NCBI GenBank assembly: GCA_009781635.1
Contig: WQXU01000011.1
Location: 1 to 64,000, forward strand
Length of the DNA stretch: 64,000 bases
DNA from: Treponema sp.
GTDB lineage: Bacteria > Spirochaetota > Spirochaetia > Treponematales > Breznakiellaceae
Reading direction: 5' to 3'
Under the pieces are notes generated by a model. The model was not told where the DNA came from. It saw only the letters and a list, made by a program, of their open reading frames with translations, and did not search any database. The position numbers and the translations under genes are program-made. Of the stretch, positions 1 through 64,000 are shown piece after piece (positions within the stretch are counted from its first letter, which is position 1; each line of letters starts with the position of its first letter).

Positions 1-421
1 TATCCGATGGGGAAATGCAGCCCAGTACAATGTAGTTTATTTTAACTTTAACATTTCATCAAGAGATTTAAGCCATCTTGCAGAAAACGGTTTTGCTCTT
101 GAGTTTATGGCGCGCACTTTAAGCCCCTTGCAGTTTGATGTTCGTTTTGTAAACGCTGAAAGCGTAACGACTATACCATGGCGCATGCGTTATATGGTAA
201 ATGAAAGTATAATTAAACCGGACGGCCAATGGCACACCATAAGAATCCCTCTGTCAGAAATGAGCGAACACGGAGCATGGGTAAACGAAACATGGGAATG
301 GCTCCCGCCAAGAGGGGAGTTTGACTGGAAGTCCGTTAATCAGCTTGATTTTTTAAGCGAGTACTCAGATTTAACAGGGAAAACAATCTGGTTTGACGAG
401 ATAAAGATAGTGAAGCCCTGA
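1..421 (+). CDS. C-terminal part of an exported carbohydrate-active protein
   Basis: The reading frame is open from base 2 to the stop at 419-421, so this is the 3' end of a gene that begins upstream of the window. The visible ~139 residues look like a beta-sandwich. They alternate short hydrophobic strands, carry several exposed Trp and Tyr residues, and end in TIWFDEIKIVKP. That ending is typical of the last strand of jelly-roll carbohydrate-binding domains attached to cellulases and xylanases. No catalytic part is visible. The neighbouring xylan locus fits such a role, but the enzyme class cannot be read from this fragment. Assignment as a binding module is inference from fold-like pattern and context. 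Confidence 0.5.
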   Translation, partial: IRWGNAAQYNVVYFNFNISSRDLSHLAENGFALEFMARTLSPLQFDVRFVNAESVTTIPWRMRYMVNESIIKPDGQWHTIRIPLSEMSEHGAWVNETWEWLPPRGEFDWKSVNQLDFLSEYSDLTGKTIWFDEIKIVKP

Positions 422-502
422 GGGACAGATAAGAAATAGACATTTTTTATCAGATTTCATCGTAATATCTCAAGTAAAAATTAAACCGAGGGAGAAAAAG
501 CA

Positions 503-649
503 ATGAAAGGTATAGGTCAAAATTTTAATGATTTCTTAAAAGAACAAGATATATATGAAGAAGTCAATGAACTGGCTGCAAAAAAACAGATTACTTATCA
601 ATTAAAACAAGCTATGAAAGAAAAAAAATTGACAATATCATTAAGTTAA
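503..649 (+). pseudogene. Truncated XRE-type antitoxin remnant
   Basis: A 48-codon frame starts at ATG 503 behind a good ribosome site (GAGGGAG, 488-494). The protein begins MKGIGQNFNDFLKEQDIYEE and continues AAKKQITYQLKQAMKEKK. This matches the N-terminal helical arm of small XRE antitoxins, which normally read ...QLxxxMKEKxITKxxMAxRM and continue into a helix-turn-helix. Here a stop follows TISLS at the point where the DNA-binding domain should begin. No frame in the next 200 bases restores it. I see no matching toxin upstream. It is best read as a relic of a second toxin-antitoxin module beside the intact HigBA pair; a functional 48-residue peptide is less likely. Confidence 0.5.
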
Positions 650-692
650 AAACACTTTACAATACTTACAAAGACATGATAAAATACTAGCA

Positions 693-794
693 ATGAAAAA
701 TAAAAAATATTACAAAATTGCTACGATTTTCGTGCCACTTGGCACAGTTCTTGCTCTCTCTCTCTCTCTCTCTCGTATAGTACTTCATTTCTAA
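693..794 (+). other. Short leader-like ORF containing a (CT)10 tract
   Basis: From ATG 693 the frame reads MKNKKYYKIATIFVPLGTVL and then a run of alternating Leu and Ser encoded by the CT tract, ending at TAA 792-794. Basic start, hydrophobic core and small residues resemble a signal peptide. The mature part is missing. Adding or removing CT units shifts the frame; one alternative frame runs on to about 862 but does not join the gene at 883. There is no clear ribosome site. It may be the decayed start of an exported protein gene or an untranslated leader. Coding status is uncertain. Confidence 0.3.
754..774. repeat. (CT)10 dinucleotide microsatellite
   Basis: An uninterrupted run of CT units, 21 bases in all, lies 108 bases upstream of the gene at 883. 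Tracts of this length are prone to slipped-strand mispairing during replication. It sits inside the signal-peptide-like ORF at 693-794. Confidence 0.95.
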
Positions 795-828
795 GAAATA
801 AATTTATAAAAATTTTTTCTCACCAATA

Positions 829-857
829 CGCCCCATTATATGAGGGCGCATTTTTGT
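829..857 (+). terminator. Possible weak Rho-independent terminator
   Basis: CGCCC (829-833) can pair with GGGCG (844-848) around an AT-rich loop, followed by a T-rich run (CATTTTTGTTTT). It lies between the CT-tract ORF and the ribosome site of the gene at 883. The stem is short, so confidence is modest. Confidence 0.35.
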
Positions 858-882
858 TTTAATAAATTTAAAGGAGTTTTGT

Positions 883-1749
883 ATGAAGAAGATTTCGATT
901 CTTATTATCATGGCATGTTTTTTAGTAGCGGGTTTAGCTGCGCAGCAAAGCAATATGATGCGCATAAACGGCGGCACTTTTACGATGGGAAGTCCTGCAA
1001 ATGAAGCAGGAAGAGATAGTGGTGAAATTCAACGGCAGGTGACAGTTAGCTCGTTTAGTATTGGTAAATACCCTGTAACAGTTGATGAATACCGTAGATT
1101 TGTAAATGCGACAAATTACAGAACAGTTGCTGAACTTATTGGAGGCGGGATTATTATTGAAAATGGACGACCAGTACAGAAAGCAGACGCTAACTGGAAA
1201 AATCCATATATTAGTCAGACAGATCATCATCCGGTAGTAATGATAAGCTGGCTTGATGCCGTATTATATTGCAACTGGTTAAGCGAACAGGAAGGGCTTA
1301 TTCCTGCGTATACGGGCGATAATAATTTAAATGTGACATGGAATCGTAATGCTAACGGCTATAGATTGCCTACAGAAGCTGAATGGGAATATGCATGCAG
1401 AGCCGGAACAACAACAGCATATAATACAGGAGCAACCATAACAACTAATCAGGCAAATTTTTCTCCCTTCGGTGCAGACAAAACAACTTCCATAGGTGAT
1501 TATCCTGCTAATGCATGGGGTTTACATGATATGCACGGAAATGTATATGAGTGGTGCTGGGACTGGTATGGAGCATACCCATCTGGAGCGCAAACTAATC
1601 CAATCGGTGCGGTCTCTGGCTCGCTCCGTGTGGCGCGCGGAGGAAGCTGGAACGAGGTTAGTCAGGGCCTTCGTTCTGCGAATCGGTTTCATTACCACCC
1701 GTTGATCGCAGGCAGCTACTTTGTCGGCTTTCGTGTTGTCCGTCCTTGA
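883..1749 (+). CDS. Exported formylglycine-enzyme/C-type-lectin-fold protein, possible DGR target
   Basis: The 288-residue protein has a signal peptide (residues 1-20, cut near GLAA-QQ) without a lipobox Cys. It then has the family start MMRINGGTFTMGS and the hallmarks of the FGE-sulfatase (SUMF1-like) fold: PVTVDEYRRFVNAT, HHPVVMISWLDAVLYCNWLS, YRLPTEAEWEYACRAG, DMHGNVYEWCWDW and a terminal RGGSW...GFRVVRP. AAGGAG lies 9 bases before the ATG. In true FGEs this fold oxidises a sulfatase Cys, but many treponemal members are surface display proteins. In T. denticola TvpA the same fold carries the variable region of a diversity-generating retroelement. The last ~37 residues here (252-288) come from DNA visibly richer in G+C than the rest of the gene, matching that layout. 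No reverse transcriptase is in this window. Display protein is favoured over enzyme. Confidence 0.75.
   Translation: MKKISILIIMACFLVAGLAAQQSNMMRINGGTFTMGSPANEAGRDSGEIQRQVTVSSFSIGKYPVTVDEYRRFVNATNYRTVAELIGGGIIIENGRPVQKADANWKNPYISQTDHHPVVMISWLDAVLYCNWLSEQEGLIPAYTGDNNLNVTWNRNANGYRLPTEAEWEYACRAGTTTAYNTGATITTNQANFSPFGADKTTSIGDYPANAWGLHDMHGNVYEWCWDWYGAYPSGAQTNPIGAVSGSLRVARGGSWNEVSQGLRSANRFHYHPLIAGSYFVGFRVVRP
1620..1749 (+). repeat. Candidate DGR variable repeat at the 3' end of the gene
   Basis: The segment encodes RGGSW followed by two runs of mixed residues (about 257-262 and 269-280) set in a conserved frame LRSANR and GFRVVRP. The fixed frame is GC-rich and unlike the AT-rich codon use of the rest of the gene. 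This is how DGR variable repeats look when adenines of an AAC-rich template have been randomised. It is a resemblance only; the template copy is not in the window. Confidence 0.4.
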
Positions 1750-1792
1750 AGCTCTACGAAGTGTTAATCAATCGCAGAACAAACCGCTTTCC

Positions 1793-1812
1793 TGCATGAC
1801 AACGGTCATGCA
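1793..1812. repeat. Perfect 8-bp inverted repeat with 4-base loop
   Basis: TGCATGAC, loop AACG, GTCATGCA lies 43 bases after the stop codon at 1747-1749. No T-run follows, so it is unlikely to be an intrinsic terminator. An 8-bp stem with a tetraloop just downstream of the target is the geometry of the cruciform that DGRs use for target recognition. Confidence 0.7.
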
Positions 1813-1944
1813 AATTTGAGCTGCGCTTTCCTGTTAGTATCCCGGATGCGGAGAAAACCGGAAAACGTTTTTTCTTGTCTTGTAAAATATTCATTGATTT
1901 TCGAAAATGCTTATAAAAAACTATATAAATATAGATAGATACTC

Positions 1945-1975
1945 TTGACAATACTATTGCAGTGAGATACTATTG
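1945..1975 (+). promoter_or_regulatory. higBA promoter with direct-repeat operator
   Basis: TTGACA (1945-1950) is followed after 17 bases by TACTAT (1968-1973). The 9-mer ATACTATTG occurs twice, at 1951-1959 and 1967-1975, one copy overlapping the -10 box. Repeats 16 bp apart on one helix face fit autorepression by the downstream XRE antitoxin. Confidence 0.55.
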
Positions 1976-1993
1976 ATAAAGATGAGGGCATAA

Positions 1994-2275
1994 GTGATTC
2001 AAAGTTTTGGGAACAAGGATACCGAATCCTTGTTTTATAGAGAACATCCCAAAAAATTTCCTCCAGAGTTATTGCAGCGCGGCAGAAGTAAATTACTTAT
2101 TATTCATGCTGCAACGAATGAGAACGATTTGCGTATTCCTCCAGGTAATAAATTTGAAAAATTAAAAGGTGATAAAAAAGGATTATGCAGTATTCGTATA
2201 AATGATCAATGGAGAATTATATTTAAATGGAAAAATAATAATGCAAGTGATGTAACTATCACTGACTATCATTAG
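1994..2275 (+). CDS. higB: HigB/RelE-type toxin, mRNA interferase
   Basis: The 93-residue basic protein starts at GTG 1994 with GAGGG (1984-1988) upstream. It carries the HigB signatures: MIQSFGNKDTESLF at the start, LRIPPGNKFEKLKGD in the middle, and the C-terminal block YSIRINDQWRIIFKW-like (here CSIRINDQWRIIFKWK) ending in VTITDYH. Family members cut mRNA in the ribosome A site. The toxin-first order and the antitoxin start 9 bases after the stop are the usual hig arrangement. The module sits between an exported protein gene and the xylan locus, in an island that also holds a broken antitoxin, consistent with gene turnover here. Confidence 0.9.
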   Translation: MIQSFGNKDTESLFYREHPKKFPPELLQRGRSKLLIIHAATNENDLRIPPGNKFEKLKGDKKGLCSIRINDQWRIIFKWKNNNASDVTITDYH

Positions 2276-2284
2276 GAGGCTATT

Positions 2285-2608
2285 ATGAAAAAGAAACTTG
2301 ATTTAATTCCTCCGGGCTTCATCTTAAAGGAAGATTTTTTGAATCCTTTGGGAATTTCTGCGTATAAATTAAGCAAAGAGATTAATGTACAGCAAACAGC
2401 TATAAGTCAAATTCTCAAAGGCAGCCGCAGGATAACTGTAGACATGGCTATAAGGCTTTCAAGGTATTTTGGCAATTCGGCTCAGTTCTGGCTCAATCTT
2501 CAGAATTATTACGATCTTGAATCAGAACTTGAGAAAAAAGAATATTTGTTTAAAGAGATTGTTCCGTATTCCCAAGTTGCAGAAAAACCAAGGGCATATG
2601 AAATTTAA
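2285..2608 (+). CDS. higA: HigA-type XRE antitoxin
   Basis: The 107-residue protein begins after AGGAGG (2275-2280). It opens with PPGFILKEDFLNPLGISAYKL and then a helix-turn-helix, roughly residues 25-60 (LSKEINVQQTAISQILKGSR), followed by the HigA signature ITVDMAIRLSRYFGNSAQFW and NLQNYYDLE. HigA binds and neutralises HigB and represses the shared promoter. The paired ATACTATTG repeats upstream of higB are the obvious binding sites. Length and domain order are normal for the family. Confidence 0.92.
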   Translation: MKKKLDLIPPGFILKEDFLNPLGISAYKLSKEINVQQTAISQILKGSRRITVDMAIRLSRYFGNSAQFWLNLQNYYDLESELEKKEYLFKEIVPYSQVAEKPRAYEI

Positions 2609-2681
2609 TTACTTTACTATAATAACCTCTTTCCCCTCTATACTGGACTATTTTACAACCATAAATTAGAATCAATGCAAT

Positions 2682-3695
2682 ATGAACGATAATTTAAAAG
2701 ATGCCTGGAAAAACAGTTACAAGCTTGGCGCTGCCGTAAGCCGCAGGGTGTTAAAACACAAAGAAAATGATGCAATCATAAAAAAGCATTTTTCCAGTCT
2801 AACTGCCGAAAACTCTATGAAATTAGGTCCGATTCATCCGCATGAAAATAAATGGGACTGGAAAGAAACTGATTTTATTGCAGATTACGCAAGAGCTAAC
2901 AATCTTGCGATGCGCGGGCACACATTTATCTAGCATAATCAAAATCCAAAATGGCTTTTTACAGACAGGAATGAAGTTGTTTCAAAAAGCAAGCTGTATA
3001 AGCGTCTTGAAAATCATATTGAAAAAGTTACAATGCGTTACAACGATATTATTTATTCATGGGATGTTCTAAACGAAGTAATAGATGTTGAAAAAGGAGA
3101 TGAAAAGGGGTTTCGTCTTAGCAAGTGGTATAATATTTGCACAGAGGATGTTTATGAGTTTGCCCTAAGGCAGATGAGGCAGGCTTCTCCATCTGCAAGG
3201 CTCTTTTTTAATGATTACAATAATGAAAGCGGCCCTAAAATGGAAGCGTCCATAAAATATCTTTCAAAACTTTTGGATGCAGGTGTTCCTGTTGACGGTG
3301 TCGGAATACAGGCGCACTGGTATTACAATTTTCCTGATGAAAAAATTATAAGGGATGCGATAGAAAAATATTCTGCGCTTGGCCTTGATATTGAATTTAC
3401 GGAAGTTGACATCTCCGTTTACGGATGGAGCGAAGCAAGGGATAAAAAAGATTTCTTTTTAACAAGACCGGAAGACAGGATTATAAAGCAGGCAAAAATA
3501 TACACAGACCTTTTTACAATTGCAAGTGAGTATCCTGCGGTTAAAAATATAACAACATGGGGAGTCTCTGACTACCATACATGGCTTGATAATTTCCCTG
3601 TGAATAACAGAAAAAACTGGCCTCTTTTGTTTGATGAAAATAATAAAGAAAAAGCTGTAGTTGCGCAATTAATAAATGCAGGTAATTCTAAATGA
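2682..3695 (+). pseudogene. GH10 endo-xylanase interrupted by an in-frame amber codon
   Basis: The frame encodes a GH10 domain without a signal peptide, so the product would be cytoplasmic and act on imported xylo-oligosaccharides. It reads LTAENSMK (about 40-47), RGHTFI and then TAG at 2931-2933, then continues in the same frame with HNQNPKW, SWDVLNE (acid/base Glu132) and IEFTEVDIS (nucleophile Glu241). The stop replaces the invariant Trp of the H-T-x-x-W-H-N-Q block, a single TGG to TAG change. Everything after it is intact, so the lesion is recent, a sequencing error, or read through. A restart at Met118 (ATG 3033) would lack the first third of the barrel. The stop overlaps the next ATG (ATGA), so it is cotranscribed with the deacetylase. 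Confidence 0.85.
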
Positions 3696-4318
3696 AGTAT
3701 ATCGCTCTTAGTTTCGATGACGGACCCTGCCCGGATACCGATTACGGCGGGACTAAAGCACTGCTTGCCGTTCTTAATGAGTTTAATGTAAAAGCTTCCT
3801 TTTTTTTAATTGGAAGGAATGTAAATAACAATAAAGAACTTGCAAAAGCAATATTTAATGAAGGCCATGAGCTTGGAAATCATTCATACGATCACAATCG
3901 CCTTGGGGATTTAAGCGAAATTGAAATAGCAAAAAATATAGAGCGCGCATCGGATGAAATAAGTGAAGCTACAGGCTTTAAACCGGGACTTTTTCGGGCT
4001 CCGTATTTGAATATTAGTGACGATTTAATACGGGTTTGCGCTGGAAAAGACCTTCCCATAATTGACGGCAGTACTCATAACGACTGGCCGGGTGAACAGG
4101 AATTAATTCTAAAAAGCGTATTAAATGATCCGCAGGACGGGGAAATAATTGTTCTTCATGAAAATAACACATCGCAGGGCAATACAATGAAGGCGCTGCC
4201 GCAAATTATTAATGCTTTGCATGAAATGGATTTTAAGATAGTAACTGTAAGCCGGCTTGCAGAATTAAAGGGTATAACCCTGCAAGCCGGTCTTAGATAC
4301 AGATGTATTACTCGGTAA
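3692..4318 (+). CDS. CE4 polysaccharide deacetylase, probable acetyl-xylan/oligosaccharide esterase
   Basis: The 208-residue protein is a bare NodB-homology domain. Motif 1 is SFDDGP (7-12), with Asp as base and metal ligand. Motif 2 is GNHSYDH, supplying the two metal His. Motif 3 is FRAPY, and the last motif is IIVLHEN. There is no signal peptide, so it probably acts in the cytoplasm on imported acetylated xylo-oligomers. It is coupled to the preceding xylanase frame by a 4-base ATGA overlap, which supports a xylan rather than a peptidoglycan substrate. Its last 11 bases overlap the tail of the convergent xylanase gene. A hairpin lies inside its 3' end (4252-4290). Confidence 0.85.
   Translation: MKYIALSFDDGPCPDTDYGGTKALLAVLNEFNVKASFFLIGRNVNNNKELAKAIFNEGHELGNHSYDHNRLGDLSEIEIAKNIERASDEISEATGFKPGLFRAPYLNISDDLIRVCAGKDLPIIDGSTHNDWPGEQELILKSVLNDPQDGEIIVLHENNTSQGNTMKALPQIINALHEMDFKIVTVSRLAELKGITLQAGLRYRCITR
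4252..4290. other. Strong hairpin inside the 3' end of the deacetylase gene
   Basis: CCGGCTTGCA (4252-4261) and TGCAAGCCGG (4281-4290) are perfect inverted repeats. The loop holds a smaller GGGT/ACCC stem. It is just before the overlapping stop codons of two convergent genes and could stop transcription from either side, though no T-run follows. Confidence 0.5.
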
Positions 4319-5564
4319 AAGCCTGAAGCGACTGAATTATTTTATAATAAGAGAGTTTTACCTTGTTGCCTGAAAAAATAAGAGGCTCTCCTCTTGCGCG
4401 CCAGCTTTGAGCATCATTTAAACCCCAGAATGTTACGCGCTTAATTATATCGGAATTGTTTAAAAATACAGTAAAGAACTGGCCGTACAAATTGGCCGCA
4501 TTCTGTCTGCCTGTATTTGTAACAGCTGTAGCGGCGCTGTAGTCTCCCCAGCTCTGAGAAAGAATATCAAGTTCGCTTATGGAAATTGTTACGCCAAGAG
4601 GTTTGAATAAATTAATTGCAGCCTGTATGCTTGCAGGCGTTATACCTGTATTGTGATGGCTCTGCATGCCAATAGCCTGGATAAGCAGTTTACCGTCGTA
4701 TAGAGGATCGCTTAGCCACTGATTATTTACATCCTGCACCATGTCCCGTACAAGGGAGGCCTTATTTAACATATTCATATTGTAATCGTTGTAGTACAGT
4801 ATTGCGTTTGGATTTGCAAGGCGCGCGGCGCGGAAGCCCTCATATACAAACTCATGTCCAATTTTCATAAACCATGGATTGCCCTGTGTCCCTGTGCGCA
4901 TCGAAGTTTTCCAGTCTGAAGTTAAACCGCCGTCAGGAAAAGCCTCGTTTAAAACATCCCAAGCGTATATCCGGTCTCCAAAATGTGTTACAACGCTTGT
5001 AATGTAATTTCTCATTTGGGTAAGGGCTGTTTCTTTTGTTGTGGAGTTTGTGCGAAGATCAGCCTGCCATGAGGGAATCTGGCTGTGCCATAAGAGGGTA
5101 TGCCCTACAACTTTAAAGCCTGATGCAAGAGCTGCATTTACCATGCGATCCGCCGTTGCAAGTCCTCCTGCGTTTAAGCTTGTTGCGCTGGAACTAAGGT
5201 ATGAAGGCTTCATGTGATTTTCCGCTGTAAGCACATTGTAATGATGCGTAAGACGGTTAGTTGTTACCGCGCTTCCGCCTGCATTAACATCACCGGGATT
5301 AAAAATATTTCCAATGTCAAAATAATCTGCAAAAGTTTCTTTCAGTGCCGGAAGATCAATTATATCCAATCCAATAATTGTCACAATACATTCTGCATTG
5401 GGGCAGAAAAGAGCAGAGTCTTCTTCCTCAAGTTCTGTGCTGCAAAGCTCGCAATGCGTCAGCGGCTGTGAAGAAGCAGGGGGTTCCTCCTCGCAGGCAA
5501 TTAAAAAAGCCAATGCAGATGCAACAAGAAGTATTGCAAGAACAATTAAATATTTTATTTTCAT
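4308..5564 (-). CDS. Exported lipoprotein GH10 endo-1,4-beta-xylanase with N-terminal four-Cys knot
   Basis: The 418-residue protein has a lipoprotein signal peptide with the lipidated Cys at about 24 (AFLIAC). Next comes a small segment with Cys at 38, 41, 54 and 59 (CX2C-X12-CX4C), like a zinc ribbon, then a full GH10 barrel. Landmarks are LTAENHMKP (113-120), GHTLLWHSQ (154-162), YAWDVLNEAF with acid/base Glu207, and ISISELDIL with nucleophile Glu331. It would cleave xylan backbone at the cell surface. It is the third gene of a minus-strand operon 8253-4308 and overlaps the GH30 stop by 4 bases. Unlike its partner xylanase it carries the Cys segment, whose function is unknown. Confidence 0.93.
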   Translation of the reverse strand: MKIKYLIVLAILLVASALAFLIACEEEPPASSQPLTHCELCSTELEEEDSALFCPNAECIVTIIGLDIIDLPALKETFADYFDIGNIFNPGDVNAGGSAVTTNRLTHHYNVLTAENHMKPSYLSSSATSLNAGGLATADRMVNAALASGFKVVGHTLLWHSQIPSWQADLRTNSTTKETALTQMRNYITSVVTHFGDRIYAWDVLNEAFPDGGLTSDWKTSMRTGTQGNPWFMKIGHEFVYEGFRAARLANPNAILYYNDYNMNMLNKASLVRDMVQDVNNQWLSDPLYDGKLLIQAIGMQSHHNTGITPASIQAAINLFKPLGVTISISELDILSQSWGDYSAATAVTNTGRQNAANLYGQFFTVFLNNSDIIKRVTFWGLNDAQSWRARGEPLIFSGNKVKLSYYKIIQSLQAFTE

Positions 5565-7111
5565 TTTACTCTCCCGTAATAAGTTGTGATTGACATTGGG
5601 GGTAAGGTAACATTTGCGGTATTCCTTGATGTTCTCTGTCTGCCAATGGATTTAAGTCTTTCATTTTCTGATGTGCGAAAGGTATCAAGCCTTTCAAATT
5701 CCGCTCCGTTTAAATCAATAGAAATGGAAGATTCAGTATGTCTTTCATTAATAATAACGATTGCAATTTCGTTTGTTTTGGGATTTCTGTAGGCGCTTGA
5801 AAATACTCCCCATAAAGGAGATGCATCGCATTCAATTCTGTGCCATCCCGGCCGGATGAAACGCGAATATTGCCCCATCGCATAAAGCCTTAAGGCAGGT
5901 TTTATTTCTCTGTCGCTGCATGTAACAAGAGAGCCTCCGAATGAATCATCTTCTGTATTAAACCAGAGCCACCAGAACAAAAAGGCATTCATCTGCACAA
6001 GCGTCAAGTCCCAGTGAATCATTCTGGCAAAATAGAGCGCGTTATTAATCCCGCTTCCTGTGGGCGCATGAGGCCCTGAAGTTCCTATTTCAGTCTGCCA
6101 GAAACGCTTGCCGGACTCTATAATCCCTGGGAACTCCTTTGCGCCCGCTCTTGTAGACATATCAAAGCCTGCGTTGTACTGGTGAAGCGCAATATGCGTT
6201 ATAGCCCTCTGTGACGCAGGATCATCAAGGGAGGGTTTAATCATATCATTAAAATTGATATCGAAATTTTCAAATTCAGGCATCATTATTCCAATGCCGT
6301 TTTCTCCGGGGGTAAGGCCTTTTTTCGGGAAACGCTCTGAAATTGTTTTTATAAAATCCCTTAGATCCAGTCCGCTCCAATAAGCCGATTCGTATTCAAC
6401 CTTCCAGTTGGGTTCGTTTTGCACGGAAAGAATATCAAGGGGAGCTCCCATCTGCGATTCAAAGTTTTTCACATAATCGGCAAGAAGGTCTGCGTAATCA
6501 TTATAATGCTGTCTTTTTAATCTTCCCCAAATATCAGGTTTTGACCAGTCTATTGCATAGTCAAGCCTTGAGCTTACACCCCTTACATCTTCCTTCCATC
6601 GTGTTACGCGATTATTTGGAGTTGTCCACGGCGAACTCATAATGACAAGTTTTTCAGGGCCGGAACTTCCAAGGTTTTGAATCTGGCGGATTAAATTTCT
6701 TGTGCTTGCTATATCCCAGCTGTTCCAGTTTAATCCGAATGTTTTAACTCCGTCTGAATCTTCGGTGTAAGCATAGCTGTGATCGCTGTTTCTCATTATA
6801 AAACCGTCGTTAAGGCCTGCGTTATCATCGCCCGGAAGACGTTCACGGAATGGAATGCGGTTGCGAAGGATTGTAAGGCCTATCCCTTCATTTTTGCAGT
6901 AAAGAAGTTTAACAAGATCAGATGCAAGCTTTTCATTGCCGGGCAGCCTTGTCCATGCATTTGAACCGCCAAAGCCGTCAATTTCCTGACGGTATTCGTT
7001 GTAATCTATTTTTACAACACTTCTTGCGCTTACATTGTCATTGCTTGTACTGCACGCAGATAATAATAAAATTACGGCTGTCATGCCGGCAACCAAATAC
7101 TTTTTTCTCAT
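5561..7111 (-). CDS. Exported lipoprotein GH30 glucuronoxylanase (XynC-like)
   Basis: The 516-residue protein has a lipobox LLLSAC with Cys20. It then has the GH30 (beta/alpha)8 barrel with side beta-domain: EIDGFGGSNAW (43-53), VIMSSPWTTP (156-165), ILSVQNEPNW with acid/base Glu233, and FWQTEIGTSG with nucleophile Glu341. The C-terminal part (about 400-516) is the family's beta-sandwich. Bacterial enzymes of this type (subfamily 8) cut xylan next to 4-O-methylglucuronate side groups. The GH67 alpha-glucuronidase and UxuA encoded nearby would use the branched products. It is the middle gene of a tightly overlapping operon, with 4-base overlaps on both sides. Subfamily is inferred from similarity and context. 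Confidence 0.9.
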   Translation of the reverse strand: MRKKYLVAGMTAVILLLSACSTSNDNVSARSVVKIDYNEYRQEIDGFGGSNAWTRLPGNEKLASDLVKLLYCKNEGIGLTILRNRIPFRERLPGDDNAGLNDGFIMRNSDHSYAYTEDSDGVKTFGLNWNSWDIASTRNLIRQIQNLGSSGPEKLVIMSSPWTTPNNRVTRWKEDVRGVSSRLDYAIDWSKPDIWGRLKRQHYNDYADLLADYVKNFESQMGAPLDILSVQNEPNWKVEYESAYWSGLDLRDFIKTISERFPKKGLTPGENGIGIMMPEFENFDINFNDMIKPSLDDPASQRAITHIALHQYNAGFDMSTRAGAKEFPGIIESGKRFWQTEIGTSGPHAPTGSGINNALYFARMIHWDLTLVQMNAFLFWWLWFNTEDDSFGGSLVTCSDREIKPALRLYAMGQYSRFIRPGWHRIECDASPLWGVFSSAYRNPKTNEIAIVIINERHTESSISIDLNGAEFERLDTFRTSENERLKSIGRQRTSRNTANVTLPPMSITTYYGRVK

Positions 7112-8253
7112 AGACCAAGCGCGCTGTTAGGATTGGCAACGGCAAAAAATGACTGCTTGGGTCTTAGGGATGATGTGAAAAGGCAGGGATTTCCCATAGA
7201 TTTCCAGCTTGTTTCATCGTCTATGCCCCACATTGTTACCCGCGTTATGTGTCTGCTGTATTCCTTAAAAAGATTGAAAAGTTCCGCATATTTTATTGCC
7301 TGCTGGCGCTGTTCCATATCACTCATGCGCGTATCTTTTCCGGGCCCGAAAGAGCCGCTGGAGATTCCCTTTGTATCAACGTCAAGCTCGCTTATGTCAA
7401 TTCTGATTCCAAGTTCAATAAATCTTTCAATTGATGCGCGCACATTGGGAATGCTTGTCCCCGAACCGTAATGCGCCTGCATACCAACGCCGTCAATAAG
7501 GTTTCTTGTGTTGCCTTCAGCTTTGTATTTGTCATTAAGTTCTTTTATCATGTTTGCAACTACCTGCGCCTTTCTCTGGTTGTCAAGGTTGTAGTCATTG
7601 TAGTAGAGCATGACATCAGGGTCTGCGGCCCTTGCTGTTCTGAAAGCAAGCTCAATATAATCAGGTCCCATTGCTCTGAACCAGCCTGAATCCCTGCGCA
7701 GCTGGTTTCTCCAGTCCTGCAGATTTGTAGCAGGTTCGACGCGGGATAATACAGCTTCGTTTACAACATCCCAGGAATGAATTTTTCCCTTGTAATGAGC
7801 CATTACTGTATTAATATGATCTATCATAGTCTGCCTTACCTGCTGTTCCGTACCCTGTGTCATCCATGCGTGGGTCTGGTTATGCCATACAAGCGTATGA
7901 CCGTGCACTATAATATTGCTCTCTGTCATTATGTTTAAAAGTCTGTCTGCGTTGGAAAAATTGTACTGGCCGCCTCTTTCACGCGGAGCTAAGTGGTCAG
8001 GCTTCATCGAGTTTTCGGCAGTAACGGTATTAAAATGAGTTCTAAGAATGTCAAAATGCCTTCCTGAAGTATATGTATTATTTATTATATTTCCGACAAG
8101 AAAGTGATCTTTATAAATTGTTTTTAACGGAAATCTTTCATGATTCTGAGCAGTGCCTGCTGTGCTGTTTGATGATGCGCCGCCTGTTGCGCAGGATGTT
8201 ATGCCAATAATCAAAAATGCAAGCGTCAGAACTGAAAAAATTTTTATTTTCAT
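7108..8253 (-). CDS. Exported lipoprotein GH10 endo-1,4-beta-xylanase
   Basis: The 381-residue protein begins with a lipoprotein signal (ITSC, Cys21) and a short Ser/Thr/Gly linker, then one GH10 domain. It shows VTAENSMKPDH (77-87), HGHTLVWHNQ (117-126), SWDVVNEAVL with acid/base Glu166, and RIDISELDV with nucleophile Glu289. It is the first gene of the minus-strand xylanase operon. A ribosome site AGAGGT sits 9 bases before the ATG. The start faces the GH2 gene across 106 bases, so the secreted and intracellular branches of the pathway share a divergent control region. It retains the Trp (W123) that is mutated to a stop in the cytoplasmic paralogue. Confidence 0.94.
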   Translation of the reverse strand: MKIKIFSVLTLAFLIIGITSCATGGASSNSTAGTAQNHERFPLKTIYKDHFLVGNIINNTYTSGRHFDILRTHFNTVTAENSMKPDHLAPRERGGQYNFSNADRLLNIMTESNIIVHGHTLVWHNQTHAWMTQGTEQQVRQTMIDHINTVMAHYKGKIHSWDVVNEAVLSRVEPATNLQDWRNQLRRDSGWFRAMGPDYIELAFRTARAADPDVMLYYNDYNLDNQRKAQVVANMIKELNDKYKAEGNTRNLIDGVGMQAHYGSGTSIPNVRASIERFIELGIRIDISELDVDTKGISSGSFGPGKDTRMSDMEQRQQAIKYAELFNLFKEYSRHITRVTMWGIDDETSWKSMGNPCLFTSSLRPKQSFFAVANPNSALGL

Positions 8254-8359
8254 CTAATTACCTCTTTAAAAGTGATTATATATATTAACACGGCGTATGG
8301 TATATATCAAGCTTGAAATCTGTGTTACAATTTTTTAAAACATAGTAAGGAAAATCAAA
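8254..8359. promoter_or_regulatory. Divergent control region of the xylan genes
   Basis: For the plus strand an extended -10, TGT-TACAAT (8323-8331), precedes AAGGA (8347-8351) and the ATG at 8360; no good -35 is seen. The minus strand has AT-rich blocks that could be -10 boxes. A loosely symmetric TATATA-rich core (8275-8308) might be an operator, but I cannot define it. Confidence 0.4.
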
Positions 8360-10705
8360 ATGGTAATCTTTAATAATGACTGGAAGTTTCTTCTTGGAAA
8401 CGCAAAGAATGCTCATTCACCGGGCTTTAATGACCGGAGCTGGAAACAGGTAGATCTTCCCCATGACTGGGTTATTTCGCAGCCCTTTAACTGCGGAACG
8501 CTGGAAGGCTGGACTGCGCAGCATATGCAGGGTTTTTTTGCCTGGGAAGGTATTTGCTGGTACCGAAAAGATTTTACATTACCTGAGATTGACGGGAAAA
8601 CTGTCTGTATCTACTTTGGCGGCGCATACCGTAACAGCACAGTATTTATTAACGGAAGGGAAGCCAGAAAAAGAGCAAACGGTTATCTGAGCTTTGAAGT
8701 TGACATTACAAACTTTGTAAAAGCAGGCAAAAATCTTATAGCTGTAAAACTTGATAACGGCTGCGAAGCGCCTGACAGGTGGTATTCAGGAAGCGGACTT
8801 TACCGCAATGTTTTTTTAAAGATTGTACCTGTTACGCACATTAAAACATGGGGCGTGCATGTAAAATCCCTGCTGAATAAAAATATGAAAACGGCGGACA
8901 TTACTGTTTCTGCGGTAGTAAAAGGAAAAAGCGTAATAGACGGAGCAAAAGATAATTTGCGCATAAAACTTGTGTCTCCTGACGGAAGCAGCGCAGGAGA
9001 AGGTTCTGTTGAGTATGATTTAATAAGAAAAAATGAAGTTACCGTACAAAAGACTATCCGCATTCAAAATCCCCTGTTGTGGTCGGCTGAAAACCCCAAT
9101 TTATACAAGGCCATAGTCAGTCTGGAAAATGACTGTGAAGATAATGAGCCTGTACAGGTAACATTCGGCATACGCAGTATAGAAATTGCGTATAACAGGG
9201 GAATGACAGTTAACGGTGAAAAAGTAAAATTAAAAGGCGTTTGCCTTCATCATGATGCCGGTATTACAGGCTCTGCCTATTATGACGATGTCTGGCGCCG
9301 CCGTCTTTGCATTCTTAAAGAGATTGGCTGTAACGCGATTAGAACAAGCCACAATCCTGTTTCAGAAGAATTTTTGGATCTCTGCGATGAAATGGGTTTT
9401 TATGTAATGGATGAGTGTTTCGACAAATGGAAGAGCGGCTACTATTCTGCGCATTTTGATTCTGACGCAGAAAAAGATCTTTGCGATTTTATTCTGCGCG
9501 ACAGAAATCATCCGTCGATTTTTATGTGGAGCGTCGGCAACGAAGTTGAAAACCAGGGGCAGGACAGCATGATTGCCCTGCAGAAAAGACTTGTCGATAT
9601 AGTAAAGTCATTGGATGATCGTCCTGTAACATGCGCCCTGGCTCCCCATGCAAACCCAAGAACTCTTGTCGGCGCTCCGCCGGAGCAGCTTGTAAAATTA
9701 ACAGAAAAATTAACAAAAGACGTTGATGTCATTGGCCTTAATTACCATGAGCCGCTGTATCAGCATTATACAAAGGGAATTAAAAAGGCAATTGTCGGTA
9801 CAGAGTGCTATGATTTTTATTCCAGCGTAGGAACAAATTTTGAAGATATCTGCGATAAAAATCCCTGGCAGTTTGTGCTTGAAAATGACAATGTAATAGG
9901 GCAATTTATCTGGGCAGGTATAGATTATCTTGGAGAAGCCTCATGGCCTTCAAAGGGCTGGCCGGGCTCGATCCTTGATATCTGCGCTTTTTACAAACCT
10001 AATGCGTATTTCCGCAAGAGTATCTGGACAACTGAACCAACTATTTATTTAGCCTTTAGGGATCAGCATAAAAAAGCTGATTATGCCCGGGGAAGGTGGT
10101 CATTTCCTGAACTCTCATCTCATCTGAACCACGAAAAATTGCAAAGAAGGACTGTTACAGCGCTTGTGTTTACAAACTGCAAGGAAGCCGAACTTTGGAT
10201 TAACGGTAAAAAGATGGGCAGAAGGAAAAAGGAAGACTTTACAAACGGCATAATAGAATGGACATTTGAGTATACAAATGGAAATATCGAAGTTAAAGGA
10301 TTTAACGACGGCAAACAGGCTTGTTCTTATGTTTTAAAAACAGGGGAGAAGGCGCAGAAAATTAAACTTATTCCAGACAAGATTGAATTAAATCCGGGTG
10401 AAATTGCGCATATAGAAATTAATGTTGTTGATAAAAATTCAGAACTCTGTGCGACAGCCGAATCTTTAATAGAGTTTTCGCTTGAAGGGGATGCTAAATT
10501 TCTTGGCGCATGTTCTGCAGATTTAAACAGCAATCTTGGATTTACATTACCGAAGGTTGTAACATCACAGGGAAGGGCTCTTGCAATTATCAGGGCGGGA
10601 GACTCAAGCGGAACTATAGAGTTACGCGCATATTCGGGGAAAACAATAAACCCGGATGAAAGCTGTCCTCTTGCAAAAACTCAGGTGCGTTTCAGGGTAA
10701 AGTGA
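8360..10705 (+). CDS. GH2 family glycosidase (beta-galactosidase-like), cytoplasmic
   Basis: The 781-residue protein has no signal peptide. The order is a sugar-binding jelly roll (about 1-160, with PHDWVIS and GLYRNVFL), an immunoglobulin-like domain (160-275), and a TIM barrel (275-580) with GVCLHHDAG and IRTSHNP. The acid/base is Glu395 in MWSVGNEVEN and the nucleophile is Glu482 in VGTECYD. C-terminal beta domains follow. The family contains beta-galactosidases, beta-glucuronidases, mannosidases and some xylan-active enzymes. The sequence looks closest to the beta-galactosidase-type group, but the setting suggests removal of a side sugar from xylo-oligosaccharides. It starts a plus-strand operon with uxuA (7-base gap) and the GH67 gene. 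Confidence 0.85.
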   Translation: MVIFNNDWKFLLGNAKNAHSPGFNDRSWKQVDLPHDWVISQPFNCGTLEGWTAQHMQGFFAWEGICWYRKDFTLPEIDGKTVCIYFGGAYRNSTVFINGREARKRANGYLSFEVDITNFVKAGKNLIAVKLDNGCEAPDRWYSGSGLYRNVFLKIVPVTHIKTWGVHVKSLLNKNMKTADITVSAVVKGKSVIDGAKDNLRIKLVSPDGSSAGEGSVEYDLIRKNEVTVQKTIRIQNPLLWSAENPNLYKAIVSLENDCEDNEPVQVTFGIRSIEIAYNRGMTVNGEKVKLKGVCLHHDAGITGSAYYDDVWRRRLCILKEIGCNAIRTSHNPVSEEFLDLCDEMGFYVMDECFDKWKSGYYSAHFDSDAEKDLCDFILRDRNHPSIFMWSVGNEVENQGQDSMIALQKRLVDIVKSLDDRPVTCALAPHANPRTLVGAPPEQLVKLTEKLTKDVDVIGLNYHEPLYQHYTKGIKKAIVGTECYDFYSSVGTNFEDICDKNPWQFVLENDNVIGQFIWAGIDYLGEASWPSKGWPGSILDICAFYKPNAYFRKSIWTTEPTIYLAFRDQHKKADYARGRWSFPELSSHLNHEKLQRRTVTALVFTNCKEAELWINGKKMGRRKKEDFTNGIIEWTFEYTNGNIEVKGFNDGKQACSYVLKTGEKAQKIKLIPDKIELNPGEIAHIEINVVDKNSELCATAESLIEFSLEGDAKFLGACSADLNSNLGFTLPKVVTSQGRALAIIRAGDSSGTIELRAYSGKTINPDESCPLAKTQVRFRVK

Positions 10706-10712
10706 GCAAAAA

Positions 10713-11777
10713 ATGAAAATGACAATGCGCTGGTTCGGGCCGGGATTTGATCCTGTAACGCTGGATAAAATCCGCCAGGTTCCGGGTGTAAAAGGGGTTA
10801 TAACAACGCTTTACGGCAAACAGCCTGGAGATGAATGGAAGAGCGAAGAGCTTTTTGCGCTTAAGAAGCAGGTAGAAGATTCAGGGCTTGTAATTGCGGG
10901 AATTGAAAGCGTCAATATCCATGACTCAATAAAAACAGCGGGCGCACAGCGCGATATGTATATCGAAAGATATATTAATACGTTAAAAGTAATTTCACAG
11001 GCCGGTATAAACCTTGTCTGCTACAATTTTATGGCGGTCTTTGACTGGACAAGATCCGATTTAGCAAAGATACGTCCGGACGGCGCGGCTGTAATGGCCT
11101 ACGATCACAAACTTGTTGAAGAAATAAATCCCGATAACATGTTTAATGTGATGCAGGAAAAAGCAGGAGGATGCCTTCTTCCCGGCTGGGAACCTGAGCG
11201 CATGGCAAGGATAAAAGAATTATTCAAAATGTACCATGACATTGATGAAGAAACTCTTTTTAAAAACCTTGAGTATTTTCTTAAAGCTATTATACCTGAG
11301 TGCGAAAAATTAAAAATAAAAATGGGTATGCACCCCGATGATCCGGGCTGGTCTGTTTTCGGCCTTCCGCGGATAATGAAGAATAAAGAAAATCTTTTGC
11401 GTCTTGTTAACATGGTAGACAATCCCTGTAACGGCGTAACTCTTTGCTCCGGAAGCCTTGGAACAAACCCAGACAACGATATTCCCGACATTATCCGCAG
11501 TTTAAAAGGGCGCATACATTTTGCCCATGTGCGCAATGTTAAACATAACGCCCCTGGTGATTTTGAAGAGTCTGCGCATCTTTCAAGTGACGGCTCTCTT
11601 GATATGTACTCGATAATGAAGGCGCTCTGCGATATTGGATTTGACGGCCCTCTGCGTCCTGATCATGGAAGGCAGATATGGGGAGAGGTATCTGTGCCAG
11701 GGTACGGATTATATGACAGGGCAATCGGGCTAAGCTATCTTAGCGGTCTTTGGGAAGCCATTAATAAGGGGAAATAA
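10713..11777 (+). CDS. uxuA: Mannonate dehydratase
   Basis: The 354-residue protein matches UxuA over its whole length. It starts MKMTMRWFGPGFDPVTLDKIRQ and contains IAGIESVNIHDSIK, LVCYNFMAVFDWTRSDL, MGMHPDDPGW, TLCSGSLGTNP, HFAHVRNVK and RPDHGRQIWGE. These supply the metal-binding His, Cys, His and Asp of the xylose-isomerase-like barrel. It converts D-mannonate to 2-keto-3-deoxygluconate in glucuronate breakdown. Between GH2 and GH67 genes it processes glucuronate released from xylan. UxaC, UxuB, KdgK and Eda are not in the window. Its TAA overlaps the next ATG (TAATG), showing translational coupling to the glucuronidase. Confidence 0.95.
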   Translation: MKMTMRWFGPGFDPVTLDKIRQVPGVKGVITTLYGKQPGDEWKSEELFALKKQVEDSGLVIAGIESVNIHDSIKTAGAQRDMYIERYINTLKVISQAGINLVCYNFMAVFDWTRSDLAKIRPDGAAVMAYDHKLVEEINPDNMFNVMQEKAGGCLLPGWEPERMARIKELFKMYHDIDEETLFKNLEYFLKAIIPECEKLKIKMGMHPDDPGWSVFGLPRIMKNKENLLRLVNMVDNPCNGVTLCSGSLGTNPDNDIPDIIRSLKGRIHFAHVRNVKHNAPGDFEESAHLSSDGSLDMYSIMKALCDIGFDGPLRPDHGRQIWGEVSVPGYGLYDRAIGLSYLSGLWEAINKGK

Positions 11778-13789
11778 TGTTAAAAGAATATGATTGCTGG
11801 TTTCAGCGCAGAAAAGTTATACCAGGTTTTATTGTGCCGCAAATCGTGTGCGCGCAAAAAGGCGCAGAAGTCGCTTTACAGGCATTGAAGGAATATGTAA
11901 AAGGCATAAATAGGCTGCTAGAATTTACACCAGTGCAAAAAAAAGAGGATTTTAATTTAAGCGCTGTGTTTCTTGGAATATATGACAAGCTTGAAAAGGC
12001 AGCGTCTTTTTCCTGTACAAGGCCTGCAAAAGAAGGCTTTGCGATAAAGGTGGAAGAAAATAAAATTTTTATAGCGGGCAATGATGAAAACGGCCTATTG
12101 TACGGTGTCTTCCGTTTTCTTCTGCTTCTTGCGCTTGGGAAATTGCACACAGGATTTCAGTTATCAGAATCTCCTGTATCACCTTTAAGAATCATAAATC
12201 ACTGGGACAATTTTGACGGTACTGTAGAGCGCGGATATGCCGGAAACTCGCTTTTTTACAAGGACGGAAGATTCGATTTTGATGATCAGCGTATAGAAGA
12301 TTATGCGCGGCTTTTATCATCAACAGGAATAAACAGGATTTCCATTAATAACGTTAATGTACGCGATAAGGCTAAATTGCTTATAACGCAAGAATATCTT
12401 CGCGATGCGGCAAGGCTTGCTGCTATCTTCCGCCGCTTTGGTATAAAGATCTTTATTAGTATAAATTTCGGCGCGCCCTGGTCTTTGGGAAAACTTCCAA
12501 CGGCAGATCCTCTTGATGCATCTGTTGCAAAATGGTGGGCGCAAAGGGCAAAACTCATTTATAAATTCATACCGGATTTGGCAGGCTTCCTTGTAAAGGC
12601 GGATTCCGAAGGGGAACCAGGCCCCTTTCAATATAATCGCACTCATTGCGACGGCGCCAATATGCTTGCAGAGGCTGTAAAACCTTTTGGCGGAGAAATA
12701 CTTTGGCGGTGCTTTGTGTACAATTGCCAGCAGGACTGGCGGGACAAGAGCTTTGACAGAGCGCGCGCGGCATATGATCACTTTAAACCACTGGACGGAA
12801 AGTTTAGCAGTAACGTAATTTTACAGATAAAATTCGGCCCCTACGATTTCCAGGTGCGCGAACCTGTTGCGCCTCTTTTTGGAGCTCTTTTGAAAACACG
12901 CCATATCATGGAGTTGCAGATAACGCAGGAATACACAGGGCATCAGATCGATTTATGTTATCTGCCGTGGATTTGGCAGGATATAATGAGTTTTGACACA
13001 GCTCATGGCGAAAAAAGCCGGATAATGGAAATGATAAAACCCTATTGCGAAGGCTTTTCAAATATCGAGGGGTTTGCGGCAGTTGTAAACACAGGGCTTG
13101 ATAAAAACTGGACAGGGCATACCCTGGCGCAGGCGAACCTTTACGGTTATGGCCGCATGGCATGGAATCCCTGTTTAACCGCAAAGGAAATTGCAAACGA
13201 GTGGAGTGTTCTGTCGTTCGGTAAAAATCAAACATCAGAAAAAATAGAAAAAATTCTTCTTGATTCATACCCTGCCTATGAAAAGTACAATGCACCATTT
13301 GGAGTATGTTTTATGGTGACTCCAAATTCGCATTACGGCCCAAATATAGAAGGATATGAGTTCAGCCGCTGGGGAACATATCACAGAGCAGATGCAAATG
13401 CGATTGGCATAGATCGCACAGAAAAAGGAACAGGGTATACACAGCAGTATTCAGATGGCAATGCAAAAATGTTTTGCGATCATGCTTCATGCCCGGAAAA
13501 TTTAATCTTGTTTTTTCACAGGCTGCCTTACGATTACAAAATGAAAAACGGACAGAGCCTTATACAAAACATTTACGACACGCATTTTGAAGGCTGCGAT
13601 GAAGCTGCCGCAATGCTTGAGGACTGGAAAAGTCTTAAAGACCACCTTGAAAATGAAGTGTATGAATCTGTTCTTTCACGTTTTGAACGGCAAAATACTA
13701 ATGCAAGAGACTGGCGGGATCAAATAAACACATATTTTCACCGTAAAACAGGCATAAAGGATGTCAGGGGCCGGAAGATATACGATTGA
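11777..13789 (+). CDS. aguA: GH67 xylan alpha-1,2-glucuronidase, cytoplasmic
   Basis: The 670-residue protein spans the three GH67 parts: an N-terminal beta domain (1-135), a barrel (about 135-470) and a helical C-terminus. Catalytic residues are visible. The acid is Glu280 in ADSEGEPGP, and the paired bases are Asp357 in GPYDFQVREP and Glu385 in ITQEYTGHQ. GILGNYGT-like parts are replaced by SINFGAPWSLGKLPTADPLD, a normal variant region. With no signal peptide it removes (4-O-methyl)glucuronate from the non-reducing end of imported aldouronates. These are the products of the GH10 and GH30 enzymes encoded across the divergent promoter. It is the last gene of the operon; a weak AT hairpin follows the stop. 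Confidence 0.94.
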   Translation: MLKEYDCWFQRRKVIPGFIVPQIVCAQKGAEVALQALKEYVKGINRLLEFTPVQKKEDFNLSAVFLGIYDKLEKAASFSCTRPAKEGFAIKVEENKIFIAGNDENGLLYGVFRFLLLLALGKLHTGFQLSESPVSPLRIINHWDNFDGTVERGYAGNSLFYKDGRFDFDDQRIEDYARLLSSTGINRISINNVNVRDKAKLLITQEYLRDAARLAAIFRRFGIKIFISINFGAPWSLGKLPTADPLDASVAKWWAQRAKLIYKFIPDLAGFLVKADSEGEPGPFQYNRTHCDGANMLAEAVKPFGGEILWRCFVYNCQQDWRDKSFDRARAAYDHFKPLDGKFSSNVILQIKFGPYDFQVREPVAPLFGALLKTRHIMELQITQEYTGHQIDLCYLPWIWQDIMSFDTAHGEKSRIMEMIKPYCEGFSNIEGFAAVVNTGLDKNWTGHTLAQANLYGYGRMAWNPCLTAKEIANEWSVLSFGKNQTSEKIEKILLDSYPAYEKYNAPFGVCFMVTPNSHYGPNIEGYEFSRWGTYHRADANAIGIDRTEKGTGYTQQYSDGNAKMFCDHASCPENLILFFHRLPYDYKMKNGQSLIQNIYDTHFEGCDEAAAMLEDWKSLKDHLENEVYESVLSRFERQNTNARDWRDQINTYFHRKTGIKDVRGRKIYD

Positions 13790-13791
13790 AT

Positions 13792-13827
13792 TTGACATTT
13801 TATTCAAATTTGTGTTATAGTTGTTAA
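13792..13827 (+). promoter_or_regulatory. Promoter giving a probable leaderless mRNA for the lipid kinase
   Basis: TTGACA (13792-13797), 18-base spacer, extended TGT-TATAGT (-10 at 13816-13821), then exactly 6 bases to ATG 13828. Transcription would begin at or next to the A of the start codon. No Shine-Dalgarno is present. Confidence 0.6.
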
Positions 13828-14754
13828 ATGTCGCAGCTTGGAAAACTTTGGATTATATTAAATCCTGCAGCAGGGAAAGGAAAGGCTGCGAAGCAATACG
13901 TTAAAATAGACAAGTTTCTTCGTAATTGCCTTAAAAATTTTGAAATAATAACCACAAAGAACCCTGGGGATGCGCTTAATATAGCAAGGGAATTACCCTT
14001 AAATATCGATGATATAACTGTGGCAGCAGGCGGAGATGGAACATGCAACGAAGTTGTAAACGGTTTATTGACGCGGCCTGCCGGAAATGCTCCGCCTGTT
14101 TTCGGCGTACTTCCTGTTGGCAGGGGAAATGACTTTGCCTCAACGCCGGGAATTCCTGTAAATATTGATAATGCGCTTGAAATACTGCTTAATTCAAAAA
14201 CACGCCTTATGGACATTGGCCTTGTAAAGGGCGGATTTTTTCCGCAGGGGCGTTATTTCATAAACGGAGTCGGCATTGGTTTTGATACCAAGGTTGGTTT
14301 TGAAGCTGCGAAAATGAAAATAAGAAGCGGTATATCCTATGCAATAGGAGCGCTGATTACAATTGCGCGTTATGAGCCATCGCCTGTTTTAAATATACGC
14401 TACGATGATAATGAAGTAACCCTGCCTGCAACGATTGTTTCTGTTGTAAACGGAAGACGGATGGGAGGCAGTTTCTATATGGGGCCTGATGCTTTAATTG
14501 ATGACGGCCTTCTTGATATATGCTATGTAAGACATCAGAAATCGCGCATTGCTCTTTTAAAAATACTTCCGCATTATACAAAGGGAACTCAAAAACAGTG
14601 CGAAGGCGTGTACACAGGCAGGGGCCTTAATTTCCATTTAAAGGCGGAAAGCGGTACAATCGCAGCGCATTGTGACGGGGAAACAATTTGTTATGAGGGC
14701 AGTGAACTGGAAATAACATGCATTCCAAATGCGCTGCGGCTTCTGGCAGGTTAG
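13828..14754 (+). CDS. Diacylglycerol/lipid kinase (DgkB/YegS family)
   Basis: The 308-residue protein has the diacylglycerol-kinase catalytic domain: WIILNPAAGKGKA (9-20), VAAGGDGTCNEVVNGLL (65-81) with the nucleotide-binding GGDGT, and PVGRGNDFA. The C-terminal beta-sandwich domain holds FINGVGIGFDT, GGSFYMGPDALIDDGLLDI and CDGE. It phosphorylates diacylglycerol or a related lipid at the membrane. It is followed by a PlsC-like acyltransferase and a HAD phosphatase, overlapping or closely spaced, so the three form a small phospholipid operon. Its mRNA is predicted to be leaderless. Confidence 0.88.
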   Translation: MSQLGKLWIILNPAAGKGKAAKQYVKIDKFLRNCLKNFEIITTKNPGDALNIARELPLNIDDITVAAGGDGTCNEVVNGLLTRPAGNAPPVFGVLPVGRGNDFASTPGIPVNIDNALEILLNSKTRLMDIGLVKGGFFPQGRYFINGVGIGFDTKVGFEAAKMKIRSGISYAIGALITIARYEPSPVLNIRYDDNEVTLPATIVSVVNGRRMGGSFYMGPDALIDDGLLDICYVRHQKSRIALLKILPHYTKGTQKQCEGVYTGRGLNFHLKAESGTIAAHCDGETICYEGSELEITCIPNALRLLAG

Positions 14755-14755
14755 T

Positions 14756-15424
14756 ATGGGAATGAGAAGAGCAACTGTCAACTTTTTTTTAAAAGGTCTT
14801 CTTAATTTTGTTTGCAAGATAGACTGCAGTGAATACAAGCAGGCGCTTCATGATAATAAACCTCTTATTGTAATATTTAACCATATCAATTTCCTTGAAG
14901 TGCCGATTCTTGTAACGCACAGTTATCCCATAAAAGTTACAGGGCTTGTAAAATCCGAAACATGGAAAAATCCTGTAATGGCATTTTTATTTAACACCTA
15001 TAACAGTATCCCGATAGACAGAACAGGCGCATATAATGAATCGTTCAAGCAGGTGCGCAAGGCCGTAGATGACGGTTATTTTACCTGTGTCTCGCCGGAG
15101 GGGAAACGCAGCAAAGACGGCGTATTGCAAAAAGGCAAAGCAGGTATAATACAGCTTGCAATTGATGCGAATGTGCCAATACTTCCTGTTGCGCATTACG
15201 GAGGAGAGCATATCTGGCAGAATATACAGAGGTTTAAGCGCACTCCCTTTTACTTTAAAGCAGGGCGTCCCTTTAAAATCAGGTGCGAAGGAAGGCCGGG
15301 AAAAGAGGAGCGCGAAGTTATATTAACTGAAGTTATGGGGCAGATAGCCTGTCTTTTACCCGAAAATATGCGCGGCATTTATGCAGAAGAGACACAGGAA
15401 ATCAAGTTTCTGGAATTTTTATGA
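14756..15424 (+). CDS. PlsC-type 1-acyl-glycerol-3-phosphate acyltransferase
   Basis: The protein (222 residues from ATG 14756; an upstream ATG at 14729 would overlap the kinase gene) is a lysophosphatidate acyltransferase. The catalytic block reads VIFNHINFLEVPIL, giving H-X4-E rather than the usual H-X4-D. The substrate block is SPEGKRSKDG (usual F/x-PEG-x-R-S), and VPILPVAHYGG is the fourth block. It would acylate lysophosphatidic acid at the inner membrane. Glu for Asp is conservative and may be functional. The start lies right after the kinase stop (TAG-T-ATG), and the stop overlaps the next start by 4 bases. Confidence 0.82.
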   Translation: MGMRRATVNFFLKGLLNFVCKIDCSEYKQALHDNKPLIVIFNHINFLEVPILVTHSYPIKVTGLVKSETWKNPVMAFLFNTYNSIPIDRTGAYNESFKQVRKAVDDGYFTCVSPEGKRSKDGVLQKGKAGIIQLAIDANVPILPVAHYGGEHIWQNIQRFKRTPFYFKAGRPFKIRCEGRPGKEEREVILTEVMGQIACLLPENMRGIYAEETQEIKFLEFL

Positions 15425-16101
15425 CAGGGCATAGAAAAAATACTGTACATATATTTGATATCGATCATACCGTTATAAGAAAATCGTCTGCAGAGTATTT
15501 TGTAAGAGTTGCATTAAAAAATAAGGTTATCGGCCTTTCACAGATAAGCCGTCTTCCTGCAGACTGGATAAAATATAAACTTGCGCATCCTGATATGGAT
15601 TTTATCGAAAATACCGTAAAAAAACTTTCAGGCATTAAAAAGACGGATCTGGATAGTATCGCAGAAATCTGTTTTAAAAAATATATAAAACCAAATATCT
15701 ATAAAGATGCTGCTATTATTATTGAGGGAGCTTTAAAAAAGAATGAGCGTGTTATATTTGCAACTTCATCATTTGATTTTATAGTAAAGCCGCTTGAAGA
15801 ATATTTTAACATGGAAGAATCTTTAGCAAGCGTAATGGAATACAAAGAAGGATTAACAACCGGTAATCTTTCAGGATACAGTTTATTCGGTTCGAAAAAG
15901 AAAACCGCTGTTGAAGCGTGGATGGTAAAAAATAATATACCGGTACAGGATACGGTATTTTATTCTGATTCCTATACCGACATTCCTCTTTTGGAGTACT
16001 GCGGAAATCCTGTTGCAGTAAATCCTGATCGCCTGCTTGCAAGAGAAGCCAGAAAACGAAACTGGAATATCATTTTATTTAAAAAAGTTTTAGGCAAATA
16101 A
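15421..16101 (+). CDS. HAD-IB family phosphatase (SerB-like)
   Basis: The 226-residue protein begins HRKNTVHIFDIDHTVIRKSS, where FDIDHT is HAD motif I (nucleophile Asp13, acid Asp15). FATSSFDFIVKPLEEYF is motif II, the Lys in FGSKKKTAVEAW is motif III, and FYSDSYTDIPLLEYCG is motif IV. The helical cap lies between about 25 and 105. This subclass (HAD-IB) includes phosphoserine phosphatases and bacterial lipid-phosphate phosphatases. Overlap with the acyltransferase gene suggests a lipid phosphate substrate, such as phosphatidate or lysophosphatidate, but this is inference. It ends 3 bases before the stop of the convergent gene. Confidence 0.85.
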   Translation: MTGHRKNTVHIFDIDHTVIRKSSAEYFVRVALKNKVIGLSQISRLPADWIKYKLAHPDMDFIENTVKKLSGIKKTDLDSIAEICFKKYIKPNIYKDAAIIIEGALKKNERVIFATSSFDFIVKPLEEYFNMEESLASVMEYKEGLTTGNLSGYSLFGSKKKTAVEAWMVKNNIPVQDTVFYSDSYTDIPLLEYCGNPVAVNPDRLLAREARKRNWNIILFKKVLGK

Positions 16102-16104
16102 TAA

Positions 16105-16755
16105 TTACCAGACAAACTTTATTCTAAGGCCGTTTTTTAATGCAAGAACATCCTGCATGCTCATTTTAAGGGATGTTTTTCTTCCGTGTTCTGTAATTAC
16201 AGCCGATGCAGGATTTAAAATTGCATTATTATTGCTGTCGTTAATTATCATAGTGGAATTGGAAGGCGCGCTGAAACTGATGGAAAAATCATAACCTTCC
16301 AAAAAACTATGCGCCAATAACATCATGTTTTCGTCAAATGACGATGCTTCATTAAAGACCAAAAGATCAAATTCACCTGATCTCTCATCTCTTTTTATTG
16401 AAATCCTTTGGCCGGAAGGATCAAGTAACTGAGAAAGAGCTTTTTCATTATCATAATCAAGAGTAACATTCATTATTGTACCCTGCGAAGTTTCCCTTGA
16501 TGAATAAGATACAAGCCTTAACCCGGGAATCCGCTGGATGGTTCTCTGCCAGTCTTCCCTGCCGGCAGGAATTGGCGGCATCGATTGATTGCCGTCAAGA
16601 GCGCCAAGTCCTGCAAGAATATGCGACATCTGATATTCGAATAAAACCCTTCCGGAGCCGTCTCTTGACATCTGGATATCTATGGCCATACCGATGCATG
16701 AGCTGAAAATAAAAACAAGGGCTGTTACAGCAGAATAGAAAAATATTTTTTGCAT
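16105..16755 (-). CDS. Lipoprotein of unknown function
   Basis: The 216-residue protein has a signal peptide with lipobox FSSC (Cys20) and about 195 residues rich in beta strands. I do not recognise the family. It contains a central stretch TQGTIMNVTLDYDN-like (SQGTIMNVTLDYDNE) and a Ser/Asn-rich segment near 165-180. It may be a periplasmic or surface-facing outer-membrane lipoprotein. Its start codon overlaps the stop of the upstream DUF503 gene by one base, so the two are probably cotranscribed. It converges on the HAD phosphatase with a 3-base gap. Confidence 0.7.
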   Translation of the reverse strand: MQKIFFYSAVTALVFIFSSCIGMAIDIQMSRDGSGRVLFEYQMSHILAGLGALDGNQSMPPIPAGREDWQRTIQRIPGLRLVSYSSRETSQGTIMNVTLDYDNEKALSQLLDPSGQRISIKRDERSGEFDLLVFNEASSFDENMMLLAHSFLEGYDFSISFSAPSNSTMIINDSNNNAILNPASAVITEHGRKTSLKMSMQDVLALKNGLRIKFVW

Positions 16756-17042
16756 TAAAATTCCTCCGAATAGATTTTCATGTCCTGAATGCGTACATGC
16801 GTTTCATTTTCTATCATGGCAAATGCTTTCTGAAGTACAGTTTCTCCGAAAGAGCGCGAGTTGGAAACAAGCGCTCCGCCTATTTGAGAAAATGAAAGAG
16901 AGTCCTGAAGATCAACCTCGGCTGCGCTTAAGTAAAAACGCCTTTTTAATTTATCCAGAATGGACTTTAAAACACGGCGTTTTTCCTTGATGTTCCGGGC
17001 ATCAGGAATTTCAAAAATTATCTGTATCATTGAAACTACCAT
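16755..17042 (-). CDS. DUF503/YlxP-like small protein
   Basis: From Met at 17042 the product is 95 residues beginning MVVSMIQIIFEIPDARNIKE. It has the DUF503 pattern: NIKEKRRVLKSILDKLKRRF, then VAAAEVDLQDSL-like (here LSAAEVDLQDSLSFSQIGGALVS) and a final strand. Homologues such as YlxP sit beside translation genes in Firmicutes and have been linked to ribosome maturation; here the neighbour is a lipoprotein gene instead. An in-frame Met 16 codons earlier (17090) would reach into the divergent gene and is less likely. No clear ribosome site precedes either candidate start. Confidence 0.72.
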   Translation of the reverse strand: MVVSMIQIIFEIPDARNIKEKRRVLKSILDKLKRRFYLSAAEVDLQDSLSFSQIGGALVSNSRSFGETVLQKAFAMIENETHVRIQDMKIYSEEF

Positions 17043-17067
17043 GGAAATACAGTTAATATAGCATAAG

Positions 17068-20000
17068 ATGCCTGTTTTGCGAAGAGCCATCGTATTTTTT
17101 CCCGTCCTGCTTTCTGTAATTACAGTAATATTTGCTCAGCAGGATGCGGCAACAGAATTAAATATAGATGATTTAAGGCGAAGGATTACAGGAGAGGCGC
17201 CGCAGGAACTTTTAAATCATTCCATTGGTGATTCAAATGTTTCACTTTTTATGACAGGTTCCTGGAAGGGAGATTTACAGAGCAATTTGGGTTTTTCACG
17301 TTCTCCAATAGGAACAGGCCTTATATCTCCTGAAACACCCCTTCTTTTCAAACAGGAAGTTGATTTATCATTATCGCTGTGGATAGATGAAAGATGGTTT
17401 GTAGAAGCGAATTTTCTTGATGATTCAAACCAGAATACTTACCGCGCAGGATACATGGGAAAGCCGGGTGAATTTTTGCAGTATGCGGGAGTTGGAAATA
17501 CAGGCCTTGATTTTCCTGTGTTCCCCTATTTGGATCTCGGCGGAGATTCTCCCTCATCATTTGGTTTTTACAGCCGTTTCGGCTCCAATGATTTGGATTT
17601 TCACGCCCTGTTCAGGTATGATGCAGCCTCAAGGGAAGAGCGTGTTTTTTCAGGCAGCAGGGAAAGAACATACAGCGATGTACAGCCAGGAAAATTTATA
17701 CACGGAGTTTCTTTTGTGCTGCCTGACACAGACATAGAATCGGAAATTATTGTTTACATAGAAGATGAAAAAGGCTCTATCACAGACTCTGACGGAAGAA
17801 GATGGCGGCTTGCATCAAATAGCGAGTATGCCGCAGGAAGAGCGCAGGGTCTTCTGGAATTGAGTATAAGACCTGACGGCATGGTAGCAGTTTCATACTC
17901 AAAGAGTTCAAACAGGCCCTGGCTTGATTCAATGGGAAGTTATGACAGAACATCATACGGTTTTTTAACTGAAGTTCAAAACTGGTTCGACCCTTCTGCC
18001 GATCGAAGTAAAATAAAACTGGAAGATTATATACAATGCGGCAACGGCAGCGGGCCTTCTTCAAAACCAGGTGAAGTTATTTTCAATTCTGTTTACGCTC
18101 TTGTAATTTATCAGCCGGGAACATTTTCTGCCTTTGAAAGACGCAGCCGTTATGATGCATTTTCAAGTACATCGGAAAGAGCAGCTCTTATAAGGCTTTC
18201 TACAGGAACGCAGATAAATGGTTTTGAACTGGTTCGTCTGTATGATACTGCGTTTGACTTCCCGGCCGGTGTAAGCCAGAGAGCTGTATATGAGCTTGTG
18301 CGCACAGGAGGCTTTGATCCCCGCCATCCCGGAACAAGCTGGCCACTTGCGCAGGAATACCCGCAAATATATCTTGCACCCTCTGATGTTTTTACAGGGG
18401 ATATCTCTTTGCGTTTTACAAACTATAACAGCGTAAGCGGATACTTTATCGGAACGGATGTAATCCCGGGATCAATACAGATTTGGAGAAGCGGAATTCA
18501 GGATGCCAATTTTAATTATAATCTGTCATCAGGAGAAGTTTCGCTTCAGGGAGCAGCAGGACAGAACGAAGTTATACGCATAACATATTTAAAAAGAAGC
18601 GATGGCATGAGAACAGGAAGCATCGCAACAGGAATAGGCGCGATTTACAGTAACAGGGCAAGTCCGTTTTCCGCAAGAGCGGCTGTTGGCATCCGCTGGA
18701 ATTTGACAGATGATTCATTTACAGAAGAGAATCAGACCAGTACAGGAACTGTAGGACTTGGCGCGAAAATGGCCTTAAATTATGATTATTTAAAAGCGCA
18801 TGTTACAGGAGGGTTTACCTTTGTACAAACAGATACTACAGGCCTCTACCGTGCCGCCGGAATGGAAGGGCATGAAACAATAGTATACTTTCATGCGGAT
18901 ACCTGTTTTATTTCAAATCAAAACGCAGAATTTAACATTGCTAACCGCGCCGATTTAATTTTCAGAAATTATTACAACAGTACGGTTCTTGGATCCAATC
19001 TTATGCCGCTTGACTGGAATGCTCCTGTAGTTTCGGGAATTGAAAGACCCTATCCTGCAAAAGATCCGATGTTCGGCGATACAACTGTACTGGTTGCAGA
19101 GTTTAGACTTGACAGCGCTGAAAAATGGACAGGGTATCAGGTTCCCCTGGGCGTATACAGCCAGATTATATCCGGAGCTGGAGAAATTGAAATCCCTTTC
19201 CGGTTTTACGATATTAAGGGAGATACCGGAAATTTCAGGGTAATTGTTCAGATAGGCTCTCTTTCCGGCAGTGATTTTCATTTTTCGGAAAACCCCTCAT
19301 TAATATGGGAGAGGCAGCTCTTTCCTGCGAACAGGGATTTTGATACAAATACGCATATAGCAAAATTTACGCTTGATGAAAGTGACAGATTAAAACTTGC
19401 AGATGCAAAATATATGCGCCTTATTATTGCATATGACGGCACACAGGATGAAATTAATGGCCGTGTTATTTTAGCTCCGCCCATTGTAAGAGGTTCGGCA
19501 TTTAAGGCGCTTACTCTTGAAAACCAGATTGTAAATGCCCTTACAGACAGAGTAAGAACATCTGAAACAAGGGAGATGCATGATTCTTCTCTTGAATCTT
19601 CATTCTATGCTTCAATAATAAAAAGGCTTCATCCAATCGCAGGTACGCAAAGAATTCTGGAAATTGAATGGAAAGATTTGGAAAGCGGAGTATCAGCCGG
19701 CGCTGACGGCAGAATAGGGGAGATACCCTTAAAAGAATACCGTGAGCTGTCATTCTTTGTTAAAGGCCCTAAACCCGAAGATGCGGCGGATGTTATTACA
19801 GGAGATCTTCGTTTTATAATCGCATCAGGCCCTGAATCGATTTTAAATCCGCAGCTGGAAGCGCGCATACCATTGACGGCATTCAGCGCGGAAACCTGGA
19901 GAAAGGTTACGATTCGTTATCAGGGGAACAATACGGGGATTAGAGTAGACGGAGGGGATGCAACAGGCGCTGTCTTAACTTACAGGCAGTTAAGCGGCTC

Positions 20001-21819
20001 ATTTGATGATGCAAACAGAACAAGTTATGTTGCAATTCTTGTGGATCCTGACTTTTCAAATCTTCCTGCAGGAATAATCTATATTGACGAAATAATCCTT
20101 GAAGATGCTGTTTTAATGTACAGAATAAACGCTGGAACTGCACTGGAATTTTCAAGGCCGGGCACGCTTGTTTCTGCAGGGAGCATTCCCATACTGGAAA
20201 ATTTGGAAATTTCCTCCGCTGTTGAATCGGAAGGACGCTCAGGAATCGACGTACAGGATAATATGTTATCAGGCAGTATGTTCAACAGGACAAAGGCATC
20301 CATTACAATTCTGGAAACAAAAGTTTCAGGCAAGCTTGCGTTTACTGCCGCAGAGGATACGTTTTTATGGAGCGCAGAACATGATATATCAAGGTCGTTT
20401 GGAGCATTTTCTGTAAGGGAAATGTTTTACGCATCTCCTCTTTCAAACTCTGCGCGCCATGGCGTAAACTTGTCTTTTAATTCTGATTTTCATGCAAGGT
20501 TTGACGCAGATGCCCTGTATGATTTTTCAAAATTAAGACAGAGATGGAGTTTAAACACAGGATACAGAAATCAAAATGTATTAATCCCTGCGGTAACAAT
20601 CGCAGCAGAAGCTGTCTTTACAGGCAATGAAGAAATTGATGAAAATGAAAATTACAGCGATCTTTGGTTAAGATCATTTCTGCCTCTTGTTCCCGATATT
20701 GGAAGCGGCACGGATACAAGAAGAACCCAGTCTCAGATTATTTTAAATCAAAGAACAAGACCTGTTGGAGCTATTATTACTCTTGCAGGCAATACAAATT
20801 ATACAGAAGCTAACAGGCTTACACGTTCTGAAAGCTCCCTTTTTTTTGACATTCCTGTAGTGATTCAAAGAACAAATTTTAATTTAAGATACGGAAGAGG
20901 CTTTAAAAAGCACCTCTTTCTTCAGGGAGAAGATGTATCAGATGATATAAATAAACTTGCAGAAAGTATAAACGATTCACTGCCCTTATGGGGTGTTATT
21001 CCGTTTTATTCGCTTTTTGCAGGAGAATTAGACAGGGCAATGGATGCATCCCTTCTGCATTCACCTTCATCTGAGTATTCGCAGTATACATCTTTTAATG
21101 ATCATTTCAGCGCAAGGCTTCTTTTGCCTCCCCGTTATGATACAAGCGCATTTTTAGTGCCTTCAAGAATATCTTTCCGGATTGAAAGAGCGCTTGAGCA
21201 AAAAATGGATACAAGAACTGATACATTAAATCTCGGAAGCGGGATTGGTTTTTCAGCCCTTAACATGTTCGGCGCAATGGGGTATACTCCCGTTTTTAAA
21301 TTTTATCAAAGCGATGAATATTCCCATGGCGTAGAAGCTGCTGTTATCATTCCAAAAAATGAGGATTTCTCATGGAGAATGCAGTCTGTTTCAAATGCCG
21401 GCTTCAGGGGATTTACAGGGGGAGTATTAAACTTTACAAATACGCTTACCCTTCGCTCCGGCGGATACTGGATTGAAAATTTTAACGCAGGGTGGGAAAC
21501 GCCGACAGTTAAAAGCATTTTAAGCGTATTCTATGATTTTATGACTTCTTCTATAGAAGGACAGGGTGAATGGATAAATCTCTCATCTTTGTTAAACTCA
21601 AATTATGAACAATTGCGAAGGGAAAGCCTTGAAATAACCCTTGATAGATCAGGTGATTTCATGAGCTGGAGCATTACAGCAGGACATGAAGAGATAGTAA
21701 GAATTTTGGGAAGATTGAATTTTACTACTTTTATAAAACTGAGGTTTAAAGAAAACCTTCAAACAAAAATATTTACATTCGATGCGCGGCTTGGAACCAC
21801 ATTAAGGGTCAGTTTCTAG
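17068..21819 (+). CDS. Giant outer-membrane/surface protein (1583 aa)
   Basis: A signal peptide (about 1-23, ending TVIFAQQ) is followed by 1560 residues. They are dominated by alternating-hydrophobicity strands, and the last residues, FDARLGTTLRVSF, end in the terminal Phe typical of outer-membrane barrels inserted by BamA. Two internal blocks (around 655-720 and 880-1010) look like galactose-binding-like sandwiches: AEFRLDSAEKWTGYQVPL; IPLKEYRELSFFVKG; then YIDEIILED. From about 1030 the sequence is long and porin-like. The alternation of IDEI-type sandwiches and barrel strands recalls SprA, the giant translocon of the Bacteroidota type IX system, but this is a weak resemblance. It overlaps the TPR lipoprotein gene tail to tail by 18 bases. 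Predicted location is the outer membrane; function unknown. Confidence 0.75.
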   Translation: MPVLRRAIVFFPVLLSVITVIFAQQDAATELNIDDLRRRITGEAPQELLNHSIGDSNVSLFMTGSWKGDLQSNLGFSRSPIGTGLISPETPLLFKQEVDLSLSLWIDERWFVEANFLDDSNQNTYRAGYMGKPGEFLQYAGVGNTGLDFPVFPYLDLGGDSPSSFGFYSRFGSNDLDFHALFRYDAASREERVFSGSRERTYSDVQPGKFIHGVSFVLPDTDIESEIIVYIEDEKGSITDSDGRRWRLASNSEYAAGRAQGLLELSIRPDGMVAVSYSKSSNRPWLDSMGSYDRTSYGFLTEVQNWFDPSADRSKIKLEDYIQCGNGSGPSSKPGEVIFNSVYALVIYQPGTFSAFERRSRYDAFSSTSERAALIRLSTGTQINGFELVRLYDTAFDFPAGVSQRAVYELVRTGGFDPRHPGTSWPLAQEYPQIYLAPSDVFTGDISLRFTNYNSVSGYFIGTDVIPGSIQIWRSGIQDANFNYNLSSGEVSLQGAAGQNEVIRITYLKRSDGMRTGSIATGIGAIYSNRASPFSARAAVGIRWNLTDDSFTEENQTSTGTVGLGAKMALNYDYLKAHVTGGFTFVQTDTTGLYRAAGMEGHETIVYFHADTCFISNQNAEFNIANRADLIFRNYYNSTVLGSNLMPLDWNAPVVSGIERPYPAKDPMFGDTTVLVAEFRLDSAEKWTGYQVPLGVYSQIISGAGEIEIPFRFYDIKGDTGNFRVIVQIGSLSGSDFHFSENPSLIWERQLFPANRDFDTNTHIAKFTLDESDRLKLADAKYMRLIIAYDGTQDEINGRVILAPPIVRGSAFKALTLENQIVNALTDRVRTSETREMHDSSLESSFYASIIKRLHPIAGTQRILEIEWKDLESGVSAGADGRIGEIPLKEYRELSFFVKGPKPEDAADVITGDLRFIIASGPESILNPQLEARIPLTAFSAETWRKVTIRYQGNNTGIRVDGGDATGAVLTYRQLSGSFDDANRTSYVAILVDPDFSNLPAGIIYIDEIILEDAVLMYRINAGTALEFSRPGTLVSAGSIPILENLEISSAVESEGRSGIDVQDNMLSGSMFNRTKASITILETKVSGKLAFTAAEDTFLWSAEHDISRSFGAFSVREMFYASPLSNSARHGVNLSFNSDFHARFDADALYDFSKLRQRWSLNTGYRNQNVLIPAVTIAAEAVFTGNEEIDENENYSDLWLRSFLPLVPDIGSGTDTRRTQSQIILNQRTRPVGAIITLAGNTNYTEANRLTRSESSLFFDIPVVIQRTNFNLRYGRGFKKHLFLQGEDVSDDINKLAESINDSLPLWGVIPFYSLFAGELDRAMDASLLHSPSSEYSQYTSFNDHFSARLLLPPRYDTSAFLVPSRISFRIERALEQKMDTRTDTLNLGSGIGFSALNMFGAMGYTPVFKFYQSDEYSHGVEAAVIIPKNEDFSWRMQSVSNAGFRGFTGGVLNFTNTLTLRSGGYWIENFNAGWETPTVKSILSVFYDFMTSSIEGQGEWINLSSLLNSNYEQLRRESLEITLDRSGDFMSWSITAGHEEIVRILGRLNFTTFIKLRFKENLQTKIFTFDARLGTTLRVSF

Positions 21820-22773
21820 GTCAGGCTCAGAAACATTTGCAGTTGCAGGTGCAGTTCTAGCACTTGCAGAAGTATTTCTCATATTGTTGATTATACTGCG
21901 AAGTTCATCCCTGTTTGTTCCGCTTACCCTGCGTGACAATTCTTCGACTGCCGCAATATCGTTAAAGCCGTCTGCGACAGCGCCCTGCAATTCTGTAATC
22001 CCTTCGGTGTTGCTGCCGTCCGCTATTAAAAGAACCCTTGCAAGAGCAAAACGCACATCAGATCTCTTTGGGTCTATGGAAGCCGGGGAAGTATCAGAGA
22101 AGGCCTTGCGGAATTCTTCAAGGGCTCTTGCATACAATTCATGGGATTCAAGAACGACGGCATACTCGAATCTGACCTTGGCGTCTGTGTGACTTGAAAG
22201 CCATAATGAAAAATTGTCAATCGCTTCAATCTTTTTTTGAGCTGCCTGGGTACGCGCATAAAGTAAAAGGTTATCTTTGTTTTCATGCAGTGCATCAGGA
22301 TATCTTTCAAGGACTTCTTCGCTTTCTGTATAGCGTCCCATTGCAAATAGAACAAGCGCATGATTATAGCCGCTGTCTGCGCTTTCCGGCACAAGGGCAA
22401 GCAGCCTTGAATAATGTTTATCCGCAGCTTCAATATCACCAATCATTATTTTTGTATAGGCAGCCGCTCTTAATGCAATTACATTATCAGGATCTCTTCT
22501 TAGAATACTTTCAAAATATCTTGAGGCCTCTTCGTATCTTTGTCTTTCAAATGCAAGACGTCCAAGGTTGTAGGATGAAGCAGTCATTGTTCTGTCCGCA
22601 GACCTTGCCCTGTTAAGCCATTTTTCGGCATCTTCGAATTTCCCAAGATCAAAATACGCCATGCCGATTAAATAATATTCTTCCGCCGTAACGGCAGTGC
22701 CGGCGCAGCCTGATATAAAAGGAAAAAAAAGGCAGAATATGATTAATAAAAAAATGTAAAAACTTTTTTTCAT
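21802..22773 (-). CDS. TPR-repeat lipoprotein
   Basis: From ATG 22773 the product is 323 residues starting MKKSFYIFLLIIFCLFFPFI, with lipobox ISGC. It carries about six tetratricopeptide repeats, for example YYLIGMAYFDLGKFEDAEKW, SYNLGRLAFERQRYEEASRY and YNHALVLFAMGRYTESEEV. The tail is low-complexity Ala/Thr. TPR lipoproteins of this kind act as assembly scaffolds in the outer envelope. The ATG overlaps the UPRT stop (ATGA), so it is translationally coupled to it. It converges on the giant barrel gene, and both products are predicted in the envelope, which may be more than chance. A longer start at 22854 would overlap UPRT extensively and is rejected. Confidence 0.82.
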   Translation of the reverse strand: MKKSFYIFLLIIFCLFFPFISGCAGTAVTAEEYYLIGMAYFDLGKFEDAEKWLNRARSADRTMTASSYNLGRLAFERQRYEEASRYFESILRRDPDNVIALRAAAYTKIMIGDIEAADKHYSRLLALVPESADSGYNHALVLFAMGRYTESEEVLERYPDALHENKDNLLLYARTQAAQKKIEAIDNFSLWLSSHTDAKVRFEYAVVLESHELYARALEEFRKAFSDTSPASIDPKRSDVRFALARVLLIADGSNTEGITELQGAVADGFNDIAAVEELSRRVSGTNRDELRSIINNMRNTSASARTAPATANVSEPDLETDP

Positions 22774-23822
22774 TTTTTGCGCCCAAAAACGGTATTTTCT
22801 ATTTCGATGTATTGCGAACGGTAGATATCTGCAATTGTACTCCCGTAATCGCAAAGCAGTTGTATGATATTTCTTGGATTTATGCTGCTGTCACATCCGT
22901 TAATACGATCCCCGGCATCTCCAAGGCCCGGCATGATATACGCATTATCATTTAAAGCGCCGTCAATCCACAAAGTATAAACATCGCAGTTATCAAGTGC
23001 TCTTACAATTCTTAAAGCGCCCTTGAGCGCGGAAATAATATTAAAAAAGATGACAGATTTTGGCTTGACTCCTATTTTTATAAGATACTTAATTACAGTA
23101 ACAAGGCTTCCGCCTGTAGCGTTCATTGGATCTGCAAATATTAAATCACGCCCGTTAAGGGTATCTGGATCAAAAAATGATTTATCAAGATCCAGAATGT
23201 ATTCCATGTTATTTTCATTTTTACTGTCATTGCGGTATATTCTAAAAAGCGCAAAAGGCGTTATGTAACTGTTTGTTGAATATTCTTTAATTTCCTTGCT
23301 CATGATCATGGAAGGAAGCAGGGCTGCGCGCAGCATAACGCACATAACAGTGCTGCAGATATTACTGTCTACGTTTGCAATATTGTGAACTGCGTAATTT
23401 TGCACAGGATCTGTCACGGGAGTTTTTACGATAAAGTGATTTTTTAATGATGCATTATAAGTAAAAGCAAGCTTGAAAAGCATCTCATAGGCGCGCTGGG
23501 TATAATACACAAATTCCGTATTGCTTGTTTTTACATCGCGCAGTTTGGCAATTATACGGGATGCTTCTGAATGGTTTTCCCTGTGTGAATCAAATGAATA
23601 AACATGAATCCTTGGATTATTTTTGCATACTTCCTGCATAAAATGACCCATTTCACCGTAAATCCTGACAAGATCGTTATCAGCCTCTTTTATTCCTTTC
23701 TGTACCTTCGGGAAAATATCCATTGCTTTTTTATAAAGCAAACCGGCTTTTTCTATGTTATTCCTGTCATCGCAGGTCAGATAACTGTCAAGTTCTTCCG
23801 CTTTCAAAATAACCTTGTTCAT
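22770..23822 (-). CDS. Uracil phosphoribosyltransferase-like protein with N-terminal extension
   Basis: The 350-residue protein has a C-terminal UPRT domain (about 140-345). PRPP is bound by FADPMNATGGS and uracil by the family-specific YIMPGLGDAGDRINGC. About 135 N-terminal residues, helical and charged (for example KKAMDIFPKVQKGIKEADND), are extra compared with the ~210-residue bacterial enzyme. The role is uracil plus PRPP to UMP in pyrimidine salvage. The extension could be regulatory. TATACT at 23829-23834 is 6 bases from the ATG and no ribosome site is visible, so the mRNA may be leaderless. Confidence 0.85.
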   Translation of the reverse strand: MNKVILKAEELDSYLTCDDRNNIEKAGLLYKKAMDIFPKVQKGIKEADNDLVRIYGEMGHFMQEVCKNNPRIHVYSFDSHRENHSEASRIIAKLRDVKTSNTEFVYYTQRAYEMLFKLAFTYNASLKNHFIVKTPVTDPVQNYAVHNIANVDSNICSTVMCVMLRAALLPSMIMSKEIKEYSTNSYITPFALFRIYRNDSKNENNMEYILDLDKSFFDPDTLNGRDLIFADPMNATGGSLVTVIKYLIKIGVKPKSVIFFNIISALKGALRIVRALDNCDVYTLWIDGALNDNAYIMPGLGDAGDRINGCDSSINPRNIIQLLCDYGSTIADIYRSQYIEIENTVFGRKK

Positions 23823-23828
23823 GGAAAC

Positions 23829-23834
23829 AGTATA
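23829..23834 (-). promoter_or_regulatory. -10 box of a probable leaderless promoter for the UPRT gene
   Basis: On the minus strand TATACT is followed by GTTTCC and the ATG. The -35 region shows no good match to TTGACA. No Shine-Dalgarno exists between the box and the start. Confidence 0.4.
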
Positions 23835-23917
23835 ATATCGGTTTACATGATGTGGCTAGTAGGTAATTCTAGTGTCCTGATTGACAAAAATCGCAAAAAG
23901 TTGGATTTTGATAGTAT

Positions 23918-25138
23918 ATGAAACAAATTCCTGTATTTTTGACATTGACAATAATCTGCGCTGTGTTATTCATAACATCTTCATGCAGAGACAATACAAT
24001 GGGATCCGTAGAAAGGGAAGACCTTTTTTCGCTGGAAATCGGCCCAATGGAGGATCAGATAGCCCTTTACAGGCTTGACGGCAATAGGGGCATAAGGCGC
24101 ATGGGCTTTACAATGCGCGACGGATTATTCTATATCGCAGACGGAAACAGCGGAAAAATTGTCCGCTATAATTCATACGGCGATTTACTTTTCATGATTT
24201 ACAACGAAGAGACAAATCCTCCTCCTGTTACTTTAAAAACAAATATATCAGACGATGAGCAGGCCACACGCTGGGCGTATTCCTATCCCCTGGAAGAACC
24301 CGGCTGGATAACAGTGGATTCACGAAGGCATATTTATGTTGAAGACAGGCTTCCCTATAATCAGCAAAGATCTGATTCTGAAACAAGGGCCCTGCTCGAT
24401 GGCATAATTTTACACTTTGATCAAAACGGGCGTTTTATTAACTATCTTGGCAGGGAAGGAATAGGAGGAAGCCCCTTTCCAAGGATTATAGGGCTTAATA
24501 CTTCCATCAGGGATGAAATTGCCATAACCTGCCGCATACCTGAAGGCTGGGAAATATACTGGTTTAATTCATCCGGAATGCTTTTGTATCTTGTAAAAAT
24601 CTCTTCAAGCTCAATTCCGGCTCTTGCAGACTGGCCTGATGCGCTTGCTGTTGTTGACAGCATAACATCCTCGCCGGATTCAAGAAATCTCTATATGAAG
24701 GTAAACTACAGCCGCGATACATTTGATCAATTGACTTATACCCGTACAGGCAGCGAACCTATTATTTCCGTTATTTGGACACTCAATATAGAAGACGGCA
24801 CTTATACAGGATCTGTTGAAGTTCCTCTTTTTGAGATTATAGAAAATCCCCGTCTTCCCGGAGTGAGTGTATTTTATTCTGTTCTTGGCACTGCGCGTAA
24901 CGGCAGAATGCTTCTTTACTTTCCTGTAGAAACAGGTTATTCGCTTCTTTTTATCGATACAAAATCAAGGGAACAGCGAAGGGGATTTATCCAGTTTTCC
25001 ATTGATGAGCTTAGGTATAATGATTTCTTTCTTTCTGCAGACGGAATTCTTTCTGCGATGCTTGCTGACAATTTTTATGTTAAAATGGTATGGTGGCGTA
25101 CAGACAGATATATAGGTACATCCGGCGAAGCGCCGTAA
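23918..25138 (+). CDS. Lipoprotein with NHL-type beta-propeller
   Basis: The 406-residue protein has a signal peptide with lipobox ITSSC (Cys23). Repeated propeller blades follow, for example GLFYIADGNSGKIVRYNSYGDLLF, GWITVDSRRHIYVED and IILHFDQNGRFINYLGREG. Treponema pallidum has an NHL-repeat lipoprotein of this kind; homology is my recognition, not a search result. NHL propellers bind proteins, nucleic acids or peptidoglycan fragments; no ligand can be named. A gap of 10 bases separates it from the next gene, which has a strong ribosome site, so the two form a probable operon. The product should sit in the periplasm or outer envelope. Confidence 0.78.
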   Translation: MKQIPVFLTLTIICAVLFITSSCRDNTMGSVEREDLFSLEIGPMEDQIALYRLDGNRGIRRMGFTMRDGLFYIADGNSGKIVRYNSYGDLLFMIYNEETNPPPVTLKTNISDDEQATRWAYSYPLEEPGWITVDSRRHIYVEDRLPYNQQRSDSETRALLDGIILHFDQNGRFINYLGREGIGGSPFPRIIGLNTSIRDEIAITCRIPEGWEIYWFNSSGMLLYLVKISSSSIPALADWPDALAVVDSITSSPDSRNLYMKVNYSRDTFDQLTYTRTGSEPIISVIWTLNIEDGTYTGSVEVPLFEIIENPRLPGVSVFYSVLGTARNGRMLLYFPVETGYSLLFIDTKSREQRRGFIQFSIDELRYNDFFLSADGILSAMLADNFYVKMVWWRTDRYIGTSGEAP

Positions 25139-25148
25139 GGAAGGAAAG

Positions 25149-25739
25149 ATGAATGACGATGAGAATGCTTCCGGAAAAAGGCCGAATGCAAAATATGCCT
25201 TAAGCTATGATAATGATACGCCGTCTGCGGATGAGGGGCTTACCTTTCATTATAACCGCGGACGAAGACTTTCAAATGCGCCGGTTGAGGTTCAAAATCT
25301 TTATAAAGAACAGAAGCAAAGCCGTTTTGGTATTTTTGGAGCTCTTGTTGCCGACAAGCCAAGGCGTTTTCTTTTAATAGTAATTGTTTTATTGTGCCTT
25401 GCAGTCTTAGCGCTTTCAAGATTTGGATATTTTGATACGATCCATGAATTTGACGGAAATAAAATTGATGTATCCGCAACAAAATATGAGGGTACAACAA
25501 TAATAATTTTAAGGAAGAGCATAAGAAATGCAAATGCATATACAGGAGCTGTGGATATTGCAGTTTCTGTTCCGGCAGAGCCGGCGGACGGGGACTATCC
25601 TGTATTTTCCCACAGAATATTTTTTACCATGGAAAATGAAGAAGTCTACCGTTTTGCCGCTCCCTTTGACGAGATACAGCTATTAATGGTTTTGCAAAAT
25701 GAAAATTCCTCTCTTCAGATGAAATTTAACCCGGATTAA
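25149..25739 (+). CDS. Single-pass membrane protein of unknown function
   Basis: The 196-residue protein has a charged cytoplasmic N-terminus (1-70) and one strong membrane helix (about 74-92: FLLIVIVLLCLAVLALS). A ~100-residue exterior beta-rich domain follows. AGGAAGGA precedes the ATG. I do not recognise the family. It follows the NHL lipoprotein with a 10-base gap and likely works with it in the envelope. Confidence 0.7.
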   Translation: MNDDENASGKRPNAKYALSYDNDTPSADEGLTFHYNRGRRLSNAPVEVQNLYKEQKQSRFGIFGALVADKPRRFLLIVIVLLCLAVLALSRFGYFDTIHEFDGNKIDVSATKYEGTTIIILRKSIRNANAYTGAVDIAVSVPAEPADGDYPVFSHRIFFTMENEEVYRFAAPFDEIQLLMVLQNENSSLQMKFNPD

Positions 25740-25772
25740 TTAATTATATACAAATATTAATTTAAAGCCCCC

Positions 25773-25807
25773 TTGACTAATTCCATTTTTACTGTTAATT
25801 ATTATGT
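25773..25807 (+). promoter_or_regulatory. Promoter giving a probable leaderless mRNA
   Basis: TTGACT (25773-25778), 17-base spacer, TGT-TAATTA (-10 at 25796-25801), then 6 bases to ATG 25808. No Shine-Dalgarno. The geometry matches the lipid-kinase promoter. Confidence 0.5.
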
Positions 25808-26209
25808 ATGCCGCAATTGTATTTTTTATCCATTCTTTGCAATGGTCTAGCCGGGTATATATTATTCGCCGGCAATGATGATAATGAAGTTGATAAAACA
25901 AAATTTTCAATGAAAAACCCTACTTTTCACCTTGTTCTTGGTATTATAAGCGCTGTAACAGGAATTCTAAAACTTCTTTCCCCTTCATTTGACGGTATAC
26001 TTATTCTTGGAGACCTCGTTCCTGCGATTGCAGGACTTGTTGCAGGTCTTTTACTTATCTTTGGCATTTATCGTCAGGATTTGTCTGCACAGGCAGGTGA
26101 GCTTGATCGTTTGGGTGTAAGCCTTTTAACATTCAGAAAACCAATCGGTATTGGACTTATGTCTATTGCCCTTATACATTTTCTTTTTCCGGCAGCGCTG
26201 TTCCTTTAG
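25808..26209 (+). CDS. Small multi-pass membrane protein
   Basis: The 133-residue protein has four hydrophobic segments (about 3-21, 40-58, 62-85 and 110-131) joined by short loops, one with an acidic patch (GNDDNEVDKTK). I do not recognise a characterised family. It has its own predicted promoter. The TAG stop shares bases with the TAA of the convergent gene (TTAG, 26206-26209). A membrane location is clear; function is not. Confidence 0.65.
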   Translation: MPQLYFLSILCNGLAGYILFAGNDDNEVDKTKFSMKNPTFHLVLGIISAVTGILKLLSPSFDGILILGDLVPAIAGLVAGLLLIFGIYRQDLSAQAGELDRLGVSLLTFRKPIGIGLMSIALIHFLFPAALFL

Positions 26210-27189
26210 TATAAATTAAACTTTATCAGAAAACGTAAATCCGCAAGAGAAAGTCCCGCTCCAGAATCGTTTGCCGAACGTATGTAGACTTCAGAGTTTC
26301 CCTGTTTCCAGAAAGTAATGCCTCTTGTTCTGCCGATGTGCCTGTATGCAGCTTCAAGTGATAACTCAGCTTTGGATGCAAAAAAAGAAATTCTTGCCCT
26401 TGGCTCAATGAAAAGGCCGTAACTTGTAAAATCATGATAGATTCGATGTACCATATAAAGGTGATCATCTCTTGCCGCGCAATAAGTAAGAGGGCTGATT
26501 TGAAATGTTATATCGAATGTTAATGGATAAAAATAATTTGTGCCTGCTAAAAATCCTGCGGCAAGAAAGAGCCAGTCCTGCTGATAGCGGATCACTTCCC
26601 CGGAGAATCTTCTTGAATCAGGTCTGTCGTCAATAGGGTGATATCTTCCTGTGCTAATCCTTCTTGCGTATATTCCGTATCCGTCACTTCCCGAAAACGC
26701 AAAATGCATCCAGGAGCCGCTTAAGAATGGTTTTATATAAAAATAGGACATTAAAGGTATGGAAGCGCCGGCAGAGACATCAATCCAGAAAAATTTATTA
26801 GTCCTGTTTGTATGGCTTGAAAAATGAGTCAGATTACTGTTTTCTGTGGACATCCAGTCACGGTTTTCATGATTGCCCGAATCACCGGGAATGCCAATTT
26901 TGAAAGCCATGGAAGCGAAAACTCCCGGAGCGCTCATTATATTAGTCCTGCCAAAATCAAGCTGGAACCCAATATAAGATACCGGTTTCATCTCCCAGAT
27001 TAGTTCGCTTAAATAGCTTCCCAATGTATTTGTCGGGTATACAAGTTCAAGAGCCTGGCCGTGTACAAAGCCGAATCCCGTACCGAATGAAAAACCATAG
27101 TTCTGCTGAGCGTCACAATTTTTTGGGTTTACTGCCGAAAATGTAAATAGCATGATGACTAAAAACGCTAAAACAGCTATATTTTTCAT
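26206..27189 (-). CDS. Predicted outer-membrane beta-barrel protein
   Basis: The 327-residue protein has a signal peptide (1-28, ending NCDAQQ). It then has alternating aromatic and glycine-rich strands, such as NYGFSFGTGFGFVHG and KPVSYIGFQLDFG. The terminal strand ADLRFLIKFNLY ends in an aromatic residue, as for BamA substrates. Two Asp/Arg-rich loops (near 115-140 and 170-190) could face outward. No family recognised. The start lies 4 bases from that of the divergent SH3 lipoprotein, so each promoter lies within the other's coding region. TTGACC-18-TATTCT is 7 bases upstream of the ATG without a ribosome site. Confidence 0.72.
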   Translation of the reverse strand: MKNIAVLAFLVIMLFTFSAVNPKNCDAQQNYGFSFGTGFGFVHGQALELVYPTNTLGSYLSELIWEMKPVSYIGFQLDFGRTNIMSAPGVFASMAFKIGIPGDSGNHENRDWMSTENSNLTHFSSHTNRTNKFFWIDVSAGASIPLMSYFYIKPFLSGSWMHFAFSGSDGYGIYARRISTGRYHPIDDRPDSRRFSGEVIRYQQDWLFLAAGFLAGTNYFYPLTFDITFQISPLTYCAARDDHLYMVHRIYHDFTSYGLFIEPRARISFFASKAELSLEAAYRHIGRTRGITFWKQGNSEVYIRSANDSGAGLSLADLRFLIKFNLY

Positions 27190-27226
27190 TAATATGAGAA
27201 TAGCGATAAAACACGCTCTAGGTCAA
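27190..27226 (-). promoter_or_regulatory. Promoter giving a probable leaderless mRNA for the barrel gene
   Basis: On the minus strand: TTGACC (27221-27226), 18-base spacer, TATTCT (27197-27202), 7 bases, ATG. It lies inside the first codons of the divergent gene at 27194. Confidence 0.45.
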
Positions 27227-27616
27227 TTATGCCTTTTGTCCTGTATTATATTCATTATATGTTCCTGCGGGATTAACCGGGATGAAACTCCTGTGATTCC
27301 GCCTGAGACATCTCCTCTTTCAGGGGATTATATAGGTTTTGGCGTTATTACTTCATCATTTACGCATATAACATCCGATCCTTCCGAAGACAGCAGTTCT
27401 CTTGGTTATTTAAGGAGAGGTACTCTTGTACGGATTATAAGGCGGCAGGTTTTAAGAACTCCGGAAGGTTTTGTTTCATGGGTACTGACAGACGGCAATC
27501 ATGATGATAATTTCCGCTTGTCCAATTCCATGACAGGCTGGTTAAAAGAAGAAGTCATGGATATCTATAATAACGAAAGTCAGGCAAGAACCGCTTCGGA
27601 GTCAATGTCAAAATGA
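27194..27616 (+). CDS. Lipoprotein with SH3-like domain
   Basis: From ATG 27194 the product is 140 residues: MRIAIKHALGQLCLLSCIIF, lipobox IICSC, then a Pro-rich linker (TPVIPPETSP). A compact beta domain follows with bacterial SH3 features (SLGYLRRGTLVRIIRR, SWVLTDG, TGWLKEEVMDIY). Such domains often bind peptidoglycan or proteins in the periplasm. The stop overlaps the next ATG by 4 bases. An earlier in-frame ATG (27152) would run into the divergent gene and gives a poor signal peptide. Confidence 0.68.
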   Translation: MRIAIKHALGQLCLLSCIIFIICSCGINRDETPVIPPETSPLSGDYIGFGVITSSFTHITSDPSEDSSSLGYLRRGTLVRIIRRQVLRTPEGFVSWVLTDGNHDDNFRLSNSMTGWLKEEVMDIYNNESQARTASESMSK

Positions 27617-28320
27617 ATACGGTACTTCTTTTTATTGTGCCTCCTTTCGCGGGTTTTTTTATAGGCTATGTTACAAATGTAATTGCAATAAGGATGCTTT
27701 TTCGTCCGCTTAAAGAGATACGAATTTTCGGAATAAAACTTCCGTTTACACCGGGTATTTTACCGCGGCAGCGGAAGAAACTTGCAGTCAGTATCGGCGC
27801 AATGGTAGAAAGAGAACTCATAACGCCGGATGTTCTAAGAAAGCGTCTTGATAGTATCGATATTAAACAGTTTTCAATTATGGTTTGCGAATTTTTACGC
27901 AGAGATGATATTAAAAAGGAGCTGGAATCCAAAGGGCGCATCATGCTGCATAACGCGCTTTTTAATTTAAGCTCCCTGCAGAGATTTTTTATTTCCGCAG
28001 GCCAGTATGAAAAGACACTGGAAGAGAAAATGCCTCAAATAATAAATGAGTTAATACAAAGCCTTGAAAAATTACTGCAGGAAGACAGCATAAAAAAGAA
28101 ACTGCTTGGCGCTGTAGACGGCCAAATTGAAAATATTCTTGCAGTACTGGATATAAAAACGCTTGTATCACAGAGAATTGACTCACTTGAGATGGAGCGC
28201 GTAGAGCGCATCATCCTTGATGTAATGGCGCAGCAGTTTAAATGGGTAGAATTATTCGGAGGCATTCTTGGTTTTTTAATAGGGCTTTTTCAAATAGTTA
28301 TTATTCAAATCCTGCGTTGA
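27613..28320 (+). CDS. DUF445 family membrane protein
   Basis: The 235-residue protein shows the DUF445 pattern. An N-terminal membrane helix and GYVTNVIAIRMLFRPLKEIRI (about 19-39) are followed by LPFTPGILPRQRKKLA, a helical middle portion, and a C-terminal membrane segment GGILGFLIGLFQIVIIQIL. In Bacillus such proteins (YheB) are spore-associated; in other bacteria the function is unknown. It overlaps the SH3 lipoprotein stop by 4 bases. Its TGA (28318-28320) directly abuts the stop of the convergent rlmN. Confidence 0.85.
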   Translation: MNTVLLFIVPPFAGFFIGYVTNVIAIRMLFRPLKEIRIFGIKLPFTPGILPRQRKKLAVSIGAMVERELITPDVLRKRLDSIDIKQFSIMVCEFLRRDDIKKELESKGRIMLHNALFNLSSLQRFFISAGQYEKTLEEKMPQIINELIQSLEKLLQEDSIKKKLLGAVDGQIENILAVLDIKTLVSQRIDSLEMERVERIILDVMAQQFKWVELFGGILGFLIGLFQIVIIQILR

Positions 28321-29409
28321 TTATTGTCCCAGCTGCCCGCATGCTCCCATTACAGAACGTCCCTTATGAAGACGCATTGTAACATTAAGATTGTATTTCT
28401 TCAGCATATGCTCAAAATTTTTAACATCATCCTTTGAAGGTTCACACAGAGGCAGCCCGTCAAACATAAGTCCTTCTACAGGATTCCAGGGTATAAGATT
28501 TATAACCGTATTTATTCCCTTTGAAAAATCCGCAATGGCTTTTGCGTCTTTTTCATTTGTGTTTAAGCCTTTTCGCCCTTTTAATGAAAGCAAGGGCACT
28601 TCAAGAGTAACTCTTCCGCCGCCGTTTAACTGAAACTGCATCAAGGCTTCCTTTATTTTATATAGAGGATTGCTCTTTGCAACAGGCATTAATTTCTGCC
28701 TTAGATCGTCATCGGCTGTGGTTAATGAAACAGCAAGTTTAAAAAAGGGGCCGTTCTGCGCAAGATCAATAATGCCCTCATAAATGCCGCAGGTAGATAC
28801 TGTTATTCTGCGCAGAGAAAAATTAATGCCTTCTTTTTCGTTAAAAATACTGATAGCCTTTCTTAAATTGGCAAGATTTAAAAGCGGCTCTCCCATGCCC
28901 ATAACGACAATATTGTCAATTATATGTCCTGTATTTTTATTGTTATTGTATAAATTCCGTAAATGAAGAAACTGTTCAACTATCTCCCTGCTGTCAAGAT
29001 TGCGTTTAAACGCAAGGGCGCCTGTCTTGCAGAAAACGCAGGCGCAGGGGCAGCCCGCCTGTGTCGAAAGGCAGGCTGTAAGGCGGTTTTTCCCGTCGCT
29101 TAAGATAACAGATTCAATTTTTAAACCGTCTCTGAGCGTAAATATAAATTTTTTCGCTCCAATGTCAGAAATGGAGTCTTCGCGCTGAAGGGAAAAATCG
29201 TTATTATCATGGCAGCTTGAAAAGATTAAAAAGTTTTTATTTAATTCAGAGCGCAGATTTAGGGGAATATTTTTCATTTGTTCAAAACAGGAAGCGCCCT
29301 TAGTTATCCATTTATAGATCTGCAAAGCGCGGAAGCGGGGCAGGGGAGAAAGCAGTTTCTCAAGTTCTGCAAGGTTTAATCCTGCGATAGATATTTTTTC
29401 ATTTTCCAT
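28321..29409 (-). CDS. rlmN: 23S rRNA A2503/tRNA A37 C2-methyltransferase
   Basis: The 362-residue radical-SAM enzyme carries CPCACVFC, giving the CX3CX2C cluster ligands (Cys120, 124, 127). GMGEPLLNLANL is present, and the C-terminal catalytic Cys lies in SVMGACGQLGQ. The N-terminal RNA-recognition part begins with LAELEKLL...FRALQIYKWI. It methylates 23S rRNA A2503 and some tRNAs in the cytoplasm, tuning decoding accuracy and drug sensitivity near the peptide exit. Length is normal. It is followed 6 bases upstream by the TPR gene on the same strand, so it is probably the end of that operon. Confidence 0.95.
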   Translation of the reverse strand: MENEKISIAGLNLAELEKLLSPLPRFRALQIYKWITKGASCFEQMKNIPLNLRSELNKNFLIFSSCHDNNDFSLQREDSISDIGAKKFIFTLRDGLKIESVILSDGKNRLTACLSTQAGCPCACVFCKTGALAFKRNLDSREIVEQFLHLRNLYNNNKNTGHIIDNIVVMGMGEPLLNLANLRKAISIFNEKEGINFSLRRITVSTCGIYEGIIDLAQNGPFFKLAVSLTTADDDLRQKLMPVAKSNPLYKIKEALMQFQLNGGGRVTLEVPLLSLKGRKGLNTNEKDAKAIADFSKGINTVINLIPWNPVEGLMFDGLPLCEPSKDDVKNFEHMLKKYNLNVTMRLHKGRSVMGACGQLGQ

Positions 29410-29415
29410 TTTAAA

Positions 29416-30564
29416 TTAAATGTTATCAAGCTTTTCAGAAATTTTCTCGTTTTTTATTCCGAGTTTCTGGAATTCTTCCAGAGCCTGTACAGCTTTGCGC
29501 CTGTCATTCATTTTTAAATAACAATCGGCAAGTTCAATATAAAGACGGTAATTTTTATTATCCTGCTGGATTAGCCTGTTAAAGGAAATTACAGCATCAT
29601 CATGTTTTCCAAGTTCTCTTGAGAGCAGCGCAAGACCCATTACAGCATATGTATCAAATTCAATATTTAAAGCTCTTTCGTAATATAATTTTGCATTGTC
29701 AAAATCCTTTAGATTACGGTAGGCATCGCCTGTGCGGGTAAGAATCATTTTGTTTTTCGGATCATGTTCAAGGATACGGTTCCAGTACTCAAGGGAATTT
29801 TCAATCTGATTGAGTCCGCGGTAACAGTCGGCAAGCCCGAAGAGCGCATAAAAGTTCTGGTTTTCCCTTCGCAGAGCCGCTTCAAAATAAGCTATTCCTT
29901 CTTTGAATGTTTTTAATTTCCTGTGGCAATTTCCAATTGATGTAAGGACGCGGATATCAACATTGCATTTGTCCTGCGCTGCGTTATTTAACATCTTTTC
30001 CCAGTAAAAAAGAGCTTCCTTGTATTCCTTAAAATCATAGTGTAAATGACCAAGTCCGATAATCGCATAGGGATTTGCCTCTTCCATTAACAGAACTTTT
30101 TTATATGTGTTTTTTGAATTGACAAAATCACGAACCTTGCGGTATGCATCCGCTATTCTTGTAAGAACTGTTATATTTTTATCATCATGCAGAAGGTATT
30201 GTTCCCAAATCTCAATTGCTTTTTGATACTGATTTAGCACTTTATAACAGTCGGCAAGGCCGAAAAGAGCGTAGTTGTTTCCGGGATGGTGAGCAAGGCA
30301 TCTTTGATAATATTTTACAGCATCGCGTATTGACCCGTTTTTCCTTGTTGCATCCCCAAGCCCTACAAGGGCATAATTGTTATTTTCGTCTATTAAAAGA
30401 ATATTTGTAAAACAGTCTATTGCTTCGCTAACTCTGTTTTCTTTTAAAAGCTGATAACCATTTTTGGAAATATCAGTTATTTTTTGCGATTCCGATGATG
30501 ATAACGAAGTGTTTTCATTTGCAGGTTTTGCCTGTCTGCCTGCATTTTCCATATCATCAGACAT
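29416..30564 (-). CDS. TPR-repeat protein, cytoplasmic
   Basis: The 382-residue protein has no signal peptide and roughly nine tetratricopeptide units. They recur with near-identical phrasing, NYALFGLADCYKVLNQYQKA, YALFGLADCYRGLNQIENS and TRIADAYRKVRDFVNSKNTY among them. The N-terminal 45 residues are low-complexity. TPR rods of this type bridge protein complexes. It overlaps the preceding small gene by 8 bases, so the two are translationally linked. The partner is unknown. Confidence 0.82.
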   Translation of the reverse strand: MSDDMENAGRQAKPANENTSLSSSESQKITDISKNGYQLLKENRVSEAIDCFTNILLIDENNNYALVGLGDATRKNGSIRDAVKYYQRCLAHHPGNNYALFGLADCYKVLNQYQKAIEIWEQYLLHDDKNITVLTRIADAYRKVRDFVNSKNTYKKVLLMEEANPYAIIGLGHLHYDFKEYKEALFYWEKMLNNAAQDKCNVDIRVLTSIGNCHRKLKTFKEGIAYFEAALRRENQNFYALFGLADCYRGLNQIENSLEYWNRILEHDPKNKMILTRTGDAYRNLKDFDNAKLYYERALNIEFDTYAVMGLALLSRELGKHDDAVISFNRLIQQDNKNYRLYIELADCYLKMNDRRKAVQALEEFQKLGIKNEKISEKLDNI

Positions 30565-30913
30565 TTTTTACTTCCTGTTCATCATCATGAATTAAACCTT
30601 GCAATAAAATCCCAAGCTTCTCTATTAAAGGTTCAGATTTTTTTTTGTCATGCGCCAGGTAGAACATCCTCAGCGCTTCAAGAGGCCTGTTATTGAATAT
30701 GTAATAATCGCCGACTCTGGAAAGTCCGTCTGAATATCCTGTTGTCATAAAAATTCTTTTTGCGTTTTCTATATCACCTTCATTAAATTTTTGATTTCCT
30801 TTCCGGTTCAGAGCTGCTTTTAAAGAACTATCTACATTGGCAGGTTTTGTTATTCTTATAAATGCATTGTTATCGTCAAATTTTTCCAGTATTTTTTTAT
30901 CTATACTTTTCAT
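30557..30913 (-). CDS. Small helical protein paired with TPR gene
   Basis: The 118-residue protein is mostly helical, with a degenerate TPR-like middle (GNQKFNEGDIENAKRIF and FNNRPLEALRMFYLAHDKK). It may be a divergent member of the same repeat family. It ends inside the start of the 382-residue TPR protein. A TATAAT box lies 9 bases from the ATG with no ribosome site, which would leave a leader of only a few bases. Function unknown. Confidence 0.62.
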   Translation of the reverse strand: MKSIDKKILEKFDDNNAFIRITKPANVDSSLKAALNRKGNQKFNEGDIENAKRIFMTTGYSDGLSRVGDYYIFNNRPLEALRMFYLAHDKKKSEPLIEKLGILLQGLIHDDEQEVKNV

Positions 30914-30936
30914 TTAGGTTATATTATAGGCTTTTT

Positions 30937-31476
30937 TTATGAAATAAACAAGAAGAAATCCACAACAGACCTTCCATATTCGCGTGAATCCGTTTTCTTC
31001 AGATTTGGAATTTCAAATTTTAAATAATCAGGTCTTGGACGGTGAATTAATATACGGCTTCCGTTTGAAACAATTGCAGAGGATGCAATATTCATAACTA
31101 ATTCCCATTTAAAATTATACGGAAAAGGCGGATCCATAAAAATAATATCAAATGATGTTTTTGCGCGTTTTACATAAAGTTCAGCAGGCATAAAACGGCA
31201 GTTAATCCGTGTTGGGGAAATGGATACATTTTCCAAAAGTATTTTTCTTTTTAATTTATCCTGCTCAACAGCTTCAACCACAGATGCGCCGCGGGAGGCC
31301 GCTTCCAGCGCAATTATCCCGGAACCTGTAAAAATATCAAGAAATGAAAGGCTGGATATATCTCCAAGACAGGCAAACACCGACTCTCTCATTCTGTCCA
31401 TGCTTGGTCTTATCTCGCTGTCTCCGTGGGGGACGGACACCCTTCTTCCGGCAAGAATACCGCCTGTAATCCTCAT
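30937..31476 (-). CDS. rsmD: 16S rRNA G966 N2-methyltransferase
   Basis: The 179-residue protein follows RsmD throughout: MRITGGILAGRRVSVP, IRPSMDRMRESVFACL, FLDIFTGSGIIALEAASRGA (SAM-binding glycine motif), VEQD, and the catalytic DPPFPYNF. It methylates G966 of 16S rRNA in assembled 30S subunits. It lies between an unknown 147-residue gene and the small TPR-paired gene on the same strand. Confidence 0.92.
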   Translation of the reverse strand: MRITGGILAGRRVSVPHGDSEIRPSMDRMRESVFACLGDISSLSFLDIFTGSGIIALEAASRGASVVEAVEQDKLKRKILLENVSISPTRINCRFMPAELYVKRAKTSFDIIFMDPPFPYNFKWELVMNIASSAIVSNGSRILIHRPRPDYLKFEIPNLKKTDSREYGRSVVDFFLFIS

Positions 31477-31490
31477 ACTGCAAGTTTAAA

Positions 31491-31934
31491 TCATGCGCTG
31501 CCAAGAAGGCCGTTTAATTCCGCGTGGCTTACCACAGGTTCTGAAATTGATTGTTCTGACGGAACATATGAATTTTCAATTAGTTTTTTTCGTTTTTGAC
31601 TGTCGGTTTTTAACCTGGCAACAAGTACAGGGACTTCAGGAAAAAGATTGGGAGTAAAAAGACTTGAATTGCCTGAAATTTCATTTAATAATTGCCCGTA
31701 CTGCCATTCTGTATCAAGAATATTATCAGCTTCCGCCTCTCTGTCAAGGAATTTAAGATTAGCGACAAACTTTTCCGCAAGCATGTTTAAAATGCTGTTT
31801 ATAAACTCAAGATCGTCCATGGTTTGACGGTAAAAAACATCGGCATCTGTATCCAGCTGCATTAAATCCCGGATCATTCTTATTCTGACATTCAGGATAA
31901 ATAATGTATCTTCAAAATTAATTCGTTTATTCAT
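31491..31934 (-). CDS. Helical protein of unknown function
   Basis: The 147-residue acidic, largely helical protein (for example DTLFILNVRIRMIRDLMQLD and FINSILNMLAEKFVANLKFL) has no signal peptide or known motif. It ends 14 bases upstream of rsmD on the same strand and may be cotranscribed with it. I do not recognise the family. The region before its start (31935-32113) contains a palindrome and the promoter of the divergent regulator. Confidence 0.6.
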   Translation of the reverse strand: MNKRINFEDTLFILNVRIRMIRDLMQLDTDADVFYRQTMDDLEFINSILNMLAEKFVANLKFLDREAEADNILDTEWQYGQLLNEISGNSSLFTPNLFPEVPVLVARLKTDSQKRKKLIENSYVPSEQSISEPVVSHAELNGLLGSA

Positions 31935-32014
31935 AGTATTACTTCTATAATATCGGCATTAAAATGATTAGTAATTAGTAAAGGATTTTATGTTTATATT
32001 CACTAATATAGAGC

Positions 32015-32029
32015 TATAATGTCATTATA
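32015..32029. promoter_or_regulatory. 15-bp perfect palindrome upstream of the CNB regulator
   Basis: TATAATG-T-CATTATA is a perfect 7-bp inverted repeat with one central base. It is 30 bases upstream of the -35 box and may be an operator for the regulator or for the divergent gene. Confidence 0.45.
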
Positions 32030-32059
32030 ATGCAAGAAATGGACACTATTCAAGGGTAG

Positions 32060-32089
32060 TTGACAATATGTCGATATAATTCTTATACT
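32060..32089 (+). promoter_or_regulatory. Promoter of the cyclic-nucleotide-type regulator
   Basis: TTGACA (32060-32065), 18-base spacer, TATACT (32084-32089). The strong ribosome site AGGAGG (32105-32110) and ATG 32114 follow, so the TTG at 32060 is the -35 box, not a start codon. Confidence 0.65.
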
Positions 32090-32113
32090 GACAATGAGGG
32101 TAAGAGGAGGGAC

Positions 32114-33346
32114 ATGGCCGCGCCGCTGCAATTAGCATTCGTTAATTTTGCCGCGACCTCGTATATTATTGTCGAGGGCAAACGGAATGCAGACAGATTT
32201 TTTATAATCCGCTCAGGAAAGGTGAGGCTCTCCAAGGAAGTACAGATTGTTGCAGAGGAGCAAGGCGATACGCTTGGTCCCGGAGATTTTTTCGGTGTCG
32301 TTTCAACCATGTCAGGGCATAGCCATATTGAGACAGCGCAGGCTCTTACAGATGTTACCTTAATTTCAGTACAAAAAGATCAATTCAGCCAGCTTATCCA
32401 GAACAACGCGCCTGTAGCAATGAAGATTATTTTGCAATTCTCAAAAAGAATGCGCTATCTTGACGAAGCTCTTACAAGACTTACATTAAAAAATAACGCG
32501 GCAGAGGATCCAAGCCATATTTTTCATGTTGCTGAATATTATGTAAAACAAAATCAGTTTAGTCAGGCATTTTACGCTTATCAGAAATATGTCAAGTGCT
32601 GTCCCAGAGGTGATAATGTTGCCGGCGCCGTAGAAAGAATGAAAAAAATAGCTCCCTATGTCAAGGACATTCAACAGCCCTTTAATCCAAGCGAAAATAT
32701 AAGAGCCTTTAAAAAAGATCAAATTGTTTTCTGTGAAGGGGAGCCCGGAGATGAGCTTTTCATAATTCAAAGGGGCTCTGTTAAAATAATTAAAATAACA
32801 GATAATAAAGAAATTTTACTTGCCGTTTTAAAGCAGGGTGATATTTTCGGTGAAATGGCTCTTTTAGAATCAAAACCACGCGCGGCAGGCGCTGTCGCAT
32901 ATGAAGATTGCCAGCTTATGGCTGTTAACAAAGAAAACTTCCAGCAGATGATTAAGAGCCAGCCCCAGCTTATTGCGCGCCTTACAACCCTGTTATCGGA
33001 AAGGATATGGCTTATTTACAGACAGCTTGCGAATACTCAGATAAACGAACCTCTTGGCAGGATGTATGATATGCTTCAAATACAGATTGACAAGAAAAAA
33101 ATAGATGTTGCAACTGTTACTAACTATTCCTTCGATTTTGGAATTAAAGAACTTGCAAACATGGTTGGGCTTTCCCAGGGGGATATTACCGTAATAGGCA
33201 GAAAATTACTTGAAAATAAAACCTTCCAGATTATGAATGACAAGCTCTTTGTAAGGGATGTAAAGGAAATTGCAAAGCAGAATGCATATTACCGTAAAAT
33301 GCAGCAGCTTGAAAAAACCCGCCTTGGAAATAAACTTATTAGCTAA
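32114..33346 (+). CDS. Crp-like regulator with two cyclic-nucleotide-binding domains
   Basis: From ATG 32114 the protein is 410 residues. A first CNB fold (about 10-115: GKRNADRFFIIRSGKVRL, LGPGDFFGVVSTMSGHSH) is followed by a TPR-like helical pair (FHVAEYYVKQNQFSQAFYAY). A second CNB fold (about 195-315: FCEGEPGDELFIIQRGSVKI, QGDIFGEMALLESKPRAAGA) and a C-terminal winged helix (IKELANMVGLSQGDITVIGRKLLE) complete it. The second CNB keeps the phosphate-binding cassette G-E-M-A-L-L...P-R-A; the first does not, so only one site may bind nucleotide. DNA binding and self-regulation through the upstream palindrome are inference. This CNB-TPR-CNB-wHTH order is unusual for the Crp family. Confidence 0.82.
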   Translation: MAAPLQLAFVNFAATSYIIVEGKRNADRFFIIRSGKVRLSKEVQIVAEEQGDTLGPGDFFGVVSTMSGHSHIETAQALTDVTLISVQKDQFSQLIQNNAPVAMKIILQFSKRMRYLDEALTRLTLKNNAAEDPSHIFHVAEYYVKQNQFSQAFYAYQKYVKCCPRGDNVAGAVERMKKIAPYVKDIQQPFNPSENIRAFKKDQIVFCEGEPGDELFIIQRGSVKIIKITDNKEILLAVLKQGDIFGEMALLESKPRAAGAVAYEDCQLMAVNKENFQQMIKSQPQLIARLTTLLSERIWLIYRQLANTQINEPLGRMYDMLQIQIDKKKIDVATVTNYSFDFGIKELANMVGLSQGDITVIGRKLLENKTFQIMNDKLFVRDVKEIAKQNAYYRKMQQLEKTRLGNKLIS

Positions 33347-33364
33347 AAAACCTTAACTTTATTT

Positions 33365-33399
33365 TTGATAAAGAGAAAAATCCACCGATAATTAAAGTA
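33365..33399 (+). promoter_or_regulatory. Promoter giving a probable leaderless mRNA
   Basis: TTGATA (33365-33370), 16-base spacer, GATAAT (33387-33392), 7 bases, ATG 33400. No Shine-Dalgarno. Confidence 0.42.
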
Positions 33400-33960
33400 A
33401 TGAACTATAAGTTGCTTATTTCAGCTGTTTTATCCGCCTTAATCATTTTGCCGGTATACGCGCAGGATGTACAGGAGTTATCCGTTTCGCAGGATGATGC
33501 CCTGCCAAGGCAATTCCGGCAGCTTTCACTTGGCATGAATCTTGATGATTTAAAGGAAAACCTTTCCCGGGACGGACTTTTTTTGTTCAGAGGCGACAGA
33601 GATGTTTCCTTTCTGCCTGCAAGAGAACAAAGCCTTGTAGAAACTCAGGGTAATTCATTTATAAAGCGCGCGTTTTTTCAGTTAAGAGACGGAGAAGTGT
33701 TTATAATGTCCTTCACTCTTAACACAGAAATAATTGATCATTATTCTGTATTTAACCAGTTTACTGAAAAATACGGCACTCCTTCCTATCTGGATCCAAG
33801 AATGGTAATATGGGAAACCGAGGAAACAAGGGTGGCAATAGAAAGACCTCTAACCGTAAAATATATTGACAGGCTTGTATTTAATGACATTATAAATGAA
33901 TCAGGCCTTGTTGAATCGGGGCAGGTTCGCCTGCGCCAGGATTTTTTAAATGAGTTCTAG
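33400..33960 (+). CDS. Exported protein of unknown function
   Basis: The 186-residue protein has a signal peptide (1-21, cut near PVYA-QD) with no lipobox. A domain of about 150 residues follows that starts RQFRQLSLGMNLDDLKENLSRDG. That opening resembles the loading segment of periplasmic proteins of the BLIP or SmpA type, where a short helix pair precedes a small beta sheet (FTEKYGTPSYLDPRMVIWETEET). I cannot name a family. The last 11 bases overlap the start of the DUF192 gene, so they form an operon. Confidence 0.68.
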   Translation: MNYKLLISAVLSALIILPVYAQDVQELSVSQDDALPRQFRQLSLGMNLDDLKENLSRDGLFLFRGDRDVSFLPAREQSLVETQGNSFIKRAFFQLRDGEVFIMSFTLNTEIIDHYSVFNQFTEKYGTPSYLDPRMVIWETEETRVAIERPLTVKYIDRLVFNDIINESGLVESGQVRLRQDFLNEF

Positions 33961-34414
33961 CAAAAAAAAAAGTAATAAGAGCGCCTGCGCTGTATGCATA
34001 TTTCTTTTTCTCTTTATTCTTGTTTCATGTAATTCAAAAAAACTTGCAATAAGAGAAATCCCGATACAAAGAGACGGGCAGATTATAGCAGTTGTCAAAG
34101 CTGAGATTGCGCGTACCTCAGAAGAAAGAGCTCAGGGGTTGATGTTCAGGAAGGAGCTTCCTGACGGAGAGGGAATGCTTTTTATTTTTGAAGCAGACCA
34201 GGTTTTGTCATTCTGGATGAAAAATACATATATCCCCCTTTCAATAGCATATATAACTTATGACGGAAGGATTGTGGATATCAAGGATATGTATCCGCAT
34301 GATACATCATCTGTTGTTTCCAGCCGGTCAGTTCGTTATGCGCTTGAAGTTCCGCAGGGCTGGTTTACAAGAGCGGGAGTGCGGCAGGGCGATACAGTAA
34401 TAATTCAGGATTAA
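33950..34414 (+). CDS. DUF192 family lipoprotein
   Basis: The 154-residue protein has an N-terminal Lys-rich start, a hydrophobic core and a lipobox LVSC (Cys27). The DUF192 fold follows: VKAEIARTSEERAQGLMFRKELPDGEGMLFIF, FWMKNTYIPLSIAYI and ALEVPQGWFTRAGVRQGD. DUF192 proteins are exported by many bacteria and archaea; their biochemical role is unknown. Codons 5-8 contain an A10 run (33962-33971), so slippage could switch the frame. It overlaps the preceding gene. Confidence 0.85.
   Translation: MSSSKKKSNKSACAVCIFLFLFILVSCNSKKLAIREIPIQRDGQIIAVVKAEIARTSEERAQGLMFRKELPDGEGMLFIFEADQVLSFWMKNTYIPLSIAYITYDGRIVDIKDMYPHDTSSVVSSRSVRYALEVPQGWFTRAGVRQGDTVIIQD
33962..33971. repeat. A10 homopolymer in codons 5-8 of the DUF192 gene
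   Basis: Ten consecutive A residues follow ATGAGTTCTAGC in the coding frame. Loss or gain of one base would truncate the protein within the signal peptide. Confidence 0.9.
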
Positions 34415-34488
34415 AGCGGCAGTGCTTGTTATATAATAATTGTAAAAGAAAGAAAATAGATTATAATTAAATATGAAGGGGTTTGTTT

Positions 34489-37041
34489 GTGTTTAAAGGA
34501 TTAACTAACAGAGTGCAGCGGCTTCTTTCCACAAATGCCCAGGAAGAAGCCAAAAGATTTAATTCCGATCAGCTCCTGCCGGAGCATATAATTATTGCAA
34601 TACTCAAGGACGGCGGCGGCACAGCCTGCAAAGCTCTCATGTTCCTGAGAATAGATACAAATGAGTTCAGGCACATCCTTGAAAGTTCAATTCCAAGAAT
34701 CCCGGGGCTTATTATCCGCGGCGAAGTGCCGCCTTCAAAACGCACAAAAAACATGCTTGATATAGCTACAGAAGAAGCAAGAACAATGGGAAGCGACTAT
34801 CTTGGCACCGAACATCTGCTTTTTGCCGCAATGAGGGAGCAGGATTCAAGCGTACAGGTTTACCTTAATCAGCGCGCTGTTGACACAGACATGATGAGAG
34901 TAATAATTCAGACAACATTTAATCAGCCGGCGTTAAGAAGTATTCCTGAAGACAGGTATCAGCCCTTTTATGTTCACAGGGAGCGCATTTCCAATAAGGC
35001 CGGCATTGACATGGAAAGACATCCAAGAATCAAACCTGCAACTTATCCTGTTTTGACTCCGGTTCTTGACAATTTTTCACGGGATCTGACAGCTATTGCA
35101 AGAGCGGGCAAGATGGATCCTGTTGTCGGAAGGAAACCGGAAATAAACCGCACTGTAAGAATCCTTGCAAGAAAAACAAAAAATAACCCTATTCTGGTTG
35201 GAGAGCCTGGTGTTGGGAAAACTGCAATTGTAGAAGGACTTGCACAGCTTTTGGTAAGCGAAGCAGTTCCCGATGTATTGTCAGGCAAGCGCATATTGTG
35301 CCTTGATTTGGGCCTTGTAGTGGCCGGAACAAAGTACCGCGGAGAGTTTGAAGAGCGGATAAAAAAGATATTGCGGGAAGTAAGCCAGGCTGGAAATATA
35401 ATTTTATTTATTGACGAGATTCATTCGATTATCGGAGCCGGAGGCGCGGAAGGAACACTTGATGCTTCCAACATGCTTAAGCCCGGACTTTCGCGCGGAG
35501 AAATACGCTGCATAGGCGCTACAACCCTGTCTGAATACAGAAAACATTTTGAAAAAGATGCGGCTCTTGAGCGCCGTTTCCAGGCGGTAATAGTACAGGA
35601 GCCTTCCTTTGATGAAACTTTGGAAATATTAAAGGGCATTCAATGCAAATATGAAGATTACCATCAGGTAAAATATTCACAGAGCTCTGTTGTGTTATCT
35701 GCAAAACTTGCGCAGCGGTACATAATGGACAGATTTATGCCTGACAAGGCAATTGACATTCTTGATGAATCAGGCGCAATGCGGAAAATGGAAAACTGCG
35801 AACAGCCGCCTGAAATTGCAAAACTTGAAGATGAGATAATAAAGTTATGCGATGAAAAAAACGCATTTGTCAGCGCGCAGGATTATGAACATGCAGCGGA
35901 GGTCCGTGACAAAGTCCGGATGTTAAAATCACGCCTTGAAGATGCGCGCCTTCACTGGGAGCGCGCCTGCCGGAATGACAGGCCTGTGGTTACAGAAGAT
36001 GATGTACGCCGTATTGTAACAGAGGCAACAGGAATTCCTGTAATGCATCTTGAAGAAAAAGAAAATATAAAGATTCTGCAGATAGAAAACGAACTTAAAA
36101 ATTGCGTAATAGGGCAGGAGACTGCAATCAACCGTATAGCGTCAGCCATAAAACGCTCAAGGGCCGGAGTTTCATCTTCCCGCCGCCCATTGGGCACCTT
36201 TATTTTCCTTGGTCCGACAGGTGTTGGAAAAACTCTTTTGGCCCGTAAACTGGCAAAGTTTTTATTCGCGCATGAAGATGCTCTTGTCAGGATAGACATG
36301 TCCGACTTTATGGAAAAGCACAATGCATCGCGTCTTACAGGAGCGCCTCCGGGATATATTGGTTATGAAGAGGGCGGAATGCTCACAGAAAAAATACGCC
36401 GAAATCCTTACAGGGTAATTTTGTTTGATGAAATAGAAAAGGCGCACAATGATATTTTTAATATCCTTTTGCAGGTAATGGAAGAAGGAGAGCTGCGGGA
36501 TTCACTGGGGCACAATGTTAATTTCCGCAATACAATAATTATCATGACAAGCAATGCAGGCGTGCGTGAAATTACAAAGGACTCGCGCCTTGGCTTTGCC
36601 TCAGGCTCGGGGCTTATGAATACAAGTGAAATTGAGTCTGCCGCAATGCAGGAGTTTAGAAGAATTTTCAGCCCCGAGTTTATAAACAGGGTGGATGAGA
36701 TAGTTGTTTTTAACCCGCTTGCACAGAAACAGATAGAAACAATTCTGGATATTGAACTATCAGAACTAAACAGCCGTCTTGCCGAGCAGGATTACAAATT
36801 AAAACTGACATCTGCCGCAAAGCAATTGCTTGCGCAGAAGGGGTGGGATCAAAAATACGGCGGAAGGCCTCTGCGCCGTACCATTCAAAAAGAACTTGAA
36901 TGTCCCCTGTCAGAGCTTATTCTTGAAGGCAACCAGAAAAGCGGAACGGTTTTTACAGCAGATGTAAAAAACGCAAATATAAGAATAAGGGTAAAAAGTC
37001 CTGTTAACGTTAAAGAAGAGCAGCTGGTGCAAAACCTCTAG
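34489..37041 (+). CDS. clpC: ClpC-type ATP-dependent unfoldase
   Basis: The 850-residue class I Clp/Hsp100 starts at GTG 34489, 8 bases after AAGGGG, and begins [13 protein letters not shown]. The TTG two codons earlier is too close to that site. Two Clp-N repeats (1-150) precede D1 with GEPGVGKT and [17 protein letters not shown]-type coiled segment ([21 protein letters not shown]) sits where ClpC has its M domain. D2 has [11 protein letters not shown] and LFDEIEKAH. It unfolds substrates for ClpP. No IGF/IGL-type ClpP loop could be confirmed by eye. It overlaps the convergent peptidase gene by 4 bases. Confidence 0.93.
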
Positions 37042-37853
37042 AGTTTTTCCCATTCATGAATAAATCTTAACGCATACTGCTGAATTCCCGCAAAGTATGT
37101 GTCTATAAACTGCGCAAGCTCTGTTCCTACATATCTGTAATGCCAGCATTCCCATGAGTATCCTGTAATTTCCTCATAGCCTTCGGGATATGACAATGAC
37201 CAGCCAAAACGCGAAGCATTAGCTGCAAGCCAGCGTCCTTCGTTTGTAGCGGCAAATGCGTTTGTAATGCAGCCGAAATCAAGGGCAAGCCCAAGCTGAT
37301 GCTGACTGTGCCCTGGACGGGCGGAAACCCTGTCGGCAGCCTGCCTGCCTAAATTGTTAACATGCCGCCTGTAAACCTGATCCTGGTAATCGTATGAGCG
37401 GTAAGCAGAAGATGCCAACAATGTTAATCCTTCAAGCCTGGCGGAGGCGGCCATTTTTTCAAGGCCTTCCTGCGCAGCATCTCTTAATAAAAGCCCCTGT
37501 CTGTTTATTCTGTAAGAGGCGTTTTTAAGTTCAACAAGATCCAATGGAATGTAATCAGAGGCAAGTGAATTGTTTTTGTCTACAAGAATCCTCAAATACG
37601 GATCTTCCTGTAAAATAAAAAAAAGTTCGGTAATAAAAGAAGGGTTGGAAATTTTTTCTTTAATGTCTGCGTTTATGTAATCCGGAAATTGAGAATTTGA
37701 ATGCGCCGATAAAAGAAGCGGATAAAAATCAGGTTCATCTGTCATATAGGAATCCTGAATATCATCATTTTTATAAGTTAAAGAAACCTGCCTGCTTTTT
37801 ACACAGGAGAAAAGAAGCAGTATAAAAAGAAATAGGGAAAAGAAGCGCAGCAA
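37038..37853 (-). CDS. M15B D-alanyl-D-alanine carboxypeptidase lipoprotein (VanY/LdcB-like)
   Basis: The 271-residue protein has a signal peptide with lipobox LFSC (Cys17). The peptidase domain has SAYRSYDYQDQVYRRHV, the zinc motif PGHSQHQLGLALDFG (His and Asp ligands) and the distal WECWHYRYVG, supplying the third His. It trims D-Ala from peptidoglycan stem peptides in the periplasm. The TAG of the convergent clpC is shared over 4 bases. Its start meets the end of the glgC frame, suggesting a common transcript with it. Spirochaete peptidoglycan turnover is a plausible role. Confidence 0.88.
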   Translation of the reverse strand: MLRFFSLFLFILLLFSCVKSRQVSLTYKNDDIQDSYMTDEPDFYPLLLSAHSNSQFPDYINADIKEKISNPSFITELFFILQEDPYLRILVDKNNSLASDYIPLDLVELKNASYRINRQGLLLRDAAQEGLEKMAASARLEGLTLLASSAYRSYDYQDQVYRRHVNNLGRQAADRVSARPGHSQHQLGLALDFGCITNAFAATNEGRWLAANASRFGWSLSYPEGYEEITGYSWECWHYRYVGTELAQFIDTYFAGIQQYALRFIHEWEKL

Positions 37854-39124
37854 TTATATAACTGTCCCCGGATATAAAATTGTATTTTTTGGAATAACGA
37901 TGATTCCATCTACAATATAGTAATGACCGTAATTGCCGTCTGTGCGTTTTATGTCGTCTACTCCGATACGGCAGCCTTCGCCGACACAGACATTCTTGTC
38001 AATAATAGCGCCTTTTATAATGGCGCCTCTTCCAATTCCTACATTGGGAATCCTGGCTTCGGCATTTTGATTTTTTTGTATTTCAGTTTCGTAATAGTCC
38101 GCGCCCATACAGACAACGCCGTTAAGGCTTGAACCGGTTTCGATGATAGTACGAATACCGACAATTGAATTTGTAATATTTGCATTTGTTATGATACAAC
38201 CTTCTGCTGCAATAGACTGGTTCATGTTGGAGAAATTCATTTTTGAAGGCGGAAGGTTGCGCATATGCGTAAATATGGGTTTATGTTCATCATAAAAATC
38301 GAAACGCGGCTTTAAGGTAGTTAATTCAAGATTGGTGTCGTAGAAATTTTTAATGGTTCCGATATCTTCCCAGTAACCGTCAAAAAGATATGCATTTACC
38401 TTGAGTTTATTAATGGCGGCAGGAATTACCTCTTTTCCAAAATCGGTAAGTTCATTGGAAAGACAATCATCCATTGCTTTTGCATTAAAGACATAAATAC
38501 CCATGGAGGCAAGGTAACAGTCATCTTTATTTTTTTCTGTTAAAAGCTCCGCAGGCGCTTTATAATCTGATATGTCTTTTGCAGGACCTGGTTTTTCAAG
38601 GAACTCTGTTATCTGATTTTTTTATCTACTTTCATAATTCCAAGATCGCTTGCATTATCCCTTGTGACGCCGGTGCAGGCAATGGTAATTGCAGCCTGGG
38701 AATCAATATGGCTTTTTAGGAGTTCCTGCAAGTCCATTCTGTAAAGCTGGTCACCGGAAAGAATCATGTAATATGAAGGGTTTTGCGTTCTGAAGTGAGG
38801 AAAGTTTTTGCGGACAGCATCGGCAGTTCCTTCATACCAGCCGGAATGTTCGAATGTCTGTTCGGCTGCGAGAATCTCGACAAAGCCGTTTGTAAAAGAA
38901 TCAAAAACATAGGTCTGGCCTATATGAAGATGAAGGGAAGCTGAATTAAACTGGGTAACAACATAAATTTGTCTTAAATTGGCATTTATACAGTTGGAGA
39001 TGGGAATATCGACAAGACGATACTTGCCGCCGAAGGGAACAGCAGGTTTTGAACGGAATTGTGTTAATGGAAACAGACGGGTTCCCTTGCCGCCGCCTAA
39101 AATTATAGACAAGACCTCGGACAT
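37854..39124 (-). pseudogene. glgC: Glucose-1-phosphate adenylyltransferase, frameshifted at an A7 run
   Basis: From ATG 39124 (after GGAGGTGG) the first part has the catalytic start ILGGGKGTRLFPLTQFRSKPAVPFGG, ISNC and YEGTADAVRKNF. It stops at codon KIR-TAA right after MKVDKK. The other part (to 37854) continues the family sequence: MGIYVFNAKAMDDCL, YWEDIGTIKNFYDTNLEL and the left-handed beta-helix repeats to the end. One extra A in the run at 38617-38623 (A7 to A8 on the coding strand) fuses them into a complete ~424-residue enzyme: DKKNQITEFLEKP. It makes ADP-glucose for glycogen. A sequencing error, phase variation or a pseudogene fit equally. Confidence 0.88.
38617..38623. repeat. Homopolymer at the glgC frameshift
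   Basis: Seven T on the plus strand (A7 on the coding strand). Eight would restore the full reading frame. Slippage-prone position between the nucleotidyltransferase and beta-helix domains. Confidence 0.85.
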
Positions 39125-39148
39125 ATAATCCACCTCCAATTTGCTTCG

Positions 39149-39177
39149 ATTTTATTAAATTATTCAGTTTTTGTCAA
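39149..39177 (-). promoter_or_regulatory. glgC promoter
   Basis: On the minus strand TTGACA (39172-39177), 17-base spacer, TAAAAT (39149-39154). The ribosome site GGAGGTGG (39130-39137) precedes ATG 39124. This gene thus has a conventional leader. Confidence 0.65.
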
Positions 39178-39293
39178 TCATGGCATTTTATGACTTTTTA
39201 GCATTTTTAACGAAAAATCAATTAAAAATGCAGGTTTTAAAAAATTAAAAGAGTAATATTGCTTTTTTTTATTTTTTTCACATAATTAAAATC

Positions 39294-41105
39294 ATGTACG
39301 ATTACCGTGAACCATGGAAAGAAAAAATAGCCTCTGTTATAAATGCGCTTTTACTTGAGAATGGAATTAATGAAAGTGTAAAAAATGAGCAGATAACCGC
39401 AGAAAATCCGCCTAATCCGGAAATGGGTGACATTGGTTTTCCGATGTTCAGTTTTGCCAAAACACTGCGAAAAGGGCCTGCGCAGATTGCGCAAATTGCG
39501 GCGCAAAGGCTTTCAAAAAGCGGCAATGAAAAAATAGAGGCTCAAGGACCCTATCTGAACATACGCCTTGATCGAGGGCAAACATCAAAAATGATTTTAA
39601 ATGATGTTTTTGCAAAAAATAAAAATGACGGATTTATTTTTGGCAGGCCCGGTACGATGACAGGTAAAAAAGTAATGGTTGAGTTTTCAAGCCCCAATAC
39701 AAATAAACCTTTGCATCTTGGTCATTTGCGCAATGACGTACTTGGAGAGAGTATCTCAAGAATTATCGAAGCATGCGGCGCAAAAGTTCGCAAGGTTTGC
39801 ATTATAAATGACAGGGGAATTCATATCTGCAAATCAATGCTTGCTTACAAGGAACACGGACAGGGTAAAACGCCGGAATCGGAAGGAAAAAAAAGCGATC
39901 GTTTTGTCGGAGATTTTTATGTTTTGTTTAATAATGATCTGAAAAAAGAAGAAGAACTTATAAAGGCAAAAAAGGAAAATGATACTGAAGAAAATCAGGC
40001 TCCGTCAATCAAGAAAGCTCAAGGCTTGTTAAGAAAATGGGAAGCAGGAGACAGTGAAACTGTTGAACTCTGGAAAAAAATGAACGGCTGGGCAATAGAG
40101 GGAATGAAAAAAACCTATGAGAGAACAGGTATTTCCTTTGACAAATATGATTTTGAAAGTGAAACATATATGCTTGGCAGGGAAGAAGTCTTAAAGGGTC
40201 TTGAAAAAGGAATATTTTTCCGTCAGCAGGACGGGTCTGTTGCAGTTGATTTAAGCGAAGAAAAGCTTGATAAAAAAATACTTTTACGAAGCGACGGAAC
40301 ATCAATATATATTACACAGGATTTTGGAACTGCAATAAACCGGCACAAGGACTGGCCGTTTGACAAGTTAATTTATGTTGTCGGCTCCGAGCAGCAGTAC
40401 CATTTTAAAGTGCTTTTTATCCTTCTTGAAAAACTTGGATACACCTGGGCAAGGGATCTGCATCACCTTTCTTATGGCATGGTAAATCTCCCTGAAGGTA
40501 AAATGAAAAGCCGGGAAGGAACCGTTGTTGACGCTGACGATTTAATTGACTCTCTTCGTGATATGGCGCTTGAAGAGATCCGCGAAAAAGGAAGGGAAGA
40601 GGATGTTGGAAATCCCCTTCTTGTAGCTGAAAAAATCGCTCTTGGCGCTCTGCATTATTTTTTACTGCAGACAAGTCCTCTAAAGGATATGCTTTTTGAT
40701 CCGAAAGAATCTCTTTCCTTTACAGGAAATACAGGCCCCTATTTGCAGTATATGGGCGCCCGTATTTCTTCCATGCTGCGAAAAGCGGGAAAAGATGCAG
40801 ATAACAAAAACTTTGACGCTGATTATTCTCTTCTTATAACGGATGCAGAATGGAGTCTTGTTAAAACGCTTGCAGAATACAATCAGGCTGTAAGCGAAGC
40901 TGCTCAAAACATGGATCCCTCACAGATAGCAGGGTATTTATATGAGCTTTCAAAGGCATTCAGCCGTTTTTATCATGAATGTCCGATTCTAAATTGCGAT
41001 GATAAAGAACTTTCAAGGGCAAGACTTGATCTTGGCAGAGCTGTTATGTACATATTAAAAGATGCGTTTCATCTTGCATGCATTCCGTTTTTAGACGTTA
41101 TGTGA
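39294..41105 (+). CDS. argS: Arginyl-tRNA synthetase
   Basis: The 603-residue class I synthetase has the N-terminal Add1 domain (1-110) and SSPNTNKPLHLGHLRND with the HIGH-type HLGH at 141-144. KMSKS is replaced by GKMKSREGTVV, as usual in ArgRS. A DALR anticodon-binding domain begins near 480 (GNTGPYLQYMGARISSMLRK). It charges tRNA-Arg in the cytoplasm. No ribosome site is visible; CATAAT lies 7 bases before the ATG with TTGCTT 16 bases further up, so the message may be leaderless. Its last 15 bases overlap the convergent birA. Confidence 0.96.
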   Translation: MYDYREPWKEKIASVINALLLENGINESVKNEQITAENPPNPEMGDIGFPMFSFAKTLRKGPAQIAQIAAQRLSKSGNEKIEAQGPYLNIRLDRGQTSKMILNDVFAKNKNDGFIFGRPGTMTGKKVMVEFSSPNTNKPLHLGHLRNDVLGESISRIIEACGAKVRKVCIINDRGIHICKSMLAYKEHGQGKTPESEGKKSDRFVGDFYVLFNNDLKKEEELIKAKKENDTEENQAPSIKKAQGLLRKWEAGDSETVELWKKMNGWAIEGMKKTYERTGISFDKYDFESETYMLGREEVLKGLEKGIFFRQQDGSVAVDLSEEKLDKKILLRSDGTSIYITQDFGTAINRHKDWPFDKLIYVVGSEQQYHFKVLFILLEKLGYTWARDLHHLSYGMVNLPEGKMKSREGTVVDADDLIDSLRDMALEEIREKGREEDVGNPLLVAEKIALGALHYFLLQTSPLKDMLFDPKESLSFTGNTGPYLQYMGARISSMLRKAGKDADNKNFDADYSLLITDAEWSLVKTLAEYNQAVSEAAQNMDPSQIAGYLYELSKAFSRFYHECPILNCDDKELSRARLDLGRAVMYILKDAFHLACIPFLDVM

Positions 41106-42122
41106 TTTGTTTAAAAATGCAAGGGATACGCTGCCCTGGTTAAAGTAAAGGGTTTTATCTTCGTTATCTATTTTTATTATACAGCGTCCAACAGGATCTA
41201 TTCCTTCAAACAAGCCTCTGGCAAGAATCCTGCATGGTTTATCAGTCAGGTTTTCACCTGCAGCAGGCTCAAAAACCGCAACTTTGGCGCCGATGCAATC
41301 GGCTGACGAGTTCCAAAAAGAAGAGAGAGCCCTGTTTCCCTGCGTGTAATCCGCGCTGGGAGCAAAACTTGTTTTAACATCCTGTATTTTTTCAAGTATT
41401 ATTTTTAAAACATCACGCCGGGATATTTGCTTTCCCGTTATTTCCGAACAGCTTGTTGCTTTTATGGAAGGGGCCGGATTATTAATATTTACTCCTATTC
41501 CGCCTGTAAGCCATGTCAATAAATCTCCCTCTCCTGAAATCTCTGTTGTAATTCCTGCTATCTTCCGGTTATTAATATAAATATCATTAGGCCAGCGAAG
41601 AAATGCATTTTTACCGCAAATGGATGTAATGCTTTGGGCAACTGCTATTTGCATAACAAGCTGAAAAATGGTGTAGTCTGCAATTGTAAGACGGGGTCTT
41701 TCAAGTATAGAAAAAAAGAGGCCTCCATTGCGTGATACCCATGTTCTTCCGTTTCTTCCCCTGCCTGCGCTTTGTTTTTCCGCAGAAATTACAGCGCTCT
41801 TAACCTGGCGAAGAGCAAGCTCCCTTGCCCTGTCCATGGTGCTGCCTGTATTTTTATAATGATAAAAAAGACTCTCTTTTTCGCCGAATTCCCAGGGAAA
41901 CAAAAAATCCTTTTCTTTCTGCGGATCAAGGCAGTAACCTGTATCATTTGTATCTATGCAATAGCCGTTTTTTAAAAGCGATTGAACTGTTTTCCAGACT
42001 GCAACGCGGGATATGCCCATAATTTTGGCAAGAGCGGTGCCGCTTAAGAACTCTCCGCCTTTTTCCCTTAGCAGTATAAGGAGTAAAGCTTTACTTGATA
42101 ATCCGCCTTCTTTTTTTATCAT
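41091..42122 (-). CDS. birA: Biotin-protein ligase with DNA-binding domain
   Basis: The protein (343 residues from Met at 42122) is a bifunctional BirA. An N-terminal winged helix (residues ~20-70: FLSGTALAKIMGISRVAVWKTVQSL) precedes the ligase. The ligase has TGSTMDRAREL, SAGRGRNGRTWVS, LRWPNDIYIN and GGIGVNIN, and the C-terminal domain follows. It biotinylates carboxylase carriers and represses genes when biotin is plentiful. A TATAAT (42139-42144) lies only 4 bases before an ATG at 42134, so transcription would begin within that codon. Start at 42122, 4 bases after AAGGG, is more likely. A BirA operator sits at bioY 2 kb away. Confidence 0.9.
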   Translation of the reverse strand: MIKKEGGLSSKALLLILLREKGGEFLSGTALAKIMGISRVAVWKTVQSLLKNGYCIDTNDTGYCLDPQKEKDFLFPWEFGEKESLFYHYKNTGSTMDRARELALRQVKSAVISAEKQSAGRGRNGRTWVSRNGGLFFSILERPRLTIADYTIFQLVMQIAVAQSITSICGKNAFLRWPNDIYINNRKIAGITTEISGEGDLLTWLTGGIGVNINNPAPSIKATSCSEITGKQISRRDVLKIILEKIQDVKTSFAPSADYTQGNRALSSFWNSSADCIGAKVAVFEPAAGENLTDKPCRILARGLFEGIDPVGRCIIKIDNEDKTLYFNQGSVSLAFLNKSHNV

Positions 42123-42172
42123 TTTACCCTTCATAAAAATTATATCATATATAATAAAGTTATAAAAAGAGT

Positions 42173-42832
42173 TTAAAAGTTTTCTCTTGCTTCAATTGCA
42201 ATTGCTTTTTTTGCCGCTTTTTCAAAGCTTAAAGAGATTAGAACAAACAATAGAGTCTTTATTTTTAGAAGTCCTTCTCTGCCGGCGCGCGCTTTCCATG
42301 AAAGATTAAAAGCCTGCCAGATTGAAAAGATTTCCGGAATAAAACAGATAAAAAGCGATATAGTATTTGAAAAAGACGGATGCCCCGGGATTTTAAGATT
42401 CTTTCTTATAAAAACTTCGATATTATTAAGGCTGTATTTTAGTTCGACAGAGCTTGTAGTGCGGAATAATAATGCAGATAACTGTACTATAAAAAAAAGA
42501 CGAAAAGCAATCTGAATGAAATCAATGCGGGGTATAAAAATCTGTAATGATAAATTACTGTAATTTTCCGTTAAAAGCGAGAAAACAGAAAGGAAGTACA
42601 TTAAAATTGCGTAAATGAAAACCGGTTTTAGATCAGTTAATTGTTCGCGTAACAATATGCCGCAATAAAAACCTGCTGTAAAAGCCGCTGCAATTCCCGG
42701 TAAAAGCCATAGGGGGGGAAGATATATGCACATAATCGAGAGGAGAACAAAAATGAGTAGTTTTAATAATGCCGGAAATTTATGCAAAGGCCCCTTTACA
42801 GTTTTATATTTAAAGATTGTCTCTTTTACCAT
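42173..42832 (-). CDS. bioN: ECF transporter transmembrane component (EcfT/BioN)
   Basis: The 219-residue protein has five or six hydrophobic segments and the EcfT signature with Ala-Arg-Gly near the end (LSWKARAGREGLLK), the coupling helix that contacts the ATPase. It is the scaffold of an energy-coupling-factor importer. It overlaps the ATPase gene by 7 bases. Context with bioY and birA assigns it to biotin. Confidence 0.85.
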   Translation of the reverse strand: MVKETIFKYKTVKGPLHKFPALLKLLIFVLLSIMCIYLPPLWLLPGIAAAFTAGFYCGILLREQLTDLKPVFIYAILMYFLSVFSLLTENYSNLSLQIFIPRIDFIQIAFRLFFIVQLSALLFRTTSSVELKYSLNNIEVFIRKNLKIPGHPSFSNTISLFICFIPEIFSIWQAFNLSWKARAGREGLLKIKTLLFVLISLSFEKAAKKAIAIEARENF

Positions 42833-43632
42833 ATAAGATCCTTTAACGCTGCGCTGTAATCACTTAAAGTTTTAAGACAGGCTCGCTGTGTTTCTTTTAA
42901 TGGATGATGAATGCACCATGCTTCCAGATTCTGCATAAGCGCTTCTTCGGCTGTGCCGTCAAAGACTTTTTTTCCTTTGTAAAGCGCAATAAAACGATTG
43001 GCTATGGACATGCATTTTTCAAGTTCATGGGTAAGAATTATAATTGTAAAGCACTCTTCCTTTAATTTTTTTATAAGCGTGTTTATCTGAATAATGCCGG
43101 GGAAATCCATGTTAGCGTAGGGCTCGTCAAAAATGATTAGCTTGTTAGAAGCATGATTTGCCATTGCCAATACACCGGCAACGGCAAGCCTGCGTTTTTC
43201 TCCTCCGGAAAGAGAGCGGGAAGGAAAATCTCCCCTTTTTTCAAGGCCAGTTTCCTTAAGAGCTGCATTTACACGAAGAATAATTTCATCTTTTTTCAGA
43301 GCCATGTTACGGGGGCCAAATGAAATATCCTCACGTACTGTCTCTCCAAGTATCTGGGCATCCGGCTCCTGAAATACAAGCCCTGCCTTTGCAAACGTTT
43401 TTACATTGCCGGAAGTTGGCTCTTCAAGCCCTGCTATGATAGACATTAAAAGGCTCTTTCCGCTGCCATTAGCCCCGGCGATAATAGTACATCCTTTATT
43501 TTTTATAGAAAGGGAAACATCGTTAAGAGCGTAAAAAAAACCATCTTTTACCTGTTCATCAAAAAAAATATTATCATTATTAACAGGAAAGCGTTTAGTA
43601 ATATTATTTAAAATAATAATTTCTTTTTCCAT
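42826..43632 (-). CDS. bioM: ECF transporter ATP-binding protein (EcfA/BioM)
   Basis: The 268-residue ABC ATPase has Walker A AGANGSGKSLLMS, Q-loop LVFQEPDAQILGETV, signature SRSLSGGEKRRLAVAGVL and Walker B KLIIFDEPYANMDF, then the H-loop ILTHELEKC. It drives import with the EcfT and BioY partners. It lies 5 bases after the bioY stop. A single ATPase gene implies a homodimer in the complex. Confidence 0.9.
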   Translation of the reverse strand: MEKEIIILNNITKRFPVNNDNIFFDEQVKDGFFYALNDVSLSIKNKGCTIIAGANGSGKSLLMSIIAGLEEPTSGNVKTFAKAGLVFQEPDAQILGETVREDISFGPRNMALKKDEIILRVNAALKETGLEKRGDFPSRSLSGGEKRRLAVAGVLAMANHASNKLIIFDEPYANMDFPGIIQINTLIKKLKEECFTIIILTHELEKCMSIANRFIALYKGKKVFDGTAEEALMQNLEAWCIHHPLKETQRACLKTLSDYSAALKDLIW

Positions 43633-43637
43633 AATAG

Positions 43638-44204
43638 TTATAAAAGATTATTTATATATTTAGCTGCAACAGGCCGCAGTTTCAGAGCAAGCGGAATGCT
43701 GATTGCAAGTTTCAGGATATCCCCTGGTATAAATGGAACAACACCGGCAAAAAAAGCGGATGCAAATGACATTGAGTTAAGATGCATCATGTAGAAAAGA
43801 CCGCAAATTAAAATTAAGGAAAAGCCAAGAAATGAAGCAAGGGTTATTTTAAGCACAAGAGGAATGCATATTTTCCTTTCGCTTGTCTTTGGAAGCCCGC
43901 AGATAAGGCCTGCGCAAAGACTTCCTAAAAAATAACCTATAATATATCCTCCAAGCGGAGTTGAAAATGCTGCAGGACCCGGAATTACAAATACAGGAGC
44001 GCCGATTAATCCTGCTGTAATAAATATAAGAAGGGCAATACCGCCGTAAAAACTTCCAAGAACAGTTCCTGCAAGAACAACAAAAAGATTTTTAAATACA
44101 ATAGGCACGCTTGCCACAGGAATAATAAAAAAAGAAGAGACTGCTATTAATGCGGCAAATAAAGATGCAAATACATAACGATTACGGATTTCTTTTAATT
44201 TCAT
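43638..44204 (-). CDS. bioY: Biotin transporter substrate-binding subunit
   Basis: The 188-residue S-component starts best at ATG 44204 (MKLKEIRNRYVF). It has six hydrophobic segments and BioY marks: GTVLGSFYGGIALLIFITAGLIGAPVF, FSTPLGGYIIGYFLGSL and VPFIPGDILKLAIS. It binds biotin and delivers it through the EcfAT module encoded downstream. The start choice rests on the promoter: TATAAT is 11 bases upstream and a BirA operator covers the gap, leaving only a few leader bases. An ATG at 44216 lies inside the -10 and operator and would not be transcribed. Confidence 0.92.
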   Translation of the reverse strand: MKLKEIRNRYVFASLFAALIAVSSFFIIPVASVPIVFKNLFVVLAGTVLGSFYGGIALLIFITAGLIGAPVFVIPGPAAFSTPLGGYIIGYFLGSLCAGLICGLPKTSERKICIPLVLKITLASFLGFSLILICGLFYMMHLNSMSFASAFFAGVVPFIPGDILKLAISIPLALKLRPVAAKYINNLL

Positions 44205-44244
44205 GTTAACCTGCATTATATCATAGGTTAACGGTAATTGTCAA
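44205..44244 (-). promoter_or_regulatory. bioY promoter with BirA operator
   Basis: GTTAACC (44205-44211) and GGTTAAC (44226-44232), 14 bases apart, form the palindrome typical of BirA operators. On the minus strand TTGACA (44239-44244) and TATAAT (44215-44220) are separated by 18 bases, so the operator covers the -10 and start site. Biotinyl-AMP-bound BirA from the same cluster should repress the importer. Confidence 0.85.
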
Positions 44245-44246
44245 TA

Positions 44247-44279
44247 AAAAGCCATGATTACAATGCAACCATGGCTTTT
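44247..44279 (-). terminator. Rho-independent terminator after iorA
   Basis: AAAAGCCATG (44247-44256) pairs with CATGGCTTTT (44270-44279) around a 13-base loop. Read on the minus strand it follows the iorA stop and ends in T-rich sequence. It lies directly before the bioY promoter and insulates it. Confidence 0.75.
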
Positions 44280-44284
44280 AAATA

Positions 44285-45904
44285 TTAAAAGTTTTCTTTC
44301 TTGTTTTTTCTGAACGCTTCAAGGCACTCGCGTCTTAGAATGATTACAGAAACTCCATTTTGCATGATTTCATTTTTCATTTTTTCCGCGTTTTCATCAA
44401 CAAGATTTGGTTTTGCTTCAAGTTCAACAATACGCTGCTGTGATACGCCGCAACCAATTAAAAGCCCCTTTAATTTATCGGAGGGCATAATGGTAGGCTG
44501 GCAGCCCGTCATTGCAACGCTTGAGTTATCAAGGATGATCAAAGTCATTGTCGCATTTGCGTTAACCGCATCTATTAATGCAGTAATACCGCCGTGCAGG
44601 AATGTGGAATCGCCGATTACAGCAATTGCATATTTTAAGCCTGAATCGGCGGCGCCCTTGGCCATACCTACGCAGGCGCCCATACAGACGATACTTTCAA
44701 TTGCGTTCCAGGGAGGCGCAACACCCAGTGAATAGCAGCCAATATCAGAATTGATTCCAACGTCGGGATGTCCGGGACGGGGATCCAGCATTTTAACGGC
44801 TTTGTTAAGCGCATCGTAACTGTCTATGTGGGGACAGCCCTTGCACAGAACAGGAGGGCGGGGCGCAAGGTTTCCGGCATCAATATTGAGGGCTTTTTTA
44901 GGCGGAAGCCCCAGAACCATCCTTACGTTATCAGGATCAAGTTCACCTGCCTGAATAACAGGTTTTAACTCAGCTCCTGTAATGCCGAATACCCTCTGGG
45001 AGATAAAAGGCTGTCCTTCTTCGATAATAAGTATTTCCGATGCTTCATTGCAGAACTTTTTAATTGTTTTTTCAGGCAGAGGGTAGGCGCCGATATGCAA
45101 ATGCATGGGAGCCTTTTTGCCCTTTTTTTTACGTATGGCTAAAAAGTCTTCCAAATTCTCTTCGTAGTAATTTCCTCCAAGTCCTGATGTTATAACCGCC
45201 AAATCATTATCGCCGCCTGTAAACTTATTTGCCTTGTTATCCTGTGACCATGCCTGAAGCAGATTCTGTTTTTCCAAGAGCGATACATAATTTTTTCGCG
45301 CAAATGCGGGAATTAATATCCATTTATTCTTTTCATTTGTTTTTTCTAATGGGTTTTGCGCTCTTGCCTTTGAAGGAATTACAGCGGCTCTTGAATGAGC
45401 CAAACGGGTTACAAGGCGAAGAAGGACAGGAAGATTAAACTTTTCAGATACATCGAAGGCTTCCCTTACCATGTCATATGCTTCCTGCTGATTGCGCGGC
45501 TCAAGTGTTGGAACCATTGCGAAGTTTGAATAAAAACGCGAATCCTGCTCGTTCTGGGAGCTGTGCATTCCGGGATCGTCAGCTATTGCAATAACAAGTC
45601 CCCCTTTTATTTTTACAAGAGCAGCATTCATGAATGCATCCGCCGCTACATTAAGGCCTACATGTTTTGTAGTAACAAGCGTGCGTCTTCCTGCGAATGA
45701 AGCGCCCAGCGCAGCTTCCAGAGCTGTTTTCTCATTGGCGCACCATCTTGCGACAGGTCCTCCCTTTTTATACTCGTTAATGAGATACTGCATAATTTCC
45801 GAAGACGGTGTTCCGGGATATCCGTAGGCTGCGCTTATACCTGCATGTATTGCGCCCAGAGCGACTGCCTCATCACCTAACAATGCCAGTTTTTCTTTAC
45901 TCAT
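44285..45904 (-). CDS. iorA: Indolepyruvate ferredoxin oxidoreductase alpha subunit, lacking the ferredoxin domain
   Basis: The 539-residue protein covers the pyruvate-oxidoreductase domains. The N-terminal AAIHAGISAAYGYPGTPSSEI and NEKTALEAALGASFAGRRTLVTTKHVGLNVAAD are typical of IorA. The TPP-binding part has GINSDIGCYSLGVAPP, ASVGMAKGA-like ACVGMAKGAADSG, GDSTFLHGG and NSSVAMTGCQPT. It oxidatively decarboxylates aryl pyruvates with ferredoxin. Normal IorA continues with two 4Fe-4S Cys motifs; here the protein ends RRECLEAFRKNKKENF and a terminator follows. No iorB is within reach. The electron partner must be separate. Confidence 0.88.
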   Translation of the reverse strand: MSKEKLALLGDEAVALGAIHAGISAAYGYPGTPSSEIMQYLINEYKKGGPVARWCANEKTALEAALGASFAGRRTLVTTKHVGLNVAADAFMNAALVKIKGGLVIAIADDPGMHSSQNEQDSRFYSNFAMVPTLEPRNQQEAYDMVREAFDVSEKFNLPVLLRLVTRLAHSRAAVIPSKARAQNPLEKTNEKNKWILIPAFARKNYVSLLEKQNLLQAWSQDNKANKFTGGDNDLAVITSGLGGNYYEENLEDFLAIRKKKGKKAPMHLHIGAYPLPEKTIKKFCNEASEILIIEEGQPFISQRVFGITGAELKPVIQAGELDPDNVRMVLGLPPKKALNIDAGNLAPRPPVLCKGCPHIDSYDALNKAVKMLDPRPGHPDVGINSDIGCYSLGVAPPWNAIESIVCMGACVGMAKGAADSGLKYAIAVIGDSTFLHGGITALIDAVNANATMTLIILDNSSVAMTGCQPTIMPSDKLKGLLIGCGVSQQRIVELEAKPNLVDENAEKMKNEIMQNGVSVIILRRECLEAFRKNKKENF

Positions 45905-45922
45905 ATATTTTTACCTCTTTAT

Positions 45923-46486
45923 TTATGAATTTACTCTTTCAACGTATTCATTTGTCTCGGTGTTTACAAGTATTCTCTCTCCCTGTTTAATGAAAAGCGG
46001 AACACGTACCGTTAAACCGGTATCTGTTTTTATAGGCTTTGTAGCTCCTGTTGCAGTGTCACCCTTTATGTAATTTTCGCTTTCAGCTACCGTAAAAATT
46101 ACCTTGTAGGGAATTTGAATATCTATGACTTTTCCCTCCCAGATAATAATCTGGTAGGAATCGCCTTCTTTAAGGTATAACTTTTTATCAGGATTATCTT
46201 CGATGGGTACTTCGTACTGTTCAAAGGATTCGTTGTCCATAAAATGGTAATTATCCTGATCTGAATACTGATACTGACAGGTGTGAAGCTCAACCTGCGC
46301 ATCCTCAACTTCCTGCTGAGTAGGAATTGTAATGCTTAATACAGAGCCGTCTTTTATGCTTTTCATTTTAATTCTGGCAACTGCAGTTCCCTTGCCGGGG
46401 GTGTGAAACTCTCTGTCAACTACAAGATAGGGTTGTCCCTTCTGTAAAAGGCATGTTCCTTTTGAAATATCTGCGCATCGAATCAT
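45923..46486 (-). CDS. efp: Elongation factor P
   Basis: The 187-residue protein has the three EF-P beta domains: MIRCADISKGTCLLQKGQPY (KOW-like domain with the tip at HTPGKGTAVARIKM, Lys in PGKG), an OB domain (ETYRxxE-type, here YEVPIEDNPDKKLYLKEGDSYQI) and a C-terminal OB domain (GATKPIKTDTGLTVRVPLFIKQGERILVNT). It relieves ribosome stalling at polyproline. A ribosome site AGAGGA precedes the ATG. It ends 18 bases before iorA and may share a transcript with it. Confidence 0.94.
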   Translation of the reverse strand: MIRCADISKGTCLLQKGQPYLVVDREFHTPGKGTAVARIKMKSIKDGSVLSITIPTQQEVEDAQVELHTCQYQYSDQDNYHFMDNESFEQYEVPIEDNPDKKLYLKEGDSYQIIIWEGKVIDIQIPYKVIFTVAESENYIKGDTATGATKPIKTDTGLTVRVPLFIKQGERILVNTETNEYVERVNS

Positions 46487-46554
46487 TTGTATCCTCTTTT
46501 TATATGTAACAGTTTACAAAGTCTAGCAAAAATCCTGTTTTATGGGAAGGGGAA

Positions 46555-46591
46555 TAAAAAAAAAGCCCCGGAAATTGCTTCCAGGGCTTTA
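46555..46591 (-). terminator. Rho-independent terminator after the surface-protein operon
   Basis: AAAGCCC (46562-46568) and GGGCTTT (46584-46590), with a GGAA/TTCC inner stem, form a hairpin. On the minus strand it is followed by at least eight T. It lies after the 452-residue lipoprotein gene and before efp. Confidence 0.88.
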
Positions 46592-46605
46592 TTAAGGCTT
46601 AGCTG

Positions 46606-47964
46606 TTAATAATAATTATAATTATAATGCCAGTTTCTGTTATTGCTGTATCCAAATGCGTAAGTACCGCTCTCTAATGCGTTGGAACCTATTGCCAAAA
46701 CTATTTTGCCGTCAAATGGTATAGTGAAAGTAAACGGATAATACCAAAGGTTATAATCATAAAAGAAAACGCTCTGTTCAACAATTACGCCATCACTGTC
46801 ATATAAATAAATGGCGATATTTGCATCAAGGGTTTTTGTATAATTCCCATAATAACTATTATTTAACCAAAGGTAGTATGTCTCTCCTTCTGAAATATCA
46901 AATGAATACCAGTTAATGGGATTGTCAGCGCTGGTACTGTCATTAATCCAGGTATCGGAAGGTGTATTCTGCGGAACTATAATAATTTCTCCAAGATCAA
47001 TTCCATCTGTATCATCAAGGGGTACTGCAATGTCTTTTAATAACATAATAGGCGTATCGCCGTAACCTGCCATACAGAAGAGTGAGCTTGCTCCATGGAA
47101 GTTATCTACAGTAACAGACCATGTTGCGCTGCCGTCATTTGAAGAGCCGAAATCTACCAGTACAGGCTGTGAGTGGATTGGTCTTAATGAATCTGTGCCA
47201 AATTGAATGTGGGCAGCATCCGGCTGTTTGCCGTCAATTAGTATTTTAATTGTTCCTGAGAGCGTTAAACTTTCAGCTCCAAAATCAAGCTTTGTAAATA
47301 TATAATTTGCGTTTGTAGGCGCCTTTTGGTATATATGTACAATTTCGTTTCTGGTAACTGTTTTTCCGTTTGCTGTTGCTTTTACTGTAAGAAAATAAAT
47401 ACCGGCAGGTACATCGGCGCTTAAAGATTGGCCGTTTGCCGCATTTGTATTATTAATTACAGGAGCTTCTCCAAAGGGGAGTGGCTCAAGTTTTACAGAT
47501 ACGGACGCAGTCTGGGGATATGTTACAGTGTAGTTAAAAGTTCCGTTTCCCTCCATCTCCGGAATATTAACATTAATGTAAATAGAGTAATCTGGATACA
47601 TTTCATCAACTGTAATAAAACCATTGCCTCTTGCCACAGGATATTCAATGCCGTCAATTTCTATATACGCAATGATAGTTATTTCCCATTCTCCTGTTTC
47701 TGGTATACCAAGTGAAACCCATGCCCTGCGGTAAATTACTTCCATGGAAGGAGTCAGTAAAGATGTTTCAGATCTGGCTGTTATAACAAATTTGCTAAAA
47801 CCGTTTTCCAATGCGGGAAGAATGGTACGATCATTACTGTTTATAGCTATGTTTACAAGAAAGGCGCCATCGCTTTCTGTTAAAGGCTCTTCTTCCATTA
47901 AAACATTGCAGCCTGCCGCAAAAATTATAAGAGTTAAAAGACTGATTATTTTTATTATTTTCAT
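46606..47964 (-). CDS. Surface lipoprotein, third gene of the repeat-protein operon
   Basis: The 452-residue protein has a signal peptide and lipobox FAAGC (Cys19). Its first ~210 residues parallel those of the next gene upstream: DRTI.P, then GEWEITIIAYIEIDGIEYPVARGNGFITV, a beta pair ending PLPFG, and NEIVHIYQK. The C-terminal third is a jelly-roll-like domain (PINWYSFDISEGETYYLWLN) that resembles peptidase-associated pre-domains. The tail is Asn/Tyr/Trp-rich. I do not recognise a named family. It lies 10 bases from the preceding gene, with a terminator after it. Confidence 0.72.
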   Translation of the reverse strand: MKIIKIISLLTLIIFAAGCNVLMEEEPLTESDGAFLVNIAINSNDRTILPALENGFSKFVITARSETSLLTPSMEVIYRRAWVSLGIPETGEWEITIIAYIEIDGIEYPVARGNGFITVDEMYPDYSIYINVNIPEMEGNGTFNYTVTYPQTASVSVKLEPLPFGEAPVINNTNAANGQSLSADVPAGIYFLTVKATANGKTVTRNEIVHIYQKAPTNANYIFTKLDFGAESLTLSGTIKILIDGKQPDAAHIQFGTDSLRPIHSQPVLVDFGSSNDGSATWSVTVDNFHGASSLFCMAGYGDTPIMLLKDIAVPLDDTDGIDLGEIIIVPQNTPSDTWINDSTSADNPINWYSFDISEGETYYLWLNNSYYGNYTKTLDANIAIYLYDSDGVIVEQSVFFYDYNLWYYPFTFTIPFDGKIVLAIGSNALESGTYAFGYSNNRNWHYNYNYY

Positions 47965-47974
47965 GATTTACTCC

Positions 47975-50900
47975 TTATTCTCCAACCCTAAATGAGAATT
48001 CCTGGGTGAAAGGAACGCCGTCTATAACAACTACAGCAAGACCATAATACATTCCAGGATCATACAAAGACGTATCAAAATATATATTTGAGTTATTGTT
48101 GACAGGTATTGGTTCGCCGTCTATATACCAGATATAATTAATATTGTAATACCCGTAATAGTAATTAACATTAGCATTGAACCATCCAGAAGAGTTAACT
48201 GAGTAACTTAAATATATATTATTGTTTTGCTCAAATACTGTAGTAATGGTATTTGGATTTGTATGTATTTGACCTTGAGGCTGTTCAAAGACAGGGAATC
48301 TGAAAGACGGAGTTGAAACTCCTGAAGAATTATAAAGACGGCCGTCGTAAATTACAGCATACTGGGCATTTAAAAAGAGAACTCTGTTAGAAAGCTGATA
48401 ACCCAAAGCAGGATTAAAAGTATCATCAAATACAATTTTGCTTACTTCGCTTGCCTGTCTTTCTGTTAACCATTGGTTTGCATCCCAGTTAATGCCTGCA
48501 AAGTACTGTATACGGAAGAACTCATCTGTAATCTTCGGGCTTGAATTAAATACAGGTTTAATAAGGGGTTCTGTGTACGATAAGGTTTTGGTGCTGATGC
48601 TGTAGGATGCTCCTGCTGTATTTGCGTTTTGTATTCTTAACTCTCCAAGGCCTGCATTTGCAGTCACTGTGGCTCTTCCCCTTGAGTTTGTTCCGGAGTA
48701 ATCAACTTCAAATACATATGTTTTTCCCGCTTCCACAAAAGGATAAATAAACTCGGCTTTTTCAAACCCTGTAAACTCAGAACTACTTACCCATAACTCT
48801 GCGCTTGAATAATCTGCAAGGCGGAAATTAAAGGCAGTTGTCTGCGGCAGTAATTTGTCCATATGTACTATTAATTTTACGCCTTCAGGATGCGGCTCGG
48901 CAGTGAATGTTGCGCCAAATATACGGGGATATGTATAGGGTGTTGTTGTAATGCTCTGTGTATAAAAAGTTCCGCGCTGACTGTCTGTCGGATAAATATC
49001 ATCATCATCATAATTAAAATGATACTGGAAGGTACTAAAACATGTTCTGCCGATAAAGCTTGAGGGATTTCCTACCCAGAATGGTATATTTGTTGCGTCT
49101 GTAATATCAAAAATTACCGGTGTATCAAAGCTTCTTGAGTATCCCCATTGCGCGGCAGGATCGTTCCAGGAAGTACCGCTTACAATTGCGTATCTGTACT
49201 GCGGATCTAAAACGCCTGCTTTATTAAAATCGGATAAAACAGGATCTGTATTTACCCTGAGGTTGTTTCCATCCAGAAACAATGCAAGGCTTGAAGCATT
49301 TGTAAAATATAGTTCTCCTCTTCCGCCTGTTGCAGTAACGGTAATTTCCGGAGTACTCATGTTGAGATTTCCCTGCCAGTTTAACCTGAAGCGGTATTCC
49401 TTGCCGGCATCTACATATGGGTAGATTACTTCGTAAAAATCAGGGCGGTTATTAACATCATTCCAGTAAGCTTCAAAACTTCCGCCAGCCGTTAAATTCT
49501 GAAACTGAACGCCTGTTATTTCCATAGGAAGGCCTCTGTAATCCGCTCTTAAACGAATGCCTTGAGGAACTGCTGTTGCAGTAAAACGCGGGCTTTCATC
49601 GTAAGAAGGAGGCGCATATTGATATGAGGGTACTACCGATTTAACTTTTATAAAAAGTGTTCCCTTTATTTCATTATGGCCGACCTGGAATTGCATATCA
49701 CGCCCTGTAGCAGAGTTAACGCGTGTAGTTGATATTATTGTAAAATGTTCTCTTTCATCATTTAAGTCAATGAAAGTATTTTTATTATTTTCGTGGTTTT
49801 GCGTATCATTAATGTGCTGGAAGTTAATTTGACGATCCCCTTCTTCTGTCCATGCTTCAAATTCATAGGCGTATCTTATACTGTTTTCCAGAGGTAATGT
49901 CATTCCAATTATCTGATACCAGAAAATATCATAATAATTTGGATAATCCAAAACATCCAAAGTTGTGATTTTTACAGTTGAATCTTCCAGAATTTCATAT
50001 GTCAGGCTGTCTATGTATCTTCCTGCTCTCCAGAAGCTGTACGATACTCCAAAATTACAGGTGGTGCTTCCATCTGCGGCTATCTGTGCCGGTTCCATTT
50101 CATATATATGAACCTTTGTTCCTTCAGGGCCGTTGCGTGTCTCCTCGACTGTAAAATATAGATTTCTTCCTGCGAATGTTGAAGAAACATTCATAAGCCA
50201 GGTACCGTTATGATAAAAAGGAGATACTCCCATTTTGGTAAATGCAGGGATCTCGACTCTTGCCACGCGGTTAAGATAGTTTTCATCAGAGAAAGCTGTG
50301 ACAACAGCGGAAACAACATGCTCGCCGTTCAGCTCCCCGCCGTAAACACTGCCTGAAACCTGAACTATTCCCTTAAAATCTCCCAGTGAAAAAGTGTGGG
50401 ATGCAAGAGTCTCAAGACCTGAATATATGTGAACAAGTTCACTCCAGCTTGCCATCATATTCCCGTATGTAGCAGAGAGATTTAAAAGATAGTAACCGGG
50501 TAAGAGATCAAAGAAATCTCCCTTTCCCTGCATTAGATCAGCTATAACTTCCGTATTTAAAGTACCGTAACCAAAACGATCGCTTAAAGGCGAAATAGCA
50601 AGAGTTGCCTCTGTTACGACCGCTGGGAAATCAATAACATACCTGAATACGCCGGGGGCTCCGCTGAAAATTCCTGTCCGCAGGTCTATTGAGACATTCC
50701 TTGAACCGGATTTTTCTACTGTAACAGAAGAGCTTCCGCGCGCAGCCTCGTATTCAATGCCGTTAATCATCAAATAACCAAATGCGTTTATTGCCCAGGT
50801 TCCTTCTTCGAGCGTGATGCCCCCTGTCGTGTTTGGTTTCAGCAAAGTTAATGTGTTTAATTCACCTTCTTTGGAAAATTCAATTTCGATCCTTTCGAAT

Positions 50901-51085
50901 ATTGAAGCTGACGCTATGTCATTGGGGCGTATTGTTCTGTCCGCTGTTTCAACAGAGACAATAACATTTCCTTCAATACCGTTATTTACAAGATCGTCAA
51001 GACAGGCTGTTATTGTAAAAATCAGGAAAATGCCCAGGGTAAAGGCTATTGCGCCTTTTTGCAGCAATTTTAATGTTTGTTTCAT
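47975..51085 (-). CDS. Large surface lipoprotein with internal duplication
   Basis: The 1036-residue protein has a lipobox TITAC (Cys28). The N-terminal module (about 35-245: DRTIRP, WAINAFGYLMINGIEYEAARGSSSVTV, SELVHIYSG) is shared with the 452-residue protein. Two repeats of about 180 residues follow. One holds ITGVQFQNLTAGGSFEAYW, IYPYVDAGKEYRF and TGGRGELYF; the second holds IYPFVEAGKTYVFEVDYSG and NAGLGELRI. The last ~55 residues, WYIDGEPI...GVPFTQEFSFRV, match the end of the 871-residue protein. No known family is recognised. It sits on the outer surface as the middle gene of the operon. Confidence 0.75.
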   Translation of the reverse strand: MKQTLKLLQKGAIAFTLGIFLIFTITACLDDLVNNGIEGNVIVSVETADRTIRPNDIASASIFERIEIEFSKEGELNTLTLLKPNTTGGITLEEGTWAINAFGYLMINGIEYEAARGSSSVTVEKSGSRNVSIDLRTGIFSGAPGVFRYVIDFPAVVTEATLAISPLSDRFGYGTLNTEVIADLMQGKGDFFDLLPGYYLLNLSATYGNMMASWSELVHIYSGLETLASHTFSLGDFKGIVQVSGSVYGGELNGEHVVSAVVTAFSDENYLNRVARVEIPAFTKMGVSPFYHNGTWLMNVSSTFAGRNLYFTVEETRNGPEGTKVHIYEMEPAQIAADGSTTCNFGVSYSFWRAGRYIDSLTYEILEDSTVKITTLDVLDYPNYYDIFWYQIIGMTLPLENSIRYAYEFEAWTEEGDRQINFQHINDTQNHENNKNTFIDLNDEREHFTIISTTRVNSATGRDMQFQVGHNEIKGTLFIKVKSVVPSYQYAPPSYDESPRFTATAVPQGIRLRADYRGLPMEITGVQFQNLTAGGSFEAYWNDVNNRPDFYEVIYPYVDAGKEYRFRLNWQGNLNMSTPEITVTATGGRGELYFTNASSLALFLDGNNLRVNTDPVLSDFNKAGVLDPQYRYAIVSGTSWNDPAAQWGYSRSFDTPVIFDITDATNIPFWVGNPSSFIGRTCFSTFQYHFNYDDDDIYPTDSQRGTFYTQSITTTPYTYPRIFGATFTAEPHPEGVKLIVHMDKLLPQTTAFNFRLADYSSAELWVSSSEFTGFEKAEFIYPFVEAGKTYVFEVDYSGTNSRGRATVTANAGLGELRIQNANTAGASYSISTKTLSYTEPLIKPVFNSSPKITDEFFRIQYFAGINWDANQWLTERQASEVSKIVFDDTFNPALGYQLSNRVLFLNAQYAVIYDGRLYNSSGVSTPSFRFPVFEQPQGQIHTNPNTITTVFEQNNNIYLSYSVNSSGWFNANVNYYYGYYNINYIWYIDGEPIPVNNNSNIYFDTSLYDPGMYYGLAVVVIDGVPFTQEFSFRVGE

Positions 51086-51100
51086 TTACATATCTCCTTA

Positions 51101-53716
51101 TTAATTAACCGAGAACCGTAATTCCTGGGAATACGGAACATTGTTTCTGTAGGCAATTACAAGTATGCGGTAGGTTCCGCTGCCGTAATCAGCGCCGTTG
51201 ACAGTAAGGCTCCTGCCTTTTTCATCTGCAAGTTCAATGCCGTCTATATACCATCTGAACGCCTGATATGAACCTTCTACAGCTACTGTAAGATTTCCTT
51301 CCGCCGGCAGTGAAACAACGCCGGATTTATCAAGGGCTACTACTACATTATTAATGCCGTTATTAACTGTAATGGTGCCGTTTACAATTCCTGTATCCTC
51401 AGGAGCTGCCTGAACAAGGGCCGTCTTGGCGCTTGTAATAGTTCCTGTATTTCCGGTTCGCGTTATGCTCACATGAAGAGCATGATCTTCGTCGGCTGCA
51501 ACAGGCGTATATGTTGAAAGCGTTGCGCCTGTTATCGGAGTATCAGCTCTGTACCACTGATAACTTATGGTTCCAATTCCCCAGATATTGCTTAAGTTTA
51601 CACCTAATGTGCTTCCGACTCTGGGAGAGCCTGTAATAAGGATTGAACCTGTTAAAATGGAGCGCTCCACATTAACTGTGACAGTATCCGTTTTTGAAGA
51701 ATCTAAAGCAGATGCGGCTTTAATGGTCAGGGTATGCGCTGTTTCATCTGCGGCAATATTTAAATGTCCGTTTGTTATTGTAGTGCCTGTGATGCCGCCT
51801 TCAACTGTCCAAATTACAGTCTGCGGGGGATTATTTAATCCTGTTATTGAAGCGATAAATGTAAAAGGACTTCCAATAGTTACATCGGCTTCCTGCGGGC
51901 TTATTGCAACGCTTTGGACAACAGGTAAAAGGCTTGCATCAAGAAGGTGAACGGTAGTGGATCCCGATTTGGAATCATCCTCCACCGATGTTGCAGTAAC
52001 AGTTATCGCAGAAGCGCTTTCATCCTCGGCTACTGAAAGAAGCCCGGACTCATCAATTTGTGTGTCATCTGAAGCTCCTGTAACACTCCATAAAACTGCA
52101 GAAGACGGATTGTTAAGTCCTATGACAGATGCGCTGAACTGCTGGGTATTACCCTTGCCGACAATTGGATTTTGCGGGCTTACATTTACAATTGTTACAA
52201 CAGGCTCCGGCGGATTCTCAACTATAACTTCCGCGGTTCCGCTTACATTTGTGTCCAGAGCGGAAGTTGCAATTACTTCCAGGGTTTCGGCTGTTTCGTT
52301 AGCAGCAACAGTAAGAAGTCCTGAAGATGAAATTGAAGTTCCTGCTATGCCGCCTTCGACATTCCACGTTACAGTTTGAGAAGGATTATTAGTACCGGCT
52401 ACTATTGCAAAGAACTGATGCACGCCGCCCTTGATTAATGTAATTGATGAGGGCGTAATATTTACACTTGTTACTGTCGGGACTGGAATTGTAACAGATG
52501 CAGTGTCAGAAACAGTAATATTCTGCGTAGATGTCGCAGTAACGATTATTGTTTGTGAAGTTTCAAGTAATGCTACAGTTAAAAGACCATCGGATGAAAT
52601 TGTTGTTTCCTGAGACGAGTTTTCTGTTATGCTCCATGACACAGTCTGAGAAGGATCATTATCTCCTGTTACAAGCGCTGTAAACTGCTGTGTGCCGCCA
52701 ATTGCGACTGTTGGTGTTTTTGGAGAGACAGTTACCCCAGTTACAACAGGTGTGGGAGCAGCTTCCGCCAAAACAGGACCAACTGCAAGACTTGTAACGG
52801 TTCCAAGGGAGCCGGCTCTTGAGACAGCTACTCTTAAAAATTTACCAACATCATCTTCTGTTGGTGTATAAATTATGCTAGTAGCGCCTTCTATATCTTC
52901 AGTTTCGGTTGAGACAGCAGTATCTGATCTTTTCCACTGATAGCTTAGATCCCCGCTTCCTGAAAGATTTTCTGTATTGGCAGTCAAATCCATTTTAACA
53001 ACCTGGGCTACTCCTGTAATGATAACAGTCCCATGCAGATCGGGCATAGTAACGGTTACAGTCGCAGTTCCGGATATATCATTATCAAATGTGGATGTCG
53101 CTTTTACTGTAAGCGTTGCAGCGCTTTCATTAACGGCAACAGTAAGATTTCCTCCTGCGGCAGTTATCGATGTTCCCGCACCTGCGCCTTCAACTGTCCA
53201 TGATACAGACTGGGGAGGGCTGTTTGTTCCGCTTACTACAGCAGTAAATAACTGTGTTCCGCCCATTGCGACAGCAGGACTGGAAGGTGAAACTGTAACG
53301 GCTGTAACAGTGGGAGTAGGAGCGCTTTCCGGTAAAACCCTTCCGCGCGCTTCACTTTGTATAAAACCAGTGTTGCCCGAGCGTGTAACCTGAACTTTTA
53401 AGAATTTGTCTACATCATTTACGCCGGGTGTGTAGCTTAGCTCTGTTGCGCCTGTGATTTCAAAAAACTCACCGTTTACATAATCACCCCTCATCCACTG
53501 GTAGGAAATAGTTCCGGATCCCAAAAGACTTTCGGTATTCGCATTCAGACTCTGTCCTGCCTGCGCGGCGCCTGTAATGGAAACAGTTCCTGTAAGAGGC
53601 GTGGGTGTACCCTCACCTGGAGGGGTATCCGGACAGCCAATTAATGCAAGTGCAACCAGCGCAAAACATAATATGGAAAGTAATTTTTTCCTGTTTTGCC
53701 ATCCTTTTTTCTTCAT
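51101..53716 (-). CDS. Surface lipoprotein with tandem BIG2-like immunoglobulin domains
   Basis: The 871-residue protein starts after AAGGAG and has a lipobox LIGC (Cys28). It alternates two domain types. Three blocks read TGTVSITG...SYQWMRGD...YTPGVNDVDKFLKVQV. Five bacterial Ig-like (BIG2) domains start VTAVTVSPSSPAV...GGTQLFTAVV...SVSWTVEG...TLTVKATS. The order is block, Ig, block, four Ig, block. The last ~60 residues (WYIDGIELADEKGR, RNNVPYSQELRFSVN) match the end of the next protein. BIG2 domains occur in invasins and intimins and in spirochaete adhesins such as Lig. A binding role is plausible. The gene is the first of the operon and lies 78 bases from a G11 tract. Confidence 0.85.
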   Translation of the reverse strand: MKKKGWQNRKKLLSILCFALVALALIGCPDTPPGEGTPTPLTGTVSITGAAQAGQSLNANTESLLGSGTISYQWMRGDYVNGEFFEITGATELSYTPGVNDVDKFLKVQVTRSGNTGFIQSEARGRVLPESAPTPTVTAVTVSPSSPAVAMGGTQLFTAVVSGTNSPPQSVSWTVEGAGAGTSITAAGGNLTVAVNESAATLTVKATSTFDNDISGTATVTVTMPDLHGTVIITGVAQVVKMDLTANTENLSGSGDLSYQWKRSDTAVSTETEDIEGATSIIYTPTEDDVGKFLRVAVSRAGSLGTVTSLAVGPVLAEAAPTPVVTGVTVSPKTPTVAIGGTQQFTALVTGDNDPSQTVSWSITENSSQETTISSDGLLTVALLETSQTIIVTATSTQNITVSDTASVTIPVPTVTSVNITPSSITLIKGGVHQFFAIVAGTNNPSQTVTWNVEGGIAGTSISSSGLLTVAANETAETLEVIATSALDTNVSGTAEVIVENPPEPVVTIVNVSPQNPIVGKGNTQQFSASVIGLNNPSSAVLWSVTGASDDTQIDESGLLSVAEDESASAITVTATSVEDDSKSGSTTVHLLDASLLPVVQSVAISPQEADVTIGSPFTFIASITGLNNPPQTVIWTVEGGITGTTITNGHLNIAADETAHTLTIKAASALDSSKTDTVTVNVERSILTGSILITGSPRVGSTLGVNLSNIWGIGTISYQWYRADTPITGATLSTYTPVAADEDHALHVSITRTGNTGTITSAKTALVQAAPEDTGIVNGTITVNNGINNVVVALDKSGVVSLPAEGNLTVAVEGSYQAFRWYIDGIELADEKGRSLTVNGADYGSGTYRILVIAYRNNVPYSQELRFSVN

Positions 53717-53793
53717 AAAGAGACTCCTTTTATATAGATTGATTTAACGAGAATGCTTTGTAGTTTATTTTGTTTATTGTGATGATATTTAGC

Positions 53794-53804
53794 GGGGGGG
53801 GGGG
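53794..53804. repeat. G11 homopolymer
   Basis: Eleven consecutive G on the plus strand, 78 bases upstream of the Ig-domain gene. Poly-G tracts of this size are known to vary in length in treponemes and to tune transcription of surface-protein genes. Confidence 0.95.
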
Positions 53805-53941
53805 TATTCTTTACACTTTATAGTTATATCTTCAAATATAACAAATTTATTCATTCGGTATTTATATAGTAATGAAGACTTTTTTGTCAATATATTAAAA
53901 AGTGTTAAGTAAAATGCATAGTATGAAAAAAATACTAAATT

Positions 53942-53956
53942 TGATATAGTAATAAA
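53942..53956 (+). promoter_or_regulatory. Extended -10 giving a probable leaderless mRNA
   Basis: TGA-TATAGT (53942-53950) is followed by 6 bases and ATG 53957. There is no Shine-Dalgarno; the -35 is weak. Confidence 0.42.
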
Positions 53957-54868
53957 ATGAAAATCATCAAAAGCGTCTACGATGAAAACTGGCTTTATGC
54001 CTTTTGTAAATCATTTTTTTTACCGTCTTTGCGTCCGGCTTTTTGCAAGGCTGTTCCCTCAATATTCTTTAATTTTTTTTTAAGGCAGTACCATGCCGCA
54101 TTTTTACCGGGCAGAATTCCTGTAACAGGCGTGGATCACACTCTGGATGAAAAAATACCTTTTGCGCCTTTATGGATTAAAATTTACCTTGATTTTGTTC
54201 ATTACTGGATAAGGATGCTTTCTTTCTTTCTTCGCCGTTATAAAAGAGATGCATATGTTCCCTGTAGAGATTTTATTTATTCAATGGGGGAGCTGTACGA
54301 ACATGCTGCGGAAGTTTACAAAAGGAATATGTCTACAACAAAACGTCCATTCTACATAGCAACTCCGCGTTTTTTTCTGATACACATGGTAGACCCTCAT
54401 TTAATGTGTATTCCAAGCCTTCATGTTATGGTAGTAATTCACGCCTATACGCAATTTGCCGCCATTGCAAAACAAATGGGTAAATATGAAGAATTAAAAG
54501 AACAGATAGACGAAATGAAATGCGGCGCTCTTGCCATTAGCCAGGCAATTCTCTTTGTCAAACAGCACAGCGTTAACTGTTTACCGGCTGCCTTTTATGC
54601 AATGACAATGTTTAACAAAGAACATTTCCCTGTGCAGGAAGCGGAAAGTTTTTTAGACCTTCTCTTTAGTCCTGCGCCGCTTCCGGCGGATGGGCAAAAA
54701 TATAGAAATGTCCATCCTTCAGCTTCCCCGGCTACAAGGATTTCACAGGAAGACCAGGTGCAGATAAAGGAGCATATACTGTCCTTGTACTACAAATTTT
54801 TGGAGGAAGGCAAAACATCAAAGGCATGGCATGAACCTCTTATAAATTTCCTTCGCAATTACAAATAA
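53957..54868 (+). CDS. Protein of unknown function with PAP2-like motifs
   Basis: The 303-residue protein is rich in aromatic and basic residues, with hydrophobic stretches. It contains HLMCIPSLHVMVVIHAY (about 155) and ILFVKQHSVNCLPAAFY (about 200). These resemble the catalytic motifs P-S-x-H and K-x-H-x-x-D of PAP2 phosphatases, though the usual Asp and spacing are not convincing. N-terminal SFFLPSLRPAFCKAVP is also unusual. I do not recognise the family. A cytoplasmic or membrane-attached enzyme is possible. It has its own leaderless promoter and is followed by an RluA gene 20 bases on. Confidence 0.6.
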   Translation: MKIIKSVYDENWLYAFCKSFFLPSLRPAFCKAVPSIFFNFFLRQYHAAFLPGRIPVTGVDHTLDEKIPFAPLWIKIYLDFVHYWIRMLSFFLRRYKRDAYVPCRDFIYSMGELYEHAAEVYKRNMSTTKRPFYIATPRFFLIHMVDPHLMCIPSLHVMVVIHAYTQFAAIAKQMGKYEELKEQIDEMKCGALAISQAILFVKQHSVNCLPAAFYAMTMFNKEHFPVQEAESFLDLLFSPAPLPADGQKYRNVHPSASPATRISQEDQVQIKEHILSLYYKFLEEGKTSKAWHEPLINFLRNYK

Positions 54869-54888
54869 CAAGGTTTTAATCATTTTTT

Positions 54889-55596
54889 ATGAAAGAAATA
54901 AATGTATTGCCTTTAAAAGACAGAATTCTTTATAAGGATGATGTTTGCCTTGTCATTAACAAGTTAAAAGGCGAATCTGTAGAGGGCGCTAAAGACGGGA
55001 TTACAGATCTTGCTCTTAATCTTATGTCGTTTCTAAATACAGATACTGCAGAAGCTGTAAACCGCCTTGATGTTCCAGTGACAGGCTGTGCTCTTTTTGC
55101 CCTTTGCAGGGATTCACTTGTCTTTTTTAATAATTCATTTTCCGGTAGAAATGAGTTTACTCCTGTTAAACGCTACTGGGCAATTGCAGAAAAACCTTCA
55201 AGCCCTCCGCCTGAAAGAGGAGAGCTTGTTCACTACATAGAAACAAAAAAGAAAGTAAATAAATCCTTTGCGTATAACGAAGACTCCGAAGGCCGCAAAA
55301 AAGCTTCATTAAAATACAGGATAACAGGAGAAGGCAAAAATTATCTTTTTATGGAAATAGAACTTCTTTCAGGCAGGCATCATCAGATACGCGCTCAGCT
55401 TGCGGCGGCTGGAATTCACATAAAAGGCGATTTAAAGTACGGCGCAAAACGCAGCGAGAAAGAAGGCGGCATTCGCCTTCATGCAAGGTATCTTTGTTTT
55501 ACAGATTTTAAAGATAAAAACAAAAGAATAAACGTAACAGCCGATCCGCCGCAAATGGATAATTTATGGAATGCCTTTACATATTCTATTCGATAA
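54889..55596 (+). CDS. RluA-family RNA pseudouridine synthase
   Basis: The 235-residue protein has the RluA catalytic motif EAVNRLDVPVTGCALFAL, with catalytic Asp in R-L-D. KRYWAIAEK and the substrate block LLSGRHHQIRAQLAAAGIHIKGDLKYG follow. No S4 domain is present. It converts uridine to pseudouridine in rRNA or tRNA; the target site cannot be assigned. The usual GTSG after RLD is replaced by PVTG. It follows the PAP2-like gene on the same strand and overlaps the convergent nagZ by 11 bases. Confidence 0.82.
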   Translation: MKEINVLPLKDRILYKDDVCLVINKLKGESVEGAKDGITDLALNLMSFLNTDTAEAVNRLDVPVTGCALFALCRDSLVFFNNSFSGRNEFTPVKRYWAIAEKPSSPPPERGELVHYIETKKKVNKSFAYNEDSEGRKKASLKYRITGEGKNYLFMEIELLSGRHHQIRAQLAAAGIHIKGDLKYGAKRSEKEGGIRLHARYLCFTDFKDKNKRINVTADPPQMDNLWNAFTYSIR

Positions 55597-56776
55597 TTCC
55601 AAGCAAAAGTTTTTCGTAAATAATTCTCTGCGCAGCTTCCTGCAGTCTTTCATATGAAAGCCTGCCGTCTTCCAAAGCTGTCATAATTGCCCTGTGTGTG
55701 CTTCTCAAATAAGGAGGCCAGACAAGAACCATGTCAGAGCCTGCTATAATAGACAGCACTGTAGCATCTTCAGGTTTTAAATTTCCTGCGGCTGTCATTA
55801 TAAAATCATCGCTGATTATTATACCGTCAAATTTAAGGCTGACCCTTAAAATATCATTTAAAAAAACAGGAGAAAGGCTTGCAATTTTATCATCAATAAA
55901 AGGGACAGAAGTGTGAGCTGCCATTACAGCTCTTGCGCCCTTGTTTACAGCTTCCCGAAAAGGATAAACAAGAATGTCAAACCCTGCTTCATCGGTGTTT
56001 AAAACAGAAACTGCATAATGAGGATCATGGCCTGCGCTGCCCGGAAAATGTTTTAAAACGCATAACACACCGGATTCTGCCATGCTTTGCATGAAGAGGC
56101 TTGCCGCTTTTGCCGTAAAACCGGGGTTCGGCCCGTATGAACGCATTGCAAGAAAATCGCGGTTTTCATCAATAAGATGCTCCGCTACAGGTGCAAAATT
56201 CATGTTAAAACCAAGATCGTTTAATTCAGCCCCTGCTTTAAAACTGTCATTTTGTAATTTTGAAAGAGCCGCTTTCTCTCCTTCAGCCTTAAAAACATCC
56301 CAATATGAGGAAGCAGAAGGCAATGATGCAACTGAACGCGGAAGGCGGTTTACCGTTCCTCCTTCGTGGTCCACGGCAATAAACGGAGCGATCCCTGATT
56401 GATTTATTATAAGGGATGAGCACTGTGATATTAATGAGCGGATGGTACCGGTATTGGTATTGAGGTTGTATCTGAAAAACATTATTCCGCCTGCAGGAGC
56501 TCCGCTAAGGAGTTCAATCATATGGGGAAGAAGGCCAGTATTTCCGTCAATACCCGTTATTAAAAGCTGCGAGGCAAGAAGGCTTTCACTCATGGAGGAT
56601 ACAATCTCCGATGAACGGATACGAAGAGGATCAATAATAACCTCTTCTGCGGTTTCAACATCAGAATCAGCATGTACAATGACGCTTCTTGAGCATGATA
56701 TCAAAAGGAAAATGCAAAAAATTAGAATACAAGGGATGAGTATAAGCTTACTTGTGTTTTTAACATCTGTGTTCAT
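55586..56776 (-). CDS. nagZ: GH3 beta-N-acetylhexosaminidase lipoprotein (NagZ-like)
   Basis: The 396-residue protein has a lipobox LLISC (Cys28). The GH3 barrel follows: FIAVDHEGGTVNRLP, FAPVAEHLIDENRDFLAMRSYG, VLKHFPGSAGHDPHYAV (catalytic Asp-His dyad loop) and IIISDDFIMTAAG with nucleophile Asp. It removes GlcNAc from muropeptides. Most NagZ proteins are cytoplasmic, so the lipoprotein form here suggests periplasmic recycling. A -10-like TAAAAT lies near the start, without a ribosome site. Confidence 0.88.
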   Translation of the reverse strand: MNTDVKNTSKLILIPCILIFCIFLLISCSRSVIVHADSDVETAEEVIIDPLRIRSSEIVSSMSESLLASQLLITGIDGNTGLLPHMIELLSGAPAGGIMFFRYNLNTNTGTIRSLISQCSSLIINQSGIAPFIAVDHEGGTVNRLPRSVASLPSASSYWDVFKAEGEKAALSKLQNDSFKAGAELNDLGFNMNFAPVAEHLIDENRDFLAMRSYGPNPGFTAKAASLFMQSMAESGVLCVLKHFPGSAGHDPHYAVSVLNTDEAGFDILVYPFREAVNKGARAVMAAHTSVPFIDDKIASLSPVFLNDILRVSLKFDGIIISDDFIMTAAGNLKPEDATVLSIIAGSDMVLVWPPYLRSTHRAIMTALEDGRLSYERLQEAAQRIIYEKLLLGIIE

Positions 56777-56830
56777 ATATTGACTATTTTATACGATTAA
56801 TGTTATTTTACAATATATCAGGAGGGACAT

Positions 56831-57475
56831 ATGGAAGAGAATGTTTTCAGTGTATCATTGGCAAAAAATCCTTTAATTGCCATTAACATAACGCCTGGTC
56901 ATTTTACTACAAATAACGCGCATACCAATAGTTTTCTGGATGTAAGCACTTTAAAAAGCGATACTGCAGTTGCAAGAGATGTTGCAAGAGAACTTGCAAT
57001 CCCCTATTTATCAAGTACGCCTGTTGATACAATTGTTTGTATGGAAAAGATGGAAGTAATAGGCGCGTATCTTGCGCAGGAACTTGTTCAGGAAGGAACA
57101 TCTGGAATAAACTCCGGTAACTCAATTCATGTAGTATCGCCTATTAATAATGCCTATGGAAAGCTTGTTTTCCCGGGAAATGTGGCAAAATGGATAAACG
57201 GAAAAAATATTTTATTGCTTGTTGCGACAATATCATCCGGGCGGACGCTCAATATTGCCCTTGAATGCATAAGTTATTACGGCGGGAATCTTGCGGGTAT
57301 TTCGGCCCTGTACCGCGCTTTGGATATAAATGCAAGTTTAAGCGTGCACACCCTGTTTACATCGGAAGACATACCCGATTATAAACTCTTTACAACAAAC
57401 GAATGTGAAATGTGCAGAAACGGACAAAAACTGGATGCGATTATCTCAAGCGAAGGTTATACAAAAATTGAATAA
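56831..57475 (+). CDS. Phosphoribosyltransferase-like protein with degenerate PRPP motif
   Basis: The 214-residue protein follows AGGAGGG. It has a type I PRTase fold: TNSFLDVSTLKSDT, the hood ending LSSTPVDTIVCMEKMEVIGAYLAQ, and a PRPP loop position reading NILLLVATISSGRTL. The acidic pair that binds ribose in active enzymes (usually D-D or E-D before T/S-G) is V-A here. A C-terminal ECEMCRNGQ may bind metal. Homologous orotate-like PRTases are often next to biosynthetic genes; this one is alone. It could be a regulator rather than an enzyme. Confidence 0.68.
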   Translation: MEENVFSVSLAKNPLIAINITPGHFTTNNAHTNSFLDVSTLKSDTAVARDVARELAIPYLSSTPVDTIVCMEKMEVIGAYLAQELVQEGTSGINSGNSIHVVSPINNAYGKLVFPGNVAKWINGKNILLLVATISSGRTLNIALECISYYGGNLAGISALYRALDINASLSVHTLFTSEDIPDYKLFTTNECEMCRNGQKLDAIISSEGYTKIE

Positions 57476-57549
57476 TATATAAGGCTTTAGTAAAACAGGC
57501 TTTTGGTTTTGCAGAAAGTCCAATATTCATAATTAAGGAGAATTATATT

Positions 57550-58758
57550 ATGTCGATCTTGGAAAGTATCATCTCAACTTTTGGCATACCGTTCATGACA
57601 ACGGGCCAGGCAATTATGATATTACTCAGCCTGTTTTTTATGTATCTTGCGATAATAAAAAAATATGAGCCGCTTTTGCTTCTTCCCCTGGCTTTTGGTA
57701 TCTTAATAGCCAATCTGCCGGTTGTAGGATTGAATGCGTATCATGAATATCAAACAGCATTCAGGGAAATAGGATCTTACAACGAGGAAGGCGTAAAAAT
57801 GCTTCCTGGGTTGATGAACTTTCTATACAGCGGTATCCGCCTTGTTATATATCCGCCTTTGGTTTTCCTCTGCCTTGGGACAATGACAGATTTCGGCCCC
57901 CTAATTGCAAACCCAAAGAGCGCTTTAATAGGTATAGGCGGTCAGCTTGGGATTTTTGTTGCCTTTGGAATTTCACTTTTCTTCGGCAACCTTTTACTGC
58001 CGTATTTTGGATATGAAGGTTTTTCTTTAAAGGAAGCGGCCGCCATTGGAATAATCGGCAGTTCAGACGGTCCTACGGCAATATATGCGGCAACACGTCT
58101 TGCTCCGGAATTATTACCGCCAATAGCAATCGCAGCCTTTTCATATATGGCCCTTGTTCCGTTTATCCAGCCTCCCATTATGAGGCTTCTTACAACGGCA
58201 AAAGAAAGGGTAATTATAATGCCGGAGCCAAAAAGAGTTACGCAAAAACAAAAAGTGCTTTTTCCGATTATCTGCACAATTATAACTTTGCTGTTTGTTC
58301 CTGCGGCAGGCGCTTTAATATCAATGCTTATGCTCGGGAATCTTATAAGGGAGAGCGGAGTTGCTGACAGATATGTAAGGGCTTTCCAGAACGACCTTTT
58401 AAGCATACTGACATTCCTTGTAGCCCTGGGCATAGGATCATCTGCTACAGCAGACAGGTTCTTACATCCAAGAACCTTAATTATTATTGCCTGCGGACTT
58501 TTGGCTTTTGCCTTTGGAACAATCGGAGGAGTTCTTGTAGCCAAATTACTGTGCCTTATTACCCGCGGAAAGGTTAATCCCCTTATTGGAAATTCCGGAG
58601 TTTCAGCGATGCCGATGGCAGCGCGTATTTCCCAGAAGATGGGGCAGAAGTACAACCCTGATAATCATCTTTTAATGCATGCAATGGGTCCGATTGTTTC
58701 AAGTACTATTGGTTCTGCAATAGTTGCGGGTATTTTTATATCCTATTTCGCAAAATAA
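57550..58758 (+). CDS. oadB: Sodium-pumping decarboxylase beta subunit
   Basis: The 402-residue protein has about nine membrane helices and the family landmarks: FLCLGTMTDFGPLIANPKSALIG, AAIGIIGSSDGPTAIYAA, and VNPLIGNSGVSAMPMAAR. It couples decarboxylation of carboxybiotin to Na+ export in oxaloacetate or related decarboxylases. The alpha and gamma subunits are not in the window; the gene stands alone between a PRTase and EF-G. Because its function needs a biotinylated partner, the biotin import genes at 42-44 kb are relevant. An AAGGAG ribosome site precedes the ATG. Confidence 0.9.
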   Translation: MSILESIISTFGIPFMTTGQAIMILLSLFFMYLAIIKKYEPLLLLPLAFGILIANLPVVGLNAYHEYQTAFREIGSYNEEGVKMLPGLMNFLYSGIRLVIYPPLVFLCLGTMTDFGPLIANPKSALIGIGGQLGIFVAFGISLFFGNLLLPYFGYEGFSLKEAAAIGIIGSSDGPTAIYAATRLAPELLPPIAIAAFSYMALVPFIQPPIMRLLTTAKERVIIMPEPKRVTQKQKVLFPIICTIITLLFVPAAGALISMLMLGNLIRESGVADRYVRAFQNDLLSILTFLVALGIGSSATADRFLHPRTLIIIACGLLAFAFGTIGGVLVAKLLCLITRGKVNPLIGNSGVSAMPMAARISQKMGQKYNPDNHLLMHAMGPIVSSTIGSAIVAGIFISYFAK

Positions 58759-58802
58759 TATTTCCCTGTTTTAAAATGGGAACGGGTTGCGGCTTTTAGA
58801 AA

Positions 58803-60845
58803 ATGAATATGTTATCCAATATGAGGAATATCGGCATCATGGCTCATATTGATGCAGGAAAGACAACAACAACAGAGAGGATTCTGTTTTATACCGGAAA
58901 GAGCCATCGTATCGGCGAAGTTGACGATGGCGATACGATCATGGACTGGATGGAGCAGGAGCAGGAAAGAGGAATTACAATCCAGAGCGCCGCAACAACC
59001 ACTTACTGGAAAAAAGTTCAGATTAACATTATAGATACTCCCGGACATGTTGATTTTACAGCCGAGGTTGAACGTTCCCTTCGTGTACTGGACGGCGCTG
59101 TTGCAATTTTCGATGCGGTTCATGGAGTTGAGCCTCAGACAGAGACAGTGTGGCGTCAGGCGCAAAGATATAATGTTCCGTGCGTAGGTTATGTAAACAA
59201 GATGGACAGAGCAGGTTCAGATTTTTTTACTGTAATGGAAGATGTAAAAAACAAATTAAAGATAAATACCGTTGCGCTGCAAATTCCAATCGGGAAAGAA
59301 AGTAATTTTGAAGGTGTTATTGATCTTCTGGAAATGAAAGAAATCCGCTGGACAGGTAACGGCGGAGAAATGGTCACATCTGAAATAGAATTAAAACATG
59401 CAGAAGAAGCAAAAAAATGGCGTGAAAAATTAATTGACACATTATCGGGCGTGTCGGATGCAATTACTGAAAAATATATTGCAGGCGGGGAAATTGAAGC
59501 TGAAATTATAAAAACTGAGCTAAGAAAAGCAGTAATTAAAAGACAGGTGCTTCCAATGCTTACAGGAGCATCAAGGCGAAATATTGGAGTTCAGCCTGTC
59601 ATCGATGCCATAGTGGATTATCTTCCTTCTCCTGAAGAAGCAGATGCAGCTATTGGGCATAACACTAAAAAGGAAGAAGACATAAGCATTCCATGCGATC
59701 CGCAGGGGCAGCCCCTTGGCCTTGTGTTTAAAATTCAAAATGACAGGGAAGCCGGATCTCTTTGCTATGTAAGAATGTATTCAGGCAGTTTAAAATCGGG
59801 CAGTTCAGTTTACAATGTGGGAAAGAAGAAGCGGGAGAGAGCGAACAGAATATTAAGAATGCACTCAAATAAATCAGAACCTGTAGACAGTCTTTATGCA
59901 GGGGACATTGGCGTTGTTATCGGGATGAAATTAGCGCAGACTGGCGATACAATAGGCAGCGAGGGCTGGCCTGTTCTGCTTGAAAAAATGCAGTTTCCGG
60001 AGCCTGTAATTTCCATTTCCATAGAGCCAAAAACAATTTCGGATCAGGACAAGTTAAAGGATGCGCTTTCTATACTTTCAAAAGAAGATCCTACATTTAC
60101 AATCAGGGAAAACGATGAAACAGGACAGCTTATAATTTCCGGTATGGGTGAACTGCATCTTGATGTGCTTGTAACCCGTATTTTGAAGGAATTCAAACTT
60201 GGCGCAAAAGCAGGCAATCCGCAGGTTACATACCGCGAGTCGATTAGCATTGAAGTTGAGCACACAGAGACTTATTCAAAAATTATTGCCGGAAAAGAAA
60301 ATGCCGCCGGCATTACATTAGGTGTAGAACCTTCGCAAAGGGGAACCGGGAACAAGTATGTAAATTCGGCTGGAACAAGATCCGGCAGAAATGAAATTCC
60401 CTCTGAGATTCTTGATGCAATAGAGCGCGGAATAAACGGCGCTTTTTCCTCCGGTATAGTTATGGGATACCCGTGTATTGATATAAAAGCAACTGTAACA
60501 GCTATTCAATATTCGGAACAGACAGGAACAGAGTTTGCATTTGAAGCTTGCGCAAGCATTGCCTTTGATGAGGCATGCAGAAAAGGAAATCCCATACTTC
60601 TGGAACCAATAATGGCTGTAGATCTTAGTTGTCCGCATGATTTTGTAGGAGAAGTAATGAGCCTTGTTACACAGAGAGGAGGGCAGATTCTAAGCATGAA
60701 CTCCAAGCCTGATATCGATGAAATTAAAGCGCAGGCTCCCATGGAAAAGATGTTTGGATTTATGACAAGTCTTAGAAGTGTGTCTCAGGGAAGAGCTTCT
60801 TTTACACTTGTTTTTTCACATTTTGAGAAAAAATCGCAGCGGTAG
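58803..60845 (+). CDS. fusA: Translation elongation factor G
   Basis: The 680-residue GTPase has G1 [15 protein letters not shown], switch [16 protein letters not shown]3 DTPGHVDF, G4 NKMDR and the following domains II-V, ending [20 protein letters not shown]. It translocates tRNA-mRNA on the ribosome and, with RRF, may recycle ribosomes. Spirochaetes commonly carry two EF-G paralogues (spdEFG1 and 2) that split these jobs; which one this is cannot be decided from sequence alone. No good ribosome site precedes the first ATG. Confidence 0.93.
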
Positions 60846-60880
60846 TGGAATTAAATTTGGAATTAAGATAATATTCATAT

Positions 60881-62056
60881 ATGAGTAAAGGTTTATCCTA
60901 TGTTATTGTGACACCATACACCATAGCAAAGAGCAGAACAGGCGGTGTGTTATCACGGCTTTTAACGCGAACGGAACTGGAATTGGTCGGCGCTCAGATA
61001 TTTGCACCTGACATGGAGTTTGCGCAAAAATACGCAGAATCACTCAGGCAGAGAGCTCCGCAAAATCAGCTTGTACTTCTTGCAGATTATGTAAAAAATT
61101 ATTTTGGGCCGTCAGGCGGCCGTCCTCATAGAACTCTTTTATTGTTATTCCGCGGGGAGAATCCATGCGAAAAGCTTTTAAATACCTGCGGACATTTATA
61201 TACAAAGCATGTGGAAGTTGACTATCTTGCAGGAGAAACAATACGCGACACTTACTCTGATTTGATTTTCTCTGAGCATAGCCCTGATGAAGTAAGGTAT
61301 TTTGAGCCTGCAGTTCTTACTCCAAGGCATCAGGAAGAAGCGGATAAAGATCTGTTATTTATTTCGGATTTTCTTCAGGGCAGGGAGAATCTCATTCAAA
61401 ATGTTGTTTATCCTGATCCTTCAAAAATTGAAAGAACACTTGTAATTATAAAACCTGATAACTGGAAAAATAATTCATCGCGTCCTGGCGCTATTATTGA
61501 TATGTTTTCACGTACTGGCCTTCGTATAATCGGAATGAAAATACACAAATTTTCTCTTGCGCAGGCTCTGGATTTTTACGGCCCTGTGGAAGCCATGCTT
61601 AATGAAAAACTGGCTCCGGATTTCGGCAGGAGGGCACTGGAACTTTTAGAGAAGGAATTTCATTTTGAAATAAGCGGTGAATTGTCAAAGGTATTAGGTA
61701 AAAGTTTCGGCGCAGAATGCGCAAGAGATCAGTTTCATCAAATTGTAGAGTTCATGTCCGGAAAGAGACCAAATGGATATACAAATGAAGAGCTTGAAGA
61801 ACCGGGAAATGTAAAATGCATGATCCTTGTTTATGAGGGAGAAAACGCCGTTAAAAAAATCCGTGATGTTCTTGGGCCTACAGATCCTCTTAAAGCGCCA
61901 GACGGGACAGTACGCAGGGAATTTGGCAGCAATATTATGGTAAATACAGCGCACGCATCTGATTCACAGGAGAATTACGAGCGGGAGCAAAAGATTGTAA
62001 GGATAAATAATAATTCTGTTGTTTCGATTATTAAAGATTATCTGGATAAAAAATAA
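60881..62056 (+). CDS. Tandem nucleoside-diphosphate-kinase-like protein
   Basis: The 391-residue protein holds two NDK-type domains. The first (about 1-145) has SYVIVTPYTIAKSRTGGVLS and GETIRDTYSDLIFSEHS. Where the catalytic His should be (NLxHGSD) it has Phe130. The second (180-375) has RTLVIIKPDNWKNNSSRPGAIIDMFSRTGLRIIGMKIHKFS, a long insert (about 232-305) and DGTVRREFGSNIMVNTAHASDS with His358. NDKs move phosphate among nucleoside triphosphates. Only the second half seems competent. It lies 35 bases from fusA. A GATAAT box 8 bases before the ATG suggests a very short leader. Confidence 0.82.
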   Translation: MSKGLSYVIVTPYTIAKSRTGGVLSRLLTRTELELVGAQIFAPDMEFAQKYAESLRQRAPQNQLVLLADYVKNYFGPSGGRPHRTLLLLFRGENPCEKLLNTCGHLYTKHVEVDYLAGETIRDTYSDLIFSEHSPDEVRYFEPAVLTPRHQEEADKDLLFISDFLQGRENLIQNVVYPDPSKIERTLVIIKPDNWKNNSSRPGAIIDMFSRTGLRIIGMKIHKFSLAQALDFYGPVEAMLNEKLAPDFGRRALELLEKEFHFEISGELSKVLGKSFGAECARDQFHQIVEFMSGKRPNGYTNEELEEPGNVKCMILVYEGENAVKKIRDVLGPTDPLKAPDGTVRREFGSNIMVNTAHASDSQENYEREQKIVRINNNSVVSIIKDYLDKK

Positions 62057-62081
62057 TATCTATTTTAGATATTAAAAAATG

Positions 62082-62214
62082 TAAGCAAGGCAGACTGCGC
62101 CCAGCCCTGCCGGCTCCGGGCGGCTGTGGCTGCAATTGACGCACATTTTGATGTGGCCGGCTAGGACTTCACACCGAAGTCGCCGGCAGAGCTGGGCGCA
62201 GTCTGCCTTGCTTA
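62082..62214. repeat. 133-bp GC-rich structured palindromic element
   Basis: A perfect 24-bp inverted pair (62082-62105 and 62191-62214) extends after one mismatch by 8 bp (62107-62114 and 62182-62189), giving a 33-bp stem. Inside it are further hairpins: CCGG/CCGG (62116-62119, 62157-62160), CACAT/ATGTG (62142-62146, 62151-62155) and GACTTC/GAAGTC (62165-62170, 62176-62181). G+C is far above the AT-rich flanks. It lies between the NDK gene and the tRNA gene. Mobile repeat, structured RNA or terminator are the options. Confidence 0.85.
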
Positions 62215-62263
62215 AGTTTATTCTATAATTGATTTAATTTTATTATTGAAGAATTACACTTAA

Positions 62264-62293
62264 TTGACATTACATTAAAAAAATTGATATATT
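62264..62293 (+). promoter_or_regulatory. tRNA-Glu promoter
   Basis: TTGACA (62264-62269), 18-base spacer, TATATT (62288-62293), about 8 bases before the mature tRNA 5' end. Confidence 0.6.
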
Positions 62294-62301
62294 AATTATA
62301 A

Positions 62302-62373
62302 GGCCCCTTCGTCTATCGGTCAGGACATGAGATTCTCAATCTTAAAAGAGGAGTTCGATTCTCCTAGGGGCTA
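62302..62373 (+). tRNA. tRNA-Glu(CTC)
   Basis: The 72-base gene folds into a cloverleaf. The acceptor GGCCCCT pairs with AGGGGCT (one G-T). The anticodon arm is TGAGA-TTCTCAA-TCTTA with anticodon CTC, and the T arm is GGAGTTCGATTCTCC. The discriminator is A, and CCA is not encoded. It reads GAG. A -35/-10 pair lies just upstream. Confidence 0.92.
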
Positions 62374-62431
62374 TAAGTTAATAAGAAAAAAAATTATTAG
62401 GTGCAAATAAAATCAATAAATAACAAGAAAT

Positions 62432-62446
62432 GAGAATCGAACTCCT
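62432..62446 (-). repeat. 15-bp inverted copy of the tRNA T-arm
   Basis: The sequence is the exact reverse complement of bases 62349-62363 of the tRNA T arm. It lies 59 bases after the mature tRNA end. It could fold with the tRNA transcript or be a relic of a tRNA-targeting element. Confidence 0.8.
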
Positions 62447-62462
62447 AAGAGCGAAAGGAAAT

Positions 62463-62993
62463 CTACTCTGATTGATAATTAATTAAGGTGGTAACTGGCG
62501 TGGGATCAAGTATCTTGCTGTAATTTAAAAAAGGCAGTCCTACAATGCCGAAGATTTCCGGTACTTGCGCACCCCCTTCCGATAAAAGGGATCTTGCCGC
62601 GTTCAATGTGCCGCCTGTTGCAATTAAATCATCTGTAAGTAAAACACGTTTGCCTCTTGGAACATCTGCGCTGTGAACTTCAATTTCAGCCTGTGCATAT
62701 TCAAGGGCGTATTTTCTTGCAAGAGTAACGCCGGGGAGCTTTCCTTTTTTACGGATTGGAATAATGGGTATATTCATATTAAAGGCAAAAGCCGCCGCGA
62801 ATAAAAAACCGCGGGCTTCTATTGCGGCTATAGCGTCGATATTTTTATCCTTGTAGATTTCGGACATTTTTTCTATGCAGTAACGAAATGCAACAGGGGA
62901 TGCCAAAATGCTTGTTATATCGTAAAAGAGAATGCCCATTTTTGGAAAATCAGGAATTTTTCTTATATAATCATCCAGATTAAAAGATGTCAT
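62463..62993 (-). CDS. apt: Adenine phosphoribosyltransferase
   Basis: The protein is 176 residues from ATG 62993, which overlaps the upstream TAA (TAATG). It starts MTSFNLDDYIRKIPDFPKMG and contains ITSILASP, IEARGFLFAAAFAF, RKKGKLPGVTLARKYALEYA and the PRPP loop VLLTDDLIATGGTLNAA. It makes AMP from adenine and PRPP in purine salvage. A longer start at 63014 would overlap the preceding gene further and is less likely. Confidence 0.94.
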   Translation of the reverse strand: MTSFNLDDYIRKIPDFPKMGILFYDITSILASPVAFRYCIEKMSEIYKDKNIDAIAAIEARGFLFAAAFAFNMNIPIIPIRKKGKLPGVTLARKYALEYAQAEIEVHSADVPRGKRVLLTDDLIATGGTLNAARSLLSEGGAQVPEIFGIVGLPFLNYSKILDPTPVTTLINYQSE

Positions 62994-63376
62994 TATATAA
63001 TTGTCCTTACCCATTTTTCAAGCTCTTTTACAGGAGCTGGTTTACTGGATACGTAAAGAGGAGAGCCCAAAGATGCTTCGCAGTCCTCTACAATGGCGCA
63101 AAGGTACTTTAAGGATTTTTCATTTACAGAGAAAACTCCGCATTTTCTTGAAGCCAGATTAATATGAGAAAGCAAGTCTTCAAAATAAGAAAATAACCTG
63201 GGAGAAGAAGATTCGCAGCCAATAAAAAAAACATCAACAGGAAGTAAGTCAGTTCCCTCAAAATTATGCCCGGAGCATATTTTAACTTTATAATCGGGTA
63301 AAGCCGCCGCTATAAGGCAGGCAATTGCGTCTATAGATTCTGTTCCGTCAGTAATAATTAATGCTTTTTTGCTCAC
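62993..63376 (-). CDS. Flavodoxin-like-fold protein of unknown function
   Basis: The 127-residue protein begins MSKKALIITDGTESIDAIAC and alternates beta strands and helices: VDVFFIGCESSSPRLFSYFEDLL, then CGVFSVNE. This suits a flavodoxin-like fold. It lacks the classical FMN loop T-x-T-G-x-T: TDGTESIDAI is the nearest. It overlaps apt by one base. A flavoprotein role is uncertain. Confidence 0.62.
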   Translation of the reverse strand: MSKKALIITDGTESIDAIACLIAAALPDYKVKICSGHNFEGTDLLPVDVFFIGCESSSPRLFSYFEDLLSHINLASRKCGVFSVNEKSLKYLCAIVEDCEASLGSPLYVSSKPAPVKELEKWVRTII

Positions 63377-63407
63377 AAAATTATCCTATCCAAATAATAT
63401 GAGGTTG

Positions 63408-64000
63408 TCAATCATTGGCAACAGTTCCCATGCCCTGTACCGAATAATTTACAATGATCCAGAAATTATCTCTTTTTTCAAGATCATAGGTATATTGTCT
63501 TAGTTCTGTATAATTCGGAAGCCTGAATCTTTGAAGAACAATAACAGTTCCCCTGTCATTATTATATTCAGTCCTTAAAATATCAAAGGTTGTAGGGATA
63601 ACAAAAATGTCTCCGTCAACAGTGGCATTTTGAAGATTCTGCCTGTACTCTAAAAGCATTCTGCGGCGTCCGTCTTCATTCATTGCTGTGTATCTGCGCC
63701 TTTGAACAGGATCGCGCGTTAACATGGCTTCGGTATCAAGATAAAGAAAGAATCTTTCCCACTGAGATTCCTGCCGGGCGGTAAGCATGTAAGTGACTAC
63801 TTCATCGGGCGGAATCTTCTGTTTGACAAGTATAGCTCCGGTTGCGATATCCATTTCAAGGGGGATGCCGTCTTCTCCGTAAATAAGAGCCGGGCGCAGA
63901 TTAAGATTTAAGAAATTTGATTCGATTGCAGGAACTGCAGACGAACGGATCAATTCAGGGTACACCTTTGCGCGAACCCTGAATGAGCCGCTCTGCCCAA
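63408..64000 (-). CDS. Protein of unknown function, 5' end beyond the window
   Basis: The reading frame remains open to the window edge on the minus strand: SFRVRAK lies upstream of VYPELIRSSAVPAIE. So the gene starts outside, and any start at 63965 (GTG) is not the true one. The visible ~197 residues are polar and beta-rich, ending SVQGMGTVAND. A segment RRYTAMNEDGRRRMLLEYRQNL is helical. No family is recognised. Treponemal lipoproteins and exported proteins often look like this, but no signal peptide is visible in this part. Confidence 0.6.
   Translation of the reverse strand, partial: GQSGSFRVRAKVYPELIRSSAVPAIESNFLNLNLRPALIYGEDGIPLEMDIATGAILVKQKIPPDEVVTYMLTARQESQWERFFLYLDTEAMLTRDPVQRRRYTAMNEDGRRRMLLEYRQNLQNATVDGDIFVIPTTFDILRTEYNNDRGTVIVLQRFRLPNYTELRQYTYDLEKRDNFWIIVNYSVQGMGTVAND

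Follow-up and report, generated by a model that had tools for sequence, protein, structure and literature searches.

We describe a GH10 xylanase gene of a treponeme that is interrupted by a single in-frame TAG codon at a position where all orthologues found encode tryptophan. We are confident that this TAG is an isolated nonsense codon without a decoder, due either to a base error or to a very recent null mutation, and these two origins appear about equally probable. The window analysed spans positions 1 to 64,000 of contig C11 of a draft assembly (2.77 Mb, 51 contigs), and the TAG lies 2.9 kb from the contig end. Read from the sequence, it forms codon 84 in frame with the ATG at 2682 and replaces the Trp of the GHTFI-W-HNQ block, and the frame's own stop is a TGA at 3693-3695 (Table 1). 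The readthrough protein matches positions 2-309 of the 311 of the Pfam GH10 profile. Thus, a single conserved domain spans the stop, which makes the frame more than a chance open frame. Downstream of the TAG the frame encodes DVLNEVI (residues 128-134) and EFTEVDIS (residues 238-245), which we take to be the blocks that carry the catalytic Glu residues of GH10 enzymes; the product as written ends at residue 83 and so contains neither. A first-pass annotation of this DNA had reported the replacement of TGG by TAG in an otherwise full xylanase, 254 further open codons and both catalytic Glu in frame downstream, and our analysis bears out this description, the 254 codons being 253 sense codons and the TGA.

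Table 1. Coordinates of the features discussed (window positions unless a contig is named)
Feature	Position	Strand	Evidence or remark
HigB-like toxin frame	1994..2275	+	PF05015, E 6.3e-23; ends in an ordinary TAG stop just upstream of the xylanase
Helix-turn-helix protein, HigA-like by position	2285..2608	+	PF01381, E 1.6e-9
GH10 xylanase frame, one interruption	2682..3695	+	PF00331, E 2.9e-86; 337 residues with readthrough
83 codons 5' of the stop	2682..2930	+	predicted product without either catalytic-Glu block
In-frame TAG, codon 84	2931..2933	+	TGG (Trp) in 8/8 orthologues
253 sense codons and TGA 3' of the stop	2934..3695	+	conservation like that of orthologues; first in-frame ATG at 3033
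CE4-type polysaccharide deacetylase	3692..4318	+	PF01522, E 5.4e-32; overlaps the xylanase end by ATGA
Second GH10 gene of the cluster, uninterrupted	4308..5564	-	
Third GH10 gene of the cluster, uninterrupted	7108..8253	-	
glgC (glucose-1-phosphate adenylyltransferase)	37854..39124	-	one-base deletion, compared with G008
prfA (release factor 1)	G000 contig C23, about 17041-18107 (loci L092, L153)		divided between two frames; one base missing beside a C run

The xylanase frame opens straight into the GH10 domain, and its sequence leaves no space for a signal peptide. In a PDB search the best match was 5y3x (E 6.7e-85), and the intracellular xylanase IXT6 (1n82/2q8x) also scored high. Like these intracellular GH10 endo-beta-1,4-xylanases, the predicted protein has the full domain and the motif blocks of the family. 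Unlike them, it has a stop codon for the Trp, whereas W stands at this position in the three PDB alignments shown.

Ninety-eight genomes, including the genome itself, were searched for related genes. Matches were obtained in 40 of them, and orthologues (59-70% identity) in seven genomes besides this one, each belonging to the genus. An eighth orthologue (60% identity) came from the named record L043; the scan of named-record contigs gave four loci, from relatives termed Treponema or Spirochaetia, and L041 and L042 were left out of the orthologue count since they were taken to be the same as the G008 and G005 matches. All eight orthologues have W encoded by TGG at the position of codon 84. Among 50 other GH10 rows spanning this column, 48 likewise have W/TGG, and one gapped row (L044) has Ala. 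The remaining row, L021 (G017, contig C110), is a GH10 relative with Gln (CAA) for the Trp. The column is thus nearly, not strictly, invariant, and the tryptophan described earlier as invariant is better called near-invariant. A genus-wide search gave no second record of the species, no similar DNA was found in plasmids, and an exact 30-base pattern from the xylanase gene was absent from viral contigs. Internal stops occurred, among the matches listed, in this xylanase and in one match of G016 (C17:13381-14352); the latter has four in-frame stops and is a more decayed pseudogene.

The extent of decay was measured by comparing each of the nine sequences in turn with the positions invariant in the other eight. 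The xylanase gene departs at 2 of 113 such positions (0/20 before the stop and 2/93 after it), and the orthologues, taken one by one, depart at 1-8 of 112-119. Neither a frameshift nor a second stop is present in the frame. Nonsynonymous differences make up a proportion of 0.17-0.26 after the stop, no higher than the 0.26-0.32 before it; synonymous sites are nearly saturated. Under a simple neutral model, which assumes 2.2 nonsynonymous sites per codon, drift of 0.05 substitutions per site predicts about 12 violations (P(<=2) = 0.0004), and on this model drift beyond about 0.05 substitutions per site would be unlikely. The lack of decay leaves three options for the stop: that it arose very recently, that it does not exist in the organism, or that it is read through.

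For this reason an older pseudogene that merely looks intact was rejected: two departures at 113 invariant positions in a frame free of further lesions make it extremely unlikely. The lower conservation of residues 1-83 (53/83 identical to L012, compared with 180/250 for the remainder) would be in its favour. However, the same difference is seen in all eight orthologue pairs and looks like ordinary variation along the domain. A programmed truncation was rejected as well, and its probability is negligible. It would require that the 83-residue product, or a protein restarted downstream, has a function of its own, and apart from the ATG at 3033 nothing was found in favour of this. The stop is absent from all eight orthologues, and a protein restarted at 3033 would be without 117 N-terminal residues of the barrel, the conserved GHT-W-H block among them.

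Furthermore, the possible decoding of UAG in this genome was assessed. All anticodons of the 42 tRNAs found were read, and none is CUA; the one tRNA-Trp found has the anticodon CCA in an ordinary anticodon stem. The search scored 150 of 170 candidates and left 20 weak ones unscored, and some expected members, Ile GAT and Ala TGC, are missing from the assembled set. This set is probably incomplete, and the absence of a CUA tRNA is strong but not absolute evidence. Pyrrolysyl-tRNA synthetase (PylS, TIGR02367) gave no match in the genome, in a search whose control gave a match at the curated cut-off for one genome out of 14, and pyrrolysine coding was rejected on this basis. In a 243-kb sample, 33 of 197 genes terminate with TAG; a second count gave 49 of 252 genes for this genome, 99 of 481 for G008 and 60 of 242 for other relatives. 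At sense positions, the 137,556 homologous coding bases compared in this genome contain a single in-frame TAG. With TAG a common stop and this lone exception, a general reassignment of UAG was rejected. The bacterial code changes given as known in the introduction of PMC8629427 all reassigned UGA.

A suppressor tRNA inserting an amino acid at UAG, which had been put forward in the first-pass annotation together with a search for it, would agree with the intact frame beyond the stop, and such a tRNA could have escaped detection among the unscored candidates or the absent tRNAs. The search for it, however, gave 0/42, the sole tRNA-Trp found is unmutated, PylS had no match and TAG serves as an ordinary stop in the genome. 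The CAR-YYA readthrough motif, which comes from eukaryotic viruses, is also absent after the stop. Suppression is thus unsupported, and we regard it as very unlikely.

One fact suits readthrough and speaks against both error and null mutation: prfA, which encodes the release factor that reads UAG (release factor 1, RF1), is split between two frames in the assembly of this genome. Across 39 genomes of the genus, prfA is near full-length in 34, cut at contig ends in two and without a match over the cut-off in two; it is frameshifted within a contig only in this genome, and the junction is in frame in all 30 loci of relatives examined. In E. coli without RF1, according to PMC6207430, UAG is met by near-cognate suppression (Gln, Tyr, also Asp and Val), frameshifting and rescue. 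If RF1 were truly inactivated in the treponeme, UAG would terminate poorly, near-cognate tRNAs would read codon 84 and some xylanase would be made. The insertion of Gln in RF1-less E. coli would be in keeping with this, as would the Gln of L021 at the very position of the stop. A true loss would be a natural first step to UAG reassignment, for which the introduction of PMC8629427 names no bacterial case.

However, TAG ends about a fifth of the genes here, as in the relatives, the HigB-like gene just upstream of the xylanase being one of them, and an in-frame TAG occurs only once in 138 kb of homologous coding sequence. The part of prfA 3' of the shift is 98% identical to that of a relative and hence is not decaying, and the missing base falls at a C run, where sequence errors are typical; the deletion is probably an assembly (indel) error. 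Moreover, RF1 is essential in most bacteria. A true inactivation of RF1 with readthrough of codon 84 is thus extremely improbable. The same slight chance applies to the wider picture of a termite-gut treponeme that has just lost RF1, in which UAG would be leaky genome-wide and small amounts of xylanase would be produced that carry Gln or Tyr instead of the active-site Trp. The treponeme resembles the RF1-less recoded E. coli, as far as PMC6207430 describes it, in combining a broken-looking prfA with an in-frame UAG, and differs from it in that TAG is still a common stop and that an assembly error probably accounts for the prfA lesion. The xylanase stop would matter only if the prfA frameshift proved real.

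The background of comparable lesions was determined by comparing sampled DNA with genes of relatives (40-98% identity), at least 6/15 being identical on each side of the stop. This genome has one lone stop, that of the xylanase, and two frameshifts (prfA and glgC) in its 137,556 homologous coding bases; G008, a near relative, has two lone stops and no frameshift in 143,218 bases, and no lesion was kept in 156,032 bases of other relatives. A TAA from the other relatives (L146:15578) was left out, being situated just upstream of a likely start (GGEMK). The stricter filter dropped mostly stops with a single reference, and L136:1087 of G008, with two references, was among those dropped. The lone stops of G008 are a TGA at L137:9163, preceded by 310 open codons and followed by 544, and a TAA at L173:14042, preceded by 161 and followed by 398; by eye, the genes look like those of a Clp ATPase and a phosphofructokinase. 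Thus, the lone stops in this genome and G008 form a background in conserved genes of such drafts. Their frequency in draft treponeme genomes, roughly one in every 70-140 kb of homologous coding sequence, calls for caution, and they should not be taken as recoding without a decoding tRNA.

The lesion in glgC lies at the A run 38617-38623, which has seven A here and eight in G008 (L137), with 94-96% protein identity on either side, and is probably an indel error. Thus, besides the xylanase, the window has at least one further conserved gene that is broken. With two frameshifts here and none in the 299 kb of relatives, the difference is not significant (P = 0.10), and a frameshift excess in this genome is suggestive only. 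PMC9600527 describes run-length deletions as the error usually seen in assemblies from long reads, which would apply here if the draft was built from such reads. The TAG of the xylanase is a substitution and not an error of the run-length kind.

The two remaining readings, a recent null and a base-calling error, had already been named beside suppression in the first-pass annotation, and both fit the lack of decay and the other likely errors in the assembly. Against an error stands that prfA and glgC each lack one base at a short run, whereas the TAG is a substitution, so that these two give no sign of a raised rate of substitution errors. Against a real null stands that core genes are hit too, namely prfA here and, in G008, two genes that look like housekeeping genes; this is a hint that lesions in assemblies of this kind are often not real. 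With one lesion and no decay, the gene resembles both recent single-nonsense pseudogenes and draft-assembly errors; conserved genes elsewhere in this genome and in G008 likewise show lone stops or single-base deletions. As in a recent null, the stop is absent from the orthologues (8/8 TGG) and the gene is undecayed (2/113).

We propose that the TAG is an isolated nonsense codon and that purifying selection acted on the xylanase gene up to the present. If the base is real, translation would end after residue 83, giving a fragment without catalytic residues and a null allele; activity would probably be lost, and this loss tolerated through redundancy with the other GH10 genes. If it is not, the TAG would represent an error of the consensus or the assembly, or else a minor strain variant. 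Elsewhere in the genome, five further GH10 matches are free of stops and span the profile at least from position 20 to position 307, and these near-complete matches make the loss of one xylanase plausible. As it stands, the TAG has little consequence, affecting one spare xylanase gene with a stop that is either wrong or new.

The xylanase frame and the CE4 frame overlap by four bases, and the CE4 frame is open. The coupled CE4 gene had been called live earlier, which appears right in the sense of an open, conserved frame. If the stop is real, it could lower CE4 translation by polarity. Among the stretches of 11 relatives searched, only that of G031 has a CE4 gene beside the xylanase (57% identity).

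Follow-up and report, generated by a model that had tools for sequence, protein, structure and literature searches.

The GC-rich, 133-nt palindrome between an ndk-like gene and tRNA-Glu is best explained as one copy of a dispersed, non-autonomous MITE-like element of a termite-gut Treponema genus that probably acts as a minus-strand RNA hairpin, a reading to which we assign a probability of about two in three. The window, by which we mean the whole 64,000-nt stretch analysed, holds this copy only: a second one was searched for throughout and none was found, in agreement with the earlier note. The element is without coding capacity. Its copy number, spread, empty sites, arm covariation and strand-specific excess of wobble pairs are direct observations. 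Among the options that the earlier note had left side by side, a MITE-like repeat is favored by the many dispersed copies, the empty sites, and the inverted-repeat ends of the better copies. A structured RNA is partly supported by the covariation and the wobble excess, the strand concerned being the complement of the one that had been read.

The element is closed by a 33-bp stem (P1), whose arms had been correctly recognized as complementary apart from a single mismatch, a C·A. Its GC content of 63%, against 40.5% for the window, bears out the described contrast in composition with the flanks. Folded as plus-strand RNA, the element has a minimum free energy (MFE) of -94.5 kcal/mol and a z-score of -10.8, and 0 of 200 shuffled sequences were equally stable; folded as RNA of the opposite strand, it has a z-score of about -11. 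A scan for intrinsic terminators, a short GC stem with a U-tract behind it, gave 0 sites, consistent with the earlier view that this is not a usual terminator. The palindrome goes on past the 33 bp into AT-rich flanks, where it is weaker, over a median of 59 columns in 87 copies and over 67 in the window copy. The features of the locus are collected in Table 1.

Table 1. Features of the element and of the ndk/tRNA-Glu locus (window coordinates; a dot marks features given without a strand).
Feature	Position	Strand	Basis
ndk-like gene, 391 aa	60881..62056	+	ORF; synteny with tRNA-Glu in relatives
Probable full inserted DNA	62057..62259	.	Approximate; AT-rich flanks weakly palindromic; ~200 bp excess over the G022 locus
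P1 left arm, 33 nt	62082..62114	.	Complementary to 62182-62214 with one mismatch; arms covary among copies
Element core	62115..62181	- (RNA strand, inferred minus)	Alignments of 10 and 20 copies; strand analyses
P2 5' side, CGGCTGTGG, one bulged C	62121..62129	. (+ strand sequence)	Pairs with 62169-62176
P3 hairpin, CACAT-TTTG-ATGTG	62142..62155	.	All cells (100%) paired over 20 copies; double changes at 3/5 pairs
P2 3' side, TCACACCG	62169..62176	. (+ strand sequence)	Copy alignment, covariation
P1 right arm, 33 nt	62182..62214	.	Partner of left arm; covariation
Sigma-70-like promoter of tRNA-Glu, TTGACA-18-TATATT	62264..62293	+	Promoter scan, rated good
tRNA-Glu(CTC)	62302..62373	+	

The interior differs from the one first proposed. 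Three inner hairpins do appear in the MFE fold of the single sequence, but the comparison of copies supports two stacked helices, P2 and P3, within the outer stem, and the MFE hairpin GCGGC/GCTGC of the window sequence is not conserved in other copies. P2 of the window copy is CGG(C)TGTGG paired with CCACACCG; across copies it takes the form CGG(bulge)YGTGG/CCACRCCG, with a compensatory change from T-A to C-G in the L008 and G021 copies. P3 is a 5-bp helix with the family form CACGC(4 nt)GCGTG; in its place the window copy has CACAT/ATGTG, and G014 has CAGGC/GCCTG. The conserved part of the element, ~75 nt, consists of the core and the innermost pairs of the stem.

The element belongs to a family. 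A search of its own genome (2.77 Mb, 51 contigs) gave ten more loci, 11 with the window copy included. The family is present in 22 of 40 same-genus genomes, all termite-gut Treponema MAGs, and reaches about 30 copies in some of them. In an order-wide sample of 119 genomes, the carriers were four members of this genus, counting the own genome, and one member of a different genus within the taxonomic family. A pattern search of named contig records matched 43 contigs, nearly all from termite-gut Treponema/Spirochaetaceae MAGs, with the host read from the isolate names. Most copies are single, dispersed, in both orientations, and next to core genes; by crude ORF calls, 22 of 113 lay under an ORF. 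Inverted doublets occur in G048, G043, and G141. In the 23S-5S rRNA spacer, a copy sits at the same operon position in G000 (C19, L016) and G012 (C164, L070), so some insertions are probably older than the split of these two species. One copy lies on a viral contig (L218:1976-2108), where its start falls roughly on the stop codon that ends a small ORF and a tail-fibre J-like gene is nearby; phage and plasmid records searched with the element gave no match. Another (L201:342-473) lies on a 3.7-kb contig filed as a Bacteroidales MAG, which points to either mis-binning or inter-phylum transfer. A practical point is that some contigs, in MAGs such as G008 and G048, end at a copy.

At the window locus, the element begins 25 bp past the ndk stop codon, upstream of the tRNA-Glu promoter. 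Several relatives have ndk and tRNA-Glu in the same order but lack the element. In G022, the ndk stop is followed directly by TCCTTAATTGACA, the tRNA promoter region, and the window locus has ~200 bp more than that of G022 ahead of CTTAATTGACA. Because relatives share this locus without the element, the window copy is an insertion. The ndk-like gene itself is much longer than is normal for its kind (the usual Ndk has about 150 aa), and by eye it resembles two Ndk-like halves; its length is kept in relatives.

The better copies also carry ends. Side-by-side comparison of the arms revealed terminal inverted repeats outside the stem. G040 and G001 have the CAGAAATRTATGCC type, of which G021, G052, and some G000 copies show variants; other types occur in G044 (GTACGCAAAGGGG) and G048 (CTAAACTTGACCCACA). 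Such repeats, clear in copies of G040, G001, G044, and G048, are not recognizable at the window copy, and some other copies likewise have no recognizable ends. Copy ends are too variable in the arm alignments to be fixed, and a clear target-site duplication was not found in them. The CAGAAATRTATGCC motif is strongly over-represented in the genus, with 46 occurrences in G040, 37 in G013, and 20 in G001, where the reversed-pattern control gave 0. At many sites, both orientations of the motif (CAGAAATRTATGCC/GGCATAYATTTCTG) close other giant hairpins, the inspected cases of which (L269-L288; G040, G013, G001, G041) measure 71, 114, 122, 172, and 224-270 bp and have interiors unrelated to the window core; in G001:C79, the same motif closes a window-type core within 174 bp. 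Since these ends close unrelated giant hairpins, the window family is one interior type of a MITE-like superfamily, and the combination of ends and core varies from lineage to lineage. Direct tandem repeats of one element end, with a period of about 111-118 bp, were seen at G040:C10:40883-41132 and C8:101659-101783.

Pairing of the arms has been kept while their sequence changed. The outer arms are highly divergent among copies, within one genome too, yet still complementary; double changes were found at 37 of 45 pairs, and 87% of cells pair. The covariation score was 0.414, against 0.156 for shuffled and at most 0.10 for slid alignments, and was slightly higher on the opposite strand (0.444). 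Individual genomes have arm subfamilies of their own. Young copy pairs differ chiefly in one arm, and old pairs mostly show two-arm changes, a pattern that fits stepwise compensation and is also compatible with template-switch correction.

The mispairs in the stems point to one strand. On the plus strand, A·C occurs 156 times and G·T 47 times in the stems of 113 distinct copies, beside 2839 Watson-Crick pairs. Grouped into 52 similarity clusters, the copies show more A·C than G·T in 34 clusters and the reverse in 4 (p = 6e-7), with the A·C excess distributed over many stem positions. An A·C on one strand is a G·U on the other, so on the window's minus strand these mispairs are wobble pairs, which the copies tolerate. 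Of 81 copies outside the training set, 59 scored better with the minus-strand than with the forward model (p = 7e-6, related copies not being independent). Where the flanking genes are co-directional, their transcription would produce the minus strand in 27 of 39 cases (p = 0.02, a modest bias obtained with simple ORF calls), and divergent gaps are the least common fully resolved context. Our interpretation is that selection acts on an RNA hairpin made from the minus strand of the window, mainly in read-through transcripts. Transcription-associated C-to-T mutation, the main alternative to selection, could also give the asymmetry. For the copies behind ndk and in two rRNA spacers, the adjacent upstream transcript would be of the plus strand, which counts against a strict strand rule. 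Curated Rfam 15 families, searched on both strands of the window region and of other copies, gave no relevant match.

These data bear unequally on the other explanations. A structure specific to the locus, whether an ndk terminator or a tRNA-Glu leader, would suit the position of the element just behind ndk and ahead of the tRNA promoter, but is scarcely credible: a U-tract terminator was not found at the element, relatives have the same locus without it, and it recurs at ten further loci of the genome. As an explanation of the whole family, it is refuted. More serious, though unlikely in our judgment, is a purely DNA-based account, in which the palindrome is the substrate of a hairpin-recognizing transposase or recombinase, pairing is kept by transposition from master copies and by arm-to-arm template-switch correction, and transcription is irrelevant. 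Watson-Crick pairs do dominate, with wobble at about 5% even on the favored strand; the genome-specific arm subfamilies are such as bursts would give, and ends are conserved in sister families whose interiors are unrelated. What this account leaves unexplained is the one-strand excess of A·C over G·T, and the prevalence of one-arm changes in young copy pairs also speaks against it, although correction is still compatible with that pattern.

An integron-type folded site, as the earlier note had considered, would make the element an attC-like site of an unrecognized cassette system, with the folded single strand as substrate and the accessory genes between copies as cassettes. In G021, same-strand copies are spaced at 0.7-2 kb and enclose small accessory genes, which would agree with this, as would the nuclease, DUF433/DUF5615, and CopG-type genes found between copies and the extrahelical base in P2. 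We nevertheless regard it as very improbable. The integron integrase profile TIGR02249 scored over its cut-off in 0 of 40 genomes; conservation lies in the core, whereas the aligned arms, read by eye, share no sequence at the hairpin base and show no R'/R'' box pattern (RYYYAAC/GTTRRRY); and copies are mostly single and dispersed, in either orientation, beside core genes. A tyrosine recombinase of ~400 aa (G000:C49:901-1710 and same-genus genomes) matches the IntI profile on both sides of ~55 unmatched positions; it often lies near the ends of small contigs, with no hairpin nearby in the contigs checked. The REP-like option fails in its strict sense: the element is not a REP/REPIN because RAYT transposases do not track its copies, and RAYT (Y1, PF01797) had no match in the copy-rich G048, G021, G008, G003, G052, and G040. 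Both IntI and RAYT were rejected as mobility enzymes.

The DNA enclosed by copies or ends gave leads of another kind. ORFs between copy pairs (G003:C2, G003:C153, G052:C127, G040:C2, and the G021 arrays) and in spans between end motifs (G041:C11, G013:C1, G040:C8, C22, and C10) are accessory or ordinary genes, with no DDE or HUH transposase recognized among them, and a related autonomous transposon was not found between the paired ends inspected. Rpn/Transposase_31-type PD-(D/E)XK genes (TIGR01784) lie beside or between copies at G048:C76 (L303), G048:C47 (L304), G052:C114 (L305), G012:C86 (L306), and G021:C182 (L058). At G048:C76, the end of the gene runs into the hairpin, with a further partial copy upstream; at the Rpn loci checked in the own genome, no copy was nearby. 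We treat the Rpn-type genes as a lead only. Accessory genes near or between copies (L148, L282, L067, L058) include a DUF433/DUF5615 pair, a CopG-type antitoxin, a PemK toxin, and a restriction-like nuclease, PDDEXK_13; these toxin-antitoxin-like and nuclease genes are a further lead.

For the MITE-like RNA hairpin that we favor, transposition, transcription, and processing are the steps that we infer. An intact copy is a long imperfect inverted repeat made of terminal inverted repeats, an AT-rich stretch, a GC-rich stem of 20-35 bp, and the two-helix core. Copies would spread by transposition in trans and settle chiefly in intergenic DNA. Transcribed mainly as read-through from a neighboring gene, the minus strand of the window would then fold into a long double-stranded RNA hairpin. 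By analogy with the Neisseria CREE, the most likely effect of this hairpin is on the end of its carrier transcript, through RNase III-type processing or protection or through slower 3' decay. A wider version, tentative and on balance doubtful, holds that the core is a functional cis-acting processing, stability, or regulatory RNA made from one strand, joined to different transposon ends in different lineages, carried by MITEs to many gene ends, and also bounding exchangeable accessory genes.

CREE, ERIC, and REPIN are known examples of small palindromic repeats, but for elements of this kind it is seldom clear whether the hairpin matters as RNA or only as DNA. The more than 100 diverged copies available here, their arms hypervariable yet covarying, permit a test of the strand, and its result points to RNA. 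The series of hairpins in this genus, with common ends and differing interiors, makes the roles of ends and core separately testable. In open-access text, we found no account of such elements in termite-gut treponemes.

Among known systems, ERIC/IRU and REPIN are the more distant analogues. As described, the ERIC/IRU/RU repeats (PMC2229807, PMC2759123) are MITE-like and intergenic, with enterobacterial units of about 127 bp that are similar in size to the Treponema element; the latter belongs to another phylum, and the comparison is by description only. REP/REPIN sequences (PMC3116915) are likewise dispersed extragenic hairpins that form inverted doublets, but the Treponema units, at about 130 nt or more, are larger than the short REPs and have no RAYT association. 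The attC sites of Treponema integrons (PMC3607928) share the folded imperfect palindrome with an extrahelical base, whereas the present element is dispersed, without IntI, and has no R boxes at its base; in the termite-gut species T. primitia and T. azotonutricium, no integrons were found (PMC3607928). Closest in its probable working is the CREE of Neisseria, a non-coding element with inverted repeats round a conserved core and evidence of mobility, by a mobilizing mechanism described as undetermined, whose RNA stem-loop is bound or cut by RNase III (PMC2649163). Like CREE/NEMIS (PMC2649163), the Treponema element is short, non-coding, dispersed, and genus-restricted, has inverted repeats and a conserved core, occurs in phage DNA, and has no transposase of its own; it would also form a stem-loop in RNA, here predicted from sequence. 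Unlike in CREE, its stem is longer and GC-rich, with hypervariable and covarying arms, and we claim neither membership of that family nor a sequence relation to it: the likeness described is one of organization.
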